Part shown: positions 1 to 64,000 of the stretch, one piece after another | Layout: each line of letters opens with the position of its first letter | How positions within the stretch are numbered: the first letter of the stretch is position 1 | Source: an uncultured Prevotella sp. | GTDB taxonomy: Bacteria; Bacteroidota; Bacteroidia; Bacteroidales; Bacteroidaceae | Reading direction: 5' to 3' | Assembly: GCA_900315545.1 (NCBI GenBank) | Contig: OMZM01000005.1 | Location: forward strand, 1-64,000 | Length of the DNA: 64,000 nt | The notes under the pieces: model-generated | Databases searched by the model: none | Told to the model about the DNA's origin: nothing | The model's input: only the letters and a program-made list of their open reading frames with translations | Translations under genes and position numbers: made by a program

Positions 1-128
1 TATATAATATATAATAAGGTATGCACACCGCGCTGCTTGCTTCTTGTACTACTTTCTTTGCGTATGTAAGTGTTTCAAAGAACTCTTCTATTATTGCCAC
101 GCCCAACGTTTATGGGCGAAAGCGGATG

Positions 129-136
129 CAAAAGTA
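129..136 (-). promoter_or_regulatory. Putative -7 promoter element reading off the left edge
   Basis: On the minus strand the sequence is TACTTTTG, matching the Bacteroidetes -7 consensus TAnnTTTG. It would drive a leftward gene that starts outside the window. Several CAA triplets lie about 12-20 bp upstream as possible -33 elements. The rest of 1-285 shows no gene. Confidence 0.4.
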
Positions 137-285
137 CACACTAAAAACCAAACAAGCAAATATTTACAACGAAAAATTCGGAATTTAACAAAGATTTAAC
201 ATTAAAGGACGGAAGAATGGGAATTTTTGATGTATTTGAGGCATAATTGCTGGTTTTTTCATAACATCAATATTAGTTTCTTTAC

Positions 286-810
286 TCAGGAAGTATAAAA
301 TAACAAAAAAATAAATACGGCTGCTGCCTCAAATATAAAAAACAACAATGCGAATGACATGCACTTCATTTGCCATTTAAACGGTTTCTCGGAAAATTCT
401 TCAAAATACTCGACTCCATTTTTTGTAAGTATATTCTCTAACTTAAATTCATACCAACCATAAATTGAACTGATGCCTACTATAACTGCAAAAGACAGGA
501 ATCTATTTGATAATATCGAAAAAGTATTCATTATCTTCCCCGCAATAACAATTATAATGATAAAAGCACAGATAAAAAATATATATTCTGCAGTATTAAT
601 ACCCATCAAATCTGTCCCATCTTCTTGCAAACAATAATATTTTACATGAGCTTTTATATCCTCTTCTTGTCTAAATCTCCTTGAGAATAGAGTTAAAAGG
701 AATAAGAATATAATTAAAAGAGGGAGAGATAGAACTTTAAAGCACATTCTCCATCCATATATTATCATACAAATATACTTTACTAGCCTCTCCTTAGAAT
801 ATCTTGTCAT
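286..810 (-). CDS. Hypothetical four-helix membrane protein
   Basis: I do not recognise this 174-residue protein. It has four hydrophobic stretches: one near the N-terminus (around LPLLIIFLFLLTLF), two in the middle and one at the C-terminus, so it is probably an inner-membrane protein. No catalytic motif is visible. An ATG gives the start MTRYSKER. An in-frame TTG four codons upstream (position 822) would give MKKFMTRY and is the alternative. A minus-strand -7 element lies about 65 bp upstream. It is AT-rich compared with malQ next door, which could mean it was acquired. No partner gene suggests a role. Confidence 0.6.
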   Translation of the reverse strand: MTRYSKERLVKYICMIIYGWRMCFKVLSLPLLIIFLFLLTLFSRRFRQEEDIKAHVKYYCLQEDGTDLMGINTAEYIFFICAFIIIIVIAGKIMNTFSILSNRFLSFAVIVGISSIYGWYEFKLENILTKNGVEYFEEFSEKPFKWQMKCMSFALLFFIFEAAAVFIFLLFYTS

Positions 811-874
811 AAACTTCTTCAATTAAAAACTAATTCGTTTATTCCTTTTTTACATAGTATATCCAATCACATTG

Positions 875-882
875 CAAAGATA
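875..882 (-). promoter_or_regulatory. -7 promoter element for the small membrane protein gene
   Basis: The minus strand reads TATCTTTG (TAnnTTTG consensus). It lies about 65 bp upstream of the ATG of the leftward membrane-protein gene. A weak TTG-like -33 lies further upstream. Confidence 0.45.
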
Positions 883-964
883 CATATTTAAAATTATACG
901 GGAAAACTTTCTGTCAATTATTTCTTACGGGCTACCCCGCCGCTTCGTCTTAAAGAAAAAGGGC

Positions 965-1418
965 TAATCAATTTTGGGGTCGTTTACTGTCGCGTGAGTG
1001 CCCGCGAAAGTCGTTTCCGAAATCTGAGGGGCAAAATATGGCAGTATTTTGAATGTTGTCGTAATTGTCTGAGGGTCAGAATTATAGCGTGAAGTATGGC
1101 GATTTTGTGCGCGAAAGAGAAGTGTTAAAATTGTCAAAGAGTATGTTTGAGATTGTCAAACACACTGTTTGAGGCGGTCAGACATAGTGTTTGGGGGTAT
1201 AGGGCATAGTGTTTTGCAGGGCGAAAATGAAGAAATAGGCGCGTCAAAGATACTCTTTGACAATTTTAACAGTTATCGCCGACTCGGAAATTAACAGATT
1301 TTTGCGGTTTCAGAGAGTAAAAAAATTCTATTTGGAGAGTTTTTCTCTGTCAAAAGTTTTCATAATTTTCGGGGTCGTCAGGGAAGGCGCGAACACTTTG
1401 GCACGGTTTTTGCAGGGA
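965..1418 (+). repeat. Intergenic repeat family, copy 1 (phased-dyad element)
   Basis: This is one of five ~450-bp copies in the window. It begins at TAATCAATT, runs through the conserved block GTTTACTGTCGCG, the dyad array and the block TGTCAAAAGTTTTCAT, and ends at GCACGGTTTTTGCAGGGA. Inverted 28-nt arms lie at 1123-1150 and 1244-1271 and pair at 27 of 28 positions. Seventeen-bp dyads start at 1134, 1156, 1178, 1200 and 1244, so all sit on a 22-bp grid with the slot at 1222 degenerate. It sits downstream of malQ, tail side towards malQ. No transposase, terminal inverted repeat or target duplication is visible. Outer boundaries are approximate. Confidence 0.9.
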
Positions 1419-1466
1419 GATGATAACGGGAACGATAACGGGAACGGGAAATATTGACGGGAACGC
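1419..1466 (+). repeat. Degenerate (NNNAAC)n hexamer tract after repeat copy 1
   Basis: Units such as GATAAC, GGGAAC and GCTAAC follow each other in hexamer phase directly after the 450-bp element. Similar tracts accompany copies 4 and 5. Confidence 0.75.
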
Positions 1467-1520
1467 TAACCTTAAGGGGACGGGGACGGAGGCTTAACTG
1501 TACCTGCGTGAAGGAGGACT

Positions 1521-4004
1521 TTAGTATTCTGCGTGGGATCTTTTCGCTATCATTGACTTTATCTTTCCGTTTAGCTGTCTTGCGCGCAACAGCTGTTCTA
1601 TCGTGATGTGCATACGATACTGCCAGTAGTTGTCTGGATTTGCCGGTACGTTTACTCTCTCTGCCTTCACGTCTGTGCGTCGCAGGCTGCTGTCGACGGC
1701 GAGCCAGTCTTGCAAGGCGAGTATGCACAGAGCCGAAGGGGAAAGCAGTTGGCGGCTGACTATCTCGGCTGCTACGTCGGACGGCAGCGGATGTGGCGCT
1801 GTGCCACTGTGGCGGAGCACTTGCCCGTAGTATTGCTGGCTGCGGCTATGGTCTTCGTCCCACCACTCGCGCAGCGTGGGCATGTCGTGCGACGATATGA
1901 TGGCTACGCTGCGGTAGGGATATGCCGACACGTCGGCGAACTGCCTGCCACTGGTCTTAGGCATGAATTCTACTTCGAGACTCAGTATGCCGAGTTCGTC
2001 GAGCACCTGCGCCACACACTCGGGCACCATGCCTAAGTCTTCGGCACATGGCAGCATGTCGGTGCTGTCGACTATGGCAGGCAGCTTGCGCATTGCCTCG
2101 TTGCGCCAGAAGAATGTGTTGCGATGGTAGAAGAAATCGTCGCTTAGACTGTCGTATGCTGCTTTCTGCCCTGCCGTAAGGTCGGCATAGGCTTTTGTCT
2201 GCCTGCCGTAGATGTTGGGATGGAAGAGTGCGGCATTGCGGTGGTCAGCCTGAAAGAGTTGCGTCTCGCCGACATTGCATCCGCGACGCGCTGCCTCTGC
2301 TGCCGTGAATGCCAGCGCAGGGGCAAACTGTCCCTTCAGTCCGCTCGCCTCTGAGACAGGTATCTCCCAGATACGGAAGAAGCCGAGCACGTGGTCTATG
2401 CGGTAGGCATCGAAGAAGAGAGACATGTGGGCAAGTCGCTGACGCCACCACAGGCAGCCGTCGGCAAGCATGGTGTCCCAGTTGTATGTTGGAAAGCCCC
2501 AGTTCTGCCCTTCACGGGCGAAGTCGTCGGGCGGTGCACCGGTCTGAAAGTCAGTATTGAAGTATTCGGGATGCTGCCACACGTCGCATCCGTCGCGGCT
2601 GACACCTATGGGTATGTCGCCCTTGAGCATTATGCCGCGTGCATTGGCATAGGCATGGGCTGCACTCATCTGCGCATGCAGGATGTACTGCACGTAATAG
2701 TAGTATGACTTCGGATGCTTCCTGCCGTCGCGGCGTGAACAGTAGGCGGCATAGGGCTCAAGCCAGTATCGGTGGGCATCGATAAAGCGCTTGACGTCTA
2801 CACGTCGCAGCACCTGCCGTCCTTCCTGCGCATACAGCTGCGTGAGATAGTCTTCTTTGGCTTCGTTGACACGCTCATAGTCGACGGCAGGCAACGCATT
2901 CAGCTGCTTGCGTAGCGACTCGAAACGCGACTGCTGACGGCGGTCGGACAGTTTGGGGAGCTGTCGCAGGTCGACATACTGAGGATGCAGGGCAAAGACC
3001 GACACGGGACTGTAGGGATAGGAGTCGCGCCATGTGTGAGTCAGCGTGGTGTCGTTGACAGGCAGGAGTTGCAGAACATGCTGTCCGGACAGCGCAAGCC
3101 AGTCTGCCATGAGCCGCAAATCGCCGAAGTCGCCAATGCCAAAGCTGCCCTCAGAACGAAGAGAGAACAGCGGCACGAGCGTACCGGCATAGCGCGGACG
3201 GGACTTGCAGAAGTGAGATACTCCGCCGTCGACGACAACAGTATCGACGGCAGCAGCACTGCTTATGTCTACTGTGCGGTTGTCGCCTGTCTCCCAGACG
3301 ATATCTTTCGGGCTATCCTTGCGCAAAACGACGAACTTAAACTCGAACTGCAGGGGCAGACTGTCAATGGGGATGTCGACAATCCACAGTCCACTGTCGG
3401 CAATCTGCATGGGCAGCGACTTGTCGGCACGCCACTGTCCCAACGCCTTGCAACTGCCAACAACGGCAGGATGCTCGTAGGCAAGTAGCGCGTCTGTGCG
3501 CATCTGGAAACGCATACAGCCACTATTGACGGCACTGTCGGTGCCGACCGTTGCCTCTGTGGCGTCTGCCGGTTTAGTCCCGATGGATGAATGGGCAGCA
3601 CTCTTACGTAAGAAAAGGTCGACAGGAACGGCTAATGCCAGCGCATCAATCCAACTATCATAAATGGCAACACTGCCCTGAGCATGCTGCAGATGGAGCA
3701 TGCTGCGCCGGCAACGCACGCGCTCACTGCGCACATCGATGCCGTTGCGGCAGACTGCATAATAGTATTCTGACTGAAAACCATCCGGCAACGAGTCGCG
3801 GTCGATGCAGCATGTCCACGTATCACCATCGGCAGTATGCATTGGCACGCGTCTCGTATTGCCACTGCCAGGCTCTGAAGTACTGTCAGAATTCTCGGCA
3901 CTGGCGGTGTCAGGAGTATAGTTGGATACATCGGTGTTGGCAAACACAACTACCAGCTGCTCGCCAAAAGTCGTTTTATAGTGTATAGTTAAGCGTATCG
4001 TCAT
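1521..4004 (-). CDS. malQ: 4-alpha-glucanotransferase (amylomaltase), CBM20-GH77
   Basis: It moves alpha-1,4-glucan segments between maltodextrins in cytoplasmic starch and glycogen metabolism. The 827-residue protein is long for MalQ because two starch-binding CBM20-like beta domains (about 1-110 and 155-260) precede the GH77 barrel, an arrangement known in Bacteroidetes and plants. GH77 motifs visible include FDAYRIDHVLGFFRIWE with the nucleophile region, CAEDLGMVPE with the acid/base Glu, and ISSHDMPTLREWW with the third acidic residue. No signal peptide is seen. I start it at the ATG of MTIRLTIHYK; an in-frame TTG five codons upstream is the alternative. It appears monocistronic with its own promoter. 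Confidence 0.95.
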   Translation of the reverse strand: MTIRLTIHYKTTFGEQLVVVFANTDVSNYTPDTASAENSDSTSEPGSGNTRRVPMHTADGDTWTCCIDRDSLPDGFQSEYYYAVCRNGIDVRSERVRCRRSMLHLQHAQGSVAIYDSWIDALALAVPVDLFLRKSAAHSSIGTKPADATEATVGTDSAVNSGCMRFQMRTDALLAYEHPAVVGSCKALGQWRADKSLPMQIADSGLWIVDIPIDSLPLQFEFKFVVLRKDSPKDIVWETGDNRTVDISSAAAVDTVVVDGGVSHFCKSRPRYAGTLVPLFSLRSEGSFGIGDFGDLRLMADWLALSGQHVLQLLPVNDTTLTHTWRDSYPYSPVSVFALHPQYVDLRQLPKLSDRRQQSRFESLRKQLNALPAVDYERVNEAKEDYLTQLYAQEGRQVLRRVDVKRFIDAHRYWLEPYAAYCSRRDGRKHPKSYYYYVQYILHAQMSAAHAYANARGIMLKGDIPIGVSRDGCDVWQHPEYFNTDFQTGAPPDDFAREGQNWGFPTYNWDTMLADGCLWWRQRLAHMSLFFDAYRIDHVLGFFRIWEIPVSEASGLKGQFAPALAFTAAEAARRGCNVGETQLFQADHRNAALFHPNIYGRQTKAYADLTAGQKAAYDSLSDDFFYHRNTFFWRNEAMRKLPAIVDSTDMLPCAEDLGMVPECVAQVLDELGILSLEVEFMPKTSGRQFADVSAYPYRSVAIISSHDMPTLREWWDEDHSRSQQYYGQVLRHSGTAPHPLPSDVAAEIVSRQLLSPSALCILALQDWLAVDSSLRRTDVKAERVNVPANPDNYWQYRMHITIEQLLRARQLNGKIKSMIAKRSHAEY

Positions 4005-4028
4005 CTGCGTATATAACAAATTATATTA

Positions 4029-4059
4029 CAAAATTAAGAAATTGCTGTTTATTATACAA
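4029..4059 (-). promoter_or_regulatory. malQ promoter
   Basis: The minus strand reads TTG, 20 bp, TAATTTTG, a good match to the Bacteroidetes -33/-7 pair. It lies about 25 bp upstream of the malQ ATG. Confidence 0.6.
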
Positions 4060-4124
4060 GTCTTTAAACAATAATTATTTACGGCAGCTGCCATACGGGA
4101 TGACTATAACGTGGACGAAAGCAA

Positions 4125-4160
4125 ACAAAAATGGGGCAAATGCAACATGCATCTGCCCCA
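4125..4160 (-). terminator. Terminator of the rplC-rplQ operon
   Basis: A hairpin with arms TGGGGCAGATGCA and TGCATTTGCCCCA (one mismatch) is followed on the minus strand by TTTTTGTTT. It lies just beyond the rplQ stop and ahead of the malQ promoter. Confidence 0.85.
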
Positions 4161-4183
4161 CCTTACTATTTGCGTAATAAAAA

Positions 4184-4684
4184 TTATTCAGCCGCTTTTT
4201 CTTCTGCCTTTGGCTCTTCTGCCTGTGCTTCAGCAGGTGCTGCAGCCTCTGCCGGCGCAGCTGTCTTTGCTGAAGAACGGCGGCTACGACGTGTCTTCTT
4301 GGCTGTCTTTGTCTTAGCCATGTTCTCGTCGAAGTCAACAAGCTCTATGAAGCAAATCTGTGCAGCATCGCCCTCGCGGAAACCGAGCTTGATGATACGT
4401 GTGTATCCTCCTGGACGGTCGCCAACTTTCTCTGCAACAGTGCTGAAGAGTTCCTTAACTGCATACTTGTTCTGAAGATAGCTGAAAACAACGCGACGAG
4501 AGTTTGTTGTGTCTTCCTTCGAGCGTGTTATCAGTGGCTCTACATACTTTTTCAAGGCCTTAGCCTTTGCGAGAGTCGTAGTGATTCTTTTGTGCATAAT
4601 CAGCGAGATAGCCATGTTAGCCAACATAGCATGACGGTGAGATGCAGTACGACTCAGATGGTTGAATTTTTTATTATGTCTCAT
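4184..4684 (-). CDS. rplQ: 50S ribosomal protein L17
   Basis: L17 is a large-subunit protein near the peptide exit region. Residues 1-120 match the family, beginning [20 protein letters not shown]. The C-terminal ~45 residues are an Ala/Glu/Lys-rich low-complexity extension, as is common in Bacteroidetes L17, making it longer (166 residues) than the ~127 of E. coli. It is the last gene of the ribosomal run, after rpoA, and is followed by a strong terminator. Confidence 0.98.
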
Positions 4685-4721
4685 TATTGTTTACTGTTTT
4701 TGCGACAAGTGTTTCTAACTT

Positions 4722-5714
4722 TTATTCCTTGTCGAGTTTATACTTTGTTATATCAGTTCCAAACGACAGATTCAGACCTTCGAGCAAATCATCAAGCTCT
4801 GAAAGCGATTTCTTTCCAAAGTTGCGGAACTTGAGGAGATCGGTCTTGTTGTACTGTACGAGGTCGCCCAGTGTTTCCACGTCGGCTGCCTTAAGACAGT
4901 TGAGAGCACGAACGGAGAGGTTCATGTCGATGAGTTTAGTCTTGAGCAACTGGCGCATGTGCAGCACTTCCTCGTCGAACTCCTGATTGTTGTCGATATC
5001 AGGATTTTCGAGTGTAATCTTCTCATCGCTGAAAAGCATGAAATGATAGATGAGTATCTTTGCAGCTTCCTTCAGCGCATCCTTTGGATGAATGGAACCA
5101 TCTGTAGACACTTCAATGACGAGCTTCTCGTAGTCGGTCTTCTGCTCGACACGGAAAGGCTCTACAGAGTAGCGTACGTTACAGATAGGGGTGTAGACAG
5201 AATCGATTGGAATTACGTTAACATCAGTGCAGAACTGGCGGTTTTCGTCAGCAACGACCCAACCACGACCCTTGTTAATAGTAAGATCTATCTGCATTGA
5301 AGCCTTGACATCTAAATGACAAATCACCAAATCAGGGTTTAACACTTCAAATCCAGTCAGATACTTACTGATATCACCTGCTTTGAATTCTGTGGAATTC
5401 TCTACTGTAATACTAACTTTCTCGTTCTCGAATTCTTCTACTATTTGCTTGAAACGTACTTGTTTCAAGTTCAGGATAATGTTGGTAACATCTTCTTTTA
5501 CGCCAGGTACTGAAGAGAATTCATGCTCAACTCCACCTATCTTGATGGTGTTGATAGCATAACCCTCTAACGACGAAAGGAGAATGCGACGCAAGGCATT
5601 ACCTATTGTAACGCCAAAGCCAGGCTCTAATGGACGAAATTCGAATTTACCGAACTTGTCGTTTGCCTCCAACATTACCACTTTGTCAGGTTTTTGAAAT
5701 GCTAATATCGCCAT
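4722..5714 (-). CDS. rpoA: DNA-directed RNA polymerase alpha subunit
   Basis: It dimerises to nucleate RNA polymerase assembly, and its C-terminal domain contacts upstream DNA and regulators. At 330 residues it is the usual length. The N-terminal assembly domain contains [18 protein letters not shown]. The C-terminal helix-hairpin-helix domain contains [21 protein letters not shown] and [13 protein letters not shown]. It lies between rpsD and rplQ, the standard order. Confidence 0.99.
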
Positions 5715-5726
5715 TAATTTAATGAT

Positions 5727-6332
5727 TTATTTAGAGTACAACTCAACGATTAACTGCTCCTTAATGTTCTCAGGGATATCGGCACGCTCCGGCTTGTGCA
5801 GGAACTTACCACTCTTTGAAGCTTCATCCCACTCTATCCATGGATATTTGCTGTGGTTGAAACCAGCGAGTGATGCCTCAATTACTTCTAACGACTTGGC
5901 TTTTTCGCGAACACCAACAACCATTCCAGCCTTAACGTGGAAAGAAGGAATATTCACAACCTTACCGTCTACAACGATATGCTTGTGGCTTACCATCTGG
6001 CGTGCAGCAGCACGTGTTGGTGCTATACCCATACGGAATACTACGTTGTCTAAGCGACTCTCAAGGTTCTGCAACAGAACTTCACCTGTAATGCCTTCAG
6101 ACTTAGAGGCTTTCTCGAACATGTTACGGAACTGGCGCTCAAGAACACCGTATGTGTACTTAGCCTTTTGCTTCTCTGCCAACATGACAGCATACTCCGA
6201 CTGCTTGCGACGGCGGTTGTTGCCATGCTGTCCAGGAGGGAAGTTTCTCCTAGACAAAACTTTGTCCGCACCGAAGATTGGTTCACCAAAACGGCGGGCA
6301 ATTTTAGATTTCGGTCCAATATATCTTGCCAT
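5727..6332 (-). CDS. rpsD: 30S ribosomal protein S4
   Basis: S4 is a primary 16S rRNA-binding assembly protein and in many bacteria a translational repressor of the alpha operon. It has 201 residues and starts [17 protein letters not shown]. The S4 RNA-binding domain follows [13 protein letters not shown] (about residues 90-150). There are no zinc-binding cysteines, as in other C-minus S4 proteins. It lies 12 bp upstream of rpoA. Confidence 0.99.
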
Positions 6333-6397
6333 AATACTTTTTTATGAAGGAAAATGTATCCTTCGCTTTTAATAATTTAGAAAATTCAATTATCAGT

Positions 6398-6787
6398 TTA
6401 TACGCGGCGACGCTTTGGAGGACGACAACCGTTGAATGGTAATGGTGTAACGTCGATAATCTCGATTACCTCGATACCTGCTCCGTGAGTAGCACGTATG
6501 GCAGACTCACGACCGTTACCAGGTCCCTTAACGTATGCCTTCACCTTGCGAAGACCTAAGTCATATGCAACTTTTGCACAATCTTCGGCTGCCATCTGCG
6601 CTGCATAAGGGGTGTTCTTCTTAGAACCACGGAAACCCATCTTACCAGCTGAAGACCAAGAAATAACTTGTCCCTCGCTGTTAGCCAAAGATACGATGAT
6701 GTTGTTGAATGAACTATGGATGTGAAGCTGACCTATTGCGTCAACCTTTACATTTCTTTTCTTAGAAGTGACTGTTTTCTTTGCCAT
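6398..6787 (-). CDS. rpsK: 30S ribosomal protein S11
   Basis: S11 lies on the 30S platform near the E site. The 129-residue protein contains the family signatures [24 protein letters not shown] and [12 protein letters not shown], and ends in the basic PPKRRRV tail. It sits between rpsM and rpsD. Confidence 0.99.
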
Positions 6788-6821
6788 TTTCTTAAATGTT
6801 TTAAATGTTTAAAACTTTATT

Positions 6822-7202
6822 TTACTTTGTGGCTTTCTTCTTATTAGCAACAGTCTTCTTCTTACCTTTGCGGGTACGAGCGTTGTTCTTAGTGCTCTGT
6901 CCGCGTACAGGAAGACCGTGACGATGACGAACTCCACGATAGCAACCAATATCCATCAGTCGCTTGATATTCAACTGGATCTCTGAACGGAGATCACCTT
7001 CTACTTTGAATTCAGCTCCGATGATTGTACGAATCTTGGCTGCCTGATCATCACTCCATTCGCTAACCTTGAGGTCACGATCGACACCTGCTTTGTCCAA
7101 TATCTTTGCTGAACTACTTCGACCTATACCATAAATGTAGGTCAATGCGATTTCGCCACGCTTATTCTGGGGCAAATCTACTCCAACAATTCTTATTGCC
7201 AT
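6822..7202 (-). CDS. rpsM: 30S ribosomal protein S13
   Basis: S13 sits in the 30S head and contacts the P-site tRNA and the 50S. The protein has 126 residues with the start [20 protein letters not shown], the [12 protein letters not shown] motif and a very basic C-terminal tail. The ~110-bp gap upstream carries a possible internal promoter. Confidence 0.99.
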
Positions 7203-7260
7203 TGGTAAAATTTAATTGATAAAATCAAAATAAAAAATTGATAACAAGCTAAAAAGCATG

Positions 7261-7268
7261 CAAAGGTA
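7261..7268 (-). promoter_or_regulatory. Possible internal promoter ahead of rpsM
   Basis: The minus strand reads TACCTTTG in the AT-rich 109-bp gap between rpmJ and rpsM, the largest gap inside the operon. No convincing -33 TTG is found at the right distance, so this is only a candidate for a second start feeding rpsM to rplQ. Confidence 0.35.
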
Positions 7269-7311
7269 AGCAAAATATTCTTTTTCCTTAACCTTTTATG
7301 CTTATTTAACA

Positions 7312-7428
7312 TTAGCCCTGACGCAATTTGTACTTAGGGTTCTTCTTGTTAATTAAGAATAAACGACCTTTGCGACGTACAATCTTGCAGTCTGGCGTAC
7401 GCTTTTTTAATGATGCTCTTGTCTTCAT
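7312..7428 (-). CDS. rpmJ: 50S ribosomal protein L36
   Basis: This 38-residue gene translates as [19 protein letters not shown]..., ending [10 protein letters not shown], a clear L36. Only one of the usual zinc-ribbon cysteines is seen (PDCKIV), so it is the zinc-free type. It lies 12 bp after infA in the standard infA-rpmJ-rpsM order. Confidence 0.97.
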
Positions 7429-7440
7429 ATTTAAATCTAA

Positions 7441-7659
7441 TTATTTATATCGAAACACAATTCTTCCTTTCGTTAAATCGTAAGGACTCATCTCGACCTT
7501 AACTTTATCGCCGGGCAGAATCTTTATATAATGCATTCTCATCTTGCCTGAAATGTGAGCGATTATCTGAACTCCATTTTCAAGCTCGACACGAAACATC
7601 GCATTTGAAAGAGATTCTATAATCGTGCCGTCTTGTTCAATAGCTGTCTGTTTTGCCAT
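7441..7659 (-). CDS. infA: Translation initiation factor IF-1
   Basis: IF-1 binds the 30S A site during initiation. It has 72 residues, a single OB-fold S1 domain, and motifs [21 protein letters not shown] and [18 protein letters not shown]. It is preceded by map, a common spc-operon arrangement. Confidence 0.99.
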
Positions 7660-7669
7660 ATAATGTTTA

Positions 7670-8455
7670 CTATAAGTTTTCTATTTCTTTAAACGAAGAT
7701 AAAATTTCAGACTTTCCGTTACGTATTGCTATGGTATGCTCGAAATGCGCCGCAGGTTTACCGTCTCTTGTACGAAGTGTCCACTTGTCGGGCATCATGT
7801 AAATATGACGGTCGCCCATTGTTATCATCGGCTCAATAGCTATGCACATGTTTGCTTTCAGTATCTTGCCATTTCCACGACGACCATAGTTGGGCACCTG
7901 TGGATCTTCATGCATTTTCTTTCCAATACCGTGTCCGGTCAACTCCCTGACAACGCCATACCCGTAACTCTCCGTATAGTTTTGTACGGCCTCACCTATA
8001 TCTCCCACATGACTGCCAGCCTTAGCAACGTCTATTGCCTTATAGAGGGCTTCTTTGGTAACCTTCAAAAGCTGCTTTACTACATCGGAAACTTCACCAA
8101 CACAAAATGTGTAGCATGAATCTCCATTATATCCGTTCAGCAAGGTTCCGCAGTCGATTGATATTATGTCTCCGTCGCGGAGTATTGTCTTGTCGTTTGG
8201 AACGCCATGAACAACAACATCGTTGACAGATGTGCATATACTCGCAGGAAACGGCTCACCATAAGGATTGGGAAAGTTCTTGAACGTTGGTATAGCACCA
8301 TGGTCGCATATAAACTCCTCCGCAATCTTGTCCAACTGCAAGGTAGATATACCTGGCTTGACGTGCCTTCCTAATTCCGCCAAAGTCAAACCAACTAATT
8401 GGTTTGCTTGGCGCATTAGTTCTATTTCATCTTCTGTCTTCAGAAAAATACTCAT
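7670..8455 (-). CDS. map: Type I methionine aminopeptidase
   Basis: It removes initiator methionine from nascent proteins. The 261-residue pita-bread fold shows the metal ligands in [16 protein letters not shown] (two Asp), [18 protein letters not shown] (His), AIEPMIT (Glu) and HFEHTIAI (Glu). It has no N-terminal zinc-finger extension. It lies between secY and infA, 11 bp after secY. Confidence 0.98.
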
Positions 8456-8466
8456 CCTTAGCAGAA

Positions 8467-9810
8467 TTAGTATGCAGACACACCTCCTGCGTTGTTGCGT
8501 GTACGTCCAGAGTTAAGCAGTCCGTCATAATGGCGCATCATCAAATGACTCTCAATTTGCTGCAGTGTATCAATAACTACACCAATGAGAATGAGAAGAG
8601 ACGTACCACCATAGAACTGTGCAAAGCCCTGCTGCACGTTCAGCAAGCCTGCAAATGCCGGCATTATAGCAATGAATGCTATGAAGAGTGAACCTGGGAA
8701 AGTAAGACGAGTCATCACTGTATCAATGTAGTTCTCTGTATCTTTTCCTGGTTTAACTCCTGGTATGAAACCGTTGTTACGCTTCATGTCCTCTGCCATC
8801 TGATTAGGATTGAGAGTAATTGCTGTATAGAAATATGTGAATGCAATAATAAGAAATGCAAATACAACATTATACAACAGACTCGTATGATCCATCAGTG
8901 AACGGAAAATAGCATTCGTATTGTCAGTAGAATACTGCACGATTGCCAATGGTATGAACATGATTGCCTGAGCAAAGATGATAGGCATCACATTGGCAGC
9001 AAACAGTTTCAGAGGAATGTACTGACGTGCACCGCCATATTGCTTATTGCCCACTACACGTTTGGCATACTGTACTGGTATTTTTCTGACACCCTGTACC
9101 AACAGAATGGCTGCACATACAACAGCGAAGAGAATCAGTATCTCAACGATGAACATCACCAATCCACCACCAGAGATAGCAGTGAAACGTGAAGTTACTT
9201 CCTGTATGAAAGCCTGTGGCAAACGTGCAATGATACCAATCATAATAATGATGGAAATACCGTTGCCGACACCCTTGTCTGTGATACGTTCACCCAGCCA
9301 CAGGACAAACATACTGCCCGCAGCCAAGATGAATGTTGAAGGGATTGCAAACATTGGCCAACTTAAGCCGTCTGCTATTGCGTTTCCAGACTGAACATTT
9401 AAGTTTATCAGATAAGTTGGTGCCTGGAAGAGCAAGATAGCCACTGTCAATATTCTGGTATACCAGCTTATTTTCTTACGGCCACTTTCTCCCTCACGCT
9501 GCATCTTCTGAAAATAAGGAACAGTCACTGCCAGCAGCTGCATCACAATAGAAGCAGAGATATATGGCATGATTCCCAATGCAAATATTGACGCATTGGC
9601 AAACGCACCACCCGAGAACATGTCAAGGAGAGACATCAGTCCACCTTCTGTTTGTGAATGCAGATTTTCCAAACTGGACGGGTCAATGCCAGGAAGTACG
9701 ACAAATGATCCGAAACGATAAATTGCAATAAACAGGATAGTGATGAGGATTCGCTGGCGCAAATCCTCCACTTTCCAACAGTTTCTTAGTGTCTCTATAA
9801 ACTTTTTCAT
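8467..9810 (-). CDS. secY: Preprotein translocase subunit SecY
   Basis: SecY is the channel of the Sec translocon in the inner membrane. It has 447 residues with about ten hydrophobic segments, the plug-region motif FGSFVVLPGIDP, GIGNGISI-like text (KGVGNGISIIIMIGI) and the conserved loop RRVVGNKQYGG-type sequence. It follows rplO by 4 bp. Confidence 0.98.
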   Translation of the reverse strand: MKKFIETLRNCWKVEDLRQRILITILFIAIYRFGSFVVLPGIDPSSLENLHSQTEGGLMSLLDMFSGGAFANASIFALGIMPYISASIVMQLLAVTVPYFQKMQREGESGRKKISWYTRILTVAILLFQAPTYLINLNVQSGNAIADGLSWPMFAIPSTFILAAGSMFVLWLGERITDKGVGNGISIIIMIGIIARLPQAFIQEVTSRFTAISGGGLVMFIVEILILFAVVCAAILLVQGVRKIPVQYAKRVVGNKQYGGARQYIPLKLFAANVMPIIFAQAIMFIPLAIVQYSTDNTNAIFRSLMDHTSLLYNVVFAFLIIAFTYFYTAITLNPNQMAEDMKRNNGFIPGVKPGKDTENYIDTVMTRLTFPGSLFIAFIAIMPAFAGLLNVQQGFAQFYGGTSLLILIGVVIDTLQQIESHLMMRHYDGLLNSGRTRNNAGGVSAY

Positions 9811-9814
9811 TTAC

Positions 9815-10261
9815 TTAAATTTGTGTTGTTGTACCACCAAGAGCCTCGATAGCCTCTTTTGCTGTCTTAGAAAATGCGTGTGCCTCAACTTCAAGCTTAG
9901 TTTTCAATTCACCGTTACCGAGAATCTTAACTAACTCCTTGCCGTTTGTCAGACCCGCTGCTTTCAACTCAGCAATTCCTATCTTTGCAACATTCTTCTT
10001 CTCTGCAATAGACTGAAGAGTAGAGAGGTTTACTGCAAAGTATTCCTTGTGGTTTATGTTCTTAAAACCAAATTTTGGCAATCTACGCTGTAATGGCATC
10101 TGACCACCTTCGAAACCAATCTTTTTCTTATAACCAGAACGAGACTTGGCACCCTTATGACCTCTTGTAGAAGTACCTCCAAGTCCAGAGCCTGGTCCAC
10201 GACCAATTCTACGACGTGAGTGTGTTGAGCCTTCAGCTGGTTTCAAATTATGTAATTTCAT
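9815..10261 (-). CDS. rplO: 50S ribosomal protein L15
   Basis: L15 is a late-assembly 50S protein. Its 148 residues begin MKLHNLKPAEGSTHSRRRIG, followed by the Gly/Arg-rich segment GRGPGSGLGGTSTRGHKGAKSRSG typical of the family and the FEGGQMPLQRRLPKFGF motif. It sits between rpmD and secY. Confidence 0.99.
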   Translation of the reverse strand: MKLHNLKPAEGSTHSRRRIGRGPGSGLGGTSTRGHKGAKSRSGYKKKIGFEGGQMPLQRRLPKFGFKNINHKEYFAVNLSTLQSIAEKKNVAKIGIAELKAAGLTNGKELVKILGNGELKTKLEVEAHAFSKTAKEAIEALGGTTTQI

Positions 10262-10291
10262 TGTCTTTCAATTTAAAAATTATTAGACTTA

Positions 10292-10468
10292 TTATTCTAC
10301 AACTTTCACCAGATGGTGAACCTTACGAATCATTCCTCGAAGACTTGGAGTATCCTCATGCTCTACAACCTGTGAAATCTTGCGTAGTCCTAAAGCCTGA
10401 AGGGTTCTTTTCTGGTCAATAGGCTGACCTATCTTACTTTTAATCTGCTTAATCTTTATTGTTGCCAT
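10292..10468 (-). CDS. rpmD: 50S ribosomal protein L30
   Basis: This short gene (58 residues) reads MATIKIKQIKSKIGQPIDQK..., with TLQALGLRKI and MIRKVHHLV, the L30 signature. It fills the interval between rpsE and rplO, as expected in the spc operon. Confidence 0.97.
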   Translation of the reverse strand: MATIKIKQIKSKIGQPIDQKRTLQALGLRKISQVVEHEDTPSLRGMIRKVHHLVKVVE

Positions 10469-10479
10469 AGTAAATCTCC

Positions 10480-10992
10480 TTATCCTCTAAATACTTTTTC
10501 CATACTGATACCACGATCGTGAGCTACAGTGTAAGCATCACGCATCTCGCTAAGTGCTAATATTGTAGCCTTAACAAGATTGTGAGGATTAGACGAGCCT
10601 TTTGACTTTGCCAAGACATCCTTGATGCCTACGCTCTCCAGAACGGCACGCATAGCACCACCTGCCACCATACCGGTACCGGCAGCTGCTGGTTTGAGGA
10701 AAACTTGTGCTCCGCCAAACTTCATTTCCTTCTCGTGAGGTATCGTTCCGTTTACGACGGGAACCTTAACCAAGTTCTTCTTAGCCGACTCAACACCCTT
10801 TGCGATTGCAGCAGTTACTTCGCCAGCCTTGCCAAGTCCCCATCCGATAACTCCATTTCCATCTCCGACAACGACGATGGCTGCAAATGTAAATGTACGA
10901 CCACCTTTTGTTACCTTTGTTACACGGTTGATTGCAACAAGACGGTCTTTCAGTTCTACATCACTATTTATTTTTACTCTATTCATTGCCAT
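10480..10992 (-). CDS. rpsE: 30S ribosomal protein S5
   Basis: S5 contributes to decoding fidelity and mRNA unwinding. Its 170 residues contain the double-stranded RNA-binding-type N domain ([21 protein letters not shown]) and the C domain with [20 protein letters not shown]. It sits between rplR and rpmD. Confidence 0.99.
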
Positions 10993-10998
10993 AATCGT

Positions 10999-11343
10999 TT
11001 AAAATTTAAGTCCACCCTTACGCGCAGCATCAGCCAGTTCCTTTACGCGACCATGATAGAGATATCCATTACGGTCGAATACTACTGACGTTATTCCAGC
11101 TTCGAGAGCCTTCTTAGCCACTAATTCGCCAACTTTCTGAGCCTGTTCTTTCTTCGGCATGGTTTCCATTCCGAGAGAAGATGCTGTAGCAAGTGTAGAA
11201 CCTGTTAGGTCATTAATTATTTGAACGTATATTTGCTTGTTTGAACGGAAGACGCTCATGCGAGGACGTTCATTTGTACCGTTCACCTTTTTACGAATTC
11301 TGTATTTAATCTTTATTCGTCTTTCTTCTTTCTTTGTTGTCAT
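10999..11343 (-). CDS. rplR: 50S ribosomal protein L18
   Basis: L18 binds 5S rRNA in the central protuberance. Its 114 residues include [20 protein letters not shown] and the C-terminal [20 protein letters not shown], both diagnostic. It lies 21 bp after rplF. Confidence 0.99.
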
Positions 11344-11364
11344 AATTGCAATTTTTATTACATA

Positions 11365-11931
11365 TTATTTAGCCGCAGCTGTTTTTCCAGACTTTCTGCG
11401 AATAACCTCACCTTGGAACAAAATACCTTTTCCTTTATAAGGTTCCGGCTTACGGAAAGAACGAATTTTTGCACATATAAGTCCGAGTAATTGCTTGTCA
11501 CAAGACTCTAACATCAAAAGAGGGTTCTGATTTCGTTCTGATTTCGTTTCAACCTTAACCTCTTTAGGCAGTTGGATGAAAATAGGGTGTGTATAACCGA
11601 GTGCAAACTCAATAAGGTTTCCCTGATTTGAGACACGGTAACCAACACCTACGAGTTCAAGAGTTTTCTTGAAACCTTCGCTTACTCCAACGACCATATT
11701 GTTCACGAGAGAACGATAAAGTCCGTGAAAAGCTTGTTTCTGCTTAATGTTTACAGGACTCTTTTCGTCTATTTCGAAAGTGATGTGTCCGTCCTCAACC
11801 TTCATTATGATAGAAGGGTCAATCTTCTGAGATAATTCTCCTTTTGGACCTTTTACGCTAACGATGCCGTCATTCTGAGTAATTGTTACTCCAGAAGGGA
11901 TACTAATTGGTAATTTTCCTATTCTTGACAT
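11365..11931 (-). CDS. rplF: 50S ribosomal protein L6
   Basis: L6 sits near the factor-binding site of the 50S. I chose the ATG giving MSRIGKLPISIPSG (188 residues), which matches the family start. A longer frame reaching 15 codons upstream would overlap the 3' end of rpsH and begin with non-family sequence. The C-terminal motif KPEPYKGKGI is present. Confidence 0.98.
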   Translation of the reverse strand: MSRIGKLPISIPSGVTITQNDGIVSVKGPKGELSQKIDPSIIMKVEDGHITFEIDEKSPVNIKQKQAFHGLYRSLVNNMVVGVSEGFKKTLELVGVGYRVSNQGNLIEFALGYTHPIFIQLPKEVKVETKSERNQNPLLMLESCDKQLLGLICAKIRSFRKPEPYKGKGILFQGEVIRRKSGKTAAAK

Positions 11932-11947
11932 AAAAATATCCTCCCAA

Positions 11948-12343
11948 TTAATAAACGTAGCAAAGCACCTCGCCACCTATTTTCAGTTCTGAGGCTTCTT
12001 TGTCTGTCATTACACCTTTGGATGTAGATATTATTGCAATACCCAATCCGTTAATTACTCTCGGCATGTCCTTATAACCAGTGTATTTTCTAAGACCTGG
12101 GGTAGATACTCTCTTCAAAGACTTGATTGCGTTGGTCTTAGTTACAGGATCATACTTCAAGGCAACCTTGATGCTGCCCTGTGGTCCATCTTCTATGAAT
12201 TTGTAATTCAAGATGTAACCTTTTTCAAAAAGAATCTTTGTGATTTCTTTTTTCAAGTTAGAGGCAGGAATCTCGACAACACGATGGTGTGCCATGATAG
12301 CGTTTCTCAGCCTCGTTAAATAATCTGCTATTGGATCTGTCAT
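11948..12343 (-). CDS. rpsH: 30S ribosomal protein S8
   Basis: S8 is a primary 16S-binding protein and, in E. coli, the spc-operon repressor. Its 131 residues start MTDPIADYLTRLRNA and end with GIAIISTSKGVMTDKEA...GGEVLCYVY, the conserved C-terminal domain. Confidence 0.99.
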   Translation of the reverse strand: MTDPIADYLTRLRNAIMAHHRVVEIPASNLKKEITKILFEKGYILNYKFIEDGPQGSIKVALKYDPVTKTNAIKSLKRVSTPGLRKYTGYKDMPRVINGLGIAIISTSKGVMTDKEASELKIGGEVLCYVY

Positions 12344-12402
12344 TTTATAAAAGTTTAATTAATCGGGACACCCCCGACAATATTAAAAATATGTTCTGTT
12401 TA

Positions 12403-12705
12403 CTACCAGCTTGCTTTCTTTACTCCTGGAATAAGGCCTGCAGAAGCCATTTCCCTGAACTGGATACGAGAAAGTCCGAACTGGCGGATGTATCCCTTTG
12501 GACGTCCTGTTATCTTGCAGCGATTGTGCAGACGTATAGGGTTCGCGTTTTTAGGAATACTTTGCAATTTTCTTGCAGCTTCATAAGCTTCAGCTGGATC
12601 CTCAGCCGTTGCAATGATTTTTTTCAAAGCAGCACGTTTTTCAGCATAACGAGCAACTAATTTTGCACGCTTTACCTCACGGGCTTTCATTGATTCTTTT
12701 GCCAT
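12403..12705 (-). CDS. rpsN: 30S ribosomal protein S14 (zinc-free type)
   Basis: S14 belongs to the 30S head. This 100-residue form contains [20 protein letters not shown] and [18 protein letters not shown]. It lacks the two CxxC pairs of the short zinc-binding form, so it is the long C-minus type. It lies 5 bp after rplE. Confidence 0.99.
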
Positions 12706-12710
12706 ACAAT

Positions 12711-13265
12711 TTAATCGTTTTTGTCGTTTTTGAATGGTAGACCGAATGCTTTCAGAAGTTCATAACCCTCTTCGTCTGTCTTTGCAGATGTTACGAAAGT
12801 GATATTCATACCCTGTATGCGGTCAACTGTATCAATATTGATTTCTGGGAATATAATCTGTTCCTGGATACCTAAGGTATAGTTTCCACGTCCATCAAAT
12901 TTGCTTTCTATACCTTTGAAGTCGCGGATACGTGGCAGAGCGATGCGTACAAGTTTCTCGAGGAATTCGTACATGCGCTCACGACGTAGAGTAACCATTA
13001 CTCCAATAGGCATCTTCTTGCGAAGCTTGAAGTTTGCAACGTCTTTCTTAGAGAATGTTGCTACTGCCTTCTGTCCGGTGATGGCAGTTATTTCGTTGAT
13101 AGCAACATCTATGATCTTCTTATCTTGTGTGGCATCGCCCAAGCCCTGATTTACAACAATTTTCTTTAATACAGGAACCTGCATTGTTGATCTGTAGTTA
13201 AACTGCTTTTTCAGAGCGGGAGCAATTGTCTCAACATAAGTTTTCTTTAACTGAGCTGTATTCAT
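12711..13265 (-). CDS. rplE: 50S ribosomal protein L5
   Basis: L5 binds 5S rRNA and contacts the P-site tRNA. Its 184 residues include [39 protein letters not shown] and [14 protein letters not shown]. The ATG overlaps the rplX stop by one base, implying translational coupling. Confidence 0.99.
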
Positions 13266-13582
13266 TATTTAATGTCCTCCCCTGATTTTTTAGCAACTCT
13301 TATCACATTCTTTCCTTCTTTTCTGACAGACACGCGTGTCGGCTTTCCGCTCTTCGGATCTATCAGACTCAGGTTAGAGATGTGGATTGGAGCTTCAACT
13401 TTTACTATACCACCCTGAGGGTTCTGGGCTGATGGCTTGGTGCTTTTAGAAACCATGTTGACGCCTTCTACTATTGCGCGCTGTTTCTCTACAAGCACTT
13501 TCAGCACTTTACCTGTCTTGCCCTTGTCTTCTCCTGCAAGAACATAGACAGTATCGTCTTTCTTTATACGTAACTTGTTCAT
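13265..13582 (-). CDS. rplX: 50S ribosomal protein L24
   Basis: L24 initiates 50S assembly. Its 105 residues carry the KOW motif in [23 protein letters not shown] and the family segment [22 protein letters not shown]. It lies between rplN and rplE. Confidence 0.99.
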
Positions 13583-13608
13583 TACTAATCTTATTTCTTA
13601 TTTAACAA

Positions 13609-13974
13609 TTAGAGAACCTCAGGTGCTAAAGACACGACTTTCATGTTTACTGCACGGAGTTCGCGCGCTACTGGTCCAAAGATACGGCTTCCACGAATTT
13701 CGCCTGCGTTGTTCAAGAGTACGCATGCGTTGTCGTCGAAACGTATGTATGAGCCGTCTGCACGACGAATTTCCTTCTTTGTGCGAACTACCAAAGCCTT
13801 AGATACTGCACCTTTTTTCAAATCACTTGATGGGATGACATTCTTTACAGAAACGACTATCACATCACCCACACTTGCATAGCGACGGCGTGTTCCGCCC
13901 AGTACACGGATGCACAAAGCTTCGCGAGCGCCGCTGTTATCACATACAGTAAGTCTTGATTCTGCTTGTATCAT
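13609..13974 (-). CDS. rplN: 50S ribosomal protein L14
   Basis: L14 forms an intersubunit bridge and binds the silencing factor RsfS. Its 121 residues start [20 protein letters not shown] and contain the signature [25 protein letters not shown] in full. Confidence 0.99.
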
Positions 13975-13976
13975 AA

Positions 13977-14234
13977 TTACTTAGCTTTTTCTATTATTTG
14001 TACTAATCTCCATCTCTTGGTTTTGCTCAAGGGACGAGTCTCCATAATGAGAACTGTGTCGCCGACATTAGCCTCATTCTTCTCATCGTGTGCATGGTAT
14101 TTCTTTGTTTTCTGCACGAACTTACCATACATTGGGTGCTTTTCCTTAAACTTAGCTGCTATAACAATGGTTTTATCCATTTTGTTGCTAATAACTACAC
14201 CCTGTCTTACTTTTCTTAAATTTCTTGTTTCCAT
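13977..14234 (-). CDS. rpsQ: 30S ribosomal protein S17
   Basis: S17 is a primary 16S rRNA-binding protein. I chose the ATG giving [21 protein letters not shown] (85 residues), which fits the family. An ATG three codons upstream (MVQMETRN) is possible but less likely. The C-terminal motif [20 protein letters not shown] is clear. It lies 2 bp before rplN. Confidence 0.97.
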
Positions 14235-14245
14235 CTGAACCATTG

Positions 14246-14440
14246 TTATTTATTAAGTTCTCTCTGTCGAAGTTCTGTCTTCATACGCGCGATTTCACGA
14301 CGAGTGGCCTTAATCTGCGATGGATTCTCCAAAGGAGCGATAGTGTGGTTAATCTTCATCTGACGAAGTTTCAACTCTTCTCCTTCTATTCTCTCAACCA
14401 AGTCTGTGGTTTCGAGTTTTTTAATTTCATTCATCTTCAT
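14246..14440 (-). CDS. rpmC: 50S ribosomal protein L29
   Basis: L29 lies at the exit-tunnel rim. This 64-residue helical hairpin protein contains [20 protein letters not shown] and [19 protein letters not shown]. It lies 3 bp after rplP. Confidence 0.98.
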
Positions 14441-14443
14441 TGC

Positions 14444-14872
14444 TTAAGCATTTTTATCGTAATCACGTCTAACAACAAATTTAGTTTTCACAGGCAATTT
14501 CTGTGCACCCAGTCTGAGAGCTTCCTTTGCTACGTCGAAGCTTACTCCTTCGACTTCGAAGAGGATTCTGCCCGGAGTTACAGGTGCTACCCATCCTGCT
14601 GGGTCTCCCTTACCTTTACCCATTCGGACGTCTGCCGGCTTTCTGGTTATAGGCTTATCTGGGAAGATACGTATCCACACTTGTCCTTCACGGTTCATGT
14701 AGCGGTTTACTGCCACACGCGCTGCTTCTATCTGACGGCTGTCAATCCACTTTGCCTCAAGTGTCTTTATTCCAAATGAGCCAAAAGCCAACTGTGTGCC
14801 TCTGTGTGCGTTACCCTTATTGCCACGACCATCTTGTGGTCTTCTATATTTTACTCTTTTTGGCTGTAACAT
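14444..14872 (-). CDS. rplP: 50S ribosomal protein L16
   Basis: L16 contacts the A-site tRNA elbow. Its 142 residues start [20 protein letters not shown] and contain [25 protein letters not shown] and [20 protein letters not shown]. It sits between rpsC and rpmC. Confidence 0.99.
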
Positions 14873-14886
14873 AATCGATTTCAGAT

Positions 14887-15618
14887 TTAACGGTTATTGT
14901 TTCTTTTGCGATTACCTCTGCCTGGACGTCCGCCGTTTCCACGTCCGCCGTTGCTGTGTTTCTCCTGTGAGAAGTTAGGTGTCAGGTCGCGTTCTCCGTA
15001 CACCTCTCCACGACAGATCCAAACCTTGATACCGAGCAGACCTACCTTTGTGAGGGCTTCAGCTTGACAGTAATCTATATCAGCACGGAAAGTATGCAGA
15101 GGTGTACGTCCTTCCTTATACATTTCCTTGCGTGCCATTTCAGCGCCATTCAGACGTCCTGTTATCTGGACTTTAATACCTTCTGCACCTGAACGCATCG
15201 TGTTAGCAATAGCCATCTTGATAGCGCGTCTGTAGGCTATCTTGCCTTCTACCTGACGTGCTATGTTGTTTGCTACGATGGTGGCATCTAAATCAGGTTT
15301 CTTTACTTCGAAGATATTTATCTGAATGTCTTTCTTGTAGAGTTTTTTCAACTCTTCCTTCAGTTTGTCGACATCTTGTCCGCCTTTTCCAATGACGACG
15401 CCCGGACGAGCGGTGCAGATAGTGATGGTAACAAGTTTCAAAGTTCTTTCAATGACAATCTTAGAAACGTTTGCCTTAGGAAGACGCTCGTTAAGATATT
15501 TTCGGATTTTCATGTCTTCAACGATGTTGTCTCCGAAGTTTTTGCCACCAAACCAACTTGAGTCCCATGGTCTGATATAACCAAGACGGTTGCTTATTGG
15601 ATTAACTTTCTGTCCCAT
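14887..15618 (-). CDS. rpsC: 30S ribosomal protein S3
   Basis: S3 lines the mRNA entry channel and has helicase activity with S4 and S5. Its 243 residues contain the KH domain ([21 protein letters not shown]) and the C-terminal GVKVWI-like segment [19 protein letters not shown]. The last ~25 residues form a Gly/Asn/Arg-rich basic tail. Confidence 0.99.
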
Positions 15619-15623
15619 ACTTA

Positions 15624-16028
15624 TTATTTTTCGTCATTAGTTTTTGAATCAACAAACAAAGTAACGTGGTTGCTACGCTTGCGTATTCTGTATCCACGTC
15701 CCTGAGGCGCCGGCCTCATTCTTTTCATTGTAACGCCTTCATCAACGAATACCTTAGTGATGTAAAGTTCTCCGTCTTCTGCTTTTCTGTCATTCTTCAC
15801 TTCCCAGTTAGCGATTGCCGAGCGCAGCAGTTTTTCCACGTTTGCAGCAGCCTGCTTTTTTGAGAATCTGAGAACGCCAAGAGCACGGTTTACTTCCATT
15901 CCACGTATGAGGTCTACTACGTAGCGCATCTTTCGCGGAGACGAAGGCACACCTTTTGCTTTTGCAAAGTAAAGGTTTTTGCGGGCTTCTTTCAGTTTTT
16001 CTGCCCTAATATGTTTTCTTGCTCCCAT
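15624..16028 (-). CDS. rplV: 50S ribosomal protein L22
   Basis: L22 lines the nascent-peptide tunnel constriction. Its 134 residues include [21 protein letters not shown] and the hairpin loop [20 protein letters not shown], the part that reaches into the tunnel. It lies 5 bp upstream of rpsC. Confidence 0.99.
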
Positions 16029-16065
16029 TATTATTCTGTTTTTAATTCAATGGATGATAACCTGT

Positions 16066-16332
16066 TTATTTCTTGTTACCTGCATGGCCACCGAACTTGC
16101 GTGTAGGAGAGAATTCTCCGAGCTTGTGTCCTACCATGTTTTCTGTAATATAAACAGGAATAAATTTATTTCCGTTATGCACTGCAACTGTATGTCCCAC
16201 GAAGTCGGGAGATATCATTGATGCTCTAGCCCATGTCTTAACAACGTTCTTCTTGCCACTTTCGTTCATGGCGTTGATTTTCTTTTCAAGCGACACGTTG
16301 ATATATGGTCCTTTTTTTAATGAACGACTCAT
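16066..16332 (-). CDS. rpsS: 30S ribosomal protein S19
   Basis: S19 is part of the 30S head and the bridge to the 50S. Its 88 residues start [19 protein letters not shown] and contain [20 protein letters not shown] and the ending [14 protein letters not shown]. Confidence 0.99.
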
Positions 16333-16352
16333 AATTTATTCTTCTTATCAGA

Positions 16353-17177
16353 TTATTTTTTTGCTCTTTCGATAATATACTTGTTAGAAAGCTTCTTCGG
16401 TGAGCGTGTCTTAAGTCCCTTGGCATACAAGCCCTTGCGTGAGCGTGGATGTCCTCCAGACTGACGTCCTTCACCACCACCCATTGGGTGATCGTGCGGG
16501 TTCATTACTACACCTCTGTTGTGTGGGCGGCGTCCGAGCCAGCGGCTGCGTCCTGCCTTACCTGAGCGCTCGAGAGCGTGGTCAGAGTTTCCTACACTTC
16601 CTATAGTAGCCTTACATGCACTAAGGATTTTGCGTGTTTCTCCCGATGGGAGCTTTATTACGCAATAACTGCCTTCACGAGAAGTCAACTGAGCAAAATT
16701 ACCAGCCGAACGAACGAGCAATGCGCCCTGTCCCGGACGTAATTCGATGTTGTGAATTACTGTACCTACAGGGATGTTTGCCAGTGGCAGGGTGTTTCCG
16801 ATTTCGGGTGCTGCCTCAGCGCCTGACATCAGTGTTGTGCCAACCTGCAATCCGTTAGGAGCAATAATGTAACGTTTTTCACCATCAGCGTAGAAAAGCA
16901 ATGCGATGCGAGCCGAACGGTTCGGATCGTATTCAATTGTCTTCACTACTGCTGGTACACCATCTTTCTCACGTTTGAAGTCGATAAGACGATACTTTCT
17001 CTTGTGTCCGCCACCTCTGTAGCGTACTGTCATCTTACCAGTGTTGTTACGTCCACCTGTTGAACGTTTTCCGAAAACGAGAGACTTCTCTGGCACGGAT
17101 GCAGTAATATCCTCGAACGTGCCAATAACTTTGTGTCTTTGTCCCGGTGTTACCGGTTTTAATTTTCGTACTGCCAT
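16353..17177 (-). CDS. rplB: 50S ribosomal protein L2
   Basis: L2 is essential for subunit joining and peptidyl transfer. Its 274 residues show the RNA-binding core and the conserved [19 protein letters not shown] segment with the functionally important His. It precedes rpsS in the S10-type order. Confidence 0.99.
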
Positions 17178-17182
17178 TTTAT

Positions 17183-17476
17183 TTAAATATTGCTATAAAA
17201 ATCAATAGTTTCACCTTCCTTGAGGGTTACGATAGCCTTCTTGAAAGCGTTTTTCTGTCCTTTAACAAGTCCTGCTCTTGTGTAGCGCGACATGCGTTTG
17301 CCTGCGTAGCGGCATGTGTTTACGTCTACCACTGTAACCTGGTACATGTCCTCGACTTCTTTCTTGATCTGGAGCTTATTAGCATCAGGACGAACGATAA
17401 ATCCGAATCTGTTTGGGAATTTATCTGTTATTTTTGTCATCTTCTCTGTTATCAGAGGTTTTATTATGAATGCCAT
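17183..17476 (-). CDS. rplW: 50S ribosomal protein L23
   Basis: L23 forms the docking site for trigger factor and SRP at the tunnel exit. Its 97 residues contain [27 protein letters not shown] and the [15 protein letters not shown] loop. It lies 5 bp before rplB. Confidence 0.98.
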
Positions 17477-17494
17477 GTTTCTGTTCTCCTTTTC

Positions 17495-18124
17495 TTATTT
17501 GTTTAAGAGTCCGTCGATTTGCGCCAAAGAGTTTTCGGTCATGACAAGCACGTCTGCGTTCAAGACTTTGTAAGCGTTGAGCAGTGCTGCCTGCATAACT
17601 TCCACTCGCTGCAAGTTACGAGCTGACAAATATACATTATTATTACCTTCTGGCAAAAGGAAGAGCATTTTCTTGCCGTCGATTTTAAGATTTTTTGTGA
17701 TATTTACAAATTCTTTAGTCTTTGGCGTTTCCATATTGAAGTCTTCGACTACCAATATTGCGTTTTCCTGTGCCTTGTATGAAAGTGCAGACTTGCGAGC
17801 AAGTGCCTTTACTTTCTTGTTAAGTTTAAATCTGTAGTCGCGTGGTCTTGGTCCGAATACGCGTCCACCTCCGCGCAGTAGTGGAGAGTTGATATCACCA
17901 TGACGTGCTCCACCGCCACCTTTCTGACGTCCGAGTTTTCTTGTAGAACCAGCATGTTCACTTCTTTCCTTAGCCTTAGCTGTTCCCTGACGCTGGTTAG
18001 CGAGATACTGCTTTACGTCAAGATAAAGAACATGATCATTAGGCTCAATACCGAAGATGGCATCATTCAGGACAACCTTTCTGCCGGTTTCCTGACCGTT
18101 GATATTTAATATATTAACTTCCAT
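17495..18124 (-). CDS. rplD: 50S ribosomal protein L4
   Basis: L4 forms part of the tunnel and in E. coli represses the S10 operon through its leader. Its 209 residues include the loop motif [26 protein letters not shown]. Its ATG overlaps the rplC stop by one base. Whether it binds the structured leader seen upstream of rplC is unknown. Confidence 0.99.
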
Positions 18125-18738
18125 TACTTATTAATTAAAACGGTTGAACCCTTACATCCGGCAACAGAACCCTTTACGAGAATAAGGTTGTGCTCCGGTA
18201 TTACTTTTAACACTTTCAAGTTCTGTGTCGTTACTCTCTCGTTGCCCATGTGTCCGCCCATTCGCATTCCTTTGAACACCTTTGCTGGGTAAGAACAAGC
18301 ACCGATAGATCCCGGCTTGCGTGCGCGGTCGTCCTGTCCGTGAGTACTCTGACCGACACCGCCGAAGCCGTGACGCTTCATTACACCTTGAAATCCTTTA
18401 CCTTTAGAAGTGCCTACTACGTCAACGAATGCTGCATCGTTGAAGATTTCGACAGAAATAGTATCACCGAGGTTGTATTCCTCGTCAAACTTGAACTCAG
18501 CCAAGTGCTTTTTCGGTGTTGTACCAGCTTTCTTGTAGATTCCCATCATAGGCTTGGTAGTGTTCTTCTCCTTTGCCTCGCCGAAACCTAACTGAACAGC
18601 CTTGTAACCGTCTTTCTCTACGGTTTTAACCTGAGTTACAACACAAGGACCGGCTTCGATAACAGTGCACGGTACATTCTTACCGTCGGCACTGAAAACG
18701 GATGTCATTCCGATTTTTCTTCCTATTAATCCTGGCAT
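18124..18738 (-). CDS. rplC: 50S ribosomal protein L3
   Basis: L3 is an early 50S assembly protein near the peptidyl transferase centre. Its 204 residues start [20 protein letters not shown] and contain [19 protein letters not shown] and [13 protein letters not shown]. Unusually it heads the operon here: rpsJ, its normal upstream neighbour, lies 7.7 kb away beyond an island of secreted-protein genes. Confidence 0.99.
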
Positions 18739-18782
18739 TTCAGTTTAGAAATTTAATTATTAATTATTTGTTTTGTTATTTT

Positions 18783-18838
18783 CTCTTTTTAAGTGCTTCC
18801 TGCCCCTGTCCGATGCCATAATTTGCACTTAAAAAGAG
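18783..18838 (-). ncRNA. Candidate structured leader of the rplC operon
   Basis: The ~185-nt untranslated leader contains a perfect 14-bp inverted repeat, CTCTTTTTAAGTGC and GCACTTAAAAAGAG, around a 28-nt loop. No U-run follows the 3' arm, so it is not a simple terminator. Position and size suggest an autoregulatory ribosomal-protein leader, but this is inference. Confidence 0.55.
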
Positions 18839-18930
18839 CGACTGAAACTACTTCCAAACTGAAGGCTAAGTTACTCTCTGTCAGTGTATTGTTAGCATAC
18901 GAGCCAGCGCAATACGCACTTTAGCGGGTG

Positions 18931-18961
18931 CAAAGGTAAGCATTTTTTCTCTACCCACCAA
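18931..18961 (-). promoter_or_regulatory. Promoter of the rplC-rplQ operon
   Basis: The minus strand has TTTGG, then 20 bp, then TACCTTTG, a very good Bacteroidetes promoter. Transcription would start near 18924, leaving a leader of about 185 nt. This explains how the operon is expressed although it is detached from rpsJ. Confidence 0.75.
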
Positions 18962-19133
18962 ATATTTTTCTACTTTTTTACTCCGACGGCGGTTTGCGTG
19001 GCGCATTACCGGCACTTGGGCGAAGGTGCCTGACAAAGCGATGCCTATTAATATATAATATGTGTAATGTCGAATACGGATGCGGGCGACGGGGCATGGC
19101 GAGACGAACGCTTGCCGTGCAGCAGAAAAGATA
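18962..19133. other. Non-coding stretch between the rplC promoter and repeat copy 2
   Basis: I see no gene, clear hairpin or promoter here. It is flanked by the rplC promoter on one side and the second 450-bp repeat on the other. Confidence 0.5.
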
Positions 19134-19580
19134 TAATCAATTATCAGTCGTTTACTGTCGCGAGAATGCCCGCGAAAGTCGTTTCAGAAATCAAAGGGGC
19201 AAAATATGCCTAAAATTCGCATACATACATAATCTACTGGCTGTCAATTTGTTAGCCGCGAATATAGTGATTTTGCGCTTGAAATGCATGTGTTAAAATT
19301 GTCAAAGAGCATGTTTGAGATTGTCAAACAGTGTGTTTGAGGCGGTCAGACTTAGTGTTTGAGGGTGTCGGGCACTATGCCTGACATGCCCGAAAGGACG
19401 AAACAGAGGGCTCAAAGATACTCTTTGACAATTTTAACACTCGCTGCCGACCCAAAAATTTACACATTTTCACACTTTCATCAACTGTTCCGCATCTATT
19501 TTGCAACTTTTTCCCTGTCAAAAATTTTCATCATTTTTCGGCTCGAAAGAAAATTCCGACGAGTTTGGCACGGTTTTTGC
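19134..19580 (+). repeat. Intergenic repeat family, copy 2
   Basis: The same start (TAATCAATT) and end (GGCACGGTTTTTGC) blocks as the other copies, 447 bp. Arms lie at 19291-19318 and 19412-19439 and pair at 26 of 28. Dyads start at 19302, 19324, 19346, 19368 and 19412, on the same 22-bp grid. It lacks the hexamer tract seen at copies 1, 4 and 5, and its 5' half resembles copy 3 most. It lies about 190 bp upstream of the secreted-protein island. Confidence 0.9.
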
Positions 19581-19733
19581 TGCATGTTTTTGTCATACTA
19601 CTGAAAAATTGAAACTTATGCACTCCGTACATTATTTACCACTTTTGCATATCAAAACAACTATTTTCGAGCAAAATGTATAATAAATGTTAAAATTTGC
19701 GTCCATAATGATAGTTTTATTCATTTTTTACTT

Positions 19734-19741
19734 TATTTTTG
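19734..19741 (+). promoter_or_regulatory. -7 element for the secreted-protein operon
   Basis: TATTTTTG matches TAnnTTTG and lies 30 bp upstream of the ATG at 19771. No good -33 TTG is found at the usual distance. The three genes to 24249 are separated by 14-25 bp and probably share this start. Confidence 0.4.
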
Positions 19742-19770
19742 CAAATAACAATACTAAATACTAAAAACAT

Positions 19771-20247
19771 ATGAAGAAACTTTACCTGATTCTGTTATTT
19801 GTACATATTATTTCATCAGGTATTTCTGCTCATGGCAGCAAGAAAGCAGAGCTGACCTTTCCGCGCCGCGTGGTAATGGAGGAGTTCACCGGCACATGGT
19901 GCGGCAACTGTCCTCGCGGCATGGTAGGCATCAGCGGCAGCATCAAGGCACCCATCGTCTGCGGCGAGAAGCAAGGCTATACCGACATAATAACAACCCT
20001 CAACAACAAGGTCATACAGGACAAGAGGCGCCTCTATGCCGTCGTTCTGCTCATCGACAGGACTACGGGCAGGATAGTGAATGCCGACCGTGCGGAGATA
20101 CAGCCTTACGGCACGTCAGCAATAGAGACGACTGTCGCCACGCAGCCTGCCGACGGCAAGACCTACAACCTGCAAGGACAGCAGGTAACACGCCCCGACA
20201 GCAAGGGAATATACATCAGAAACGGAAAGAAACACTTAACTAAATAA
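19771..20247 (+). CDS. Secreted thioredoxin-like protein, internally shortened
   Basis: The 158-residue product has a signal peptide (1-20), then EEFTGTWCGNCPRGM with a CxxC at 44-47 as in thioredoxin-fold proteins, and a short tail ending GIYIRNGKKHLTK. It resembles the 613-residue protein at 24342-26183, but the long N-terminal region and most of the thioredoxin fold are missing. The text jumps from just after the CxxC motif to the segment DRTTGRIVNADRAEI that lies near the C-terminus of the long protein. It is therefore probably a deletion remnant. Whether it still folds is doubtful. Confidence 0.75.
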   Translation: MKKLYLILLFVHIISSGISAHGSKKAELTFPRRVVMEEFTGTWCGNCPRGMVGISGSIKAPIVCGEKQGYTDIITTLNNKVIQDKRRLYAVVLLIDRTTGRIVNADRAEIQPYGTSAIETTVATQPADGKTYNLQGQQVTRPDSKGIYIRNGKKHLTK

Positions 20248-20261
20248 AACCAATAGTATTT

Positions 20262-21704
20262 ATGAGATTTTTTACATCTAAAGCATTATTCACTCTGGCA
20301 ATAGCCCTGATGCTCACATCGGCACAGGATGTTTCGGCACAGGAGAATACGATTCTGGGATATACAAATATCTACACGAAGCTGATTGCCACACCAGATG
20401 GTGCGGGACAGGTATGTGCAAACACAAGTACAACAGGCATGAAAATATTTAAGGATGAGTTTGACCTGAAGCAGACTATGCCTGTAAACCACATGTTCGT
20501 GGAAATAAACGGTAAGTCAGCCTTTGCCGACTACCTTACCTACTACCTCCATGCCAAACCGACAGAAGGCTTCACCTTTGCAGGCTGGTATAAGGACGAC
20601 GGCGACGGACAGCTCGACACCAACAAGGACGAACTGCTGAGTACCGAAGCCGACTATCCATACTTCGTAGAACTCGATGCAAAAGAAATCACACTCTACA
20701 ACACGTCATCGGAAGCATCAAAAGGCGAGTTCCCGGAAACTCCGACTGTCATCTTCGGACACTTCACGCAGGGCGCCGTTGTCAGCCTCAGCTACTATCA
20801 GGATGCCGACAATGCCAACTGCGGTTCTGTGTTCATCGACAAGCTTGCCAATGCGCCGGGCGACCAGGTTACGGTACGCGCCATCCCAAACGACGGCTTC
20901 AAGTTTGAATACTGGGAAGACAGTCGAATGATGGGCAACGTCATCAGTACAGAAAACCCATACACCTTTACCGTTCAAGGCGGCGAACGCCTCTACGCAT
21001 ACTTCACTGCCATCAACGCGCCGGTAGCAGAACTGCCTGAGGAAGGCGGCTTCAAGGTAATGTACCTGAATGACCCTTGGGTCATGACCGAAGAGTCTAT
21101 GAAGAACGGAGCACACGTCATCGTACTGGAAAAGGAAGATTTCACGAGAGATGCCGAGGGCAGGACATACCTCAACATGGACAATGAAGAAGTATGGGTT
21201 GACGTCGGTCAGCACAACAAGCTGCCAACAATCATCAGCGGGAAAGGCACTGTTCGCTTCGCCTACAAGTTGAACTACGGCATCGCACGCAAGTATTCAA
21301 ACCAGACTCTCGTAAGATGGAGCGGCAGCAATGGAGTAACTCTCGAGGGAGAAAACTTCTACGTTTACGTCTTCGACGAAACATTGGGAGCATTCCTGCA
21401 ATACGCAAACACAGACATGGTACTCAATCCAAGTGCTTCAAACATGGTAAAAGTGGAAGGAGAACGCGCATATTTCTGGATGTTTGCCTACGATATAGCA
21501 GACAGTCAGGGCAACATTCCGACAGTCATAGCACTCTCACCTGAAACATTCGACAAAGCCATTGCAACGGCAATCGAAAGTCCGCAGATAGAGACTCTCG
21601 AAGTGAAAGGACAGAAGATATACACCCTCAGCGGCGTAGAGGTCAAGTCTACCAACCAGAAGGGCATATACATCATCAACGGAAAGAAAGTTTTGGTAAA
21701 ATAA
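20262..21704 (+). CDS. Secreted surface protein with InlB-type repeat-like segments
   Basis: A 480-residue protein with a signal peptide (1-26, ending VSAQ). Two segments resemble bacterial surface repeats of the InlB B-repeat type: EGFTFAGWYKDDGDG (about 105-120) and GDQVTVRAIPNDGFKFEYWED (about 205-225). The rest is unrecognised. The C-terminus ends GIYIINGKKVLVK, shared with other secreted proteins here and probably an export or anchoring tail. It lies 14 bp after the shortened thioredoxin-like gene and 25 bp before the next, so it is likely in one operon. Substrate unknown. Confidence 0.75.
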   Translation: MRFFTSKALFTLAIALMLTSAQDVSAQENTILGYTNIYTKLIATPDGAGQVCANTSTTGMKIFKDEFDLKQTMPVNHMFVEINGKSAFADYLTYYLHAKPTEGFTFAGWYKDDGDGQLDTNKDELLSTEADYPYFVELDAKEITLYNTSSEASKGEFPETPTVIFGHFTQGAVVSLSYYQDADNANCGSVFIDKLANAPGDQVTVRAIPNDGFKFEYWEDSRMMGNVISTENPYTFTVQGGERLYAYFTAINAPVAELPEEGGFKVMYLNDPWVMTEESMKNGAHVIVLEKEDFTRDAEGRTYLNMDNEEVWVDVGQHNKLPTIISGKGTVRFAYKLNYGIARKYSNQTLVRWSGSNGVTLEGENFYVYVFDETLGAFLQYANTDMVLNPSASNMVKVEGERAYFWMFAYDIADSQGNIPTVIALSPETFDKAIATAIESPQIETLEVKGQKIYTLSGVEVKSTNQKGIYIINGKKVLVK

Positions 21705-21729
21705 ATATTAACACTAACAATTAAAGCTT

Positions 21730-24249
21730 ATGAAGAAATTTAATCTATCATTATGGCATCTTGCGGCAGTACTGCTGATGCCATTGGTTGGCATCAGCCA
21801 GGCTAATGCCGACGAGTTGACCGTCTTCGACGGCGAAAACGTCAACACTCAAATACCTTTTTATGCTGAATGGGGCGACACTCCACAGAAGAACGAATTC
21901 GTCATGCCAGCATCTGAACTCGCAGCAATGAAGGACGGAAAGATTACAAACATGCAGTTCTATTGTACTTCGGAAAAAAGTACTCCAAGCTTTGAGCTCA
22001 AGATTTTCATGAAGGAAGTTGAGCAGACTTCACTTACAGACTTCATCGGCGATGAAGATGCAACTACCGTATACGAAGGCACACTTACCATTGCTGACAG
22101 CAAATGGAGCATTGAACTGAGCACTCCATACGAATACAAAGGCGGAAATCTGCTCATCGGCGTATACACTACAAAAGTAGGCAACTATACTTATTTAGGA
22201 TTCTATGGATTGAAGCAAGATCGCTTTACTGCACTCTATGGATCATCAATGTCAGGGACAGACTATACAAGCGTCACCGGCGTAACAAATTCATTCCAGT
22301 TCCTGCCTAAGACAACATTCACATACGAGGCTGGAACAGGTGGCGGCGGGGAAGTAATTCCTGTAGAAGATAAAGACCTGACCATTTGCGATGGTACAGA
22401 TACTGACGGTGGACGTACACCATACGACACAAACTGGGGCGACCAATACCAGAAGCACGAATTTATCATACCTGCAGATAAACTTGCAGACATGAAAGAT
22501 CTTGATATTAAGAACATGACGTTCTACGCTGCTGAAGAGAATAAAAATACTGGAGCTGAAGTGATGGTATTCCTCAAGGAAGTTGACCAGACAACACTCA
22601 CAAACTTTATTGGTAATGAAGGTGCTACAACTGTTTATACAGGAGAAGTGTCTGTTGCAGACAGCAAATGGAACATTCCATTCAGCACAAACTACACTTA
22701 CAATGGAGGCAACCTGCTTGTTGGAGTATACACTACAAAAGTTGGCGCCTACGCTTACTGTGATTTCTACGGAGAAAATCAAGGAGACAACGTAACTGCA
22801 ATATATGGCAAAAATGAAACTGACTTAAATTCCGTTGCAGTTCAGTACACCAATAAATTCATTCCTAAGACTACATTCACATACGGCGCTGCTGGCAGCG
22901 GCGGTGGCGGTGGGGAAGTAATTCCTGAAGGCACTCTGCTCGACAACGTTCTTGCACTGAAGAACTTTCAGTTTGCTGACCCAATGGCTGACAGCGAAGA
23001 CGTAGTGCTGACTCTCGACAACGCAAAGGTTACATACGTTAATACCGAAAACGATTTCGTAGTCATCGAAGATGAATCAGCTGGATACGCTCTTGAAAAC
23101 TCTAAACTCAGTTCTCTTGTAAGCGCCGGACAGACACTTAACGGAAATCTGGCTATGACAATTCTATACGGATGGGCGGGAAATGAATATTCTCTGAAGA
23201 ATGGCATAGAAGGCGTTACAGCTACTGACGGTGAGGTTACTCCTTTTGTTGTTACTGAGGAAAATGCAATAACTTTCGCCAATGACTTCGACTGGCGTCT
23301 TGCACAGGTTGCCAACGTGAAGATTAACATTACAACAGGGGAACACGGCGATCAAATGTCAGCTTCCATAGCACAGTTGGGCGACATGAAACTGCCTATC
23401 AACGACAGATTCAATACTATCACGACAACTGTTGAAGACGGCATGGTTGGAACACTAACTGGTTTTATCTTCTCTGCATATGGAATGACATTCTGCACTC
23501 CTGTCAGCTTCGTAGAGAATGTAAAAGCCGTAGAACTTGAAAACCTGAAGGCATTAGAGGAATTTACACTCGAAGAAGGAGTTGACGAAGTTAAGGCGGT
23601 TCTGACACTGAAGGATGCAAAGGTTACATACGTTGCCGACAACTACGATGCAGTGGTCATCGAAGACGAATCAACAGGCTACAACTTTGAATATGCAGGA
23701 TTCAACGAGCTGCTGACAGCAGGTCAGGTTCTCAACGGAACACTTGACATCACAATTGCTCCATTCTGGTTCGGAACAATCAACGTAACAGTCAACAACG
23801 GTCTTGACAATGTAGAGTCAACAACAGCAGAAGTTACACCAATAGTTGTTACTGAAGAAAATATCAGTACCTACATGAACGACTACCAATGGCGCTATGC
23901 TGAAATCGCAAATGTTGTTATCAATGTTAAACAAGATGGATACGGCAAGTACTTCACACTATCAAACGAACTGCTTGGCGAAGAAGAAATATGGATTAAC
24001 AATACCTTCAAACAATTTGATGAAACTGTAGAAGATGGAACAACCGGAACTCTCAGAGGATTCCTGTTCAATTCATACAGTCAATTATGGTTTACTCCTC
24101 TGAGCTTCGATGCTGATGTTACTTCTATAAACAATGTTGAGAACAACATGAAGAACAACGGTGTTATTTACAACATGAATGGACAGCGTCTGTCTGCTCC
24201 TGTAAGAGGCATCAACATCATCAACGGAAAGAAAGTTGTTATTAAGTAA
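21730..24249 (+). CDS. Large secreted protein with two pairs of internal repeats
   Basis: An 839-residue protein with a signal peptide (1-27). Two copies of a ~170-residue module follow (about 31-200 and 215-390), each with a WGD-containing start, an MKD...ITNM or IKNM segment and GGNLLIGVYTTKVG or GGNLLVGVYTTKVG. Glycine-rich linkers end each of them. Then come two copies of a second ~190-residue module (about 400-600 and 605-790) with AKVTYV...VVIEDES and TVEDG...GTLTGF or GTLRGF. The C-terminus is RGINIINGKKVVIK. The second module resembles OB-fold-like surface domains, though I cannot assign a family firmly. Probably cell-surface exposed; function unknown. Confidence 0.75.
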   Translation: MKKFNLSLWHLAAVLLMPLVGISQANADELTVFDGENVNTQIPFYAEWGDTPQKNEFVMPASELAAMKDGKITNMQFYCTSEKSTPSFELKIFMKEVEQTSLTDFIGDEDATTVYEGTLTIADSKWSIELSTPYEYKGGNLLIGVYTTKVGNYTYLGFYGLKQDRFTALYGSSMSGTDYTSVTGVTNSFQFLPKTTFTYEAGTGGGGEVIPVEDKDLTICDGTDTDGGRTPYDTNWGDQYQKHEFIIPADKLADMKDLDIKNMTFYAAEENKNTGAEVMVFLKEVDQTTLTNFIGNEGATTVYTGEVSVADSKWNIPFSTNYTYNGGNLLVGVYTTKVGAYAYCDFYGENQGDNVTAIYGKNETDLNSVAVQYTNKFIPKTTFTYGAAGSGGGGGEVIPEGTLLDNVLALKNFQFADPMADSEDVVLTLDNAKVTYVNTENDFVVIEDESAGYALENSKLSSLVSAGQTLNGNLAMTILYGWAGNEYSLKNGIEGVTATDGEVTPFVVTEENAITFANDFDWRLAQVANVKINITTGEHGDQMSASIAQLGDMKLPINDRFNTITTTVEDGMVGTLTGFIFSAYGMTFCTPVSFVENVKAVELENLKALEEFTLEEGVDEVKAVLTLKDAKVTYVADNYDAVVIEDESTGYNFEYAGFNELLTAGQVLNGTLDITIAPFWFGTINVTVNNGLDNVESTTAEVTPIVVTEENISTYMNDYQWRYAEIANVVINVKQDGYGKYFTLSNELLGEEEIWINNTFKQFDETVEDGTTGTLRGFLFNSYSQLWFTPLSFDADVTSINNVENNMKNNGVIYNMNGQRLSAPVRGINIINGKKVVIK

Positions 24250-24282
24250 GTATAAGCTGATTAGCAACGTTAATACAAGAGT

Positions 24283-24311
24283 GGTGGGACAATGATGTCC
24301 CACCCTTTTTT
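24283..24311 (+). terminator. Terminator after the first three island genes
   Basis: Perfect arms GGTGGGAC and GTCCCACC enclose a 6-nt loop and are followed by CTTTTTT. It separates the 21730 gene from the thioredoxin-like gene at 24342. Confidence 0.85.
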
Positions 24312-24341
24312 AAACTTAGAAACCTATATTATAAGACAGAC

Positions 24342-26183
24342 ATGGATAAACATATACAATACTACAAAAAGGCATTGATGCTTGTTGTCCTGTTGACGAT
24401 TACAATTTCTTCTGCTAACGCACAAGCATGGTGGGGACTGTGGAAGTCAAGTGATGAACTTGCACCACGCAGAGTACTGTATGCCGGAGAGCAAGACCAG
24501 TATGTCAGGCTGACCCCACAGAACAGCAGTATTCTGGCTGACGGCAAAATACACGGTATACGCTTCTGGATACATGACAAGACTGCCATAACTTCGGCAA
24601 AGATATGGCTGTCTACAAGCTACTCTAAAGGCACGACACCAAACATTATGTCTCAGGAGATAGACCTGAACCAACTGAAAGACCTCATTCACGACGGAGA
24701 ACCAAACGTAATAGCCTTTGATGAAGTCTACAATGCATTTCACAGTGGCAACCCATACGCAAATATATTTGTGGGTTTGACACTTCAACTGGCAAATACA
24801 CCCGACTACTATCAGCTGGCAGGCAAAGGGAAGGGAGAAATACACAGCAATTATCTCAACGAAACCGACATTTCCAGCAATGGAGCACTGCCTATTCAGG
24901 TGCTGGCGAGCAGCCAACAGATAAAAGACAGAAACATAGAAGCTAAGGAAATCAGAAATCTTATTACTGCAAAGAACTCTGGTGCAGAAACAAAGGCTGT
25001 ATTGACTAACTACAGTGCAGAAACTCTGAACAGCATAGACTACGACTTTATGATTGACGGAGTGCTGCAATATTCGAAACACTATGACCTACCGAATATC
25101 ATAGACGAAATAGGTTTGGAGTTTGAGTTGCCACTGTCATTCACGACTCCATCTAAAACAGAGAAAGTCGATATGGCTGTCTATATTACAGAAATAAACG
25201 GCAATACACCATCTATTGACTTGCAGGAAGCTGTGGGGCAGCTAATCGTGCTGAACCAGCAAACAACTAAACGCACTATCATGGAGGAGTTCACGGGTAC
25301 ATGGTGCCTGAATTGTATTCGCGGCATAGAAGGAATAAAAATACTGTCTGACAAATTTGGAGACCGTTTCATTCCGATTGCCGTTCACGGAGACGAACGC
25401 GACCCGATGATGATAACACAGTACTATAAAAGTACATTCTTCCGAGACAAGATGAAAATACTTGGCGGCTATCCATCGTGTACAGTTGACAGACTCTATG
25501 ACTGCGACCCATACTGCGGATACAATACTACTGGTACGTTCCTGACCGACATTATCGTAGCAGAGGCACTGCAACAGGTCTCAGTAGCTGACATCAACGT
25601 AGAGGCACACTGGGCAGACGAGAGTCAGAAGGAAATAGAATACAACGTGTTTACACGCTTTGGCTACACTGGTAACAACGATAACTACAGACTTGTACTG
25701 GTACTGACAGCCGACGGCTTGAAAGGCGAAGGCAACTACTGGCGACAGAGCAACGGCTACAACGAATATACCGGTACGGAAGAAGTCCTGATGCAATATG
25801 TTGGCAAGGGCAAGTATCTCGTAGACATGGAATATAACCATGTAGCGATAGAAGGCATTGGCATTGACGGAGGCATAGAAGGAAGCATTGAAATGCCTTT
25901 CACCAGCGAGCAGACACAGCACTTTAACTACAAAATGAATGTTGCAGACAACAAACTGGTGCAAGACCCACAGCAGCTGCATGCAGTGGCTATGCTCATG
26001 GACTGCAGCAACGGAACAATAGTAAATGCTGCAATGGCAAAGGTTGCAGATGCAACAGGTATTGCAACACCAAGCACAACAAAGCAGGAAAGCCAGACGA
26101 TTTACGACTTGCAGGGAAGACGCATCACTACACCTGCACGGCATGGCATATATATCGTAAACGGTAAGAAAATAGCAATGTAG
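24342..26183 (+). CDS. Secreted thioredoxin-fold protein with beta-rich N-terminal domain
   Basis: A 613-residue protein with a signal peptide (1-27). The N-terminal half (about 30-300) is beta-rich and contains ITSAKIWLSTSY and NPYANIFVGLTL, like surface adhesin-type domains. From about 312 a thioredoxin-like fold starts with MEEFTGTWCLNC (Cys 322 and 325) and continues through DKFGDRFIPIAVHGDERDPM. The tail ends GIYIVNGKKIAM. Such proteins in Bacteroidales are annotated as Omp28-like or thioredoxin-family lipoprotein relatives; the exact role is unknown. It lies behind a terminator, so it needs its own promoter, which I cannot place. Confidence 0.75.
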   Translation: MDKHIQYYKKALMLVVLLTITISSANAQAWWGLWKSSDELAPRRVLYAGEQDQYVRLTPQNSSILADGKIHGIRFWIHDKTAITSAKIWLSTSYSKGTTPNIMSQEIDLNQLKDLIHDGEPNVIAFDEVYNAFHSGNPYANIFVGLTLQLANTPDYYQLAGKGKGEIHSNYLNETDISSNGALPIQVLASSQQIKDRNIEAKEIRNLITAKNSGAETKAVLTNYSAETLNSIDYDFMIDGVLQYSKHYDLPNIIDEIGLEFELPLSFTTPSKTEKVDMAVYITEINGNTPSIDLQEAVGQLIVLNQQTTKRTIMEEFTGTWCLNCIRGIEGIKILSDKFGDRFIPIAVHGDERDPMMITQYYKSTFFRDKMKILGGYPSCTVDRLYDCDPYCGYNTTGTFLTDIIVAEALQQVSVADINVEAHWADESQKEIEYNVFTRFGYTGNNDNYRLVLVLTADGLKGEGNYWRQSNGYNEYTGTEEVLMQYVGKGKYLVDMEYNHVAIEGIGIDGGIEGSIEMPFTSEQTQHFNYKMNVADNKLVQDPQQLHAVAMLMDCSNGTIVNAAMAKVADATGIATPSTTKQESQTIYDLQGRRITTPARHGIYIVNGKKIAM

Positions 26184-26214
26184 ACGTAGATATATACATT
26201 TGCTTATAACGACA

Positions 26215-26250
26215 GCGGTGTGCATTTTTATTTGGCACACCGCTTTTATA
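26215..26250 (+). terminator. Terminator after the island
   Basis: Arms GCGGTGTGC and GCACACCGC are followed by TTTTATATTT. It closes the plus-strand secreted-protein island. Confidence 0.85.
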
Positions 26251-26343
26251 TTTATGCAATAAAGAGATTTCCGGGTTACACGACAAATCTATTACGAATT
26301 GACAGAAATATCATAAGGAAATGTTATCTTTTATATAATAAAA

Positions 26344-26379
26344 TTCAAGGTAAACCCAGAGTTCTGAATTTACCTTGAA
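26344..26379 (-). terminator. Terminator after rpsJ, possibly bidirectional
   Basis: A perfect 11-bp inverted repeat, TTCAAGGTAAA and TTTACCTTGAA, with a 14-nt loop. On the minus strand it is followed by TTTTATTATAT. It ends the rpsL-rpsG-fusA-rpsJ transcript, which in most bacteria would continue into rplC. Confidence 0.8.
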
Positions 26380-26419
26380 CTATTATTTTCGTATTTCCTT
26401 CTTGTTTCTACGAAGTTAA

Positions 26420-26725
26420 CTATACTTTTATTTCAACCTCTACTCCACTTGGAAGTTCAAGTTTCATGAGAGCATCAACTGTCTTAGCTGTAGAACTGTA
26501 AATGTCGATAAGACGCTTGAAGTCTGACAACTGGAACTGCTCACGTGCCTTCTTGTTAACGAAGGTACTACGGTTTACTGTAAAAATACGCTTGTGTGTC
26601 GGCAGTGGAATTGGACCACTAACAATGGCACCTGTTGCTTTTACTGCCTTAACAATCTTTTCTGCTGACTTGTCTACCAATTTGTGGTCGTAAGACTTCA
26701 GCTTGATTCTGATTTTCTGACTCAT
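26420..26725 (-). CDS. rpsJ: 30S ribosomal protein S10
   Basis: S10 is a 30S head protein and, as NusE, a transcription antitermination factor. Its 101 residues contain [20 protein letters not shown] and [20 protein letters not shown]. It lies after fusA but is not followed by rplC. Instead a strong terminator and an opposed island of secreted-protein genes come next. Confidence 0.99.
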
Positions 26726-26810
26726 CGTTGTTTATGTTATTTGTTTATTATTGTTTATTATAGAGATGCAGTTAAAGAGTCATTTGCTCAACTGCATCTC
26801 CTATTATTGT

Positions 26811-28925
26811 TTATACAAGGTCTGCACGTCCCTTAACCTCCTCGAGCACTGTCTTGGCAATAGAGCTTGACAGAGGTGCATGGTGGTCATACTCCATAGA
26901 GCTTGTTGCACGTCCTGATGTGATTGTACGCAAAGCTGTAACATATCCGAACATCTCAGACAGTGGAACCATAGCCTTAACGATACGTGCACCGCTGCGT
27001 GCCTCGTCCATGCCTTCAACCTGACCACGACGCTTGTTAAGGTCGCCGATTACGTCACCCATGTTCTCTTCTGGTGTAACGACTTCAACCTTCATAATTG
27101 GCTCCATGAGTACAGGACCAGCCTTTACGCATGCATTCTTGTATGCGTTGTGTGCTGCCAACTCGAATGACAACTGGTCTGAGTCTACTGGGTGGAAAGA
27201 ACCATCGACAAGTGTAACCTTCATACCTGTCATTGGATAGCCACCAAGTATACCGTTCTTCATTGAGTCTAAGAAACCTTTCTGTACTGCCGGGATAAAT
27301 TCCTTAGGCACGTTACCACCCTTAACTTCATTAACGAACTGCAAGTCGCTTTCTGTGTAGTCTGGGTCTTTTGGTCCGATGTTGACAATGATGTCAGCGA
27401 ACTTACCGCGTCCACCTGACTGTTTCTTGTACACTTCGCGGAGATTAACTTCCTTAGTGATTGCTTCCTTGTAGTTAACCTGTGGCTTACCCTGATTACA
27501 TTCAACCTTGAACTCGCGCTTCAGACGGTCGATGATGATATCGAGGTGAAGCTCACCCATACCTGAGATGATAGTCTGTCCACTTTGTTCGTCCGTACGA
27601 ACGGTGAAAGTTGGGTCTTCCTCTGCGAGTTTTGCAAGACCGTTGTCAAGTTTTGCTATATCAGCCTGGCTCTTTGGCTCAACGGCAATAGAAATAACGG
27701 TATCAGGGAATGTCATAGACTCAAGTACGATTGGTTTCTCCTCATCGCAGAGAGTATCGCCTGTACGAATATCCTTGAATCCAACACCTGCTCCGATATC
27801 ACCTGCATCGATAGACTCCATTGGTATTTCCTTGTTAGAGTTCATCTGGAAGAGGCGGCTGATGCGTTCCTTCTTACCCGAGCGTGGGTTGTAGACATAG
27901 CTTCCGGCTGTTACCTTACCAGAATATACGCGGAAGAATACGAGACGTCCCATGTATGGGTCTGTGGCAATCTTGAATGCCAGAGCTGATGTAGGAGCGT
28001 CTTCTGAAGGTTCGCGACTTTCTTCCTCGTCTGTATTTGGATTAATACCCTTGATAGCTTCTGTATCCAGTGGTGAAGGCAGGAATGCACATGTATAGTC
28101 GAGAAGCGGCTGTACGCCCTTGTTCTTGTAGGAAGAACCACAGAGCATAGGGGTGATATCCATAGATATTGTACCCTTACGGATTGCTGCTATGATTTCT
28201 GCTTCGCTTATTTCCTGTCCTTCGAGATATTTCTCCATAAGTGCATCGTCGTAGCTTGCTGCAGTGTCGAGCATCTTCTCGCGCCATTCGTTAGCCTCAT
28301 CGACAAGGTCTGCCGGTATTTCCTCTACGTCATATTCAGCACCCATTGTCTCATCGTGCCACAGGATGGCTTTCATTTTGATAAGGTCAACTACACCCTT
28401 GAAGTTTTCTTCTGCACCGATAGGTATCTGTATAGGGCATGGATTTGCTCCAAGAATATCCTTCATCTGCTGTACTGTCTCGAAGAAGTCAGCGCCTGAG
28501 CGGTCCATCTTGTTAACATATCCTATACGTGGAACGTTGTACTTGTCTGCCTGACGCCATACTGTTTCCGACTGAGGCTGTACACCGTCAGCAGCAGAGT
28601 ATGTAGCGATTGCGCCGTCAAGTACACGCAGTGAACGTTCAACCTCTGCTGTGAAGTCGACGTGTCCCGGAGTGTCTATAAGATTTATTTTATATGATTT
28701 CTTTTCCCATGTCCAGTTGCACGTTGTAGCAGCCGATGTGATAGTGATACCACGCTCCTGCTCCTGTGCCATCCAGTCCATAGTAGCTGCACCATCGTGT
28801 ACCTCGCCAATCTTGTGAGTCTTTCCTGTGTAGAAAAGTATTCGTTCTGATGTTGTTGTCTTACCAGCATCAATGTGCGCCATGATACCGATGTTACGCG
28901 TCAAGTGTAAATCTTGCTTTGCCAT
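26811..28925 (-). CDS. fusA: Translation elongation factor G
   Basis: EF-G drives ribosomal translocation by GTP hydrolysis. The 704-residue protein has G1 AHIDAGKT (17-24), the DTPGHVDF G3 motif, [10 protein letters not shown] (G4) and all downstream domains, ending in the domain V region with [17 protein letters not shown]. It is full length and located between rpsG and rpsJ in the str cluster, so it is the housekeeping copy. Confidence 0.99.
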
Positions 28926-28981
28926 GTTCTAAGTTACTTCCTTTTTATAAATTACAAAATTCTTTCTAACACGACAAAAAA

Positions 28982-29458
28982 TTAAAATCTGAAGTGAGCG
29001 AATGCACGGTTAGCCTCAGCCATACGGTGCATGTCTTCCTTACGCTTGAATGCGCCACCCTGATTGTTGTAAGCATCCATGATTTCAGCAGACAGCTTTT
29101 CAGCCATGCTCTTACCTCCACGCTTGCGCGCAAAGTTTATCATGTTCTTCATAGATATGCTTTCCTTGCGGTCTGGACGAATTTCCGTTGGCACCTGGAA
29201 TGTGGCACCACCGATACGGCGACTCTTAACCTCCACCTGTGGAGTGATGTTGTCAAGAGCCTGCTTCCAGATTTCAAGAGCTGGCTTTTCCTCTTTTGCC
29301 ATCTTCTCGCCTACGATGTCGAGTGTGGTGTAGAAGATTTCATACGAAAGCGATTTCTTGCCGTCGTACATCAGGTGATTAACAAACTTTGTTACTTTCT
29401 TGTCGTTAAACTTTGGATCTGGTAAGATCACTCGTTTCTTTGGTTTTGCTTTTCTCAT
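28982..29458 (-). CDS. rpsG: 30S ribosomal protein S7
   Basis: S7 nucleates 30S head assembly. Its 158 residues start [19 protein letters not shown] and contain the family signature [21 protein letters not shown] in full, ending [11 protein letters not shown] 179-bp gap to rpsL upstream carries no gene or obvious promoter. Confidence 0.99.
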
Positions 29459-29637
29459 TTCGTTTTGAAATTTAGTCTGCTTGAGGGCTGTTTCTCTTGT
29501 TCTTCAACGTCCACACCCGGACATTTACTCAACCTGTTTTCAACAATTCTCCAGCAAAACTGTTTATAAAATACTTTGTTTCATTAAGCCTTGAGTTCAT
29601 CGCCTTCTCCGGTTCTAATCTCTCGGCTGTTTCGGCA

Positions 29638-30018
29638 TTACTTCTTTGCCTTTGGACGTTTAGCTCCGTACTTAGAACGGCGTTGTGTTCGGCTTGCCAC
29701 ACCAGCGGTATCAAGCGTACCACGAACGATGTGATAACGTACACCTGGAAGGTCCTTAACACGTCCTCCACGAACAAGCACGATGCTGTGTTCCTGCAAG
29801 TTGTGTCCCTCTCCTGGAATGTAAGAGTTCACTTCCTTTTGGTTTGTTAAACGTACACGGGCAACTTTTCTCATTGCCGAATTAGGCTTTTTAGGTGTTG
29901 TTGTGTAGACACGAACACAAACGCCACGACGCTGTGGACATGAGTCCAGAGCTGGCGACTTGCTCTTTTCTACGAGCACCTTTCTGCCTTTTCTTACTAA
30001 CTGTTGAATAGTAGGCAT
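29638..30018 (-). CDS. rpsL: 30S ribosomal protein S12
   Basis: S12 controls decoding accuracy and is the streptomycin-resistance target. Its 126 residues include [20 protein letters not shown] and [20 protein letters not shown]. The Lys in TPKKPNS and the Lys of [12 protein letters not shown]-type sequence match wild-type sensitive alleles. It is the first gene of the str cluster. Confidence 0.99.
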
Positions 30019-30098
30019 AATTTTACTTTTTTAATTTATATATTTTGTTTATTGTTTGTCTATGTATACAATGCGACCATATAGGTCAATTCGGGCTG

Positions 30099-30106
30099 CA
30101 AAATTA
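30099..30106 (-). promoter_or_regulatory. -7 element of the str operon promoter
   Basis: The minus strand reads TAATTTTG about 80 bp upstream of rpsL. The -33 region is AT-rich without a clear TTG. The leader contains a small stem at GACCATATAGGTC. Confidence 0.5.
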
Positions 30107-30434
30107 CGGACTTTTATTTAAAACACCTAATTATATTGCATTTACACACGTCATTTTCTTGTTTATTTATAATTATATAACCCGCGTTAACACAAATTAA
30201 AATAACTTTCGTCATATCAAACGCTTTTTCCTGTATTATTCTGAGGTATGTAACTGGTTACTTTTCGTTTAATTTCGTTGCAAATTCACTACTTATATCA
30301 TCTGCCAAAGCGTATTTCTCTGCAAGACACAGAGTGTATATTTGCATTATCTACATGAACAACAGTATATATATATTATATATTAATGTACGCGCGTAAG
30401 CGCATATTGTTACCATTACGCTTTATCGTGCCGT
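30107..30434. other. Non-coding gap between the rpsL promoter and lpxH
   Basis: This AT-rich stretch holds no gene. It contains a perfect dyad GTAACTGGTTAC at 30249-30260, a short stem CTCTG/CAGAG near 30320, and a run of alternating AT near 30370. I found no clear terminator for lpxH. Confidence 0.5.
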
Positions 30435-31199
30435 TCAGAATTGGCTTTCCCCTTCTTCATATTCCGACAGCAACAGGTGTTCCCCATCAAAGACAACGTA
30501 TGTGAACTGAGTAATCCAGTCGCCCACTATCAGCATTCTCGATTTTCTCGAAAGCATCAGATCCAGTTCTATATGCCTGTGTCCGTATATGAAATAGTCA
30601 ATATCCTGATGTGTTTTCAGGTAGTCTTTCGTAAATAGAACAAGCTCCTCCTTATCCTCGCCCATGTATGGCGGTTCACTTCCGTCTACTCTTTTCAAAC
30701 GACTGTGCTTTGCCCAGTTCATGCCGAATGATATTCCCCATCTCGGATGCAGTGCGCTGAAAAGCCACTGACACACGCGACTGTGGAATATTGCCCTCAG
30801 TATCTTGAATTTCCTGTCCTTGCCTCCGAGTCCGTCGCCATGAGCGAGGAAGAACACCTTGTCTCCTATCTCGCACGTCAGCGGCTGTCTGTGGACTATC
30901 ACACCGCATTCCTTTTCAAGATAGCCATACGTCCATATATCATGGTTTCCTGTAAAGAAATGCACTTCTACTCCATTGTCTGTCAGTTCCGACAGTTTTC
31001 CCAAGAATCGCGTATAACCTTTTGGAACAACGTGTTTGTATTCATACCAAAAGTCAAACATGTCTCCGAGCAGATATATGGCTGATGCCTTGTCTTTTAT
31101 TTTGTCAAGAAATCTTACCAGCCTCCGCTCCTGCATTCGTCCGTGCGCTATTGCCAGCGAACCGAGATGTGCATCTGAAAGGAAATATACGTTTTTCAT
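30435..31199 (-). CDS. lpxH: UDP-2,3-diacylglucosamine hydrolase
   Basis: It cleaves UDP-2,3-diacylglucosamine to lipid X and UMP in lipid A synthesis at the inner membrane face. The 254-residue metallophosphoesterase shows the motifs SDAHLG (Asp9, His11), LLGDMFDFW (Asp46), TGNHD (85-87), LAHGDG (His120) and YGHRHIE. No signal peptide is seen. It is the last gene in the efp-GT2-radC-MIP18-lpxH run, 20 bp after its neighbour. Confidence 0.93.
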   Translation of the reverse strand: MKNVYFLSDAHLGSLAIAHGRMQERRLVRFLDKIKDKASAIYLLGDMFDFWYEYKHVVPKGYTRFLGKLSELTDNGVEVHFFTGNHDIWTYGYLEKECGVIVHRQPLTCEIGDKVFFLAHGDGLGGKDRKFKILRAIFHSRVCQWLFSALHPRWGISFGMNWAKHSRLKRVDGSEPPYMGEDKEELVLFTKDYLKTHQDIDYFIYGHRHIELDLMLSRKSRMLIVGDWITQFTYVVFDGEHLLLSEYEEGESQF

Positions 31200-31219
31200 T
31201 GTCTGTCCGTTTTATAAGT

Positions 31220-31540
31220 TTAGTCGAATCCGAGCTCCACGCGGGCTTCCTCGCTCATCATGCTATAGTCCCAGATAGGCTCGAACACGAGGTTTATGTT
31301 TGCCTCCTTTATTTTCCCGATGCTTTCTATTTTTGTCTTCACGTCGCCGACGATATAGTCTGCCGCAGGGCAGTTGGGCGCGGTGAGAGTCATGTCTACG
31401 TCCACGCAATAGTCGTCCTTTACGTCTATCTTGTATATCATGCCCAAGTTCCACACGTCGACGGGTATTTCCGGGTCGTACACTGTTTTCAGCACTTCGA
31501 CTATTTCTTCTTCTATATGCGTTTTTTCTTCCTGATTCAT
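31220..31540 (-). CDS. MIP18 (DUF59) family iron-sulfur assembly factor
   Basis: The 106-residue protein contains the family motifs TVYDPEIPVDVWNLGMIY and TLTAPNCPAAD, with the conserved Cys. Members of this family (SufT, PaaD-like, MIP18) assist Fe-S cluster maturation. In Bacteroidetes a stand-alone copy is often close to suf genes; here it lies between radC and lpxH, so its client cannot be inferred from context. Confidence 0.88.
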   Translation of the reverse strand: MNQEEKTHIEEEIVEVLKTVYDPEIPVDVWNLGMIYKIDVKDDYCVDVDMTLTAPNCPAADYIVGDVKTKIESIGKIKEANINLVFEPIWDYSMMSEEARVELGFD

Positions 31541-31564
31541 TTCTTGCTTGTTGTTTTGTTCCTA

Positions 31565-32254
31565 CTACAGTCTGCCACTTTCACTGTATGAGAAGTAGGC
31601 TCCGTCGGTTACGATAATATGGTCGAGGAACAATATCCTCATTGTGTCGCACGCATTCTTCACTTTCTCAGTCAGCCTGTCGTCGTCGCGGCTCGGTCTC
31701 GGATTGTTCGAGGGATGGTTATGGCACAAGGCTACGACCGTTGCATTTTTCAGCAGTGCCTCCTTAATTATTATTCTCACGTCGACTGCCGTTTCCGTTA
31801 TTCCGCCGTGAGAGATGCACTTATAGTCTATCAGTTTATAGTTTCTGTTCATCAGCACTATCCATGCCTCCTCCACGTCGCTGTCCTGCACCTTGCTGTG
31901 TATCAGTTCGTAGATAGCCTGTGCGCTGCCCATGTCCCTTCGTTCCTCCAGTTTCTCGCGCTGCCTGCGCTTGCCGAGTTCCACTGCCGCCATTATCGTG
32001 ATAGCCTTTGCTTCGCCTATTCCGTTATATCTGCACAGGTCTTCCTTCGAGAATTTTCCGAGTGTATTCAGGTTGTTGTTGCAGTCGTTCAGCACGCGCT
32101 GCATCAGCGCTACAGACGTTTCCTTAGCCGAGCCCGAGCCTATGAGTATAGCCAACAGCTCGGCATCGGTCAGTGCGCCGGCACCCAGTCTGCTGAGTTT
32201 CTCGCGCGGACGGTCCTCCTCATTCCATTCTTTTATGTTCAGTTTCTCTGCCAT
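31565..32254 (-). CDS. radC: RadC-family JAB-domain protein
   Basis: RadC proteins carry a helix-hairpin-helix N-terminal part and a C-terminal JAB metalloprotease-like domain. The cellular role is unsettled despite the DNA-repair name. Visible are LSRLGAGALTDAELLAILIGSG, YNGIGEAKA (HhH) and the metal motif in CHNHPSNNPRPSRDD with the upstream Glu. I chose the ATG of MAEKLNIKEW (229 residues). A GTG two codons upstream would overlap the stop of the preceding glycosyltransferase gene. Confidence 0.93.
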   Translation of the reverse strand: MAEKLNIKEWNEEDRPREKLSRLGAGALTDAELLAILIGSGSAKETSVALMQRVLNDCNNNLNTLGKFSKEDLCRYNGIGEAKAITIMAAVELGKRRQREKLEERRDMGSAQAIYELIHSKVQDSDVEEAWIVLMNRNYKLIDYKCISHGGITETAVDVRIIIKEALLKNATVVALCHNHPSNNPRPSRDDDRLTEKVKNACDTMRILFLDHIIVTDGAYFSYSESGRL

Positions 32255-32256
32255 TA

Positions 32257-33300
32257 TCACTTGTAGAACGTCTGTTCAAAAGCCTGAAACTCATCTTTCT
32301 TTTTTACACAGCGCAGCCACCACGCCTGCAGAAATCCCGTTCCGTAGCCCATCAGCTGCACGAATGCGGCTCCGACGCTCAGCAGTCCTATCTTTGCCGA
32401 CTTGTTCTTCATTGCCGAGTCGACGAAAATCATCATGCAGTATGCCATCAGCAGCAACAGCGGTATTGCCATTACCAGAGTCCACGTCTGTCGGTTTGCC
32501 GGGTCGTAGTGCATCATTGCCCTTCCGACGGCAGCCACGAGTATCATCAGGCACGTTCCCACCGTAAAGACGGCAGGCAGCAGGTGTACAGCTTTCAGCG
32601 ATTCGGGGTATTTCCTGTATAGGTTTATCCTTGCTATTCCGCTGTTGAACACCTGTCGGAAGAACTTTCTGAAGTCCGTGCGCCTCTTGTGCCACACCCA
32701 CGCTTCTGGGAAAAGCCTGCATCGGCATCCTGCCTTGAAGATTCTGATAGAGAAGTCTATGTCTTCGCCGAAGCGCATCTTCGAGAATCCTCCGAGCCTT
32801 TTGTAGACGTCGGCGCGTATTCCCATGTTGAACGAGCGCGGGTAGAACTTGTCGAGTTTCTTCTTTCCGCCGCGTATTCCGCCTGTCGTGAAGAACGACG
32901 TCATCGAGTATGATATGGCTTTCTGCACGGGTGTGAACGAGTCGTGTGCCGCGTCTGGTCCTCCGAAGGCATCGGCTTCCTCGCGCCGCAGTTCGTTGTC
33001 TACAGCCTCCAGGTATGTTCTTGGCAGCACCACGTCGCTGTCGAGCACGATGAGGTATTCGCCGTTTGCGCGTTCCGCTCCGTAGTTTCGGCTTTGTCCA
33101 GGTCCGCTGTTCGGCTTGCCGTAGTAGTGCAGGTCGAGCTTGCCGTCGTATTTCCGGCACACGTCTTCGCATGTCGTCGACGACCCATCTTCGACAATGA
33201 CCACCTCAAAGTCTGAGATGGTCTGTGTCGTTAGGCTTTGCAACAACTCGTCCACTTCGTCGGGACGGTTGTATACAGGTACTATGATGGAATATTTCAT
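32257..33300 (-). CDS. Family 2 glycosyltransferase with C-terminal membrane segments
   Basis: The 347-residue protein has an N-terminal GT-A domain: SIIVPVYNRPDEVDELLQSL, VIVEDGSS, and the metal-binding LDSDVVL (about 90-96). Hydrophobic segments follow near 245-260 and 275-310, anchoring it in the inner membrane. It probably transfers a sugar to a lipid-linked or surface glycan; donor and acceptor are unknown. Its ATG overlaps the efp stop (ATGA), so the two are translationally coupled. Confidence 0.88.
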   Translation of the reverse strand: MKYSIIVPVYNRPDEVDELLQSLTTQTISDFEVVIVEDGSSTTCEDVCRKYDGKLDLHYYGKPNSGPGQSRNYGAERANGEYLIVLDSDVVLPRTYLEAVDNELRREEADAFGGPDAAHDSFTPVQKAISYSMTSFFTTGGIRGGKKKLDKFYPRSFNMGIRADVYKRLGGFSKMRFGEDIDFSIRIFKAGCRCRLFPEAWVWHKRRTDFRKFFRQVFNSGIARINLYRKYPESLKAVHLLPAVFTVGTCLMILVAAVGRAMMHYDPANRQTWTLVMAIPLLLLMAYCMMIFVDSAMKNKSAKIGLLSVGAAFVQLMGYGTGFLQAWWLRCVKKKDEFQAFEQTFYK

Positions 33301-33863
33301 TCTTTTACGCGCTGCAAGTAGCTGCCGTCGCGTGTGTCCACCTGTATGAGGTCGCCCTCGTTGATGAACAGGGGCACGCGCACTTCCACGCCTGTTTCCA
33401 GTGTTGCCGGCTTTGTTGCGTTTGTTGCGGTGTCGCCCTTCACTCCCGGCTCAGAGTGTGTGATGCGCAGGTTGGTCTTAACTGGCATTTCGGCATAGAG
33501 TATTGTGTTTGTGTCGGCATCGCTGACAACTTCCACTACGTCGCCTTCCTTCATGAAGTCGACGCCAGTGATGAGGTCTTTGGCGATAGGAATCTGGTCG
33601 AAAGTTTCCTGGTTCATGAAGATGTAGTCCTGTCCTTCAAGGTAGAGATACTGGTATGAACGGCGCTCCACGCGTACGTCTTCCAGAGCCTCACCGATGT
33701 TGAAACGCTTTTCGAGCACGCGTCCGCTAACCACGTCTTTCAGTGTTGTGCGCATGATAGTGTTTCCTTTTCCTGGCTTAACGTGCAGGAAGTCGATACA
33801 GAAATAGAGCTTGCCGTCCATGCGGATGCAAGTACCTTTTTTGATGTCTTGTGATTTGATCAT
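33297..33863 (-). CDS. efp: Translation elongation factor P
   Basis: EF-P relieves ribosome stalling at proline runs. I chose the ATG of MIKSQDIKKGTCIRMDGK (188 residues); an upstream extension of the frame is not family-like. The KOW-like domain I carries HVKPGKGN, whose lysine (about 32) is the position modified in many EF-P proteins. The two OB domains follow. It leads an operon of five genes. Confidence 0.97.
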   Translation of the reverse strand: MIKSQDIKKGTCIRMDGKLYFCIDFLHVKPGKGNTIMRTTLKDVVSGRVLEKRFNIGEALEDVRVERRSYQYLYLEGQDYIFMNQETFDQIPIAKDLITGVDFMKEGDVVEVVSDADTNTILYAEMPVKTNLRITHSEPGVKGDTATNATKPATLETGVEVRVPLFINEGDLIQVDTRDGSYLQRVKE

Positions 33864-33920
33864 GATTGATATTGTTTTTATTTTTAGAAATTTGTTCCTT
33901 ACATTATTAAAATAACGCTG

Positions 33921-33928
33921 CAAAGGTA
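33921..33928 (-). promoter_or_regulatory. -7 element of the efp operon promoter
   Basis: The minus strand reads TACCTTTG about 60 bp upstream of efp. It is divergent from the rpmH promoter, with about 50 bp between them. Confidence 0.55.
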
Positions 33929-33978
33929 CGATAAATATCGAAAAAACATAAAAATATCTGCTAAAAAACTCATATTTT

Positions 33979-34009
33979 TTTGTTATTTCAAAAGAAATGA
34001 CTACTTTTG
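33979..34009 (+). promoter_or_regulatory. rpmH promoter
   Basis: TTTG, 19 bp, TACTTTTG: a near-ideal Bacteroidetes promoter. Transcription should start near 34016, giving a leader of about 83 nt. Confidence 0.75.
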
Positions 34010-34015
34010 CAGCCC

Positions 34016-34060
34016 GAAGTGCTTTCTTTATCTACTTCCGGATGCATCGGAATGCACTTC
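34016..34060 (+). ncRNA. Candidate structured leader of rpmH
   Basis: A nested hairpin begins about where the transcript starts. The outer arms are GAAGTGC (34016-34022) and GCACTTC (34054-34060); the inner arms are TTCCG and CGGAA. The AAGTGC...GCACTT pairing and a loop octamer GCATCGGA are also in the rplC leader. A regulatory role is inference. Confidence 0.45.
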
Positions 34061-34098
34061 TCAGACGATAATAATAACAATAAAAATAACAGAAAACG

Positions 34099-34254
34099 AT
34101 GAAAAGAACATTTCAGCCTCACAACCGTAGACGTGTAAACAAGCACGGTTTCCGCGAGAGAATGGCAACTAAGAACGGTCGCCGCGTATTGTCAGCACGC
34201 CGTGCGAAGGGACGCAAAAAGTTGTCTGTTTCTTCAGAAAATCACGGAAAGTAA
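34099..34254 (+). CDS. rpmH: 50S ribosomal protein L34
   Basis: This short gene reads [21 protein letters not shown]..., followed by [17 protein letters not shown], an unmistakable L34 of 51 residues. It stands alone, divergent from efp, not next to dnaA or rnpA as in many other phyla. Confidence 0.98.
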
Positions 34255-34309
34255 ATTTCCGTTTATTAAGGAAATCATCGCGGCAGCATGAGTCTGCCGT
34301 ACTGGCAGA

Positions 34310-34340
34310 CAGGAGAAGAGATATCTTTTCCTGTTCTATT
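34310..34340 (+). terminator. Probable rpmH terminator
   Basis: A hairpin CAGGAGAAGA...TCTTTTCCTG with one internal bulge or mismatch is followed by TTCTATTTT. It lies 55 bp after the rpmH stop. Confidence 0.55.
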
Positions 34341-34369
34341 TTATTGTCCTTACATTGCGCCGGAAACGT

Positions 34370-34408
34370 CATGCGGCAGGCAGCCGTGCGCTTTTTGCCA
34401 GCCGCATG
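34370..34408. repeat. GC-rich inverted repeat between rpmH and the PASTA gene
   Basis: Arms CATGCGGC-A-GGCA and TGCC-A-GCCGCATG form a 12-bp stem with one A-A mismatch around a 13-nt loop. There is no T-run on either side, so it is not a standard terminator. Confidence 0.6.
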
Positions 34409-34434
34409 AAAGCCCGCGCCCGACTGTCTCTGAT

Positions 34435-34539
34435 TTACAAATAAGCCGTAATGCTGTTACAAATAGTCCGTAACAGCGTGACAGATAGTCTGTAACACTT
34501 TTACAGGCACTCTGTAATACGATTACAAAACGCTTTCTG
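34435..34539 (+). repeat. Phased dyad array, TTAC-N9-GTAA at 22-bp pitch
   Basis: Four 17-bp dyads occur at 34435, 34457, 34479 and 34501: TTACAAATAAGCCGTAA, TTACAAATAGTCCGTAA, TGACAGATAGTCTGTAA and TTACAGGCACTCTGTAA. A degenerate fifth starts at 34523. The pitch is exactly 22 bp. The last unit ends about 75 bp upstream of the promoter of the PASTA gene. It looks like an ordered set of sites for a dimeric DNA-binding protein; no binder is known. Confidence 0.8.
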
Positions 34540-34613
34540 AAAATTAATAATTGACCAACAGCCGACAGAAGCATGCCTTTGCATGCGTCAAAAGTCTTTA
34601 AAACATTATATTA

Positions 34614-34645
34614 TTTGGATGTTTGAGTTTTTATTCTTACCTTTG
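34614..34645 (+). promoter_or_regulatory. Promoter of the PASTA-rluD-ddl run
   Basis: TTTG (34614-34617), 20 bp, TACCTTTG (34638-34645), 24 bp before the ATG of the PASTA gene. Confidence 0.75.
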
Positions 34646-34669
34646 TCAGCAATATAGAATTAACAGACA

Positions 34670-35350
34670 ATGAAGATAGGTGTGTTTTTTTCGAAACTGA
34701 AAAGCCGCCACCTGTGGGGCAACCTCGCAGCAATGGCTTTACTCATAACGCTCATCATCCTCGCCGTTAGGTATGGACTCGACTTCTACACCAATCACGG
34801 CAAGGTTGTTGAAGTGCCCAACCTGATACACAAAAGCTACGGCGAATCCGTAGAACTGCTCGACGAGGTAGACCTGCAAATGGTCGTCAGCGACACGGGC
34901 TACGTCAAGTCGCTGCCTGCCGACTGCATACTCGAACAGTCGCTGGCACCAGGCTCAGGCGTCAAGCCGGGCAGAATAGTCTACGTAACCATCAACTCGG
35001 CTCACTCGCCGACGCTCACCATACCCGACATCATCGACAACAGCTCTTACCGCGAGGCTTACATGAAGCTGAAAGCTATGGGCTTCAAGCTCGCACCGCC
35101 AGAGTTTATTCCGGGCGAGAAAGACTGGGTCTACGGCATAAAATACCGCAACAAGCAAGTGGCTGCCGGCGACCGCGTGTCGATAGAAGAGCTGCTGATA
35201 CTGCAAGTGGGCGACGGCAGGCGCGACCTGAACGACTCTGTGGCATACATCGACCCCGTATATGAAGAAGAGGACGCGGAGGTCAGCACCGAAAAGCCAG
35301 CCGAGAGCAGCGAGGAAGACGACTTTGAAGTGGTTACAGGACCGGAATAA
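34670..35350 (+). CDS. Membrane-anchored PASTA-domain protein
   Basis: The 226-residue protein has a short cytoplasmic N-terminus, one transmembrane helix (about 18-37) and two periplasmic PASTA domains (about 45-112 and 115-180), with VPNLIHKSYGESVELL and IPDIIDNSSYREAYMKLKAMGFKL as the domain starts. An acidic tail of ~40 residues follows. PASTA domains bind peptidoglycan fragments. There is no kinase or penicillin-binding domain. It precedes a ddl-containing run, which supports a cell-wall link. The phased dyad array lies upstream. Confidence 0.88.
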   Translation: MKIGVFFSKLKSRHLWGNLAAMALLITLIILAVRYGLDFYTNHGKVVEVPNLIHKSYGESVELLDEVDLQMVVSDTGYVKSLPADCILEQSLAPGSGVKPGRIVYVTINSAHSPTLTIPDIIDNSSYREAYMKLKAMGFKLAPPEFIPGEKDWVYGIKYRNKQVAAGDRVSIEELLILQVGDGRRDLNDSVAYIDPVYEEEDAEVSTEKPAESSEEDDFEVVTGPE

Positions 35351-35370
35351 TAAAACCATCAGACTAAACC

Positions 35371-36429
35371 ATGAGCGACATAAACAACACTATGACAGAC
35401 AGTTTGCTCGACGACGAGGAACAGCAACTATACGAACACTTCCGCATCGTAGCCGATGCCGGACAGGTGCCGCTGCGCGTCGACAAGTTCATGGCAGAAC
35501 ACCTGCCACACTCTTCGCGCAACCGCATACAGAAAGCCGCCGACAGTGGCTTCGTGCATGCCAACAACCGAGCCGTGAAGAGCAACTACAAGGTGCGTCC
35601 GGGCGACGTCATCACGCTCATGCTCGACCGCCCGCAGAACGACTCTACGATATACCCCGAAGACATACCGCTCGACATCGTCTACGAAGACTCTGAACTC
35701 ATGGTGGTCAACAAGCCTGCCGGAATGGTCGTACATCCAGGCTGCGGCAACTTCTCGGGCACGCTCATCAACGCCGTAGCATGGCACATGAAGGACGACA
35801 AGACATTCGACGCCAACAATCCGGAGGTAGGACTGGTGCACCGCATAGACAAAGACACCAGCGGACTGCTCGTGGTTGCCAAGACGCCCGAAGCCAAGTC
35901 GGAACTCGGACTGCAGTTCTTCAACAAGACAACCCACCGCAGCTACATCGCCCTCGTATGGGCAAACTTCGCGGAAGACGAAGGGCGCATAGAAGGAAAC
36001 ATAGGACGCGACCCGAAAGACCGCCTGCGCATGGCAGTATTCCCACCCGGCTCCGACATTGGAAAGCCTGCCGTTACGCACTACCGCGTGGTGGAACGCT
36101 TCGGCTATACAACGCTCGTGGAATGCAGGCTCGAGACAGGCAGGACACACCAGATACGCGCACACATGCGCCACATAGGACACCCGATGTTTGCCGACGA
36201 GCGATACGGAGGTATGGAAATACTGCGCGGAGAGCGCACCAGTTCATACAAGGCTTACATAAACAACTGCTTCAAGCTGTGCCCGCGACAGGCGCTGCAC
36301 GCACAGACACTCGGCTTCGTACACCCGAAGACACACAAGCAGATGGACTTCTCAGTGCCTGTGCCCGACGACATGCAGGCGCTGATAGAGAAATGGAGAA
36401 ACCTGAAAGCCAACTGGAAATATGAATAA
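35371..36429 (+). CDS. RluD-type 23S rRNA pseudouridine synthase
   Basis: The 352-residue enzyme isomerises uridine to pseudouridine in RNA. It has an S4 RNA-binding domain (about 35-90: VDKFMAEHLPHSSRNRIQKA) and the RluA/RluD catalytic domain with HRIDKDTSGLLV (catalytic Asp about 160) and GRTHQIRAHMRHIGHP. RluD is the best guess, but RluA/C-type target sites cannot be excluded. It lies 20 bp after the PASTA gene and 40 bp before ddl. Confidence 0.92.
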   Translation: MSDINNTMTDSLLDDEEQQLYEHFRIVADAGQVPLRVDKFMAEHLPHSSRNRIQKAADSGFVHANNRAVKSNYKVRPGDVITLMLDRPQNDSTIYPEDIPLDIVYEDSELMVVNKPAGMVVHPGCGNFSGTLINAVAWHMKDDKTFDANNPEVGLVHRIDKDTSGLLVVAKTPEAKSELGLQFFNKTTHRSYIALVWANFAEDEGRIEGNIGRDPKDRLRMAVFPPGSDIGKPAVTHYRVVERFGYTTLVECRLETGRTHQIRAHMRHIGHPMFADERYGGMEILRGERTSSYKAYINNCFKLCPRQALHAQTLGFVHPKTHKQMDFSVPVPDDMQALIEKWRNLKANWKYE

Positions 36430-36469
36430 CAACAGAACAAGATAACTCGTAAACAATAAAACAAACAAT

Positions 36470-37471
36470 ATGAAAAACCAAAAACGCATCATTGCCATCG
36501 TCTGCGGTGGCGACTCGTCGGAACACGACGTATCTATACGCTCAGGAAAGGCGCTCTACTCTTTCTTCGACAAGCAGAGATATGATGTCTATCTCGTTGA
36601 AGTGAAAGGAACAAACTGGAAAGTTTGGCTCGAAGACGGCACTACTGCACCTGTCGACCTGAACGACTTTTCGTTTAGAAATAACGACAAGAAGGTTATC
36701 TTCGACTATGCCTACATTACAATTCACGGCACTCCGGGCGAAAACGGAATACTGCAAGGCTACTTCGACCTGCTGCACCTGCCTTACAGCACCAGCGGCG
36801 TACTCGTGGAAGCCATGACGTTCGACAAGTTCGTGCTCAACCAATATCTGCGCGGATATGGCGTGAGGGTGGCTGAAAGCGTACTCATACGCAGGGGACA
36901 GGAGAACAACATCGACAAAGACGAGATAGTGAAGACCGTAGGAATGCCGTGCTTCGTCAAGCCCGTGAACGACGGCAGCAGCTTCGGAGTATCGAAGGTG
37001 AAGAATGCCGACCAGCTCGCTCCGGCACTGAGAAATGCCATGATGCAGAGCGACGAGGTGATGATAGAATCATACCTCGACGGTACGGAAATAACCGTAG
37101 GATGCTACAAGACTAAGGAAAAGACCGTAACGTTCCCCGTAACGGAGATTGCCACAAACAACGAGTTCTTCGACTACGATGCGAAATACAACGGACAGGT
37201 GGACGAAATCACTCCGGCACGCATACCGGACGACCTCGCAAAACGAGCACAGGCACTGACGTCTGCCATCTACGACATACTGCACTGCAACGGTATAATA
37301 CGCATCGACTACATCGTTACCAAGGGCGACGACGGCAAGGACAAGATAAACATGCTCGAAGTGAACACTACGCCTGGAATGACTGAGGCGAGCCTCGTGC
37401 CACAGCAGGTAAGGGCGGCAGGACTGAACATTACCGACGTGCTGACCGACATAGTGGAAAACCAGTTCTAA
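36470..37471 (+). CDS. ddl: D-alanine--D-alanine ligase
   Basis: It makes D-Ala-D-Ala for peptidoglycan precursors in the cytoplasm. The 333-residue ATP-grasp protein contains VCGGDSSEHDVSIRSGKAL, HGTPGENGILQGYFDLL, KPVNDGSSFGVSKV and the metal-binding EVNTTPGMTEASLVPQQ. It follows the pseudouridine synthase and precedes an acyltransferase gene. Confidence 0.96.
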   Translation: MKNQKRIIAIVCGGDSSEHDVSIRSGKALYSFFDKQRYDVYLVEVKGTNWKVWLEDGTTAPVDLNDFSFRNNDKKVIFDYAYITIHGTPGENGILQGYFDLLHLPYSTSGVLVEAMTFDKFVLNQYLRGYGVRVAESVLIRRGQENNIDKDEIVKTVGMPCFVKPVNDGSSFGVSKVKNADQLAPALRNAMMQSDEVMIESYLDGTEITVGCYKTKEKTVTFPVTEIATNNEFFDYDAKYNGQVDEITPARIPDDLAKRAQALTSAIYDILHCNGIIRIDYIVTKGDDGKDKINMLEVNTTPGMTEASLVPQQVRAAGLNITDVLTDIVENQF

Positions 37472-37525
37472 AACGTCGCGGCAACAGCCAACAGACATAT
37501 AAACATCAACGACATTCATATCGAA

Positions 37526-38680
37526 ATGAACCTGAAAGACTTTGACAACATACGCCCGTTCGAGCCGGAAGAACTGCCGGAGGTGTACGACCGGATGATG
37601 GCTGACAAACAGTTTCAGCAGGTACTGGCTGCCGTCATGCCTCACATGGGCATCGAAACGATAGACATGATGATGCACCGATGCCTGACAAACCTCGACT
37701 TCCAAAAGGTGTTCTGCTACAGCTTTATGGAAGACCTGCTGGAAAAGGCGTCGACAAGCTGCACGATGGACACAAGCGCCATAGACACACTGAAACGCTA
37801 TACGTTTGTCTCTAACCACAGAGACATCGTTCTCGACTCGGCACTTCTCGGCAAAATGCTCATCGACAACGGCTTCTCGACGACATGCGAGGTGGCTATC
37901 GGCGACAATCTGCTTAGCATTCCATGGGTGAAAGACCTCGCAAGGGTGAACAAGACTTTCATCGTGGAACGCTCACTGCAACCGAGACAAATGTTCTTAG
38001 CATCGAAACGCATGGCAGAATACATGCACTACGTCATAGCAGAGAAGCACGACAACATCTGGATAGCTCAGCGCGAAGGCCGCGCAAAGGACTGCAACGA
38101 CCGCACACAGCCGGCAATACTGAAGATGATGGCTATGGGCGGAGAAGGTACAGACGTAGACAGAATTATGCAACTGCATATCGTACCGCTGGCTATAAGC
38201 TATGAATACGACCCATGCGACTACCTGAAAGCACAGGAATTTCAACTGAAACGCGACATCGAAGGCTGGAAAAAATCGGCGGAAGATGACGTGGAGAGCA
38301 TGAAAACAGGCATAATGGGATGGAAAGGAGACATCTACTACCACTGCGCACCATGCATAGATGAATGGCTGGACAGCAACTGTCGCAACATGCCCAAGAC
38401 TGAACTGTTTGACGCTGTAGCACGCCACTTGGACGAAGAAATACACGCCAACTACAAGATATATGCCGTAAACTATGTGGCTGCATATCTGCTGACTGGC
38501 GAAAAGAAATATGAAGAGCATTTCAGCGATACCGACCGACATAGATTTGAGCAATACATAAGCGCACAGATTGACAAAATCAACATTGCCGGCAAGGACA
38601 ACGACTTCCTGCGCGAACGAATGCTGACAATGTATGCAAATCCATTGTTTAACAAAGAAAAAGCCCTATCACATGAATAA
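37526..38680 (+). CDS. Glycerol-3-phosphate-type acyltransferase
   Basis: The 384-residue protein has a PlsC/PlsB-like core with SNHRDIVLDS (His98, Asp104) in place of the usual HX4D, and AQREGRAKD (Glu184-Gly-Arg186) as the phosphate-binding motif. The spacing of His and Asp is one residue longer than the classical HX4D. Long N- and C-terminal parts are unrecognised. It probably acylates a phospholipid precursor or a lipid at the inner membrane. It overlaps the next gene by 8 bp. Confidence 0.75.
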   Translation: MNLKDFDNIRPFEPEELPEVYDRMMADKQFQQVLAAVMPHMGIETIDMMMHRCLTNLDFQKVFCYSFMEDLLEKASTSCTMDTSAIDTLKRYTFVSNHRDIVLDSALLGKMLIDNGFSTTCEVAIGDNLLSIPWVKDLARVNKTFIVERSLQPRQMFLASKRMAEYMHYVIAEKHDNIWIAQREGRAKDCNDRTQPAILKMMAMGGEGTDVDRIMQLHIVPLAISYEYDPCDYLKAQEFQLKRDIEGWKKSAEDDVESMKTGIMGWKGDIYYHCAPCIDEWLDSNCRNMPKTELFDAVARHLDEEIHANYKIYAVNYVAAYLLTGEKKYEEHFSDTDRHRFEQYISAQIDKINIAGKDNDFLRERMLTMYANPLFNKEKALSHE

Positions 38681-39332
38681 GACACTTTGGCTGATACTGT
38701 TTGCTGCACTCGCTTTTGTTTCGTGCAGCGACGATGACGGCATCGACGAAAAGTACAAGAACATGAAAGCCGAACTGGTGGAACTGCATACGTCGATGGC
38801 TACAAGGGTGAACTATGCCATTAACGACAACGACGAGACACTGACTTTCAACCCGCACATGCAGGTGTCATGGGCTGAACGCCCCGACACGCTCTACCGC
38901 GCACTGCTATATTACAATAATGTGGGCAACTCTACCAACGTGCAACCAGTGGAACTAGCACCTGTAACGGTGCTGTGGCCCAAGCCAATAGAAAAGATTG
39001 ACAAGATGATAACCGACCCCGTCAGTTTTGAAAGCGCATGGATGGCACAGAACGGACGCTATATCAACCTGCTGGTGAAAATAAAGACTGGCGACAATGG
39101 CGAAGGCGGACAACGCCAGAGAATAGGAATCGCAACCAACGAGGTTAAGGAAGACGACAGCGGACACAAGACATACGTCTACACACTGTACCATGCACAG
39201 AACGGAGTGCCTGAATACTACTCTACAAATGTCTATCTCAGCATTCCTGTGGCTGGTATAAGGACTGGTGATAAGATTGTTGTCAACATCAACGACTACA
39301 AGGAAATGGTAACAAAAGAATTTATTAAATAA
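38673..39332 (+). CDS. NigD-like lipoprotein
   Basis: The 219-residue product has a lipoprotein signal peptide ending LAFVSC, then SDDDG. The mature part is beta-rich, with ATRVNYAINDNDETLTF and a C-terminal NVYLSIPVAGIRTGDKIVVNIN. It resembles NigD-family lipoproteins of Bacteroidales, whose role is unclear. I chose the ATG at 38673 (MNKTLWLIL), since the frame upstream is the overlapping acyltransferase end. Confidence 0.8.
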   Translation: MNKTLWLILFAALAFVSCSDDDGIDEKYKNMKAELVELHTSMATRVNYAINDNDETLTFNPHMQVSWAERPDTLYRALLYYNNVGNSTNVQPVELAPVTVLWPKPIEKIDKMITDPVSFESAWMAQNGRYINLLVKIKTGDNGEGGQRQRIGIATNEVKEDDSGHKTYVYTLYHAQNGVPEYYSTNVYLSIPVAGIRTGDKIVVNINDYKEMVTKEFIK

Positions 39333-39376
39333 TATTAAAAACAAACATAAATGTGTGAAATACATAAAAATATTCA

Positions 39377-39384
39377 TACCTTTG
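39377..39384 (+). promoter_or_regulatory. -7 element for the first modular surface protein
   Basis: TACCTTTG lies 74 bp upstream of the ATG. A weak TGTG, 21 bp upstream, could serve as -33. Confidence 0.5.
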
Positions 39385-39457
39385 TAAAATATTACTATTC
39401 CAATAACTGAAAGTTAATAATTTAGACTTAATTAAAATTTAAAAAGAAAGGATTTTT

Positions 39458-41941
39458 ATGAAAAAAATTACATTATTGTTATTTATGTTTCTCATGTCCG
39501 TTTTCTCTTTTGCACAAGAGCAGACTACCATAACATGGGAAAGTTCTTCATTGCCAGATATTGACATGGGACAACCCGTGTCTAATACTATCACATTGGC
39601 AGAAGGATACACGCTGAAATTCGGCGCTGGTACAAACGAATCTGTATCTCCTGTTTATTGGACAACTGGAGAAATCCGTTTCTATGGTGGAAATACCATG
39701 ACGTTTGAAGGCAAGAACATTGTCAAGATTACAATCTATGGAACTGACAACAGCAGAAGAGCTGCACTGTCTGCAAGCGTTGGCGAATTTGAAGATGCTT
39801 CAGCCAAAGACAAGGTTTGGACTGGAAAGACAAATGAGCTTACACTGACAAATGCCGAGACTGGTCAGTATCGTTTCAACAAGATTGAGCTTACCTACGA
39901 AACAGGAACAGCAGTTACCAATCCTATGGAAAAAATGGTAATTTCTCCTGCGGAAGGCGAGGTTGAATCTCTCAGCATGATTACACTTACTTTCGACGGA
40001 GCTACATGCACAGCAAAGGAAGATGCTGAAATAAACATTAAGAAAGACGGTACAGACTATTCAGATGGATTCGTTTATACAAACGATGAAGGCGATGAAG
40101 TTTATATTGAGGAAGTAGAGAGTGTACGTTTCACAGAGTCAGGAACATACACTTACGAAATTCCTGCTGGAGCAATCACTGTTGGCGGTCAGGAACTTCC
40201 TGCATTCAAACTGGAATACACTATTCCTGGACAGGCAATAGACCCAATGCAGGTTCTCAACATTACTCCTGCAGAAGGCGAAGTTGAGGTTCTCGAGAAC
40301 TTCACAATCACTTTCACAGGCTTCAGTGGCATAACTGTTAAAGAAGATGCGCAGGTAACACTTACAAAAGAAGGCAGCGAAGAGGTTGTTGACGGTGGTC
40401 TGATGTGTGAAGACGGCACTAACATTGAGGTTGGTCTGATGGATCGCGTATCTGCATACGGTAAGTACACGCTCAACATTCCTGCTGGAGCAATCACTAT
40501 CAACGGTGAGACTCTCGACCCATTAGCATTCAAGTACACTATTAAAGACCCTAACGCCAAGGAATACACTATCGACCCGGCAGAAGGTAAGGTAGAGAGC
40601 CTTCAGTATTTCACTATCACATTCAATGGATATGCTGAGGTTTTGGATGACACCAAGATACCTGTTCTTACAAACACGACAACAGGAACAAGCTTTGAAG
40701 GTGGCATTAGCAATCCAAATGGCAAGGTTCTGGTTTATTTCTCTGACCCAATCACAGACGAAGGTGAATATACCCTGACCGTTCCGTCAAATACTATTGT
40801 AATTTGGGCAAACGATAAAACGTTTGACGAATTGACATTCAATTACACCATCGGTAACCCACAACAGGGTGGAGATGAGGATAAGTTAGTTGAACTGCCA
40901 GCAGGCGTAACGCCAGAAAAGTGGCATGGTGCTGGTGAATACATTTATTATACCAATAATGGCTGGTCTACAGCTGACTTAGACGATACATTCAACTATC
41001 AGGTGGCTTTCGACGGCAACGACGTTTATATTTCTGGCCTTGACATTATACATGAGAACGCTTGGGTTAAGGGTACGCTCGAGAATGGTATCATAACATG
41101 CGAGCCAACATTCACAGGTGTAGAACAATACAATGGTAATGAAATGAAATACTATGTCATCGCAACCGAATCAGTTACTCCTTATGACGTTAAGCCAGTC
41201 CAATTCACATACGATGCAGAAGCTGGTATCATCAAGGTTGTTGACGGTATCGACATCACTATCGCTCCAGACCGCGGTGAAAGTGGAAACCTTTACTCTT
41301 ACTATAGCGGCATTACCATTACAAGGGAAGTTCCTGCTGCTGACGAGGTTGTAGTTCTACCTGCCGGAGTAGAAACAGTGGACTACACATTTACAGGCAA
41401 CGAACTTACCTTGGATGACAAGGGTACAGTAACTGAAGAAAAACCATTCTCTACAACTGTTAAGGTTGGTATCGACGGAAATGACATCTACGTTCAGGGT
41501 ATCAACAAAGACTACATCCCTGAAGCCTGGGTTAAGGGTGTACGCGAAGGCAACACCGTAACATTTGAAAAGGGTCAGTATCTGGGCGAATTCATGTACA
41601 TGACTTATGGTCCATTCAAGACTTATCTTATTGGAACACAGATTGGCGTTTTCAACGTTCAGGATATTGTAATGACCGTTGACGATGAAAATGGCACAAT
41701 GACAGCAGCAGACGCAGTTGTTATCAATGGTAAGAAGAATTCTTTCAGCTACTGGAGCGTATTCAGCAATGTAATGCTTTCAAATCCTAATCCTGACGGT
41801 ATCAGCGAAGTCAACACTGACGACAACAATGCTGTTTATTTCGACACAATGGGTCGCCGCGTAGATGCAAACGCCAAGGGATTGGTTATCAAGCAGGTTC
41901 GTACGAACAATGGCGTTAAGACTGTTAAGGTTGTACGCTAA
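39458..41941 (+). CDS. Large modular secreted surface protein
   Basis: The 827-residue protein has a signal peptide (1-19, ending SFAQ) and an N-terminal beta domain to about 150. Then come three related ~115-residue Ig-like modules (about 160-500) that begin ISPAEGEVESL, ITPAEGEVEVL and IDPAEGKVESL and end in IPAGAI or VPSNTI. The C-terminal half has two copies of a ~130-residue module with DGNDxYxxG...AWVKG, also found in the next protein. The end is basic (VKTVKVVR) after an MGRRV segment, like the other tails here. Probably exported to the surface; ligand unknown. Confidence 0.78.
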   Translation: MKKITLLLFMFLMSVFSFAQEQTTITWESSSLPDIDMGQPVSNTITLAEGYTLKFGAGTNESVSPVYWTTGEIRFYGGNTMTFEGKNIVKITIYGTDNSRRAALSASVGEFEDASAKDKVWTGKTNELTLTNAETGQYRFNKIELTYETGTAVTNPMEKMVISPAEGEVESLSMITLTFDGATCTAKEDAEINIKKDGTDYSDGFVYTNDEGDEVYIEEVESVRFTESGTYTYEIPAGAITVGGQELPAFKLEYTIPGQAIDPMQVLNITPAEGEVEVLENFTITFTGFSGITVKEDAQVTLTKEGSEEVVDGGLMCEDGTNIEVGLMDRVSAYGKYTLNIPAGAITINGETLDPLAFKYTIKDPNAKEYTIDPAEGKVESLQYFTITFNGYAEVLDDTKIPVLTNTTTGTSFEGGISNPNGKVLVYFSDPITDEGEYTLTVPSNTIVIWANDKTFDELTFNYTIGNPQQGGDEDKLVELPAGVTPEKWHGAGEYIYYTNNGWSTADLDDTFNYQVAFDGNDVYISGLDIIHENAWVKGTLENGIITCEPTFTGVEQYNGNEMKYYVIATESVTPYDVKPVQFTYDAEAGIIKVVDGIDITIAPDRGESGNLYSYYSGITITREVPAADEVVVLPAGVETVDYTFTGNELTLDDKGTVTEEKPFSTTVKVGIDGNDIYVQGINKDYIPEAWVKGVREGNTVTFEKGQYLGEFMYMTYGPFKTYLIGTQIGVFNVQDIVMTVDDENGTMTAADAVVINGKKNSFSYWSVFSNVMLSNPNPDGISEVNTDDNNAVYFDTMGRRVDANAKGLVIKQVRTNNGVKTVKVVR

Positions 41942-41984
41942 TACATTGTCAACAAGATAATATATCATTAAACTAATATTAAGG

Positions 41985-42026
41985 AAGACTCTATATGGTT
42001 TGGCAACATTCCATACAGAGTCTTTT
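41985..42026 (+). terminator. Terminator between the two modular surface proteins
   Basis: Arms AAGACTCT-TATGG and CCATA-AGAGTCTT around a ~12-nt loop are followed by TTTATAAC. The pair of genes is therefore probably not strictly co-transcribed. Confidence 0.65.
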
Positions 42027-42051
42027 ATAACAATAACTATAGTAATCTGAA

Positions 42052-43656
42052 ATGAAGAAAACAGTTCTAATAATGTGGGCCATGCTGCTCACACTCACAT
42101 TACAGGCACAAAACAAGGCACCGGAGGACATGGTTGTAATAGAACAGCAACCAGAGGGAAGCCTATACATATACAATCGCGAAGGTTATGCAGTCAGGGA
42201 GAAGAAAGTTGAGCCAGAAGACCCTGACAACCCATACTATCTGCATACAGAGAAGCAGACTGGCACTATCAACATCGTGTTTGGCAAAGACAACAAGGTC
42301 TATATGTTTCAACCATTGTCTAATCTCGTTACTTACGACGGTTGGATAGAAGGCACGCTGAGCGAAGACGGCAGAACAATTACCGTGCCTATGATGCAAT
42401 ACATTGGCTACACGAAGTCGTTTGACATGGCAGTACAGGTTGCAATGTTCAGACTTGATACTGAAAAGAACACTTATGTCTTCGACGAGTCCGTTAAGGA
42501 AATTACCTATACTATCAGCGAAGACGGAACAATCAAGCAGAACGGAACATCAAAAAACCTTATTTTAGGCGCAATGAACCGTGCTTTTGGCGATACATTC
42601 ACATATCTCGACTATGAATGGATTCAAGAAGGCGACTATGCCTCTACATATACTCTGTTCACAGAGGAACCTCTCAGTGTGCCGGAAGGACTTGAAACAG
42701 AATCTTTCTATCTGACTACATGCGAGTTTGACGGCTCTCAATGGCGACCGATTACACTTAACTGCAAATTAGGCTTCGACGGAGATGACGCTTACCTGCA
42801 GGGTATATTCGAATATATGCCTATGGCATGGATAAAGGGTAAGCGAGAAGGAAACACCGTTACATTCCCAACGAAACAGTTTATGGGTACATACGTTCAG
42901 CCTATCTTCTTCAAGGGTGCTCGCATAAACAACAATGTGGCGGAAGAATCTGACGTTGTATTTACTTTCGACGGAAATGATACTTACACTACAACAGACT
43001 ATACATATATAACGACAGACAAGGACGATTTCGTATATTTTACATACTACATGGGGCTGACTGTTTCGAAGCATAAAGACACAGTTCTCAACATTACTGG
43101 ACTTGAAACAGAAAAATATGTTTTCAGCTATCGTTCCAACATTGGCGAAGAAGGAGCAATGGAAGACGGTTCGAATACGGTTGAGGTGGCATTTGAAGAC
43201 AAAAACATCTACATAAAAGGACTGTGGGAAGGTCTACCTGAGGCATGGGTTAAAGGATATATAGAAGGCGACAAGCTGGTATTCGACCTGCCACAGTACC
43301 TGGGAACATACAACGATGAATATCTTGGCTTATTCCCAATGTATCTTACTGCTTTTGACGACAAAACAGGCGTACTGAAGCCACAGGTCTCATTCGACTA
43401 CAATGCAGAAGACAAGTCGTTCAACAATCATGACTGCCCGCTGAGCATAGGTATCAACAAGACCGGCTATCTTGGTATTCAGGACTATTACAAGGGCGCT
43501 TTTGTCTCTGAGGCTTTGTCTGTAAATGGAATAGAGACCACAAGCTCGATAGTGGAAAGCATTTTCGACGCTCAAGGCATAAGGCACAATACGCTGAGAA
43601 ACGGTCTAAACATCCTCAAGATGAACGACGGAACCGTAAGAAAGGTTATGAAATAG
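42052..43656 (+). CDS. Modular secreted surface protein sharing the AWVKG module
   Basis: The 534-residue protein has a signal peptide (1-19) and at least three copies of the module shared with the gene upstream. Each has a glycine-rich pair such as FDGDDAYLQGI or FEDKNIYIKGL, then AWIKG or AWVKG, then NTVTF or DKLVFDLPQYLGTY. The C-terminus has IFDAQGIRHNTLRNGLNIL and a basic end, the tail form seen in the other exported proteins of the window. No catalytic motif is visible. Confidence 0.78.
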   Translation: MKKTVLIMWAMLLTLTLQAQNKAPEDMVVIEQQPEGSLYIYNREGYAVREKKVEPEDPDNPYYLHTEKQTGTINIVFGKDNKVYMFQPLSNLVTYDGWIEGTLSEDGRTITVPMMQYIGYTKSFDMAVQVAMFRLDTEKNTYVFDESVKEITYTISEDGTIKQNGTSKNLILGAMNRAFGDTFTYLDYEWIQEGDYASTYTLFTEEPLSVPEGLETESFYLTTCEFDGSQWRPITLNCKLGFDGDDAYLQGIFEYMPMAWIKGKREGNTVTFPTKQFMGTYVQPIFFKGARINNNVAEESDVVFTFDGNDTYTTTDYTYITTDKDDFVYFTYYMGLTVSKHKDTVLNITGLETEKYVFSYRSNIGEEGAMEDGSNTVEVAFEDKNIYIKGLWEGLPEAWVKGYIEGDKLVFDLPQYLGTYNDEYLGLFPMYLTAFDDKTGVLKPQVSFDYNAEDKSFNNHDCPLSIGINKTGYLGIQDYYKGAFVSEALSVNGIETTSSIVESIFDAQGIRHNTLRNGLNILKMNDGTVRKVMK

Positions 43657-43690
43657 TATTCTAATCCCAACAGGACTACCTTCCAATTTT

Positions 43691-43752
43691 GCCCTTTGGC
43701 ACTGATTTCTGACAACAGATACGCAGCCAAAGGGCATTTTTTATTGTTCAAC
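43691..43752 (+). terminator. Terminator after the second modular surface protein
   Basis: A perfect 10-bp stem, GCCCTTTGGC and GCCAAAGGGC, with a 35-nt loop is followed by ATTTTTT. Confidence 0.75.
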
Positions 43753-43822
43753 CTTACTACTGCCAGGCGAAAGCATGCCGTGCACAATAAAAACATCGGG
43801 GGGCTTTCCTGTCAAAAAACAC

Positions 43823-44270
43823 TAATCAATTTTCGCCCGTTTACTGTCGCGAGAATGCCCGCGAAACCCATTTTGAAAATCGCAGGGGCAAAATACGCCC
43901 AAAATTCGCACGCTTACATAATCCGCTGACCGTCAGTTTATTAGCCACACACATGCGCTTTTTGAGCGCAAAATGCAAGTGTTAAAAATGTCAAAGAGCA
44001 TGTTTGACAATGTCAAACACACTCTTTGAGAAGGTCAGACACTGTGTTTGGTACTATCAGACACAGTGTTTAGTAAGCACAAAAAGGCAAAATAGCCGCC
44101 TCAAACATACTCTTTGACAATTTTAACAAATATCGCCGACCTTTATTTTCACATATTTTTACACTTTCAGCGCCTGTTCCGCATCTATTTTGCAAGTTTT
44201 ACCCTGTCAAAATTTTTCATACTTTTTCGTCCCGAAAGAAAATCTCGCACACTTTGGCACAGTTTTTGCT
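43823..44270 (+). repeat. Intergenic repeat family, copy 3
   Basis: 448 bp with the same start and end blocks. Arms lie at 43980-44007 and 44101-44128 (26 of 28 paired). Dyads start at 43991, 44013, 44035, 44057 and 44101 on the 22-bp grid. Here the fourth slot is better preserved (TATCAGACACAGTGTTTAG) than in copy 1. It lacks a hexamer tract. It lies about 90 bp upstream of the promoter of a two-component system. Confidence 0.9.
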
Positions 44271-44357
44271 GTAACACGAAACGGCAGACGCTGAACACAA
44301 TTTTCAGCATCGCGAAAATATAAACTCACGTAAAATATGATTGTATTGTTAAAGGTT

Positions 44358-44387
44358 TTGTTATATCAATAATATTCCGTAACTTTG
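44358..44387 (+). promoter_or_regulatory. Promoter of the two-component system
   Basis: TTG (44358-44360), 19 bp, TAACTTTG (44380-44387), 30 bp upstream of the response-regulator ATG. Confidence 0.7.
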
Positions 44388-44417
44388 CAGGAAACATAAC
44401 AAATCAATCACAATACG

Positions 44418-45131
44418 ATGGCAGACAGAAAAAGAATATTGGTTGTCGACGACGAACAAGACTTGTGCGACATTATAAAGATTAACCTGTCAAAGGCTGG
44501 TTACGATGTAGACACTGCTTATTCATCGGAAGAAGCGCTGAGGAAAGACATCACATCATATCATCTTCTCCTGCTGGATGTCATGATGCCAGGCATCTCC
44601 GGCTTTCAACTTGCGCAGATACTGAAAAACGACCACCTGACGAAGGACATCCCACTGATATTCCTTACAGCCAAAGATGCAGAAGACGACATGCTGAAAG
44701 GTTTCGACATTGGTGCAGACGACTATATTCCCAAACCTTTTTCAGTCAAGGAACTCATTGCGCGCGTCAATGCCGTGATAAACCGCACCTCGAAAAACAA
44801 CAGCAGCAAGCCACTGAACGACGAATTTACAGACGACATAATATCGTTTAAGGGACTGACTATCAATGCAAACCGCAAGGAAGTAACCATCGACGGCAAT
44901 CCTGTGTCGTTCACACCGACCGAGCTCTACATGATGCAACTGTTTCTCTCGAAACGCGGAACGGTATTCTCAAGACAGAAACTCATCGAACTTGTATGGC
45001 CTGAGAACGTCATCGTTACAGACCGCACCATTGATGTCAACATCAACAGAATCAGGAAGAAATTAGGCGACTATTCAAAACACATCATCACACGGCAAGG
45101 TTTTGGATATTATTTTGAGGAGAACATATAA
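44418..45131 (+). CDS. OmpR-family response regulator
   Basis: The 237-residue protein has an N-terminal receiver domain with VVDDEQ (acidic pair 11-12), the phospho-acceptor in LLLLDVMMPG (Asp54), the LTAK Thr/Lys motif and KPF. A winged-helix DNA-binding domain follows (about 140-237: FTPTELYMMQLFLSKRGTVF, VDVNINRIRKKLG). It is followed 14 bp later by its histidine kinase. Target genes are unknown. Confidence 0.95.
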   Translation: MADRKRILVVDDEQDLCDIIKINLSKAGYDVDTAYSSEEALRKDITSYHLLLLDVMMPGISGFQLAQILKNDHLTKDIPLIFLTAKDAEDDMLKGFDIGADDYIPKPFSVKELIARVNAVINRTSKNNSSKPLNDEFTDDIISFKGLTINANRKEVTIDGNPVSFTPTELYMMQLFLSKRGTVFSRQKLIELVWPENVIVTDRTIDVNINRIRKKLGDYSKHIITRQGFGYYFEENI

Positions 45132-45145
45132 ACGGAAACATATAT

Positions 45146-46066
45146 ATGTACATGAAAAAAAAGTCTGAAGGGCGCAAAATGTTCATTACCGTAATGGGCA
45201 TTTTCATTGTCTATGCAGCTGTTTTCATTATCTTCGACGACTTCGACCGCAACAAATTGCTGCAGCTCGACGACGTAGCAGAAAGACACCTGCTTGCCTT
45301 TGCCGTGATAGTTGTAGTCATTCTCGGCTTCCTTCTTCACCATTATGCCCTGCGAATGGATGCGCGCATACGTCGCGAACAGACAAAGAAGGAAAAACTG
45401 ACACGCCGGCAGATGACACAAAACATATCGCATGAGCTGAAAACTCCTGTCGCCAGCATTCTCGGATATACAGAAACCATCATCAACAACCCCGACATTG
45501 ACGAGCCGACACGGCTTCAGTTCATCAAGCGATGCCACAAACAGGCTCAGCGACTGACAATGCTGCTTCAGGACATATCGACACTCAACCGCATCGACTA
45601 TGCCGCAGAAATCATAGAAATGACACCTATCAACGTTTCTGAAATAATAAAGGAAGTTGTGCAGGAGACATCGTTTGCACTTGAGGAACAGCAGATGACA
45701 CTGACAAACAATGTCCCCGACAATATCATAGTCAACGGAAATGCACCGCTGCTATACAGTATTTTCCACAACCTTGCAGACAATTCAATAAAATATTCAG
45801 GCAAAAACACATCGATAACCATCAGTGCAACCGAACAAAACAACTACTGGAAATTTACGTTCAGCGACAACGGCAACGGCATACCACAGTCAGCACTGCC
45901 AAAAATATTCGAACGCTTCTATCGAATAGACAAGGGTCGCAGCCGGACTATGGGCGGCACAGGACTGGGACTTGCCATAGTGAAAAATGCCATAATGCTG
46001 CACGGCGGCAAAATCAGCGCATCAAGCAACAACGGATTACAATTCGATTTTACCTTGAAGAAATAG
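45146..46066 (+). CDS. Sensor histidine kinase with minimal sensor region
   Basis: The 306-residue protein has two transmembrane helices (about 12-30 and 49-66) separated by only ~18 residues, so almost no periplasmic domain. The HisKA domain contains QNISHELKTPVASILGYTE (His96). The ATPase domain shows the N box HNLADNSIKY, FSDNGNGIP and MGGTGLGLAIVKN. An alternative ATG two codons downstream is possible. It is likely to sense membrane state or a partner protein rather than a soluble ligand. Confidence 0.93.
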   Translation: MYMKKKSEGRKMFITVMGIFIVYAAVFIIFDDFDRNKLLQLDDVAERHLLAFAVIVVVILGFLLHHYALRMDARIRREQTKKEKLTRRQMTQNISHELKTPVASILGYTETIINNPDIDEPTRLQFIKRCHKQAQRLTMLLQDISTLNRIDYAAEIIEMTPINVSEIIKEVVQETSFALEEQQMTLTNNVPDNIIVNGNAPLLYSIFHNLADNSIKYSGKNTSITISATEQNNYWKFTFSDNGNGIPQSALPKIFERFYRIDKGRSRTMGGTGLGLAIVKNAIMLHGGKISASSNNGLQFDFTLKK

Positions 46067-46072
46067 AATAAT

Positions 46073-46570
46073 TTACATTGAAGAAGTAGAATAAATCAGC
46101 GCAACAGCCGACGCAGAGATGCCTTCCTGCCTGCCGGTAAATCCAAGTTTCTCTGTCGTTGTTGCCTTTATTGATATCTGGTCGGCAGCAACTCCACACA
46201 CAGATGCCATCGTTTCTGCCATTTCGGGTATATGACGGCTCAACTTGGGTCTTTCTGCGCATACCGTCGCATCTATGTTTCCAAGTTCATAGCCTTTCTC
46301 TCGCAGCATCTCCATTGTTTTTCGCAATATTATCTTGCTGTCCATGCCTTCCGTTTCTGCAGACGTATCAGGGAAATGAAAACCTATATCGCGCATGTTG
46401 GCAGCACCGAGCATGGCATCGCAGACAGCATGTATCAGCACATCGGCATCGCTGTGCCCAAGCAAACCATGCGTATGCTCTATCTTTATGCCGCCAAGCC
46501 ACAGTTCCCTGCCCTCGACAAGCTGATGGACATCATATCCATACCCTATGCGAAAACCAAAATCAGCCAT
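46073..46570 (-). CDS. ispF: 2-C-methyl-D-erythritol 2,4-cyclodiphosphate synthase
   Basis: IspF forms the cyclic diphosphate in the non-mevalonate isoprenoid pathway. Its 165 residues have the metal-binding GYGYDVHQL (Asp13, His15), GLLGHSDADVLIHAVCDAMLG, DIGFHFPDT and the C-terminal TTEKLGFTGRQEGI. It directly abuts porV (one base between the stop of porV and the start of ispF), so the two are probably co-transcribed. Confidence 0.98.
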   Translation of the reverse strand: MADFGFRIGYGYDVHQLVEGRELWLGGIKIEHTHGLLGHSDADVLIHAVCDAMLGAANMRDIGFHFPDTSAETEGMDSKIILRKTMEMLREKGYELGNIDATVCAERPKLSRHIPEMAETMASVCGVAADQISIKATTTEKLGFTGRQEGISASAVALIYSTSSM

Positions 46571-47746
46571 TTATCTGCGTTTGAACAAGTCCTTGATTCC
46601 ATCCATGTCAAACGACAGTGTGAAGCGCAAAGTCTGGTCAAGCGGATTGCTCTTTGCTGTCGCAATGACATAGCCTGCATCCAGCGAGAAAACGCTCATC
46701 CTGAAACCAGCACCGACAGTGAAATATTTTCTGTTACCCTTCGTTTCACTCTCGTGGTGGTATCCGGCACGTATGGCAAACTGGTCGTGGTAAACATACT
46801 CGGCACCTACGCTCCACTGTATTTCCTCCAACTCCTCCTCGAAGCCACGCGGAGCATCGCCGAAACTCTTGAAGATACCAGAAATAGACGACACGTCGTA
46901 GTAGTCTTTCTGCACGCGCTGCTGATAGTCTTCCAGACTCTCGCCCTCTTCCTGCTTCGGATAGGTAGGAACAAGAAGTTTGTTGGCATCTGCTGCTATG
47001 GTGAAACGGTTGTATTCGTCGATAGGAATCATGAGCGACGCTCCCAGACGCAGGTTTGTAGGAATAAACTCCGAGTTGTCGCTGCCTCCGAAGTTAATCT
47101 TCGAACCAATATTAGAGATATTCATACCAAGTCCCAACTGGCACTCGCGCGAACCGAGATTGAGATAGTTCTGATAGTACAGCGACAGGTCGGCTGCAAA
47201 GGCAGAGCCTGGCGATGTGTCTTCCGTATAGTCGTAGGTGAGGTCAGAATATATCCATCTCACTGCCGCACCAAGCGAAAATGTTTCCGAAAGCATGAGC
47301 GAATATCCCAAGTCAACCGACATTTCATAAGGATTTATCGTCATGTCTGAGCCGCCGTCCATAGAACTTCTGGTGTAAACCTCGCCGAGCGAGAAATAGC
47401 GCAGCGAGCCGCTGATGGCAGAATAGTCGCCTATGCGGTAGTAGCCGGCAAGATAAGCCAGGTCCATGTCGCTTACCAACTGACGCAACCAAGGCGTATA
47501 GTTGAGTGCGACACCGGCACGCGAGATAGTGAACGGATATTTTGCCGGATTCCAGTATTGCGACACTACGTCTGGGTCGGTAGCCACGCCGGCGTCACCC
47601 ATACCGGCTGCACGGGCGTCTGGTGCTATCGACTGCGATGTTACCGACGTATTGATAGGGTTGAAAATGTCTTCTTTCTGTGCCATTGCCGTCGTTACCG
47701 ACATTAGCAAGAGAGCCAGAGTCATGTATATTACTTTCTTTTTCAT
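46571..47746 (-). CDS. porV: Type IX secretion outer-membrane protein PorV
   Basis: PorV (LptO) is a 14-stranded outer-membrane barrel that carries cargo from the T9SS translocon to the PorU attachment complex. The 391-residue protein has a signal peptide (ending AMAQ) and the family N-terminus with DARAAGMGDAGVATDPDVVSQYWNPAKYPF. Beta-strand patterns continue to the C-terminal FTLSFDMDGIKDLFKRR. It lies directly after porU, the usual order. Confidence 0.94.
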   Translation of the reverse strand: MKKKVIYMTLALLLMSVTTAMAQKEDIFNPINTSVTSQSIAPDARAAGMGDAGVATDPDVVSQYWNPAKYPFTISRAGVALNYTPWLRQLVSDMDLAYLAGYYRIGDYSAISGSLRYFSLGEVYTRSSMDGGSDMTINPYEMSVDLGYSLMLSETFSLGAAVRWIYSDLTYDYTEDTSPGSAFAADLSLYYQNYLNLGSRECQLGLGMNISNIGSKINFGGSDNSEFIPTNLRLGASLMIPIDEYNRFTIAADANKLLVPTYPKQEEGESLEDYQQRVQKDYYDVSSISGIFKSFGDAPRGFEEELEEIQWSVGAEYVYHDQFAIRAGYHHESETKGNRKYFTVGAGFRMSVFSLDAGYVIATAKSNPLDQTLRFTLSFDMDGIKDLFKRR

Positions 47747-47812
47747 CTTCTTGTCTTGTGTATGTATGATTTCTTCGTATGGTTCAAGTAAATATATAAA
47801 CGCAGAATAACT

Positions 47813-50800
47813 CTATTTATTGTTTATTACTATCAATTTCTTTGCCTTCGACACCTGTTTGCCACCGTCGCTGCTCACGAGCACGCGGTAGAGATAGACT
47901 CCCGTTTGCAGTTTCTGTCCGCCGTCGACAGTGAGGTCCCAGTCTATTGTGTATGCAGCGTTGGCTGTAACGCCTCCCTCACTGTGCTTCCACAGCAATC
48001 GTCCCGAAGTGTCGAATATCTCCAGTTCGACGTCTATCTGGCTGCCCATGCGGTCATGGCTTATTATGAATGTCGTCGACGTTGTTGCCGGATTGTTCGT
48101 ACAGTCAACACTGTACAGCGACGGTGTCAGTCCCTTCACTACATTGAACGACAGTGTTGCCGTCGACGAGTTGTTCTGCACATCCCACGCACGGAACTTC
48201 AGTTGGTGTCTGCCCGGCTCAAGTTCTGGTATATAATAATGTGTACTGCCAGTCGTATAGCTTCCGTAGTCGAAACGGAAATTATCGTTCAGCGAATATG
48301 TCCGTGCCATTTCGCCGTCTATTATCAGCTCCATATCGTGTCCGATGCCTGTTCCCGACGCATTGATACCGTCCTTGTCGGTTATCTGCGCAACGAAATA
48401 CGGCGTGCAGTTTACGTCGCCTCCATCTGTAAACGATGGCGAATTGAGGTAGCAATATATTGACGGACCAATCGAGTCGTTAGTCATGGTGCCAGTTCCG
48501 CCTACTATGAAACTGTTTGTTTCTCCGTGTGCTGTCAGCCGGTGGTCGTCGGTCGTGGCATGAATGGTCAGCTGTCCTGTTTCGTTGGCATAGTTAATAT
48601 CGAGCGGAACAGCCAGCGAGAACGAGAAGCGACCGTTTTTCACATCGTCGGAACCGTTGAACAGCATCTTCGGACGGTCTTTGAACGTGAACGGATTTGT
48701 AGTCTGCTGCGGATGATTCATCTTGCATACAATCGTTTCTTCGGTGTCGCGTACCGTTGCTGTCATCTGTCCGTTGAAGTCGCTGACAGTCTCTCCACCA
48801 TATTCTATGTGTCCGCTTATCTTTGCTATAGTGCCTGCTTGCAGCTGTGGGTAGTCGGCTGGGCGCAAATCCTTTATTTTCACACCGTTGATACTGTCCA
48901 CCACAACATCGTATGTAGGCAGGTGCAGTGCCATTGCGGGGTCGCCGAGCAGATGATAGTGTATGTCGTTGACATCCCTGCCGTTGATATTATTTTTCGA
49001 CAGTCGTACGGCATCGCCAAGTCGTAGTGGCTTGCCGTCGCTGTCAAGACTCAGCGCATATCTCATAAACACGCTGTTCATCTTCTTGTTTCTGTCCTGA
49101 TAGACAGTGCGCGACGTGCTGTAGACAGCCACTGCGCCGCCCTTCTTGTTCAGCACAGCCTCCTCACCTATCGTTGCCATGCTTGCGTCGAACGGCATGA
49201 TGTCGCATGCATTGATGACCCATAAGGGCAGGTTGGCATTCTGGAAGTTCTGGAAGTCGTCGAGCACGAGCACTCGTTCATGCGACATGCTCGACTCGCT
49301 GCCGTGTCCGGCATAGTTCATTATCAGTGCACCATTTGCCTGCTGCTGCTTCACTATGTTCTCAATGTCTGGATAGCGGTTGCCTGTCGACGATGTCTCA
49401 CGCGTATAGGCATCCCACATCACCTTCTTTATCATGTATGCAGGATGGGCTTTCCTCACTTCTTCAGCCACGTCGTTGATGTCTCTCATGTGCGTGTTCA
49501 CATTCGAGAGTTTAGGATCGTCGTCGCCCATAAACATTATGGTGTTCTGCCAGTCGCCCGAGTTTTTGTTCTCCATGTATGCGATGGTCTTGTCGGTCAT
49601 TGTGCGAGCCTCTTCCTCAGTCCTGACAGGGAAGCGTCCAACGCCTACATCCACCTTGTCGCTTACCGTAGGACTGATACCCTCGCCGTCGTCGAGCAGT
49701 GCAAACCAGCTGTCGTTGACGTAGCACGAGAACTCGCTGATAGAGTTTTCACTTTCGTATGCCAGCAGGAAGTCGTCGGGCGAAGTCAGTCGCCAGTCGC
49801 TGCTAAGCATGCGGTTGTCCCAAGCGCAGTCGCCATAGAGCAACAGGTATTTCGGCATGTCTGCCTCGCTCTCGGCTCGGTCGTATAGCATCTTCATGTA
49901 CCTGCGGTAGGCGTTGGCATCGGGCGTGCCGCTTGAGAACTCGTTGTACAGTTCGTCTGCCGGCACGATGTTCACTCTCATATTGTCGTTAGCCCTGTGG
50001 TATTCCGCCAGACGTTCTGCCTGCGACCTCAGCACCTGTGTCGTTGGTATGATGATGACCATGTCTGCCTGCCCGTGAGCATGCAGGTCTTGGTTTGTTA
50101 TGTTGTGTACATATTCCGGTGTCGGCAGTTGTGCCGTAGTCAGGCGTGGCATTGGGCGCGGCGTGGCAAACGTGGCTGTAATGTAGTCTACGCGTGCCGT
50201 TCCACCCTGCGTTGTCGTTATGCTGACGGTATTGGTTTCCTTCATGTTGTCAACCTTGAAAGCCATAGCCTTCAGCGCTGCCCTGTCGAGCGACGAGCGT
50301 GTCGTCAGCGTCATTGTTCCGAGCGTAGAGTCGTTGAGTGCTATGCTCACTGTGGTATTGTTTTCTGCCGACATGCTGACATAGAGTGTTCCCCTGCTTA
50401 TGCCAGACGGCACCGTCAGCTCGCATTTCTTTGTCTTTCCTACAGTTATGGGGTCGCTTTCGTAGAGGTTTCTGCCACCGTGATACCATGCATAGTTGTC
50501 TACTTCGCGCAGCGAGTGATAGTCGTCGTTGGCAGGATAGAAACTGCCGGCGAAGGCGAGCGAGTCGACCGTCAGCGGCTCCGTATCGCTTTGCGTTATG
50601 AGATAATAACCATAGTCGCTGTACGGGTTGCGTACTCGCGTGCTGTCGGTAGGGCTTTTCCACGATACGGGTCCTTTGGCGTAGAACAGGCGACGGTTGC
50701 CTGCCTTGTATGTCGGCACTTCCTTCAGGTCGTCGGTTGCGATAAGTCCGTCGGCGTCAAACTTCTCGTTTTGCAGGTTGCCGCCGTAGCCGTATATCTT

Positions 50801-51370
50801 CACTTTGCTTATGTCGGAGAATCCTGCCTGACTCACGAGGGCGTCGGTCAGCTGGTAGACACCGCTTGCCGGCACGCGTATCTTTGCCCACTTGCCTTCA
50901 GCCAGCACCGAGTGTGCCGCGTATCTCTCGCTTCGTGTGCTTTCCGCGCGCCTGATGCTTCTTCGCTCCGAGCGCTTCAGCGGTGCCGATTCCACGTTGA
51001 GCATGAAGCTGACGAGTATCTGCTTCTTGCCGTTTCTCATCACCAGCGGCACAAACGACACGTCGAGGTATCCCTTGCGGCGGTTTATGCTGACGTGGGT
51101 TTCTATATCCGGCATTTCCTTCAGCGGCATGCCCGATATCGAGTCGTAGCGTGCTGCCTCGCCTGCCGTCATGTCGAGAAACTCAGGATAGCGCAGGCTT
51201 ACGCTGTATGTTGAGTCGGCATAGTGCTCGCCGAGCGGTATGCTATAGCTGAAACGCGGCAGCAGACTGTCTATGCGCACCTCGTCTGCCGTGAGGTTGA
51301 AAAACCTCTGTGCACCGACGGTGTTCCATGCACAGACGAGCATTATTATCGTGAGTAGCTTTTTCATCAT
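47813..51370 (-). CDS. porU: Type IX secretion sortase PorU
   Basis: PorU is the C25 (gingipain-like) cysteine protease that removes the C-terminal signal from T9SS cargo and attaches the protein to the surface. The 1185-residue protein has a signal peptide. The catalytic His lies in MNYAGHGSE (about 689) and the Cys in WVINACDIMPFD (about 722). A tail with GRLLWKHSEGG and GVYLYRVLVSSDGG resembles the type A sorting domain, as in other PorU proteins. It precedes porV by 66 bp and follows an FAH-family gene by 57 bp. Confidence 0.95.
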   Translation of the reverse strand: MMKKLLTIIMLVCAWNTVGAQRFFNLTADEVRIDSLLPRFSYSIPLGEHYADSTYSVSLRYPEFLDMTAGEAARYDSISGMPLKEMPDIETHVSINRRKGYLDVSFVPLVMRNGKKQILVSFMLNVESAPLKRSERRSIRRAESTRSERYAAHSVLAEGKWAKIRVPASGVYQLTDALVSQAGFSDISKVKIYGYGGNLQNEKFDADGLIATDDLKEVPTYKAGNRRLFYAKGPVSWKSPTDSTRVRNPYSDYGYYLITQSDTEPLTVDSLAFAGSFYPANDDYHSLREVDNYAWYHGGRNLYESDPITVGKTKKCELTVPSGISRGTLYVSMSAENNTTVSIALNDSTLGTMTLTTRSSLDRAALKAMAFKVDNMKETNTVSITTTQGGTARVDYITATFATPRPMPRLTTAQLPTPEYVHNITNQDLHAHGQADMVIIIPTTQVLRSQAERLAEYHRANDNMRVNIVPADELYNEFSSGTPDANAYRRYMKMLYDRAESEADMPKYLLLYGDCAWDNRMLSSDWRLTSPDDFLLAYESENSISEFSCYVNDSWFALLDDGEGISPTVSDKVDVGVGRFPVRTEEEARTMTDKTIAYMENKNSGDWQNTIMFMGDDDPKLSNVNTHMRDINDVAEEVRKAHPAYMIKKVMWDAYTRETSSTGNRYPDIENIVKQQQANGALIMNYAGHGSESSMSHERVLVLDDFQNFQNANLPLWVINACDIMPFDASMATIGEEAVLNKKGGAVAVYSTSRTVYQDRNKKMNSVFMRYALSLDSDGKPLRLGDAVRLSKNNINGRDVNDIHYHLLGDPAMALHLPTYDVVVDSINGVKIKDLRPADYPQLQAGTIAKISGHIEYGGETVSDFNGQMTATVRDTEETIVCKMNHPQQTTNPFTFKDRPKMLFNGSDDVKNGRFSFSLAVPLDINYANETGQLTIHATTDDHRLTAHGETNSFIVGGTGTMTNDSIGPSIYCYLNSPSFTDGGDVNCTPYFVAQITDKDGINASGTGIGHDMELIIDGEMARTYSLNDNFRFDYGSYTTGSTHYYIPELEPGRHQLKFRAWDVQNNSSTATLSFNVVKGLTPSLYSVDCTNNPATTSTTFIISHDRMGSQIDVELEIFDTSGRLLWKHSEGGVTANAAYTIDWDLTVDGGQKLQTGVYLYRVLVSSDGGKQVSKAKKLIVINNK

Positions 51371-51427
51371 AACATCTTTTATAACGGAAAAACTTGCTGT
51401 TTATTGTCTTTTATCGCATAACACCCT

Positions 51428-52045
51428 TTACTTCACATTGAATTCCAGCACTTTCTCGTCTTCTATGTATCCCTCCAGGTGGTCGTCTATCTTCACTGGT
51501 CCCACGCCTACGGGCGTGCCGGTATACAGCAGGTCGCCTGTCTTCAGCGTGAAATACTGGCTGATGTAGCTCACTATCTCGTCTACCTTGAAGAGCATGT
51601 CCGACGAGCAGCCCTGCTGCACGGTCTGTCCGTTTATGTCGAGGTGGAAATGTATAGCCTGTATGTCGCGGTAGCGGTCTATCGGTTTCCACTGCCCTAT
51701 GACCGCCGAACCGTCGAATCCTTTGGCTATCTCCCACGGGTGCCCAGCCTTCTTCAGTCGTGCCTGCACGTCGCGGGCAGTGAAATCGATGCCTACCGTT
51801 ACGGCATCGTAGTATCTATGGGCAAACCTCACGGGTATGCTCTTGCCCAGACGGCATATCCTCACCACGAGCTCTGTCTCATGGTCTATGCGCCCCATTT
51901 CTTCAGGCAGGAAAAACGGCTTGCCGTCCTTCAGCAGTGCCGAGTCGGCTTTGGTAAATATCACAGGCTCGGCTGTGCGCTCGAAGCCACGTCCCATCTC
52001 TTCGTTGTGCTTGGCATAGTTCATGCCTATGGCAAAAATCTTCAT
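51428..52045 (-). CDS. Fumarylacetoacetate hydrolase family protein
   Basis: The 205-residue product is the short FAH form that typically acts on acylpyruvates or related 2-oxo acids. It has IFAIGMNYAKHN at the start and the metal-binding acidic residues in HETELVVRI and GIDFTARD. Near the end are LKTGDLLYTGTPVGVGP and the C-terminal I.DDHLEG...F. I chose the ATG of MKIFAIGMNY. The frame extends 35 codons upstream but that part is not family-like. Its substrate cannot be deduced; the porU neighbour does not help. Confidence 0.9.
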   Translation of the reverse strand: MKIFAIGMNYAKHNEEMGRGFERTAEPVIFTKADSALLKDGKPFFLPEEMGRIDHETELVVRICRLGKSIPVRFAHRYYDAVTVGIDFTARDVQARLKKAGHPWEIAKGFDGSAVIGQWKPIDRYRDIQAIHFHLDINGQTVQQGCSSDMLFKVDEIVSYISQYFTLKTGDLLYTGTPVGVGPVKIDDHLEGYIEDEKVLEFNVK

Positions 52046-52107
52046 TGCTGTAATCGTTTTTATGTATGTATTCTGTCGCTGCACCACGCAACGACGGTTT
52101 ATGGTTA

Positions 52108-52115
52108 CAAAATTA
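52108..52115 (-). promoter_or_regulatory. -7 element for the FAH-porU-porV-ispF run
   Basis: The minus strand reads TAATTTTG about 65 bp upstream of the FAH gene. The -33 region is not clear. Confidence 0.45.
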
Positions 52116-52165
52116 CATAATTCCCGACTAATACCATCATAACGTAACATTTTTTAGGAGAAAGA

Positions 52166-52242
52166 ATGATAATGTGAACGGGGATGACAACGGGAACATT
52201 AACGTTAACGATAACCTTGACGGAACGGAAACGATAACCTTA
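52166..52242. repeat. Degenerate hexamer tract upstream of repeat copy 4
   Basis: Units such as GTTAAC, GATAAC, GGGAAC and GGAAAC occur in approximate hexamer phase just before the 450-bp element. Confidence 0.6.
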
Positions 52243-52274
52243 CCTTCTTAATTCGCTCGCAAGAGAGAAAAGAC

Positions 52275-52728
52275 TAATCAATTTCGGGGTCGTTTACTGT
52301 CGCGTGAGTGCCCGCGAAAGTCGTTTCCGAAATCTGAGGGGCAAAATATGCGAGTATTTTGAAGGTTGTCGTAATTATCTGAGAGTCAGAATGATAGCGT
52401 GAAGAGTGGCGGTTTTGTGCGCGAAAGAGAAGTGTTAAAATTGTCAAAGAGTATGTTTGAGATTGTCAAACACACTGTTTGAGGTGGTCAGACATAGTGT
52501 TTGGGAGTGTCGGGCACTGTATTTTGCAGGGCGAAAAACATGAAATAGACGCGTCAAAGGTACTCTTTGACAATTTTAACAGTTGTGTCTGGTCAGGAAA
52601 TTAACAGATTTTTGCAGTTTCAGGGGCTAAAAATTTTCTATTTGGAGAGTTTTTGTCTGTCAAAAGTTTTCATATTTTTCGGGGTCGCAACGGAAGGCAC
52701 GAACACTTTGGCACGGTTTTTGTAGGGA
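52275..52728 (+). repeat. Intergenic repeat family, copy 4
   Basis: 454 bp, most similar to copy 1. Arms lie at 52433-52460 and 52554-52581 (26 of 28 paired). Dyads start at 52444, 52466, 52488, 52510 and 52554 on the 22-bp grid. It is flanked on both sides by hexamer tracts and fills most of the 840-bp gap between the FAH gene and the WYL regulator. Confidence 0.9.
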
Positions 52729-52786
52729 GGTGCTAACGGGAACGGGAAATGCTAACTTTAACGTTAACGATAACGGGAAATATTGA
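52729..52786 (+). repeat. Degenerate hexamer tract after repeat copy 4
   Basis: GCTAAC, GGGAAC, TTTAAC, GTTAAC, GATAAC and GGGAAA units follow the end of the element, as in copy 1. Confidence 0.7.
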
Positions 52787-52846
52787 CGATGGCAGTCATC
52801 CTCTTCAGTGGGGCGGAGAGCGGATGGCGCTTTGCACTCCTCACTT

Positions 52847-52862
52847 GCAAATAATTATTTGC
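52847..52862. repeat. Perfect 16-bp palindrome GCAAATAATTATTTGC
   Basis: It lies 23 bp beyond the stop codon of the WYL regulator. No T-run follows on the minus strand, so it is not a clear terminator. It might be a protein-binding site, but nothing else supports that. Confidence 0.4.
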
Positions 52863-52885
52863 GTTTCATGCTTGACATAAGCTGT

Positions 52886-53773
52886 TTAACGTGTCGTGGC
52901 GTTGTCGATGTACTCCTTGAAGCTGTCGGGCGCAATGACCTCTATGTCGTCTTTCAGTCCCTTAACAAAGCGTCCGATGCCCAAGAAACTGCACACGGGC
53001 ATGGCAAGTCGCCAGCGGCTGTCGTCGGTCTGCGACAGATATTGCTCGGCATCGGGGAATTCTTCTACGAGGATTGTCGACGACAGCCGTCCCATGCTCA
53101 GCTCTACGGTCTGCGGATTTTCCGACGAGAACATGAAGACGTCGGTGAACATCTGCTTGTGGCGGTCGGCATAGCTCCACCTGAGGTCGATGAGCTCGAC
53201 GCTCTCCATGCGCGAGAGCTTGAACGTCTTGCACTGCTCGGACGCCAGTTCGTAGCAGCGCACCTCGTTGTTGTTGTTCATCAGCATGAAGGGCTCCACT
53301 ATGCGGTCTGTCTTCGTGTTGCTGTGATTTGAGCGGTAGCCGCAAATCTTTATCATCTGCTCGAACTTTATAGCCTCGTAGATGACCGACACATTGTTGG
53401 CATGCTGCTCCCTGAGGCGCACGTCCTCTATGATGTTGAAGTCGTAGAATCGCTCCAGCTTCTGCTTTATGGTGCGCACCTGCGGCGTTTTGTCGTCGGC
53501 ACCCTCTATGAGGTGTCGCAGGAAGATAGCCTCGTCTTCGGTAAAGTCGAGCATGGTGAACAGCTTTCTGAAGAACGGCGAGCGCCGGTCGATATGATAG
53601 TAGCGTCCGCGCTTCTCGAAACGGAAGTCGCTGAAACGCAGGAAATCGAAGTAATAATACAGGTTTCGCCGCGAGATGTGCAGCCGTTCGCACAGCTCAT
53701 CCACCGTGTAGGTCCTGTTTTCGGCAAGCATGAGAATGAGGTCGAGCTCGCGTTGCAGTTTGTCGTGTCGCAT
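52886..53773 (-). CDS. WYL-domain transcriptional regulator
   Basis: The 295-residue protein has an N-terminal helix-turn-helix (about 20-45: YTVDELCERLHISRRNLYYYFDFL). A WYL-type ligand-sensing domain follows from about 120, with VSVIYEAIKF, EPFMLMNNNNEVRCYEL and SRMESVELI. WYL proteins sense nucleic-acid or nucleotide ligands and regulate DNA-damage or defence genes in several bacteria. No such genes are adjacent here. It lies 26 bp after rnhB on the same strand. Confidence 0.85.
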   Translation of the reverse strand: MRHDKLQRELDLILMLAENRTYTVDELCERLHISRRNLYYYFDFLRFSDFRFEKRGRYYHIDRRSPFFRKLFTMLDFTEDEAIFLRHLIEGADDKTPQVRTIKQKLERFYDFNIIEDVRLREQHANNVSVIYEAIKFEQMIKICGYRSNHSNTKTDRIVEPFMLMNNNNEVRCYELASEQCKTFKLSRMESVELIDLRWSYADRHKQMFTDVFMFSSENPQTVELSMGRLSSTILVEEFPDAEQYLSQTDDSRWRLAMPVCSFLGIGRFVKGLKDDIEVIAPDSFKEYIDNATTR

Positions 53774-53799
53774 GATGATGTGTTTTTGAAGTTGTGATG

Positions 53800-54444
53800 T
53801 TATTCCCCGAAGTCGAAAGTCAGTTCCTGCGGCGGCAGCAGCGTGAACGTGCGCCGGTGCAGCGGCGACGGTCCGTAGAGCCTGATGGCATCGCGGTGCG
53901 CCTTCGTGGGATAGCCCTTGTTGTGCTGCCAGTCGTAGCAGGGATAGCGTTCAGCCTGCTCAAGCATGTATTCGTCGCGGTGAGTCTTGGCAAGTATCGA
54001 CGCAGCAGCAATGGAGAGATACTTGCCGTCGCCCTTCACGATAGTGGTATGCGGCAGCGGCGTGTCGGCGCGACGGATGCCGTCAGCCAGCAACGGGCAG
54101 TAGCTGCGGAAGCGGTTGCCGTCGACGATGACCGCCTCGGGACGCACGCTGAGACCGTCGAGCGCACGGTGCATGGCGAGGATTGACGCATTGAGAATGT
54201 TCATCCTGTCGATTTCCTCAGCCGTTACAATGCCCACAGCCCACGCTACGGCATCGCGCTCTATGACACGGCGCAACGCCGCACGGCGCTTTTCCGACAA
54301 CTGCTTCGAGTCGTTGAGGTCGGCGTTACGATAGTCGTCGGGCAAGATGACGGCAGCAGCATAGACACTGCCTGCCAGACAGCCGCGACCAGCCTCGTCG
54401 CAGCCTGCCTCTACCTTATTAATATAATAATGATTTTCCAGCAT
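53800..54444 (-). CDS. rnhB: Ribonuclease HII
   Basis: RNase HII removes ribonucleotides and RNA primers from DNA. The 214-residue protein has the acidic motif AGCDEAGRGCLAGSVYAAAV (Asp16, Glu17), NDSKQLSEKRR, DGNRF and the C-terminal YPTKAHRDAIRLYGPSPLHR. The active-site carboxylates are present. It has its own promoter upstream. Confidence 0.97.
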   Translation of the reverse strand: MLENHYYINKVEAGCDEAGRGCLAGSVYAAAVILPDDYRNADLNDSKQLSEKRRAALRRVIERDAVAWAVGIVTAEEIDRMNILNASILAMHRALDGLSVRPEAVIVDGNRFRSYCPLLADGIRRADTPLPHTTIVKGDGKYLSIAAASILAKTHRDEYMLEQAERYPCYDWQHNKGYPTKAHRDAIRLYGPSPLHRRTFTLLPPQELTFDFGE

Positions 54445-54503
54445 CGTCTTTCGTATTTAGTTATAAGCAGCATCGTCTGCAATCGCAGGCGGATGTCTGA
54501 CTG

Positions 54504-54533
54504 CAAAGTTAACATTTACTGCGGAAATGACAA
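54504..54533 (-). promoter_or_regulatory. rnhB promoter
   Basis: The minus strand has TTG, 19 bp (the intervening span to 54511), then TAACTTTG. It lies about 60 bp upstream of rnhB. Confidence 0.65.
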
Positions 54534-54666
54534 CCAAAAGTCTTAACATTTGTAAAAATAAGGCGATTTTTAACGAAAATAATCAGAAAACGAACCTTTT
54601 GTGCACGAAACTGGCGTTTCTTTGCAGTCGAAAACAAGAAATACGAACATAAAAACCATAAGAAAC

Positions 54667-54981
54667 ATGAAACACGAAATGACTATTCGCATGGATGCTC
54701 AAGGAGCAAACAGCATGATGAAAACACTGGCGGCAATGCTCAGACTGATTGTTGCACCCCTGCTGTGGCTGCAAGACTACTACTCGGCATGCCTGAACGA
54801 CGACAGCGAGGGCAACAGCAGGCGCACGGCACGCAAGCTGAGCATGAAAGAGACACTGCAACTGCTGCACGTGCAGGTGGCATTCCTGTTTGCCGTCTTC
54901 CCCGTGAGCTGTCCGCTGCTGCTGCGCGCAGTGTTCACAGCATGGTTTGTCATGACACTGAGAAGCGTAAAAAATATATAA
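54667..54981 (+). CDS. Small hypothetical membrane-associated protein
   Basis: I do not recognise this 104-residue product. It has a polar N-terminus with MKHEMTIRMDAQGANSM and two hydrophobic stretches (about 23-35 and 74-97, the latter with VAFLFAVFPVSCPLLL). I chose the ATG at 54667. An in-frame GTG 22 codons upstream is possible but weaker. It is divergent from rnhB and precedes another small protein and the fumarate reductase operon. Confidence 0.5.
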   Translation: MKHEMTIRMDAQGANSMMKTLAAMLRLIVAPLLWLQDYYSACLNDDSEGNSRRTARKLSMKETLQLLHVQVAFLFAVFPVSCPLLLRAVFTAWFVMTLRSVKNI

Positions 54982-55070
54982 ATAAATGTGCAGAAACATA
55001 GCCACACGACACCATAAAAGCACAAAACAGCACAAAAATGAAAAAATAATGGTGCAAAACAGCCAAAAAC

Positions 55071-55101
55071 TTTGCTGTCTAAGAAAAAAATACTACCTTT
55101 G
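55071..55101 (+). promoter_or_regulatory. Promoter of the fumarate reductase region
   Basis: TTTG (55071-55074), 19 bp, TACCTTTG (55094-55101), about 45 bp upstream of the small membrane gene that precedes frdC. Confidence 0.7.
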
Positions 55102-55146
55102 TCGTTCAAAAAGACATTTATAAAAAATTAAAAATATCAAAACATT

Positions 55147-55365
55147 ATGAACGCACTGTTAGGATTTATATGCTTTTTCGCAGTGGCACTGATAGGCTGG
55201 GCCATTGCCGAACTGAAAGGAAAGGCAGACAACTATGTAGAAAACACCGACGAACAGAAAGCCATGCAGACCTTCCTTGACAACCAGCGCAAGGGCGGGT
55301 ATGAGGAGATGAGCATACGCGACGTAGTGAAAAGCATTTCTACAAAAGGTTTCTCTGCACTGTAA
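55147..55365 (+). CDS. Small single-pass membrane protein upstream of frdC
   Basis: This 72-residue protein has an N-terminal transmembrane helix (about 2-20: ALLGFICFFAVALIGWAIAE) and a charged C-terminal part. It is not a known subunit. Because it is the first gene after a strong promoter and is followed 73 bp later by frdC with no terminator between, it is probably co-transcribed with the fumarate reductase genes. An accessory role is possible but unproven. Confidence 0.6.
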   Translation: MNALLGFICFFAVALIGWAIAELKGKADNYVENTDEQKAMQTFLDNQRKGGYEEMSIRDVVKSISTKGFSAL

Positions 55366-55438
55366 GACAGGCAGGATGCCGCAGAAAACAGCAACAGAAA
55401 AAATTTAACTTAATAATAATTTAAAAACAAGAACACTT

Positions 55439-56134
55439 ATGTGGTTATGTAATTCATCTATCGGAAGAAAAGTAATCATGTCTGTAACAGGCATCGCACT
55501 TATCCTCTTCCTGACGTTCCACTGCTGTATGAACGTCGTTGCCCTCTTCTCAGGAGAGGCATACAACATGATTTGTGAATTGCTCGGAGCCAACTGGTAT
55601 GCCGTAGCGGCAACACTCGGACTGGCAGCCCTCGCAGTCATTCACATTGTCTATGCTTTTCTGCTCACAATGCAGAACCGTCGCGCACGCGGTACAGAAC
55701 GCTATGCCGTAACCGACAAACCTGCAAAAGTTGAGTGGGCTTCTCAAAACATGCTCGTACTCGGCATCATCATTCTGCTGGGTCTCGTGCTTCATCTTTT
55801 CAACTTCTGGTACAACATGATGTTTGCCGAAATGTTCCACATCGCAGACCCTCTGGGCAACCCTGCCGACGGCTTCGGATACATTAAGCAGACATTCTCT
55901 AATCCCGTATATGTAGTGCTCTACATTATCTGGATTGCTGCCATCTGGTTCCACCTCTCACACGGTTTCTGGAGCGCTATGCACACTCTCGGATGGAACG
56001 GCAAGACATGGTTCTGCCGCTGGAAAATGATAGGACTGGTTTACACTACACTTCTCATGCTCGGATTCTTAGTTGTTGTCCTGGCATTCGCTTTCGGCTG
56101 CGCACCATCACTGTGCTGCGGACAATGCTGCTAA
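55439..56134 (+). CDS. frdC: Fumarate reductase / succinate dehydrogenase cytochrome b subunit
   Basis: The 231-residue membrane anchor has about five transmembrane helices and heme-ligand histidines, e.g. LTFHCCMN, VIHIVYAFLL, VLHLFNFWYN and WFHLSHGFWSAMHTLGWNG. It links quinol oxidation to fumarate reduction, the terminal step of anaerobic respiration in Bacteroidales. It is followed by frdA (45 bp) and frdB. Confidence 0.92.
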   Translation: MWLCNSSIGRKVIMSVTGIALILFLTFHCCMNVVALFSGEAYNMICELLGANWYAVAATLGLAALAVIHIVYAFLLTMQNRRARGTERYAVTDKPAKVEWASQNMLVLGIIILLGLVLHLFNFWYNMMFAEMFHIADPLGNPADGFGYIKQTFSNPVYVVLYIIWIAAIWFHLSHGFWSAMHTLGWNGKTWFCRWKMIGLVYTTLLMLGFLVVVLAFAFGCAPSLCCGQCC

Positions 56135-56179
56135 CAGGCTAACGGAGTAAACACTCACAAACTAAAAAAATTACAGAAA

Positions 56180-58159
56180 ATGACAAAAGTATTAGATTCA
56201 AAAATTCCTGCCGGACCTGTGGCAGAGAAATGGAAAGAATATAAAGCTCACCAGCGACTCGTAAACCCAAAGAACAAACTGAAACTCGACGTCATCGTCG
56301 TAGGTACAGGTCTTGCCGGAGCATCTGCCGCAGCATCGCTCGGCGAAATGGGATTCAACGTTATCAACCTTTGCATTCAGGACTCACCTCGCCGCGCACA
56401 CTCCATCGCAGCACAGGGCGGTATCAACGCAGCAAAATGCTACCAGAACGACGGCGACTCAATATACCGTCTGTTCTACGATACTGTGAAGGGTGGCGAC
56501 TACCGTGCACGCGAAGCTAACGTATATCGACTGGCAGAAGTATCAAACAACATCATCGACCAGTGCGTGGCACAGGGCGTGCCTTTCGCACGCGAGTACG
56601 GCGGCATGCTTGCCAACCGCTCATTCGGCGGAGCACAGGTCAGCCGTACATTCTACGCTAAGGGACAGACAGGACAGCAGTTGCTGCTCGGTGCTTACTC
56701 ATCACTGTCATGTCAGGTAGAAGCAGGAAAGGTAAAGCTCTACACACGCTACGAAATGGAAGACGTAGTAATAGTAGACGGACGCGCACGCGGTATCATC
56801 GCAAAAGACCTGACAACAGGAAAGCTCGTACGCTTCTCGGCTAACGCTGTAGTAATAGCAACAGGTGGATACGGAAACACTTACTTCCTCTCTACCAACG
56901 CTATGGGATGTAACTGTACGGCTGCCGTTCAGTGCTACCGCAAGGGAGCAATGTTTGCTAACCCATCATACGTACAGATTCACCCGACATGTATCCCTGT
57001 ACACGGCGACAAGCAGTCGAAACTGACACTGATGTCGGAGTCGCTGCGTAACGACGGACGTATCTGGGTACCAAAGAAGATAGAAGATGCTAAGGCACTG
57101 CAGGCTGGAACAAAGCAGGGATGGGAAATTCCGGAAGAAGACCGCGACTACTATCTCGAGCGCCGCTATCCGGCATTCGGAAACCTCGTGCCTCGCGACG
57201 TGGCATCACGTGCCGCTAAGGAGCGCTGCGACGCTGGCTTTGGCGTAAACAACACCGGTCTGGCTGTGTTCCTCGACTTCTCTGAATCAATCAACCGTCT
57301 CGGTATCGACCAGATTATGCAACGCTACGGCAACCTCTTCGAGATGTACGAAGAAATCACAGACGTATTCCCCGGCAAGCTTGCCAACGAGATAAACGGC
57401 GAGAAATATTACTATCCGATGATGATTTATCCTGCTATCCACTACACTATGGGTGGTATCTGGGTAGACTACGAACTGCAGACAACAATACCGGGTCTGT
57501 TCGCCATCGGCGAGTGCAACTTCTCTGATCACGGTGCCAACCGTCTGGGTGCATCTGCACTGATGCAGGGTCTGGCTGACGGATACTTCGTTCTGCCTTA
57601 CACTATACAGAACTATCTTGCAGACCAGTCTGTATGGCCACGCATATCTACCGACCTGCCAGAATTTGAAGAGGCAGAAAAGGGTGTACAGGCTGAAATA
57701 GACCGACTGATGAACATCAAGGGAAAGCGCAGTGTGGACTCTATACACAAGGAACTCGGACACATCATGTGGGAACACGTCGGCATGGGACGTACAGCTG
57801 AAGGTCTGAAGGAAGGTCTGAGACTGATGCACGAACTGGAGAAGGAATTCGACACAAACGTATTCATTCCTGGTACGAAAGAAGGTCTCAACATCGAGCT
57901 CGACAAGGCTATACACCTTCGCGACTTCTTCACAATGGGACAGCTCGTCGCTTTCGATGCACTATCACGCAACGAGTCGTGCGGCGGACACTTCCGCGAG
58001 GAATACCAGACAGAGGAAGGCGAAGCTAAGCGCGACGACGAAAACTACTTCTACGTAGGTTGCTGGGAATACAAAGGCAAGGGCAACGAGCCTGAGCTCA
58101 CTAAGGAACCGTTGGAATACGAAGCCATTAAGGTTCAGACAAGAAATTATAAGAACTAA
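56180..58159 (+). CDS. frdA: Fumarate reductase flavoprotein subunit
   Basis: The 659-residue catalytic subunit interconverts fumarate and succinate. It contains the FAD-binding [20 protein letters not shown], the covalent flavin histidine in [10 protein letters not shown] (His74), and active-site motifs [10 protein letters not shown] and [11 protein letters not shown]. The C-terminal capping part contains [11 protein letters not shown]. The subunit order C-A-B and this length fit the Bacteroides-type enzyme. It lies 45 bp after frdC. Confidence 0.97.
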
Positions 58160-58181
58160 TTAAGCAAGAAAGGAAATAACA

Positions 58182-58940
58182 ATGGCTAAAAATATTTCAT
58201 TCACGATTAAGTTCTGGCGTCAGAACGGACCAAGAGAGAAGGGACACTTCGATACTCACGAAATGAAGAACATCCCAGATGACACTTCATTCCTTGAAAT
58301 GCTTGACATACTGAACGAGGAACTGATAAACGAAGGCAAGGAGCCTTTCGTATTCGACCACGATTGCCGCGAAGGTATCTGCGGTATGTGTTCACTCTAT
58401 ATCAACGGTACTCCTCACGGAAAGACTGAGCGCGGAGCAACAACCTGCCAGCTCTACATGCGCCGCTTCAACGACGGCGACGTCATCACTGTTGAGCCTT
58501 GGCGCTCTGCTGCCTTCCCTGTGATAAAGGACTGTATGGTAGACCGCAACGCTTTCGACAAGATTATTCAGGCTGGTGGCTACACGACTGTACGCACAGG
58601 ACAGGCACAGGATGCTAATGCCATACTCATTCCTAAACAGGACGCTGACGAGGCTATGGACTGCGCGTCGTGCATCGGATGTGGTGCCTGCGTAGCAGCC
58701 TGCAAGAACGGTTCGGCTATGCTTTTCGTATCATCGAAGGTCAGCCAGCTCGCTCTCCTGCCACAGGGACGCCCTGAAGCAGCCAAACGCGCAAAAGCAA
58801 TGGTGATGAGAATGGAAGAGCTCGGATTTGGCAACTGCACCAACACACGCGCTTGCGAGGCTGTTTGTCCGAAGAACGAGAGCATCGCCAACATCGCACG
58901 ACTCAACCGCGAGTTTATCAAGGCTAAGTTGGCAGACTAA
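58182..58940 (+). CDS. frdB: Fumarate reductase iron-sulfur subunit
   Basis: The 252-residue subunit carries electrons from the quinol site to FrdA. The [2Fe-2S] site is in [18 protein letters not shown] plus a later Cys in ATTCQLYM. The [4Fe-4S] and [3Fe-4S] clusters are in [17 protein letters not shown] and [14 protein letters not shown]. It lies 22 bp after frdA and ends the operon. Confidence 0.97.
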
Positions 58941-58955
58941 TATTAATTATATAAT

Positions 58956-58990
58956 AAGGTAGTGAGCGCATTGGCTCACTGCCTTATTTT
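58956..58990 (+). terminator. Terminator of the fumarate reductase operon
   Basis: A stem AAGGtAGTGAGC/GCTCACTgCCTT with a 6-nt loop and one mismatch is followed by ATTTTTATTT. It lies 15 bp after frdB. Confidence 0.85.
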
Positions 58991-59137
58991 TATTTATTCC
59001 ATATCAGCGACGGCTATAGTTACAACCCGACATGCGCTGACCACTGACGTGAGTTGCATGCATGTTATGTCTGAAACAATGTCTGCGTTTCGCCCTGACA
59101 CAAAAAAGAATAACAGGATTATCACTCGCCCACTAAG

Positions 59138-60202
59138 ATGATAAACAAGTCTGTTCTGTCGAAAAGCATTTCTTTTCTGCGTTTTCCGTTGATACTCTGC
59201 TTCGTATGCGCCCACTCCGACATCAGGGTCGCTAACGAGACGATAGCACAACTGCCGATATTCGGCTATGTGTTCGGCAAGTTTATCGGCTATGTGTGCG
59301 TTCCGACGCTATACATGTTCTTCTTCATCTCAGGCTTCCTGTTTTTCCATGAGCACCATTTCGGCAAGTCGCTTTATCTTACAAAACTAAAGAAACGAAC
59401 GCGCTCGCTGCTCGTTCCATATCTGTCATGGAATGCACTTGCCTTCCTTGCCATCTGGCTCTGCCAGACATTGAGTCCAGGTTTCTCCATGATGCTCAAG
59501 AAACAAGTTGCAGACTTCCGTTGGTTTGACTATCTGCTGGTCTTCTGGGACAAGCATCTCATTACCGGTCTTGCCGAAGACTGGCACGTCCCCCTGCTTC
59601 TGCAATTCTGGTTTATACAGTGTCTTATTGTCATTGCGATAGTGAGTCCTGTCATCTGGATTGGAATTAAGAAACTGGATTGGCTGTTTGTAGTCCTGTT
59701 GGGACTGCTGTTCTACTTCTTTCCCGTCAGCGACTACGCCGGACTGCGCACCGAAGCGTTTTTCTATTTCACGCTTGGCGCATACTTCAGTACAAAGCAG
59801 TCATGGTGGGACATACTGCTAAAGCCCGTCCACCTGCTTGCCGCGACTGCCGTTTCGCTGACAATTTCTTTCTTCGTTGCACCTTTTTTCATTGCCTTTT
59901 GCATATCGTTCATCCTCCTTATGTTTGCTGCGACCTACCGCTACATCGAGCGTAACGGCAGGCTTGTGACTCCTATATGCGGTCTTGCCGATGCAACGTT
60001 CTTTATTTTCGGGCTGCATGCGTTCATTGCTGGCATCTTCATACATGCCGTTGAGCGAATAAGCATCACATGGACCGAGCCTGCTGCGCTGGCGGTATTC
60101 GTCGCCGGCGTCGTGCTGAACATCTGCCTGTGCATCCTTGCCCAACGCATGACAAGACGCATTTTTCCGCATCTTTACATTGCTCTCAACGGCGGCAGAT
60201 AG
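59138..60202 (+). CDS. Acyltransferase family 3 membrane protein
   Basis: The 354-residue protein has about ten hydrophobic segments. The family 3 signature is partly visible: SFLRFPLILCFVCAHSD in the first helix, with the His in place, then SGFLFF and KKRTRSLLVPYLSWN. Such enzymes O-acetylate polysaccharides, peptidoglycan or lipids at the inner membrane. The substrate cannot be told from the neighbours. It ends about 270 bp before the fifth repeat copy. Confidence 0.85.
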   Translation: MINKSVLSKSISFLRFPLILCFVCAHSDIRVANETIAQLPIFGYVFGKFIGYVCVPTLYMFFFISGFLFFHEHHFGKSLYLTKLKKRTRSLLVPYLSWNALAFLAIWLCQTLSPGFSMMLKKQVADFRWFDYLLVFWDKHLITGLAEDWHVPLLLQFWFIQCLIVIAIVSPVIWIGIKKLDWLFVVLLGLLFYFFPVSDYAGLRTEAFFYFTLGAYFSTKQSWWDILLKPVHLLAATAVSLTISFFVAPFFIAFCISFILLMFAATYRYIERNGRLVTPICGLADATFFIFGLHAFIAGIFIHAVERISITWTEPAALAVFVAGVVLNICLCILAQRMTRRIFPHLYIALNGGR

Positions 60203-60230
60203 CCTGCCATCACACAAATAGCGTTAGATA

Positions 60231-60242
60231 TAACATTTGTTA
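60231..60242 (+). promoter_or_regulatory. Dyad TAACATTTGTTA upstream of the broken hcp
   Basis: A perfect 5+2+5 dyad lies 24 bp upstream of the -7 element of the hcp remnant. It could be a Crp/Fnr-family operator such as those reported for hcp genes, but the match is only suggestive. Confidence 0.35.
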
Positions 60243-60265
60243 CGCAGATTGTTGTCGGTGCAGAA

Positions 60266-60273
60266 TACTTTTG
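60266..60273 (+). promoter_or_regulatory. -7 promoter element ahead of the hcp remnant
   Basis: TACTTTTG (TAnnTTTG consensus) lies 31 bp upstream of the ATG at 60304. The -33 spacing is imperfect (candidate TTGs give 11-15 bp). Confidence 0.5.
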
Positions 60274-60303
60274 CATCGAAAAAAATTATTATCAAGAAAC
60301 GTT

Positions 60304-60432
60304 ATGAACGGGACCTCAATGTATTGTTTCCATTGTCAGGAAACATCAAAAGGAACAGGATGCACCGTCAAGGGTGTGTTAGATATTCCCGTCCCCGTGC
60401 CCGTTAGCAATTCCCGTCCCAGCTATCGTTAA
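60304..60432 (+). pseudogene. hcp: Truncated hydroxylamine reductase (hybrid-cluster protein), 5' remnant
   Basis: The frame begins MNGTSMYCFHCQETSKGTGC and continues TVKGV, the N-terminus of Hcp with the cluster cysteines CxxC and the next Cys. It then runs into unrelated LDIPVPVPV, which is the hexamer tract belonging to repeat copy 5. The fourth cluster cysteine and everything after it are gone. The normal protein has roughly 550 residues, so this cannot be functional. The frame closes at 60432. The original start may be the inner ATG at 60319 (MYCFHCQE). Confidence 0.85.
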
Positions 60433-60472
60433 AGTTAGTCTTTCCCGTTCCCGTTATCGTTCCCGTTATTTT
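60385..60472 (-). repeat. Degenerate hexamer tract of repeat copy 5
   Basis: Read on the minus strand it gives GGGAAC, GATAAC and GGGAAA units in hexamer phase, the same kind of tract that follows copies 1 and 4. It joins the repeat to the hcp remnant. Confidence 0.7.
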
Positions 60473-60926
60473 TTCCCTGCAAAAACCGTGCCAAAGTGAA
60501 CAGGCACTCTCCTCCTACCCCGAAAAATATGAAAACTTTTGACAGACAAAAACTCTCCAAATAGAAATTTTACAGCCCTCGAAACTGCAAAAATGTGTTA
60601 AATTCAAGGTCGGCGATAAGTGTTAAAAATGTCAAAGAGTACCTTTGAGGCACCTATTTCGCCTTTTTGCCCTGCCAGACACAGTGCCCGACACCCCCAA
60701 ACATACTCTTTGACCGCCTCAAACAGTGTGTTTGACAATCTCAAACATACTCTTTGACATTTTTAACACTCCCCTTTCACCATCAGAAACGCTATACTTA
60801 TCGCTAACAAATTGACTGTCAGATAATTACGATAACCCTCAAAATACTCGCATATTTTGCCCCTCTGATTTCCGAAACGACTTTCGCGGGCACTCACGCA
60901 ACAGTAAACGACCAGAAAATTGATTA
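60473..60926 (-). repeat. Intergenic repeat family, copy 5 (minus strand)
   Basis: 454 bp, inverted relative to the other four. Arms lie at 60741-60768 and 60621-60648 (26 of 28 paired; span 148, one base shorter than the others). Dyads lie at 60741, 60719, 60697 and 60675, 22 bp apart, plus one at 60632. A position in the arm that is T:A in copies 1, 2 and 4 is A:T here, changed on both arms. It sits between the hcp remnant and ybeY. Confidence 0.9.
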
Positions 60927-61279
60927 GTCATTGCCATCCGCCGCATGCTCCGTCGGAATGTCAAAGATGAAGGTTATGGCTACTTTTCAGTTTCATTTAC
61001 GATAGAGTGATGCCACCTGTATTCCTGCAAAAGGCAACTATGACTTCACTATAAGCGAAAAGCGGCACAGACAAAGATGCCCGTACCGCTTTCCAGTTAT
61101 ATTTATTCTGACTTTGCAAAGCTGTTACTTATGCATACGCTGTCTATCTCCCGCTCGGTGAGTCCTGTGCGGCGTGTCAGTCAGGAACGCTTCTATCTCT
61201 GCGCTTGTGCAGTTGGCAAACAACGCCGATGCCTTTTAGTCCCTGTGTCAGTTCACTTATGTTGGCTTGCGTTAAGTCG
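60927..61279. other. Non-coding gap between repeat copy 5 and ybeY
   Basis: I find no intact gene. On the minus strand around 61070-61280 short frames read LTQANISELTQGLKGIGVV and TGLTEREIDSVCISNSFAKS in different phases. This may be a decayed coding region. No trace of the rest of hcp was found. Confidence 0.4.
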
Positions 61280-61690
61280 TCATCTCATGGCGAGGGCTTT
61301 GTTCTCTGCCGCTTCCATTATCTCACGCTCTCCCGGACCCTTGTCGTTGATGCCGCAGAGATGCAGAATGCCATGAATTATTACCCTGTGCAACTCCTCG
61401 TCGTAGGTCTTGCCAAACTTTTCCGCATTCGTTTTTACCGTGTCGAGCGAGATTACGAGATCGCCGTTCAGCGTGTTTCCCTCGTTATAGTCGAAAGTTA
61501 TGATGTCGGTATAATAGTTGTGTCCAAGATACTCGTTGTTGACTTCAAGAATTTTCTCATCGTCTACGAACATGTATCCCACCTCGCCAACCTTTCGTCC
61601 GTAGGTTGCCGCCACCGCGCGAATCCACTTTGTCGTCTCGCGTTTCTTTATCTTTGGGACCTTAACGCCCTCGCTGTTGTATGTTATCAT
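61280..61690 (-). CDS. ybeY: rRNA maturation endoribonuclease YbeY
   Basis: YbeY is a zinc-dependent endonuclease in rRNA 3'-end processing and ribosome quality control. The 136-residue protein contains HRVIIHGILHLCGINDKG with zinc-ligand histidines (106 and 110) and YYTDIITFDYNEG. Its start overlaps the stop of the methyltransferase gene by 4 bp (ATGA), implying coupled translation. Confidence 0.95.
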   Translation of the reverse strand: MITYNSEGVKVPKIKKRETTKWIRAVAATYGRKVGEVGYMFVDDEKILEVNNEYLGHNYYTDIITFDYNEGNTLNGDLVISLDTVKTNAEKFGKTYDEELHRVIIHGILHLCGINDKGPGEREIMEAAENKALAMR

Positions 61691-63435
61691 AGTTTCAACA
61701 ATTTGTTTTTTATATGTTTCTGTTCCTTATCTGTTATCCCAAACAAGCCGAACACTCGCCTGTTCAGTTCAGCCATGCTGCCGTCAATGGCGCCATGTGC
61801 CAGCATTTCGTCCACCATGCAGTCCAGTTCTGCCGTCTGCTGCTTGCTCATGCGCGGCATAGGCATCGACTTGAGATTTCCTTTCAGAATCTTTATGTCT
61901 GCATAGTGCAGCATGTAATAGTATCTGTAAAGGTCTGAATTTAGCAGTGCCGCCACCGTTTTCACGGTCAGTCCGTCCACTTGCGGTATCAGCACGTTGG
62001 CACTGTTCAGGCAGAGTCGCTGCCCGTCGTCGTAAGCCACTATAGGGTATCTGGCTATGAAACGGTAAATCAGTTTCTCCTCAGCCCTGTACATAGCCTC
62101 GTCGGCACACTGCTGAAATGTCTCCGGCTTGTATTCGACGTAAGCAGAAGGCTCCCTCATGCCGAAACAGCCCACATCCCTGCCCCTGTATATTGGTTCT
62201 GCGCCCGCCGTGCAACGGGTCTTTATCTTTCGTCTGTTGTCTCCCGTAACAATTCCCAGCGCCCATCGGCTGTGGGACAGGTCATCGTGGCGGCGGCTTT
62301 CTATCTTTTCCACAATCCGCAAGTCTACGTCTGTAAGGCTCTCTGTCCTTATCGTAGACGTGTCAATGTCGCTTGGCGTAAGCTCCACCACCTGCCTGCC
62401 AGTCGCCCTTGCCACCTCGTAGACCTGCCTGCTGCTATGACCTGCCGAGAGCGTCAGGCTGAAATAGTCCGTGAATACTCCGTCGAAACGACCCTCATAC
62501 ATTGTCAGTCGCCTGATGGCAGTTGTTGCCAATATGTGCTTGCGTATATTCCTGTGAGCGTTTATCTTTATCAGCGATGTCGGCAACAGGAAGCCAAGCC
62601 TCCCGTTCCGCTTCATCATGCCGATGGAGTTTGCAAGAAACATCGACGAGCGTTCACGTGTTCTCAGCGCCACATCGCTTGCGCTGCGCGCGCCGTGCCT
62701 GTCGGTTCCCCACGGCGGATTGGTGTAAATATAGTCGAATGTGTCGGGTATGACAGCATTGTCATTGCTGTTTGCAGAGGTCAGTGCCAGAAAGTCAGCA
62801 CAATAAATCTGCGGCTCGAAGTCGCAGTCGGCATATTTTGCCAGCAGATTAGTCCTTGCTATCATCACTGCCGTAGGGTCTATGTCCAGTCCGTACAGGC
62901 AGCTTGGACTGTCGGCATTTGCCTTCAGCAGGAAAGCCCCACTGCCGCAGCATGGGTCGAGCAGCGTCTCATCTTTTCCAACCACGACATCGGCAAGCAT
63001 TTCGCCTGCCACGCGACTGTTAGTATAGTATTGTCCCAAGACGTTACGCTTGCCCTCGCTGGTCATCGACTGGTAGACATAACCTATCAGGTCGTCGTCG
63101 TCAGACCATATCTCAGGCTCCACGTTGATGCCCGGCACTGCACTTAAATCCTGCCTGCAAATGGCTTTCCTCACGTTGTCGCGGTCAAATATGCCCCTGT
63201 GTTTCAGTTTTTCCACGCACAGCGTATAGACAATGTCTTCCGTCGCAGCATCCATGCCGGCTAAGGCAGCCAGCAGTCGGCGAGCGTTTTCATTAGCCAC
63301 ATAGTCGTCTGCCTTTATCTTTCTTTCCGACAGAGTCTTGTTTGCACGCCTCGTCAGACGCCTCTCGCCGTCAACACCGAGCCTGTGCCAGTTGCTTATC
63401 GTTGCCTTGCTTATGCTTAGGTTTGTGCCTGCCAT
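61687..63435 (-). CDS. Orphan N6-adenine-type DNA methyltransferase with HTH N-terminus
   Basis: The 582-residue protein starts with a helix-turn-helix-like segment (ISKATISNWHRLGV, 8-21). The SAM-binding motif I is DPCCGSGAFLL (160-170), LDIDPTAV follows, and the catalytic motif is NPPWG (239-243), the form of N6-adenine enzymes. The C-terminal ~230 residues resemble a TaqI-type specificity region. No endonuclease domain and no neighbouring restriction gene are seen, so it is probably a solitary or regulatory methyltransferase. It sits between coaD and ybeY, overlapping ybeY by 4 bp. Confidence 0.88.
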   Translation of the reverse strand: MAGTNLSISKATISNWHRLGVDGERRLTRRANKTLSERKIKADDYVANENARRLLAALAGMDAATEDIVYTLCVEKLKHRGIFDRDNVRKAICRQDLSAVPGINVEPEIWSDDDDLIGYVYQSMTSEGKRNVLGQYYTNSRVAGEMLADVVVGKDETLLDPCCGSGAFLLKANADSPSCLYGLDIDPTAVMIARTNLLAKYADCDFEPQIYCADFLALTSANSNDNAVIPDTFDYIYTNPPWGTDRHGARSASDVALRTRERSSMFLANSIGMMKRNGRLGFLLPTSLIKINAHRNIRKHILATTAIRRLTMYEGRFDGVFTDYFSLTLSAGHSSRQVYEVARATGRQVVELTPSDIDTSTIRTESLTDVDLRIVEKIESRRHDDLSHSRWALGIVTGDNRRKIKTRCTAGAEPIYRGRDVGCFGMREPSAYVEYKPETFQQCADEAMYRAEEKLIYRFIARYPIVAYDDGQRLCLNSANVLIPQVDGLTVKTVAALLNSDLYRYYYMLHYADIKILKGNLKSMPMPRMSKQQTAELDCMVDEMLAHGAIDGSMAELNRRVFGLFGITDKEQKHIKNKLLKL

Positions 63436-63447
63436 CTACATATTAGC

Positions 63448-63921
63448 TTACTTGTCGGAGTCTTTATTGCCCTCTTCGGTTTTCGGAAGGAAACCTGACA
63501 CGTCGCGACCAAAGAACTGCAACTCCCTCACCAGTGTCGACGAGATGCTTGCAAGGTGCGGCTCGGCAAAGAGCAGCAGCGTCTCTATGCCGCCTATCTG
63601 CCTGTTCACTTCTGCCTGTTCGCGCTCATATTCAAAGTCCTTTACCGACCTCACGCCCCTGACAATACATGTTGCACCAGTGCGTTTGGCAAGGTCTACG
63701 GTCAGGTCGCTGTATGCCACTACGTCTACACGGTCTGTCATTTCGGCAAAAACCTTCCTAATGTAGTCCGTGCGCCTGGCTACGTCGCTTTCCGTATGTT
63801 TCAGTTTGCTGACGGCAACACCTATCACTACCCTGTCGAACAGTCCCAGCGCACGTTCTACTATAGACTCGTGCCCGATGGTGAAAGGGTCGAATGTACC
63901 TGTAAATAAAGCTGTTGTCAT
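63448..63921 (-). CDS. coaD: Pantetheine-phosphate adenylyltransferase
   Basis: CoaD transfers AMP to 4'-phosphopantetheine in coenzyme A synthesis. The 157-residue nucleotidyltransferase has FTGTFDPFTIGHESIVERAL (with TxGH-type motif), VRGVRSVKDFEYE and the ISSTLVRE segment. It lies 12 bp upstream of the methyltransferase gene and 21 bp after the 3' end of another gene. Confidence 0.97.
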   Translation of the reverse strand: MTTALFTGTFDPFTIGHESIVERALGLFDRVVIGVAVSKLKHTESDVARRTDYIRKVFAEMTDRVDVVAYSDLTVDLAKRTGATCIVRGVRSVKDFEYEREQAEVNRQIGGIETLLLFAEPHLASISSTLVRELQFFGRDVSGFLPKTEEGNKDSDK

Positions 63922-63942
63922 GTTTCAGATATGTATTTGTTG

Positions 63943-64000
63943 TCAGAACAATTCCTGCTGCATGGTATTGTTGTCAAACCTGTTTCGTCCGAGATGACTG
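63943..64000 (-). CDS. 3' end of a gene, possibly topoisomerase IV subunit B
   Basis: The minus strand reads SHLGRNRFDNNTMQQELF and then TGA, the C-terminal 18 residues of a protein that begins outside the window. The text and the position ahead of coaD are compatible with a type IIA topoisomerase B subunit (parE or gyrB) of Bacteroidales. This is a tentative guess. Confidence 0.4.
   Translation of the reverse strand, partial: SHLGRNRFDNNTMQQELF

Follow-up and report, generated by a model that had tools for sequence, protein, structure and literature searches.

Sigma-54 promoters of the NtrC/glnAp2 type combine a GG-N10-GC promoter with upstream 17-bp dyads, and the uncultured Prevotella genome studied here resembles them in both features as well as in carrying rpoN and an AAA+ activator. 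It departs from them in that its dyads belong to an element with about 135 copies, no orientation to genes, exchangeable dyads on a 22-bp grid and extra conserved blocks. Putative mobile promoters are likewise promoter-bearing intergenic repeats, whereas the present element is of the sigma-54 type and has an operator-like array and a fixed architecture.

The sigma-54 chaperone regulon of Bacteroidota (PMC12316311) has the same promoter type, which in Prevotella stands before htpG, dnaK, groES and grpE. There each operon has one promoter, whereas here the promoter belongs to an amplified, array-bearing cassette. BrickBuilt MITEs of Porphyromonas gingivalis are, in the available portion of their description (PMC4596501), also multi-copy Bacteroidota elements with a minisatellite of short tandem repeats. 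Unlike the 19 elements named there, ours was seen to have neither inverted ends nor target duplication, and it holds a rigid promoter module. Similarly, REPINs, in the section of the source used here (PMC8049555), are a repeat population that persists inside one bacterial genome, but our element is much longer and bears a promoter. A literature search by title or abstract start found no paper on this element, which is not proof of absence.

A dispersed element of fixed architecture

The window, the whole 64,000-nucleotide stretch that was analysed, is part of contig C33 in a 2.29-Mb draft genome of 56 contigs and 92% completeness. Its dyads belong to an intergenic element of about 460 bp that is repeated well over a hundred times in this genome. 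This context escaped the original prediction, which described the array itself; on our reading, the array is a single module within a dispersed element, at whose end stands a putative sigma-54-type chaperone promoter. The order of parts reads as a 5' block, the dyad array on its 22-bp grid, a CTATTT...TGTCAAAA block and a predicted sigma-54 -24/-12 promoter. In copy 1, delimited by BLAST and profile matches (954..1420, plus strand), the conserved 5' block TTTACTGTCGCG-N-GA-N-TGCCC-N-CGAAA occupies 983..1009 (plus strand), the conserved block TTCTATTT...TGTCAAAA-N-TTTTCAT, taken from the alignment column profile, 1326..1363 (plus strand), and the sigma-54-type -24/-12 promoter TTTGGCACGGTTTTTGC, located by motif search, 1397..1413 (plus strand) at the 3' end.

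Three further copies lie on the plus strand and one on the minus strand. Copy 2 (19122..19590, plus strand; dyads from 19302; promoter 19564-19580) is upstream of an ORF at 19771, and copy 3 (43811..44279, plus strand; dyads from 43991; promoter 44253-44269) is upstream of a response-regulator gene at 44418. In copy 4 (52264..52733, plus strand; dyads from 52444) the promoter, at 52707-52723, is a variant that ends in TTGT, and the copy is oriented towards the 3' end of a convergent gene. Copy 5 is on the minus strand (60470..60930), with dyads at 60757-60632, one base lost, and its promoter at 60479-60495 (minus strand).

Genome-wide, an independent search for the 5' block gave 135 matches within three mismatches, and the 3' motif TTTGGCACNNNTTTTGC has 136 sites within one mismatch, with none for the reversed control in either case. 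A few of these 136 sites stand outside elements as ordinary promoters, for example by grpE and dnaK. A stricter joint pattern matched 111 times in this genome and not once in 79 relatives. Among the places listed, the element is found on at least 47 of the 56 contigs.

Hexamer arrays of the form AACNNN (AACGGG, AACGAT, AACCTT, AACGTT) directly follow or precede a number of element copies; in the window they lie at 1415-1490, 52168-52245, 52725-52790 and 60400-60470.

The spacing between parts is nearly constant. Among 106 5'-block copies with enough sequence, most of them fetched through a promoter or whole-element match and the set biased accordingly, the promoter is present in 99, and in 89 of these at 412-414 bp. 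To reduce this bias, we took 12 5' blocks for which no listed promoter was seen by eye (a few more of this kind lie at contig ends); five have a perfect -24/-12 sequence ending TTGT, six have none and one is at a contig edge. In 91 of the 92 copies that have a left arm, the arm starts 140 bp beyond the 5' block, and the right arm stands 143-144 bp before the promoter in 97 of 99. The column profile of 98 aligned copies has near-invariant blocks at the 5' block, the array arms, CTATTT...TGTCAAAA-N-TTTTCAT and the promoter; the linkers between them are close to saturation, yet the spacing is rigid. When one half of the copies served to define the blocks and the other half to test them, nearest neighbours diverged 10-18 times less in blocks than in linkers. 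The draft, which we assume to be a short-read assembly, may mix linker sequence between copies, and these block and spacing statistics are less affected by such mixing.

Three loci have odd lengths from 5' block to promoter (L042, L082 and L100, with 448, 427 and 373 bp); L042 and L082 carry what seem to be short internal duplications in the array.

The dyad array and its 22-bp phase

The 17-bp dyads first noticed in the window are real: TCAAA-N7-TTTGA occurs 15 times, three per element copy, where 100 dinucleotide shuffles give an expectation of 0.15. Pattern search and the aligned copies agree on three exact matches in copy 1, all on the plus strand, namely slot 1 (TCAAAGAGTATGTTTGA, 1134..1150), slot 2 (TCAAACACACTGTTTGA, 1156..1172) and slot 6 (TCAAAGATACTCTTTGA, 1244..1260). 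Slot 3 (TCAGACATAGTGTTTGG, 1178..1194, plus strand), read from the sequence and the aligned copies, is likewise a clear dyad. Copies 2 to 4 have exact matches at the same offsets, and copy 5, on the minus strand, has them at 60741, 60719 and 60632, which places its one lost base between slots 2 and 6.

For the slot statistics we used the 91 of 98 genome-wide aligned copies that have both TCAAA-type arms and counted as a dyad any slot with at least five of seven pairs, a level that shuffled 17-mers reach in 0.4-2.4% of cases. Slots 1, 2 and 6 are dyads in all 91 copies and slot 3 in 84. Slot 4, which had been placed on a par with these, was overstated: at 1200..1216 (plus strand) copy 1 has a weak dyad with three of seven pairs by eye, and the slot, mostly degenerate, qualifies in 14 of 91 copies, with slot 5 in five. 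The proposed 22-bp phase holds in this larger alignment, where slots 1 and 6 lie 110 bp apart in 77 of 91 copies, 109 bp in 13 (one base lost) and 124 bp in one. The inter-unit register TTTGA-N5-TCAAA, offset by 11, is also symmetric; one protein's site could lie in either register, the dyad or the inter-unit one.

Exchange of the dyad type on a fixed grid

A second dyad type occupies the same grid. Of 111 copies, 102 are of the TCAAA type, eight carry TTACA-N7-TGTAA dyads in the first slots and one is partial; the seven aligned copies without TCAAA-type arms all belong to this variant. Measured from the start of the 5' block, each of the eight swapped copies has TTACA dyads at 129, 151 and 173 bp, a TCAAA dyad at 239 bp (110 bp after the first dyad) and the promoter at 391 rather than the usual 413 bp, exactly 22 bp less. 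The array has moved one 22-bp step nearer to the 5' block, and the grid is unchanged. The replacement of TCAAA by TTACA dyads on an unchanged grid is strong evidence that the grid matters at the level of DNA and that the dyads are operators.

The TTACA type also occurs outside any element. A stand-alone array of four TTACA-N7-TGTAA units (at most two mismatches) on the 22-bp grid lies at 34435..34522 (plus strand), upstream of a PASTA-domain gene (34670).

A sigma-54-type promoter shared with chaperone genes

We take GG-N10-GC with TGGCAC and TTGC to be the sigma-54 -24/-12 consensus. The 3' end of the element, TTTGGCAC-N4-TTTGC, is such a sequence, and TTTGGCACGGTTTTTGC of copy 1 agrees with it; some element copies end in TTGT instead. 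The genome has one strong rpoN match and one at the cut-off, together with one full AAA+ sigma-54 activator with an HTH_8 domain (C17:3989-5231). Three partial activator matches score 24-38 bits and clear the cut-off as well, but equal or stronger ones come from every one of the 14 control genomes, which include archaea.

The exact motif TTTGGCACNNNNTTTGC occurs 98 times in this genome. Thirty-five other Prevotella genomes hold 51 occurrences in total (0-7 each, ten genomes with none), against a total of two for the reversed control. Genes following 46 of these sites were named by eye from their N-termini: 33 sites precede htpG (18), clp (6), dnaK (4), groES (3), grpE (1) or a dnaJ-like gene (1), mostly 37-60 bp before the start codon, and 13 precede none of these. 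Pfam/NCBIfam profiles agree for one representative each of htpG, clp, groES, grpE and the dnaJ-like gene from these genomes, and for dnaK, grpE, htpG and trxA of the present one. The positions of the motif agree with the chaperone genes given as sigma-54 targets in Bacteroidota in the consulted part of PMC12316311.

In the genome studied here, grpE and trxA have sigma-54 promoters of their own. Elements lie immediately upstream of dnaK and htpG (L081 and L104), and dnaK additionally keeps a second sigma-54 motif of its own. Single copies, such as those before dnaK and htpG, may drive genes. As a population, however, the copies do not face genes preferentially: at the 93 of 111 sites with both neighbours called from simple ORF calls, a set that includes a few sites not in elements, 18 are co-directional with the neighbouring genes and 21 opposed, with 35 in divergent and 19 in convergent settings. 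By eye, many downstream genes are ordinary housekeeping genes.

Proposed function of the module

Read directly from the DNA are the parts, their rigid spacing, the copy number, the constraint on blocks, the dyad swap and the identity of the promoter with the chaperone-gene motif. An ordered DNA operator array for a dimeric protein, as originally predicted, is still the best reading of the dyads, given that the 22-bp phase is kept, that the swap respects the grid, that no RNA covariation was seen and that other Prevotella have arrays on the grid with other half-sites. We propose a dispersed sigma-54 promoter module of about 460 bp with exchangeable operator arrays, in which the dyad array serves as the operator part, and give this explanation an even chance. 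Since its parts keep exact spacing and its binding sites swap type, the element resembles a regulatory module that can be reused more than it does a random repeat.

Under this proposal, one or more dimeric helix-turn-helix regulators would occupy successive dyads along one face of the DNA. Together with the resident AAA+ activator, the bound regulators would govern how sigma-54 RNA polymerase forms open complexes, most likely as part of the protein-stress response. The module may have arisen from a sigma-54 chaperone promoter, spread through intergenic space and been kept by selection on its binding blocks. If it works as read, about 3% of the genome (135 copies of about 460 bp in 2.29 Mb) would be a single stress-linked control cassette, the operator type could be swapped without a change of helical phase, as in a natural combinatorial promoter design, and the module would allow the role of sigma-54 in Bacteroidota to be addressed directly.

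A broader and more tentative version extends the idea to Prevotella species as a group. They might carry genome-wide modular sigma-54 cassettes whose fixed-grid operator array is replaced as a whole, with no change to chassis or promoter. A hundred loci would in this way be connected to different dimeric regulators, all under a single stress sigma factor. Exchange here refers to the TCAAA and TTACA types within one genome and to other half-sites in other species. We regard this extension as possible and rather doubtful.

Alternative explanations

The strongest competitor, unlikely in our view and still to be taken seriously, is a non-autonomous selfish repeat of the MITE or REPIN kind, in which the blocks would be recognition sites of a copying machinery, and promoter and dyads would serve spread or be carried along. 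Such a repeat would fit the many copies in a single species against hardly any in its relatives (none of 79 by pattern; among 398 congeners, with two candidates scored per genome, a long match in G005 only), as well as the intergenic position (simple ORF calls) and neutral orientation of the copies. It is less easily reconciled with the ends: no target-site duplication appears (longest shared flank word 4.80 versus 4.76 in shuffled flanks, 94 copies), and inspection of the consensus found no terminal inverted repeats, its ends TAATCAATTTT and TTTTTGC not being inverted copies. Moreover, blocks are conserved throughout the element and not only at its ends, an existing promoter type is reproduced exactly, and the plasmid and phage collections hold no match. 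Were the element a selfish repeat after all, it would be one that replicates a perfect stress promoter.

Alternatively, the element could be architectural, with protein arrays and poised sigma-54 polymerase marking about 135 chromosome-organising or insulating sites, one per roughly 17 kb. Neutral orientation, rigid spacing and, among the places listed, a distribution over at least 47 of the 56 contigs suit this idea, which nevertheless gives no reason to keep a perfect -24/-12 promoter and has to contend with arrays upstream of true sigma-54 promoters in other species; we consider it improbable. The original prediction had named a nucleoid-organising or a regulatory factor as the binding protein. 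Nucleoid organisation keeps some probability because the copies ignore gene orientation, but of the two a regulatory module upstream of a promoter has the better support.

NtrC sites are dyads of 7-3-7 form upstream of a -24/-12 promoter. The resemblance of our dyads to them, together with the finding of only one full activator with an HTH_8 domain beside three partial matches of a weak kind, would make the dyads upstream activator sites of the sole resident sigma-54 activator (C17:3989-5231). We hold this to be very unlikely. The recognition helix of the activator is almost invariant in 20 genomes (two of the 22 searched gave no match), 13 of which have at least three TCAAA-grid matches with differing sequences, and the dyad sequence does not track the helix across the 20. 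A search upstream of 34 native promoters gave no dyad common to them. With a near-invariant helix and two dyad types in one genome, the resident activator could not read both types by one rule, and the reader of the dyads is probably a protein other than the lone activator.

Finally, hairpins of a transcribed RNA, the reading with next to no probability, would account for the whole array being a long imperfect palindrome (reverse-strand self matches) but are rejected, since an Rfam search gave no match and no covariation was seen. The array, whose columns vary little, contains none of the 45 strongest coupled column pairs listed. In the arm pairs, 159 cells are broken and 11 are changed on both sides, and the only variable pair within the conserved arm gives P = 0.68, invariant pairs being uninformative. 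The dyad type is swapped as a whole. Compensatory changes of an RNA-only structure, the outcome that would have spoken for RNA over DNA, were not seen.

In two other genomes, G177 and G153, a sigma-54 activator and the LptE-like protein that follows it (by eye) form one open frame of 588 and 571 aa, respectively (L313 and L314).

Related arrays and alleles in other genomes

When two mismatches are allowed, the TCAAA grid pattern matches 61 genomes out of 399 in the genus, counting the present one, with at least three matches in 29; the reversed control, which is no clean null, is present in 32 of 399, nine with at least three. Eight genomes (G008, G046, G094, G126, G177, G211, G213 and G223) have 11-55 matches to the reversed pattern AGTTT-N7-AAACT on a 22-bp grid, perhaps arrays with yet another half-site. 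Of 43 loci fetched from other species, 32 have chains of 3-6 units with species-typical half-sites. None of nine G195 loci passes the chain test, though 22-bp units are visible in them.

Generic 22-bp dyad arrays exceed the 99% shuffle threshold upstream of five of the 46 sigma-54 sites of other genomes (G329, G195 twice, G293 and G004, several genomes having been chosen for their arrays) and downstream of none; no array reaches it at the other 41. Upstream of sigma-54 motifs in G195 lie dyads and a CTATTT...TGTTAAA block, and one of these motifs stands 192 bp before groES.

A plasmid or phage origin of the element was set aside, copy 1 having no match in the plasmid and phage collections. A scan of viral contigs gave seven single pattern matches, none of which fits the element profile (E up to 10).

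A scan of genome contigs returned at least 15 stretches with matches. Among the matches listed, contigs of RUG13423 (uncultured Bacteroidales) and RUG753 (uncultured Prevotella), genomes that we take to be from the rumen, hold stretches 98% identical to the window and, because of this identity, belong to the source species or are misbinned parts of it; on this basis we call the source a rumen Prevotella. Comparison of two strains at copy 4 (L233 and window 51207-54223) shows no difference in 177 block positions, 25 differences in 137 linker positions and 25 in 2555 flank positions; linkers differ by 18% and flanks by 1%, and the blocks are identical. At copy 3, the RUG13423 allele reaches only 90% identity, with differences at four of 128 block and 19 of 112 linker positions; that of RUG753, covering part of the element, differs at none of 99 and three of 73. 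Such differences indicate conversion between copies or mosaic short-read assembly, and for this reason we do not rely on linker histories within a copy.

Among the 398 congeners, with two candidates scored per genome, a long match was found only in G005, which has one truncated element copy; RUG624, among the matches listed, has the same truncated copy. In G005 this copy lies beside an ORF that by eye resembles an IS3-type transposase.
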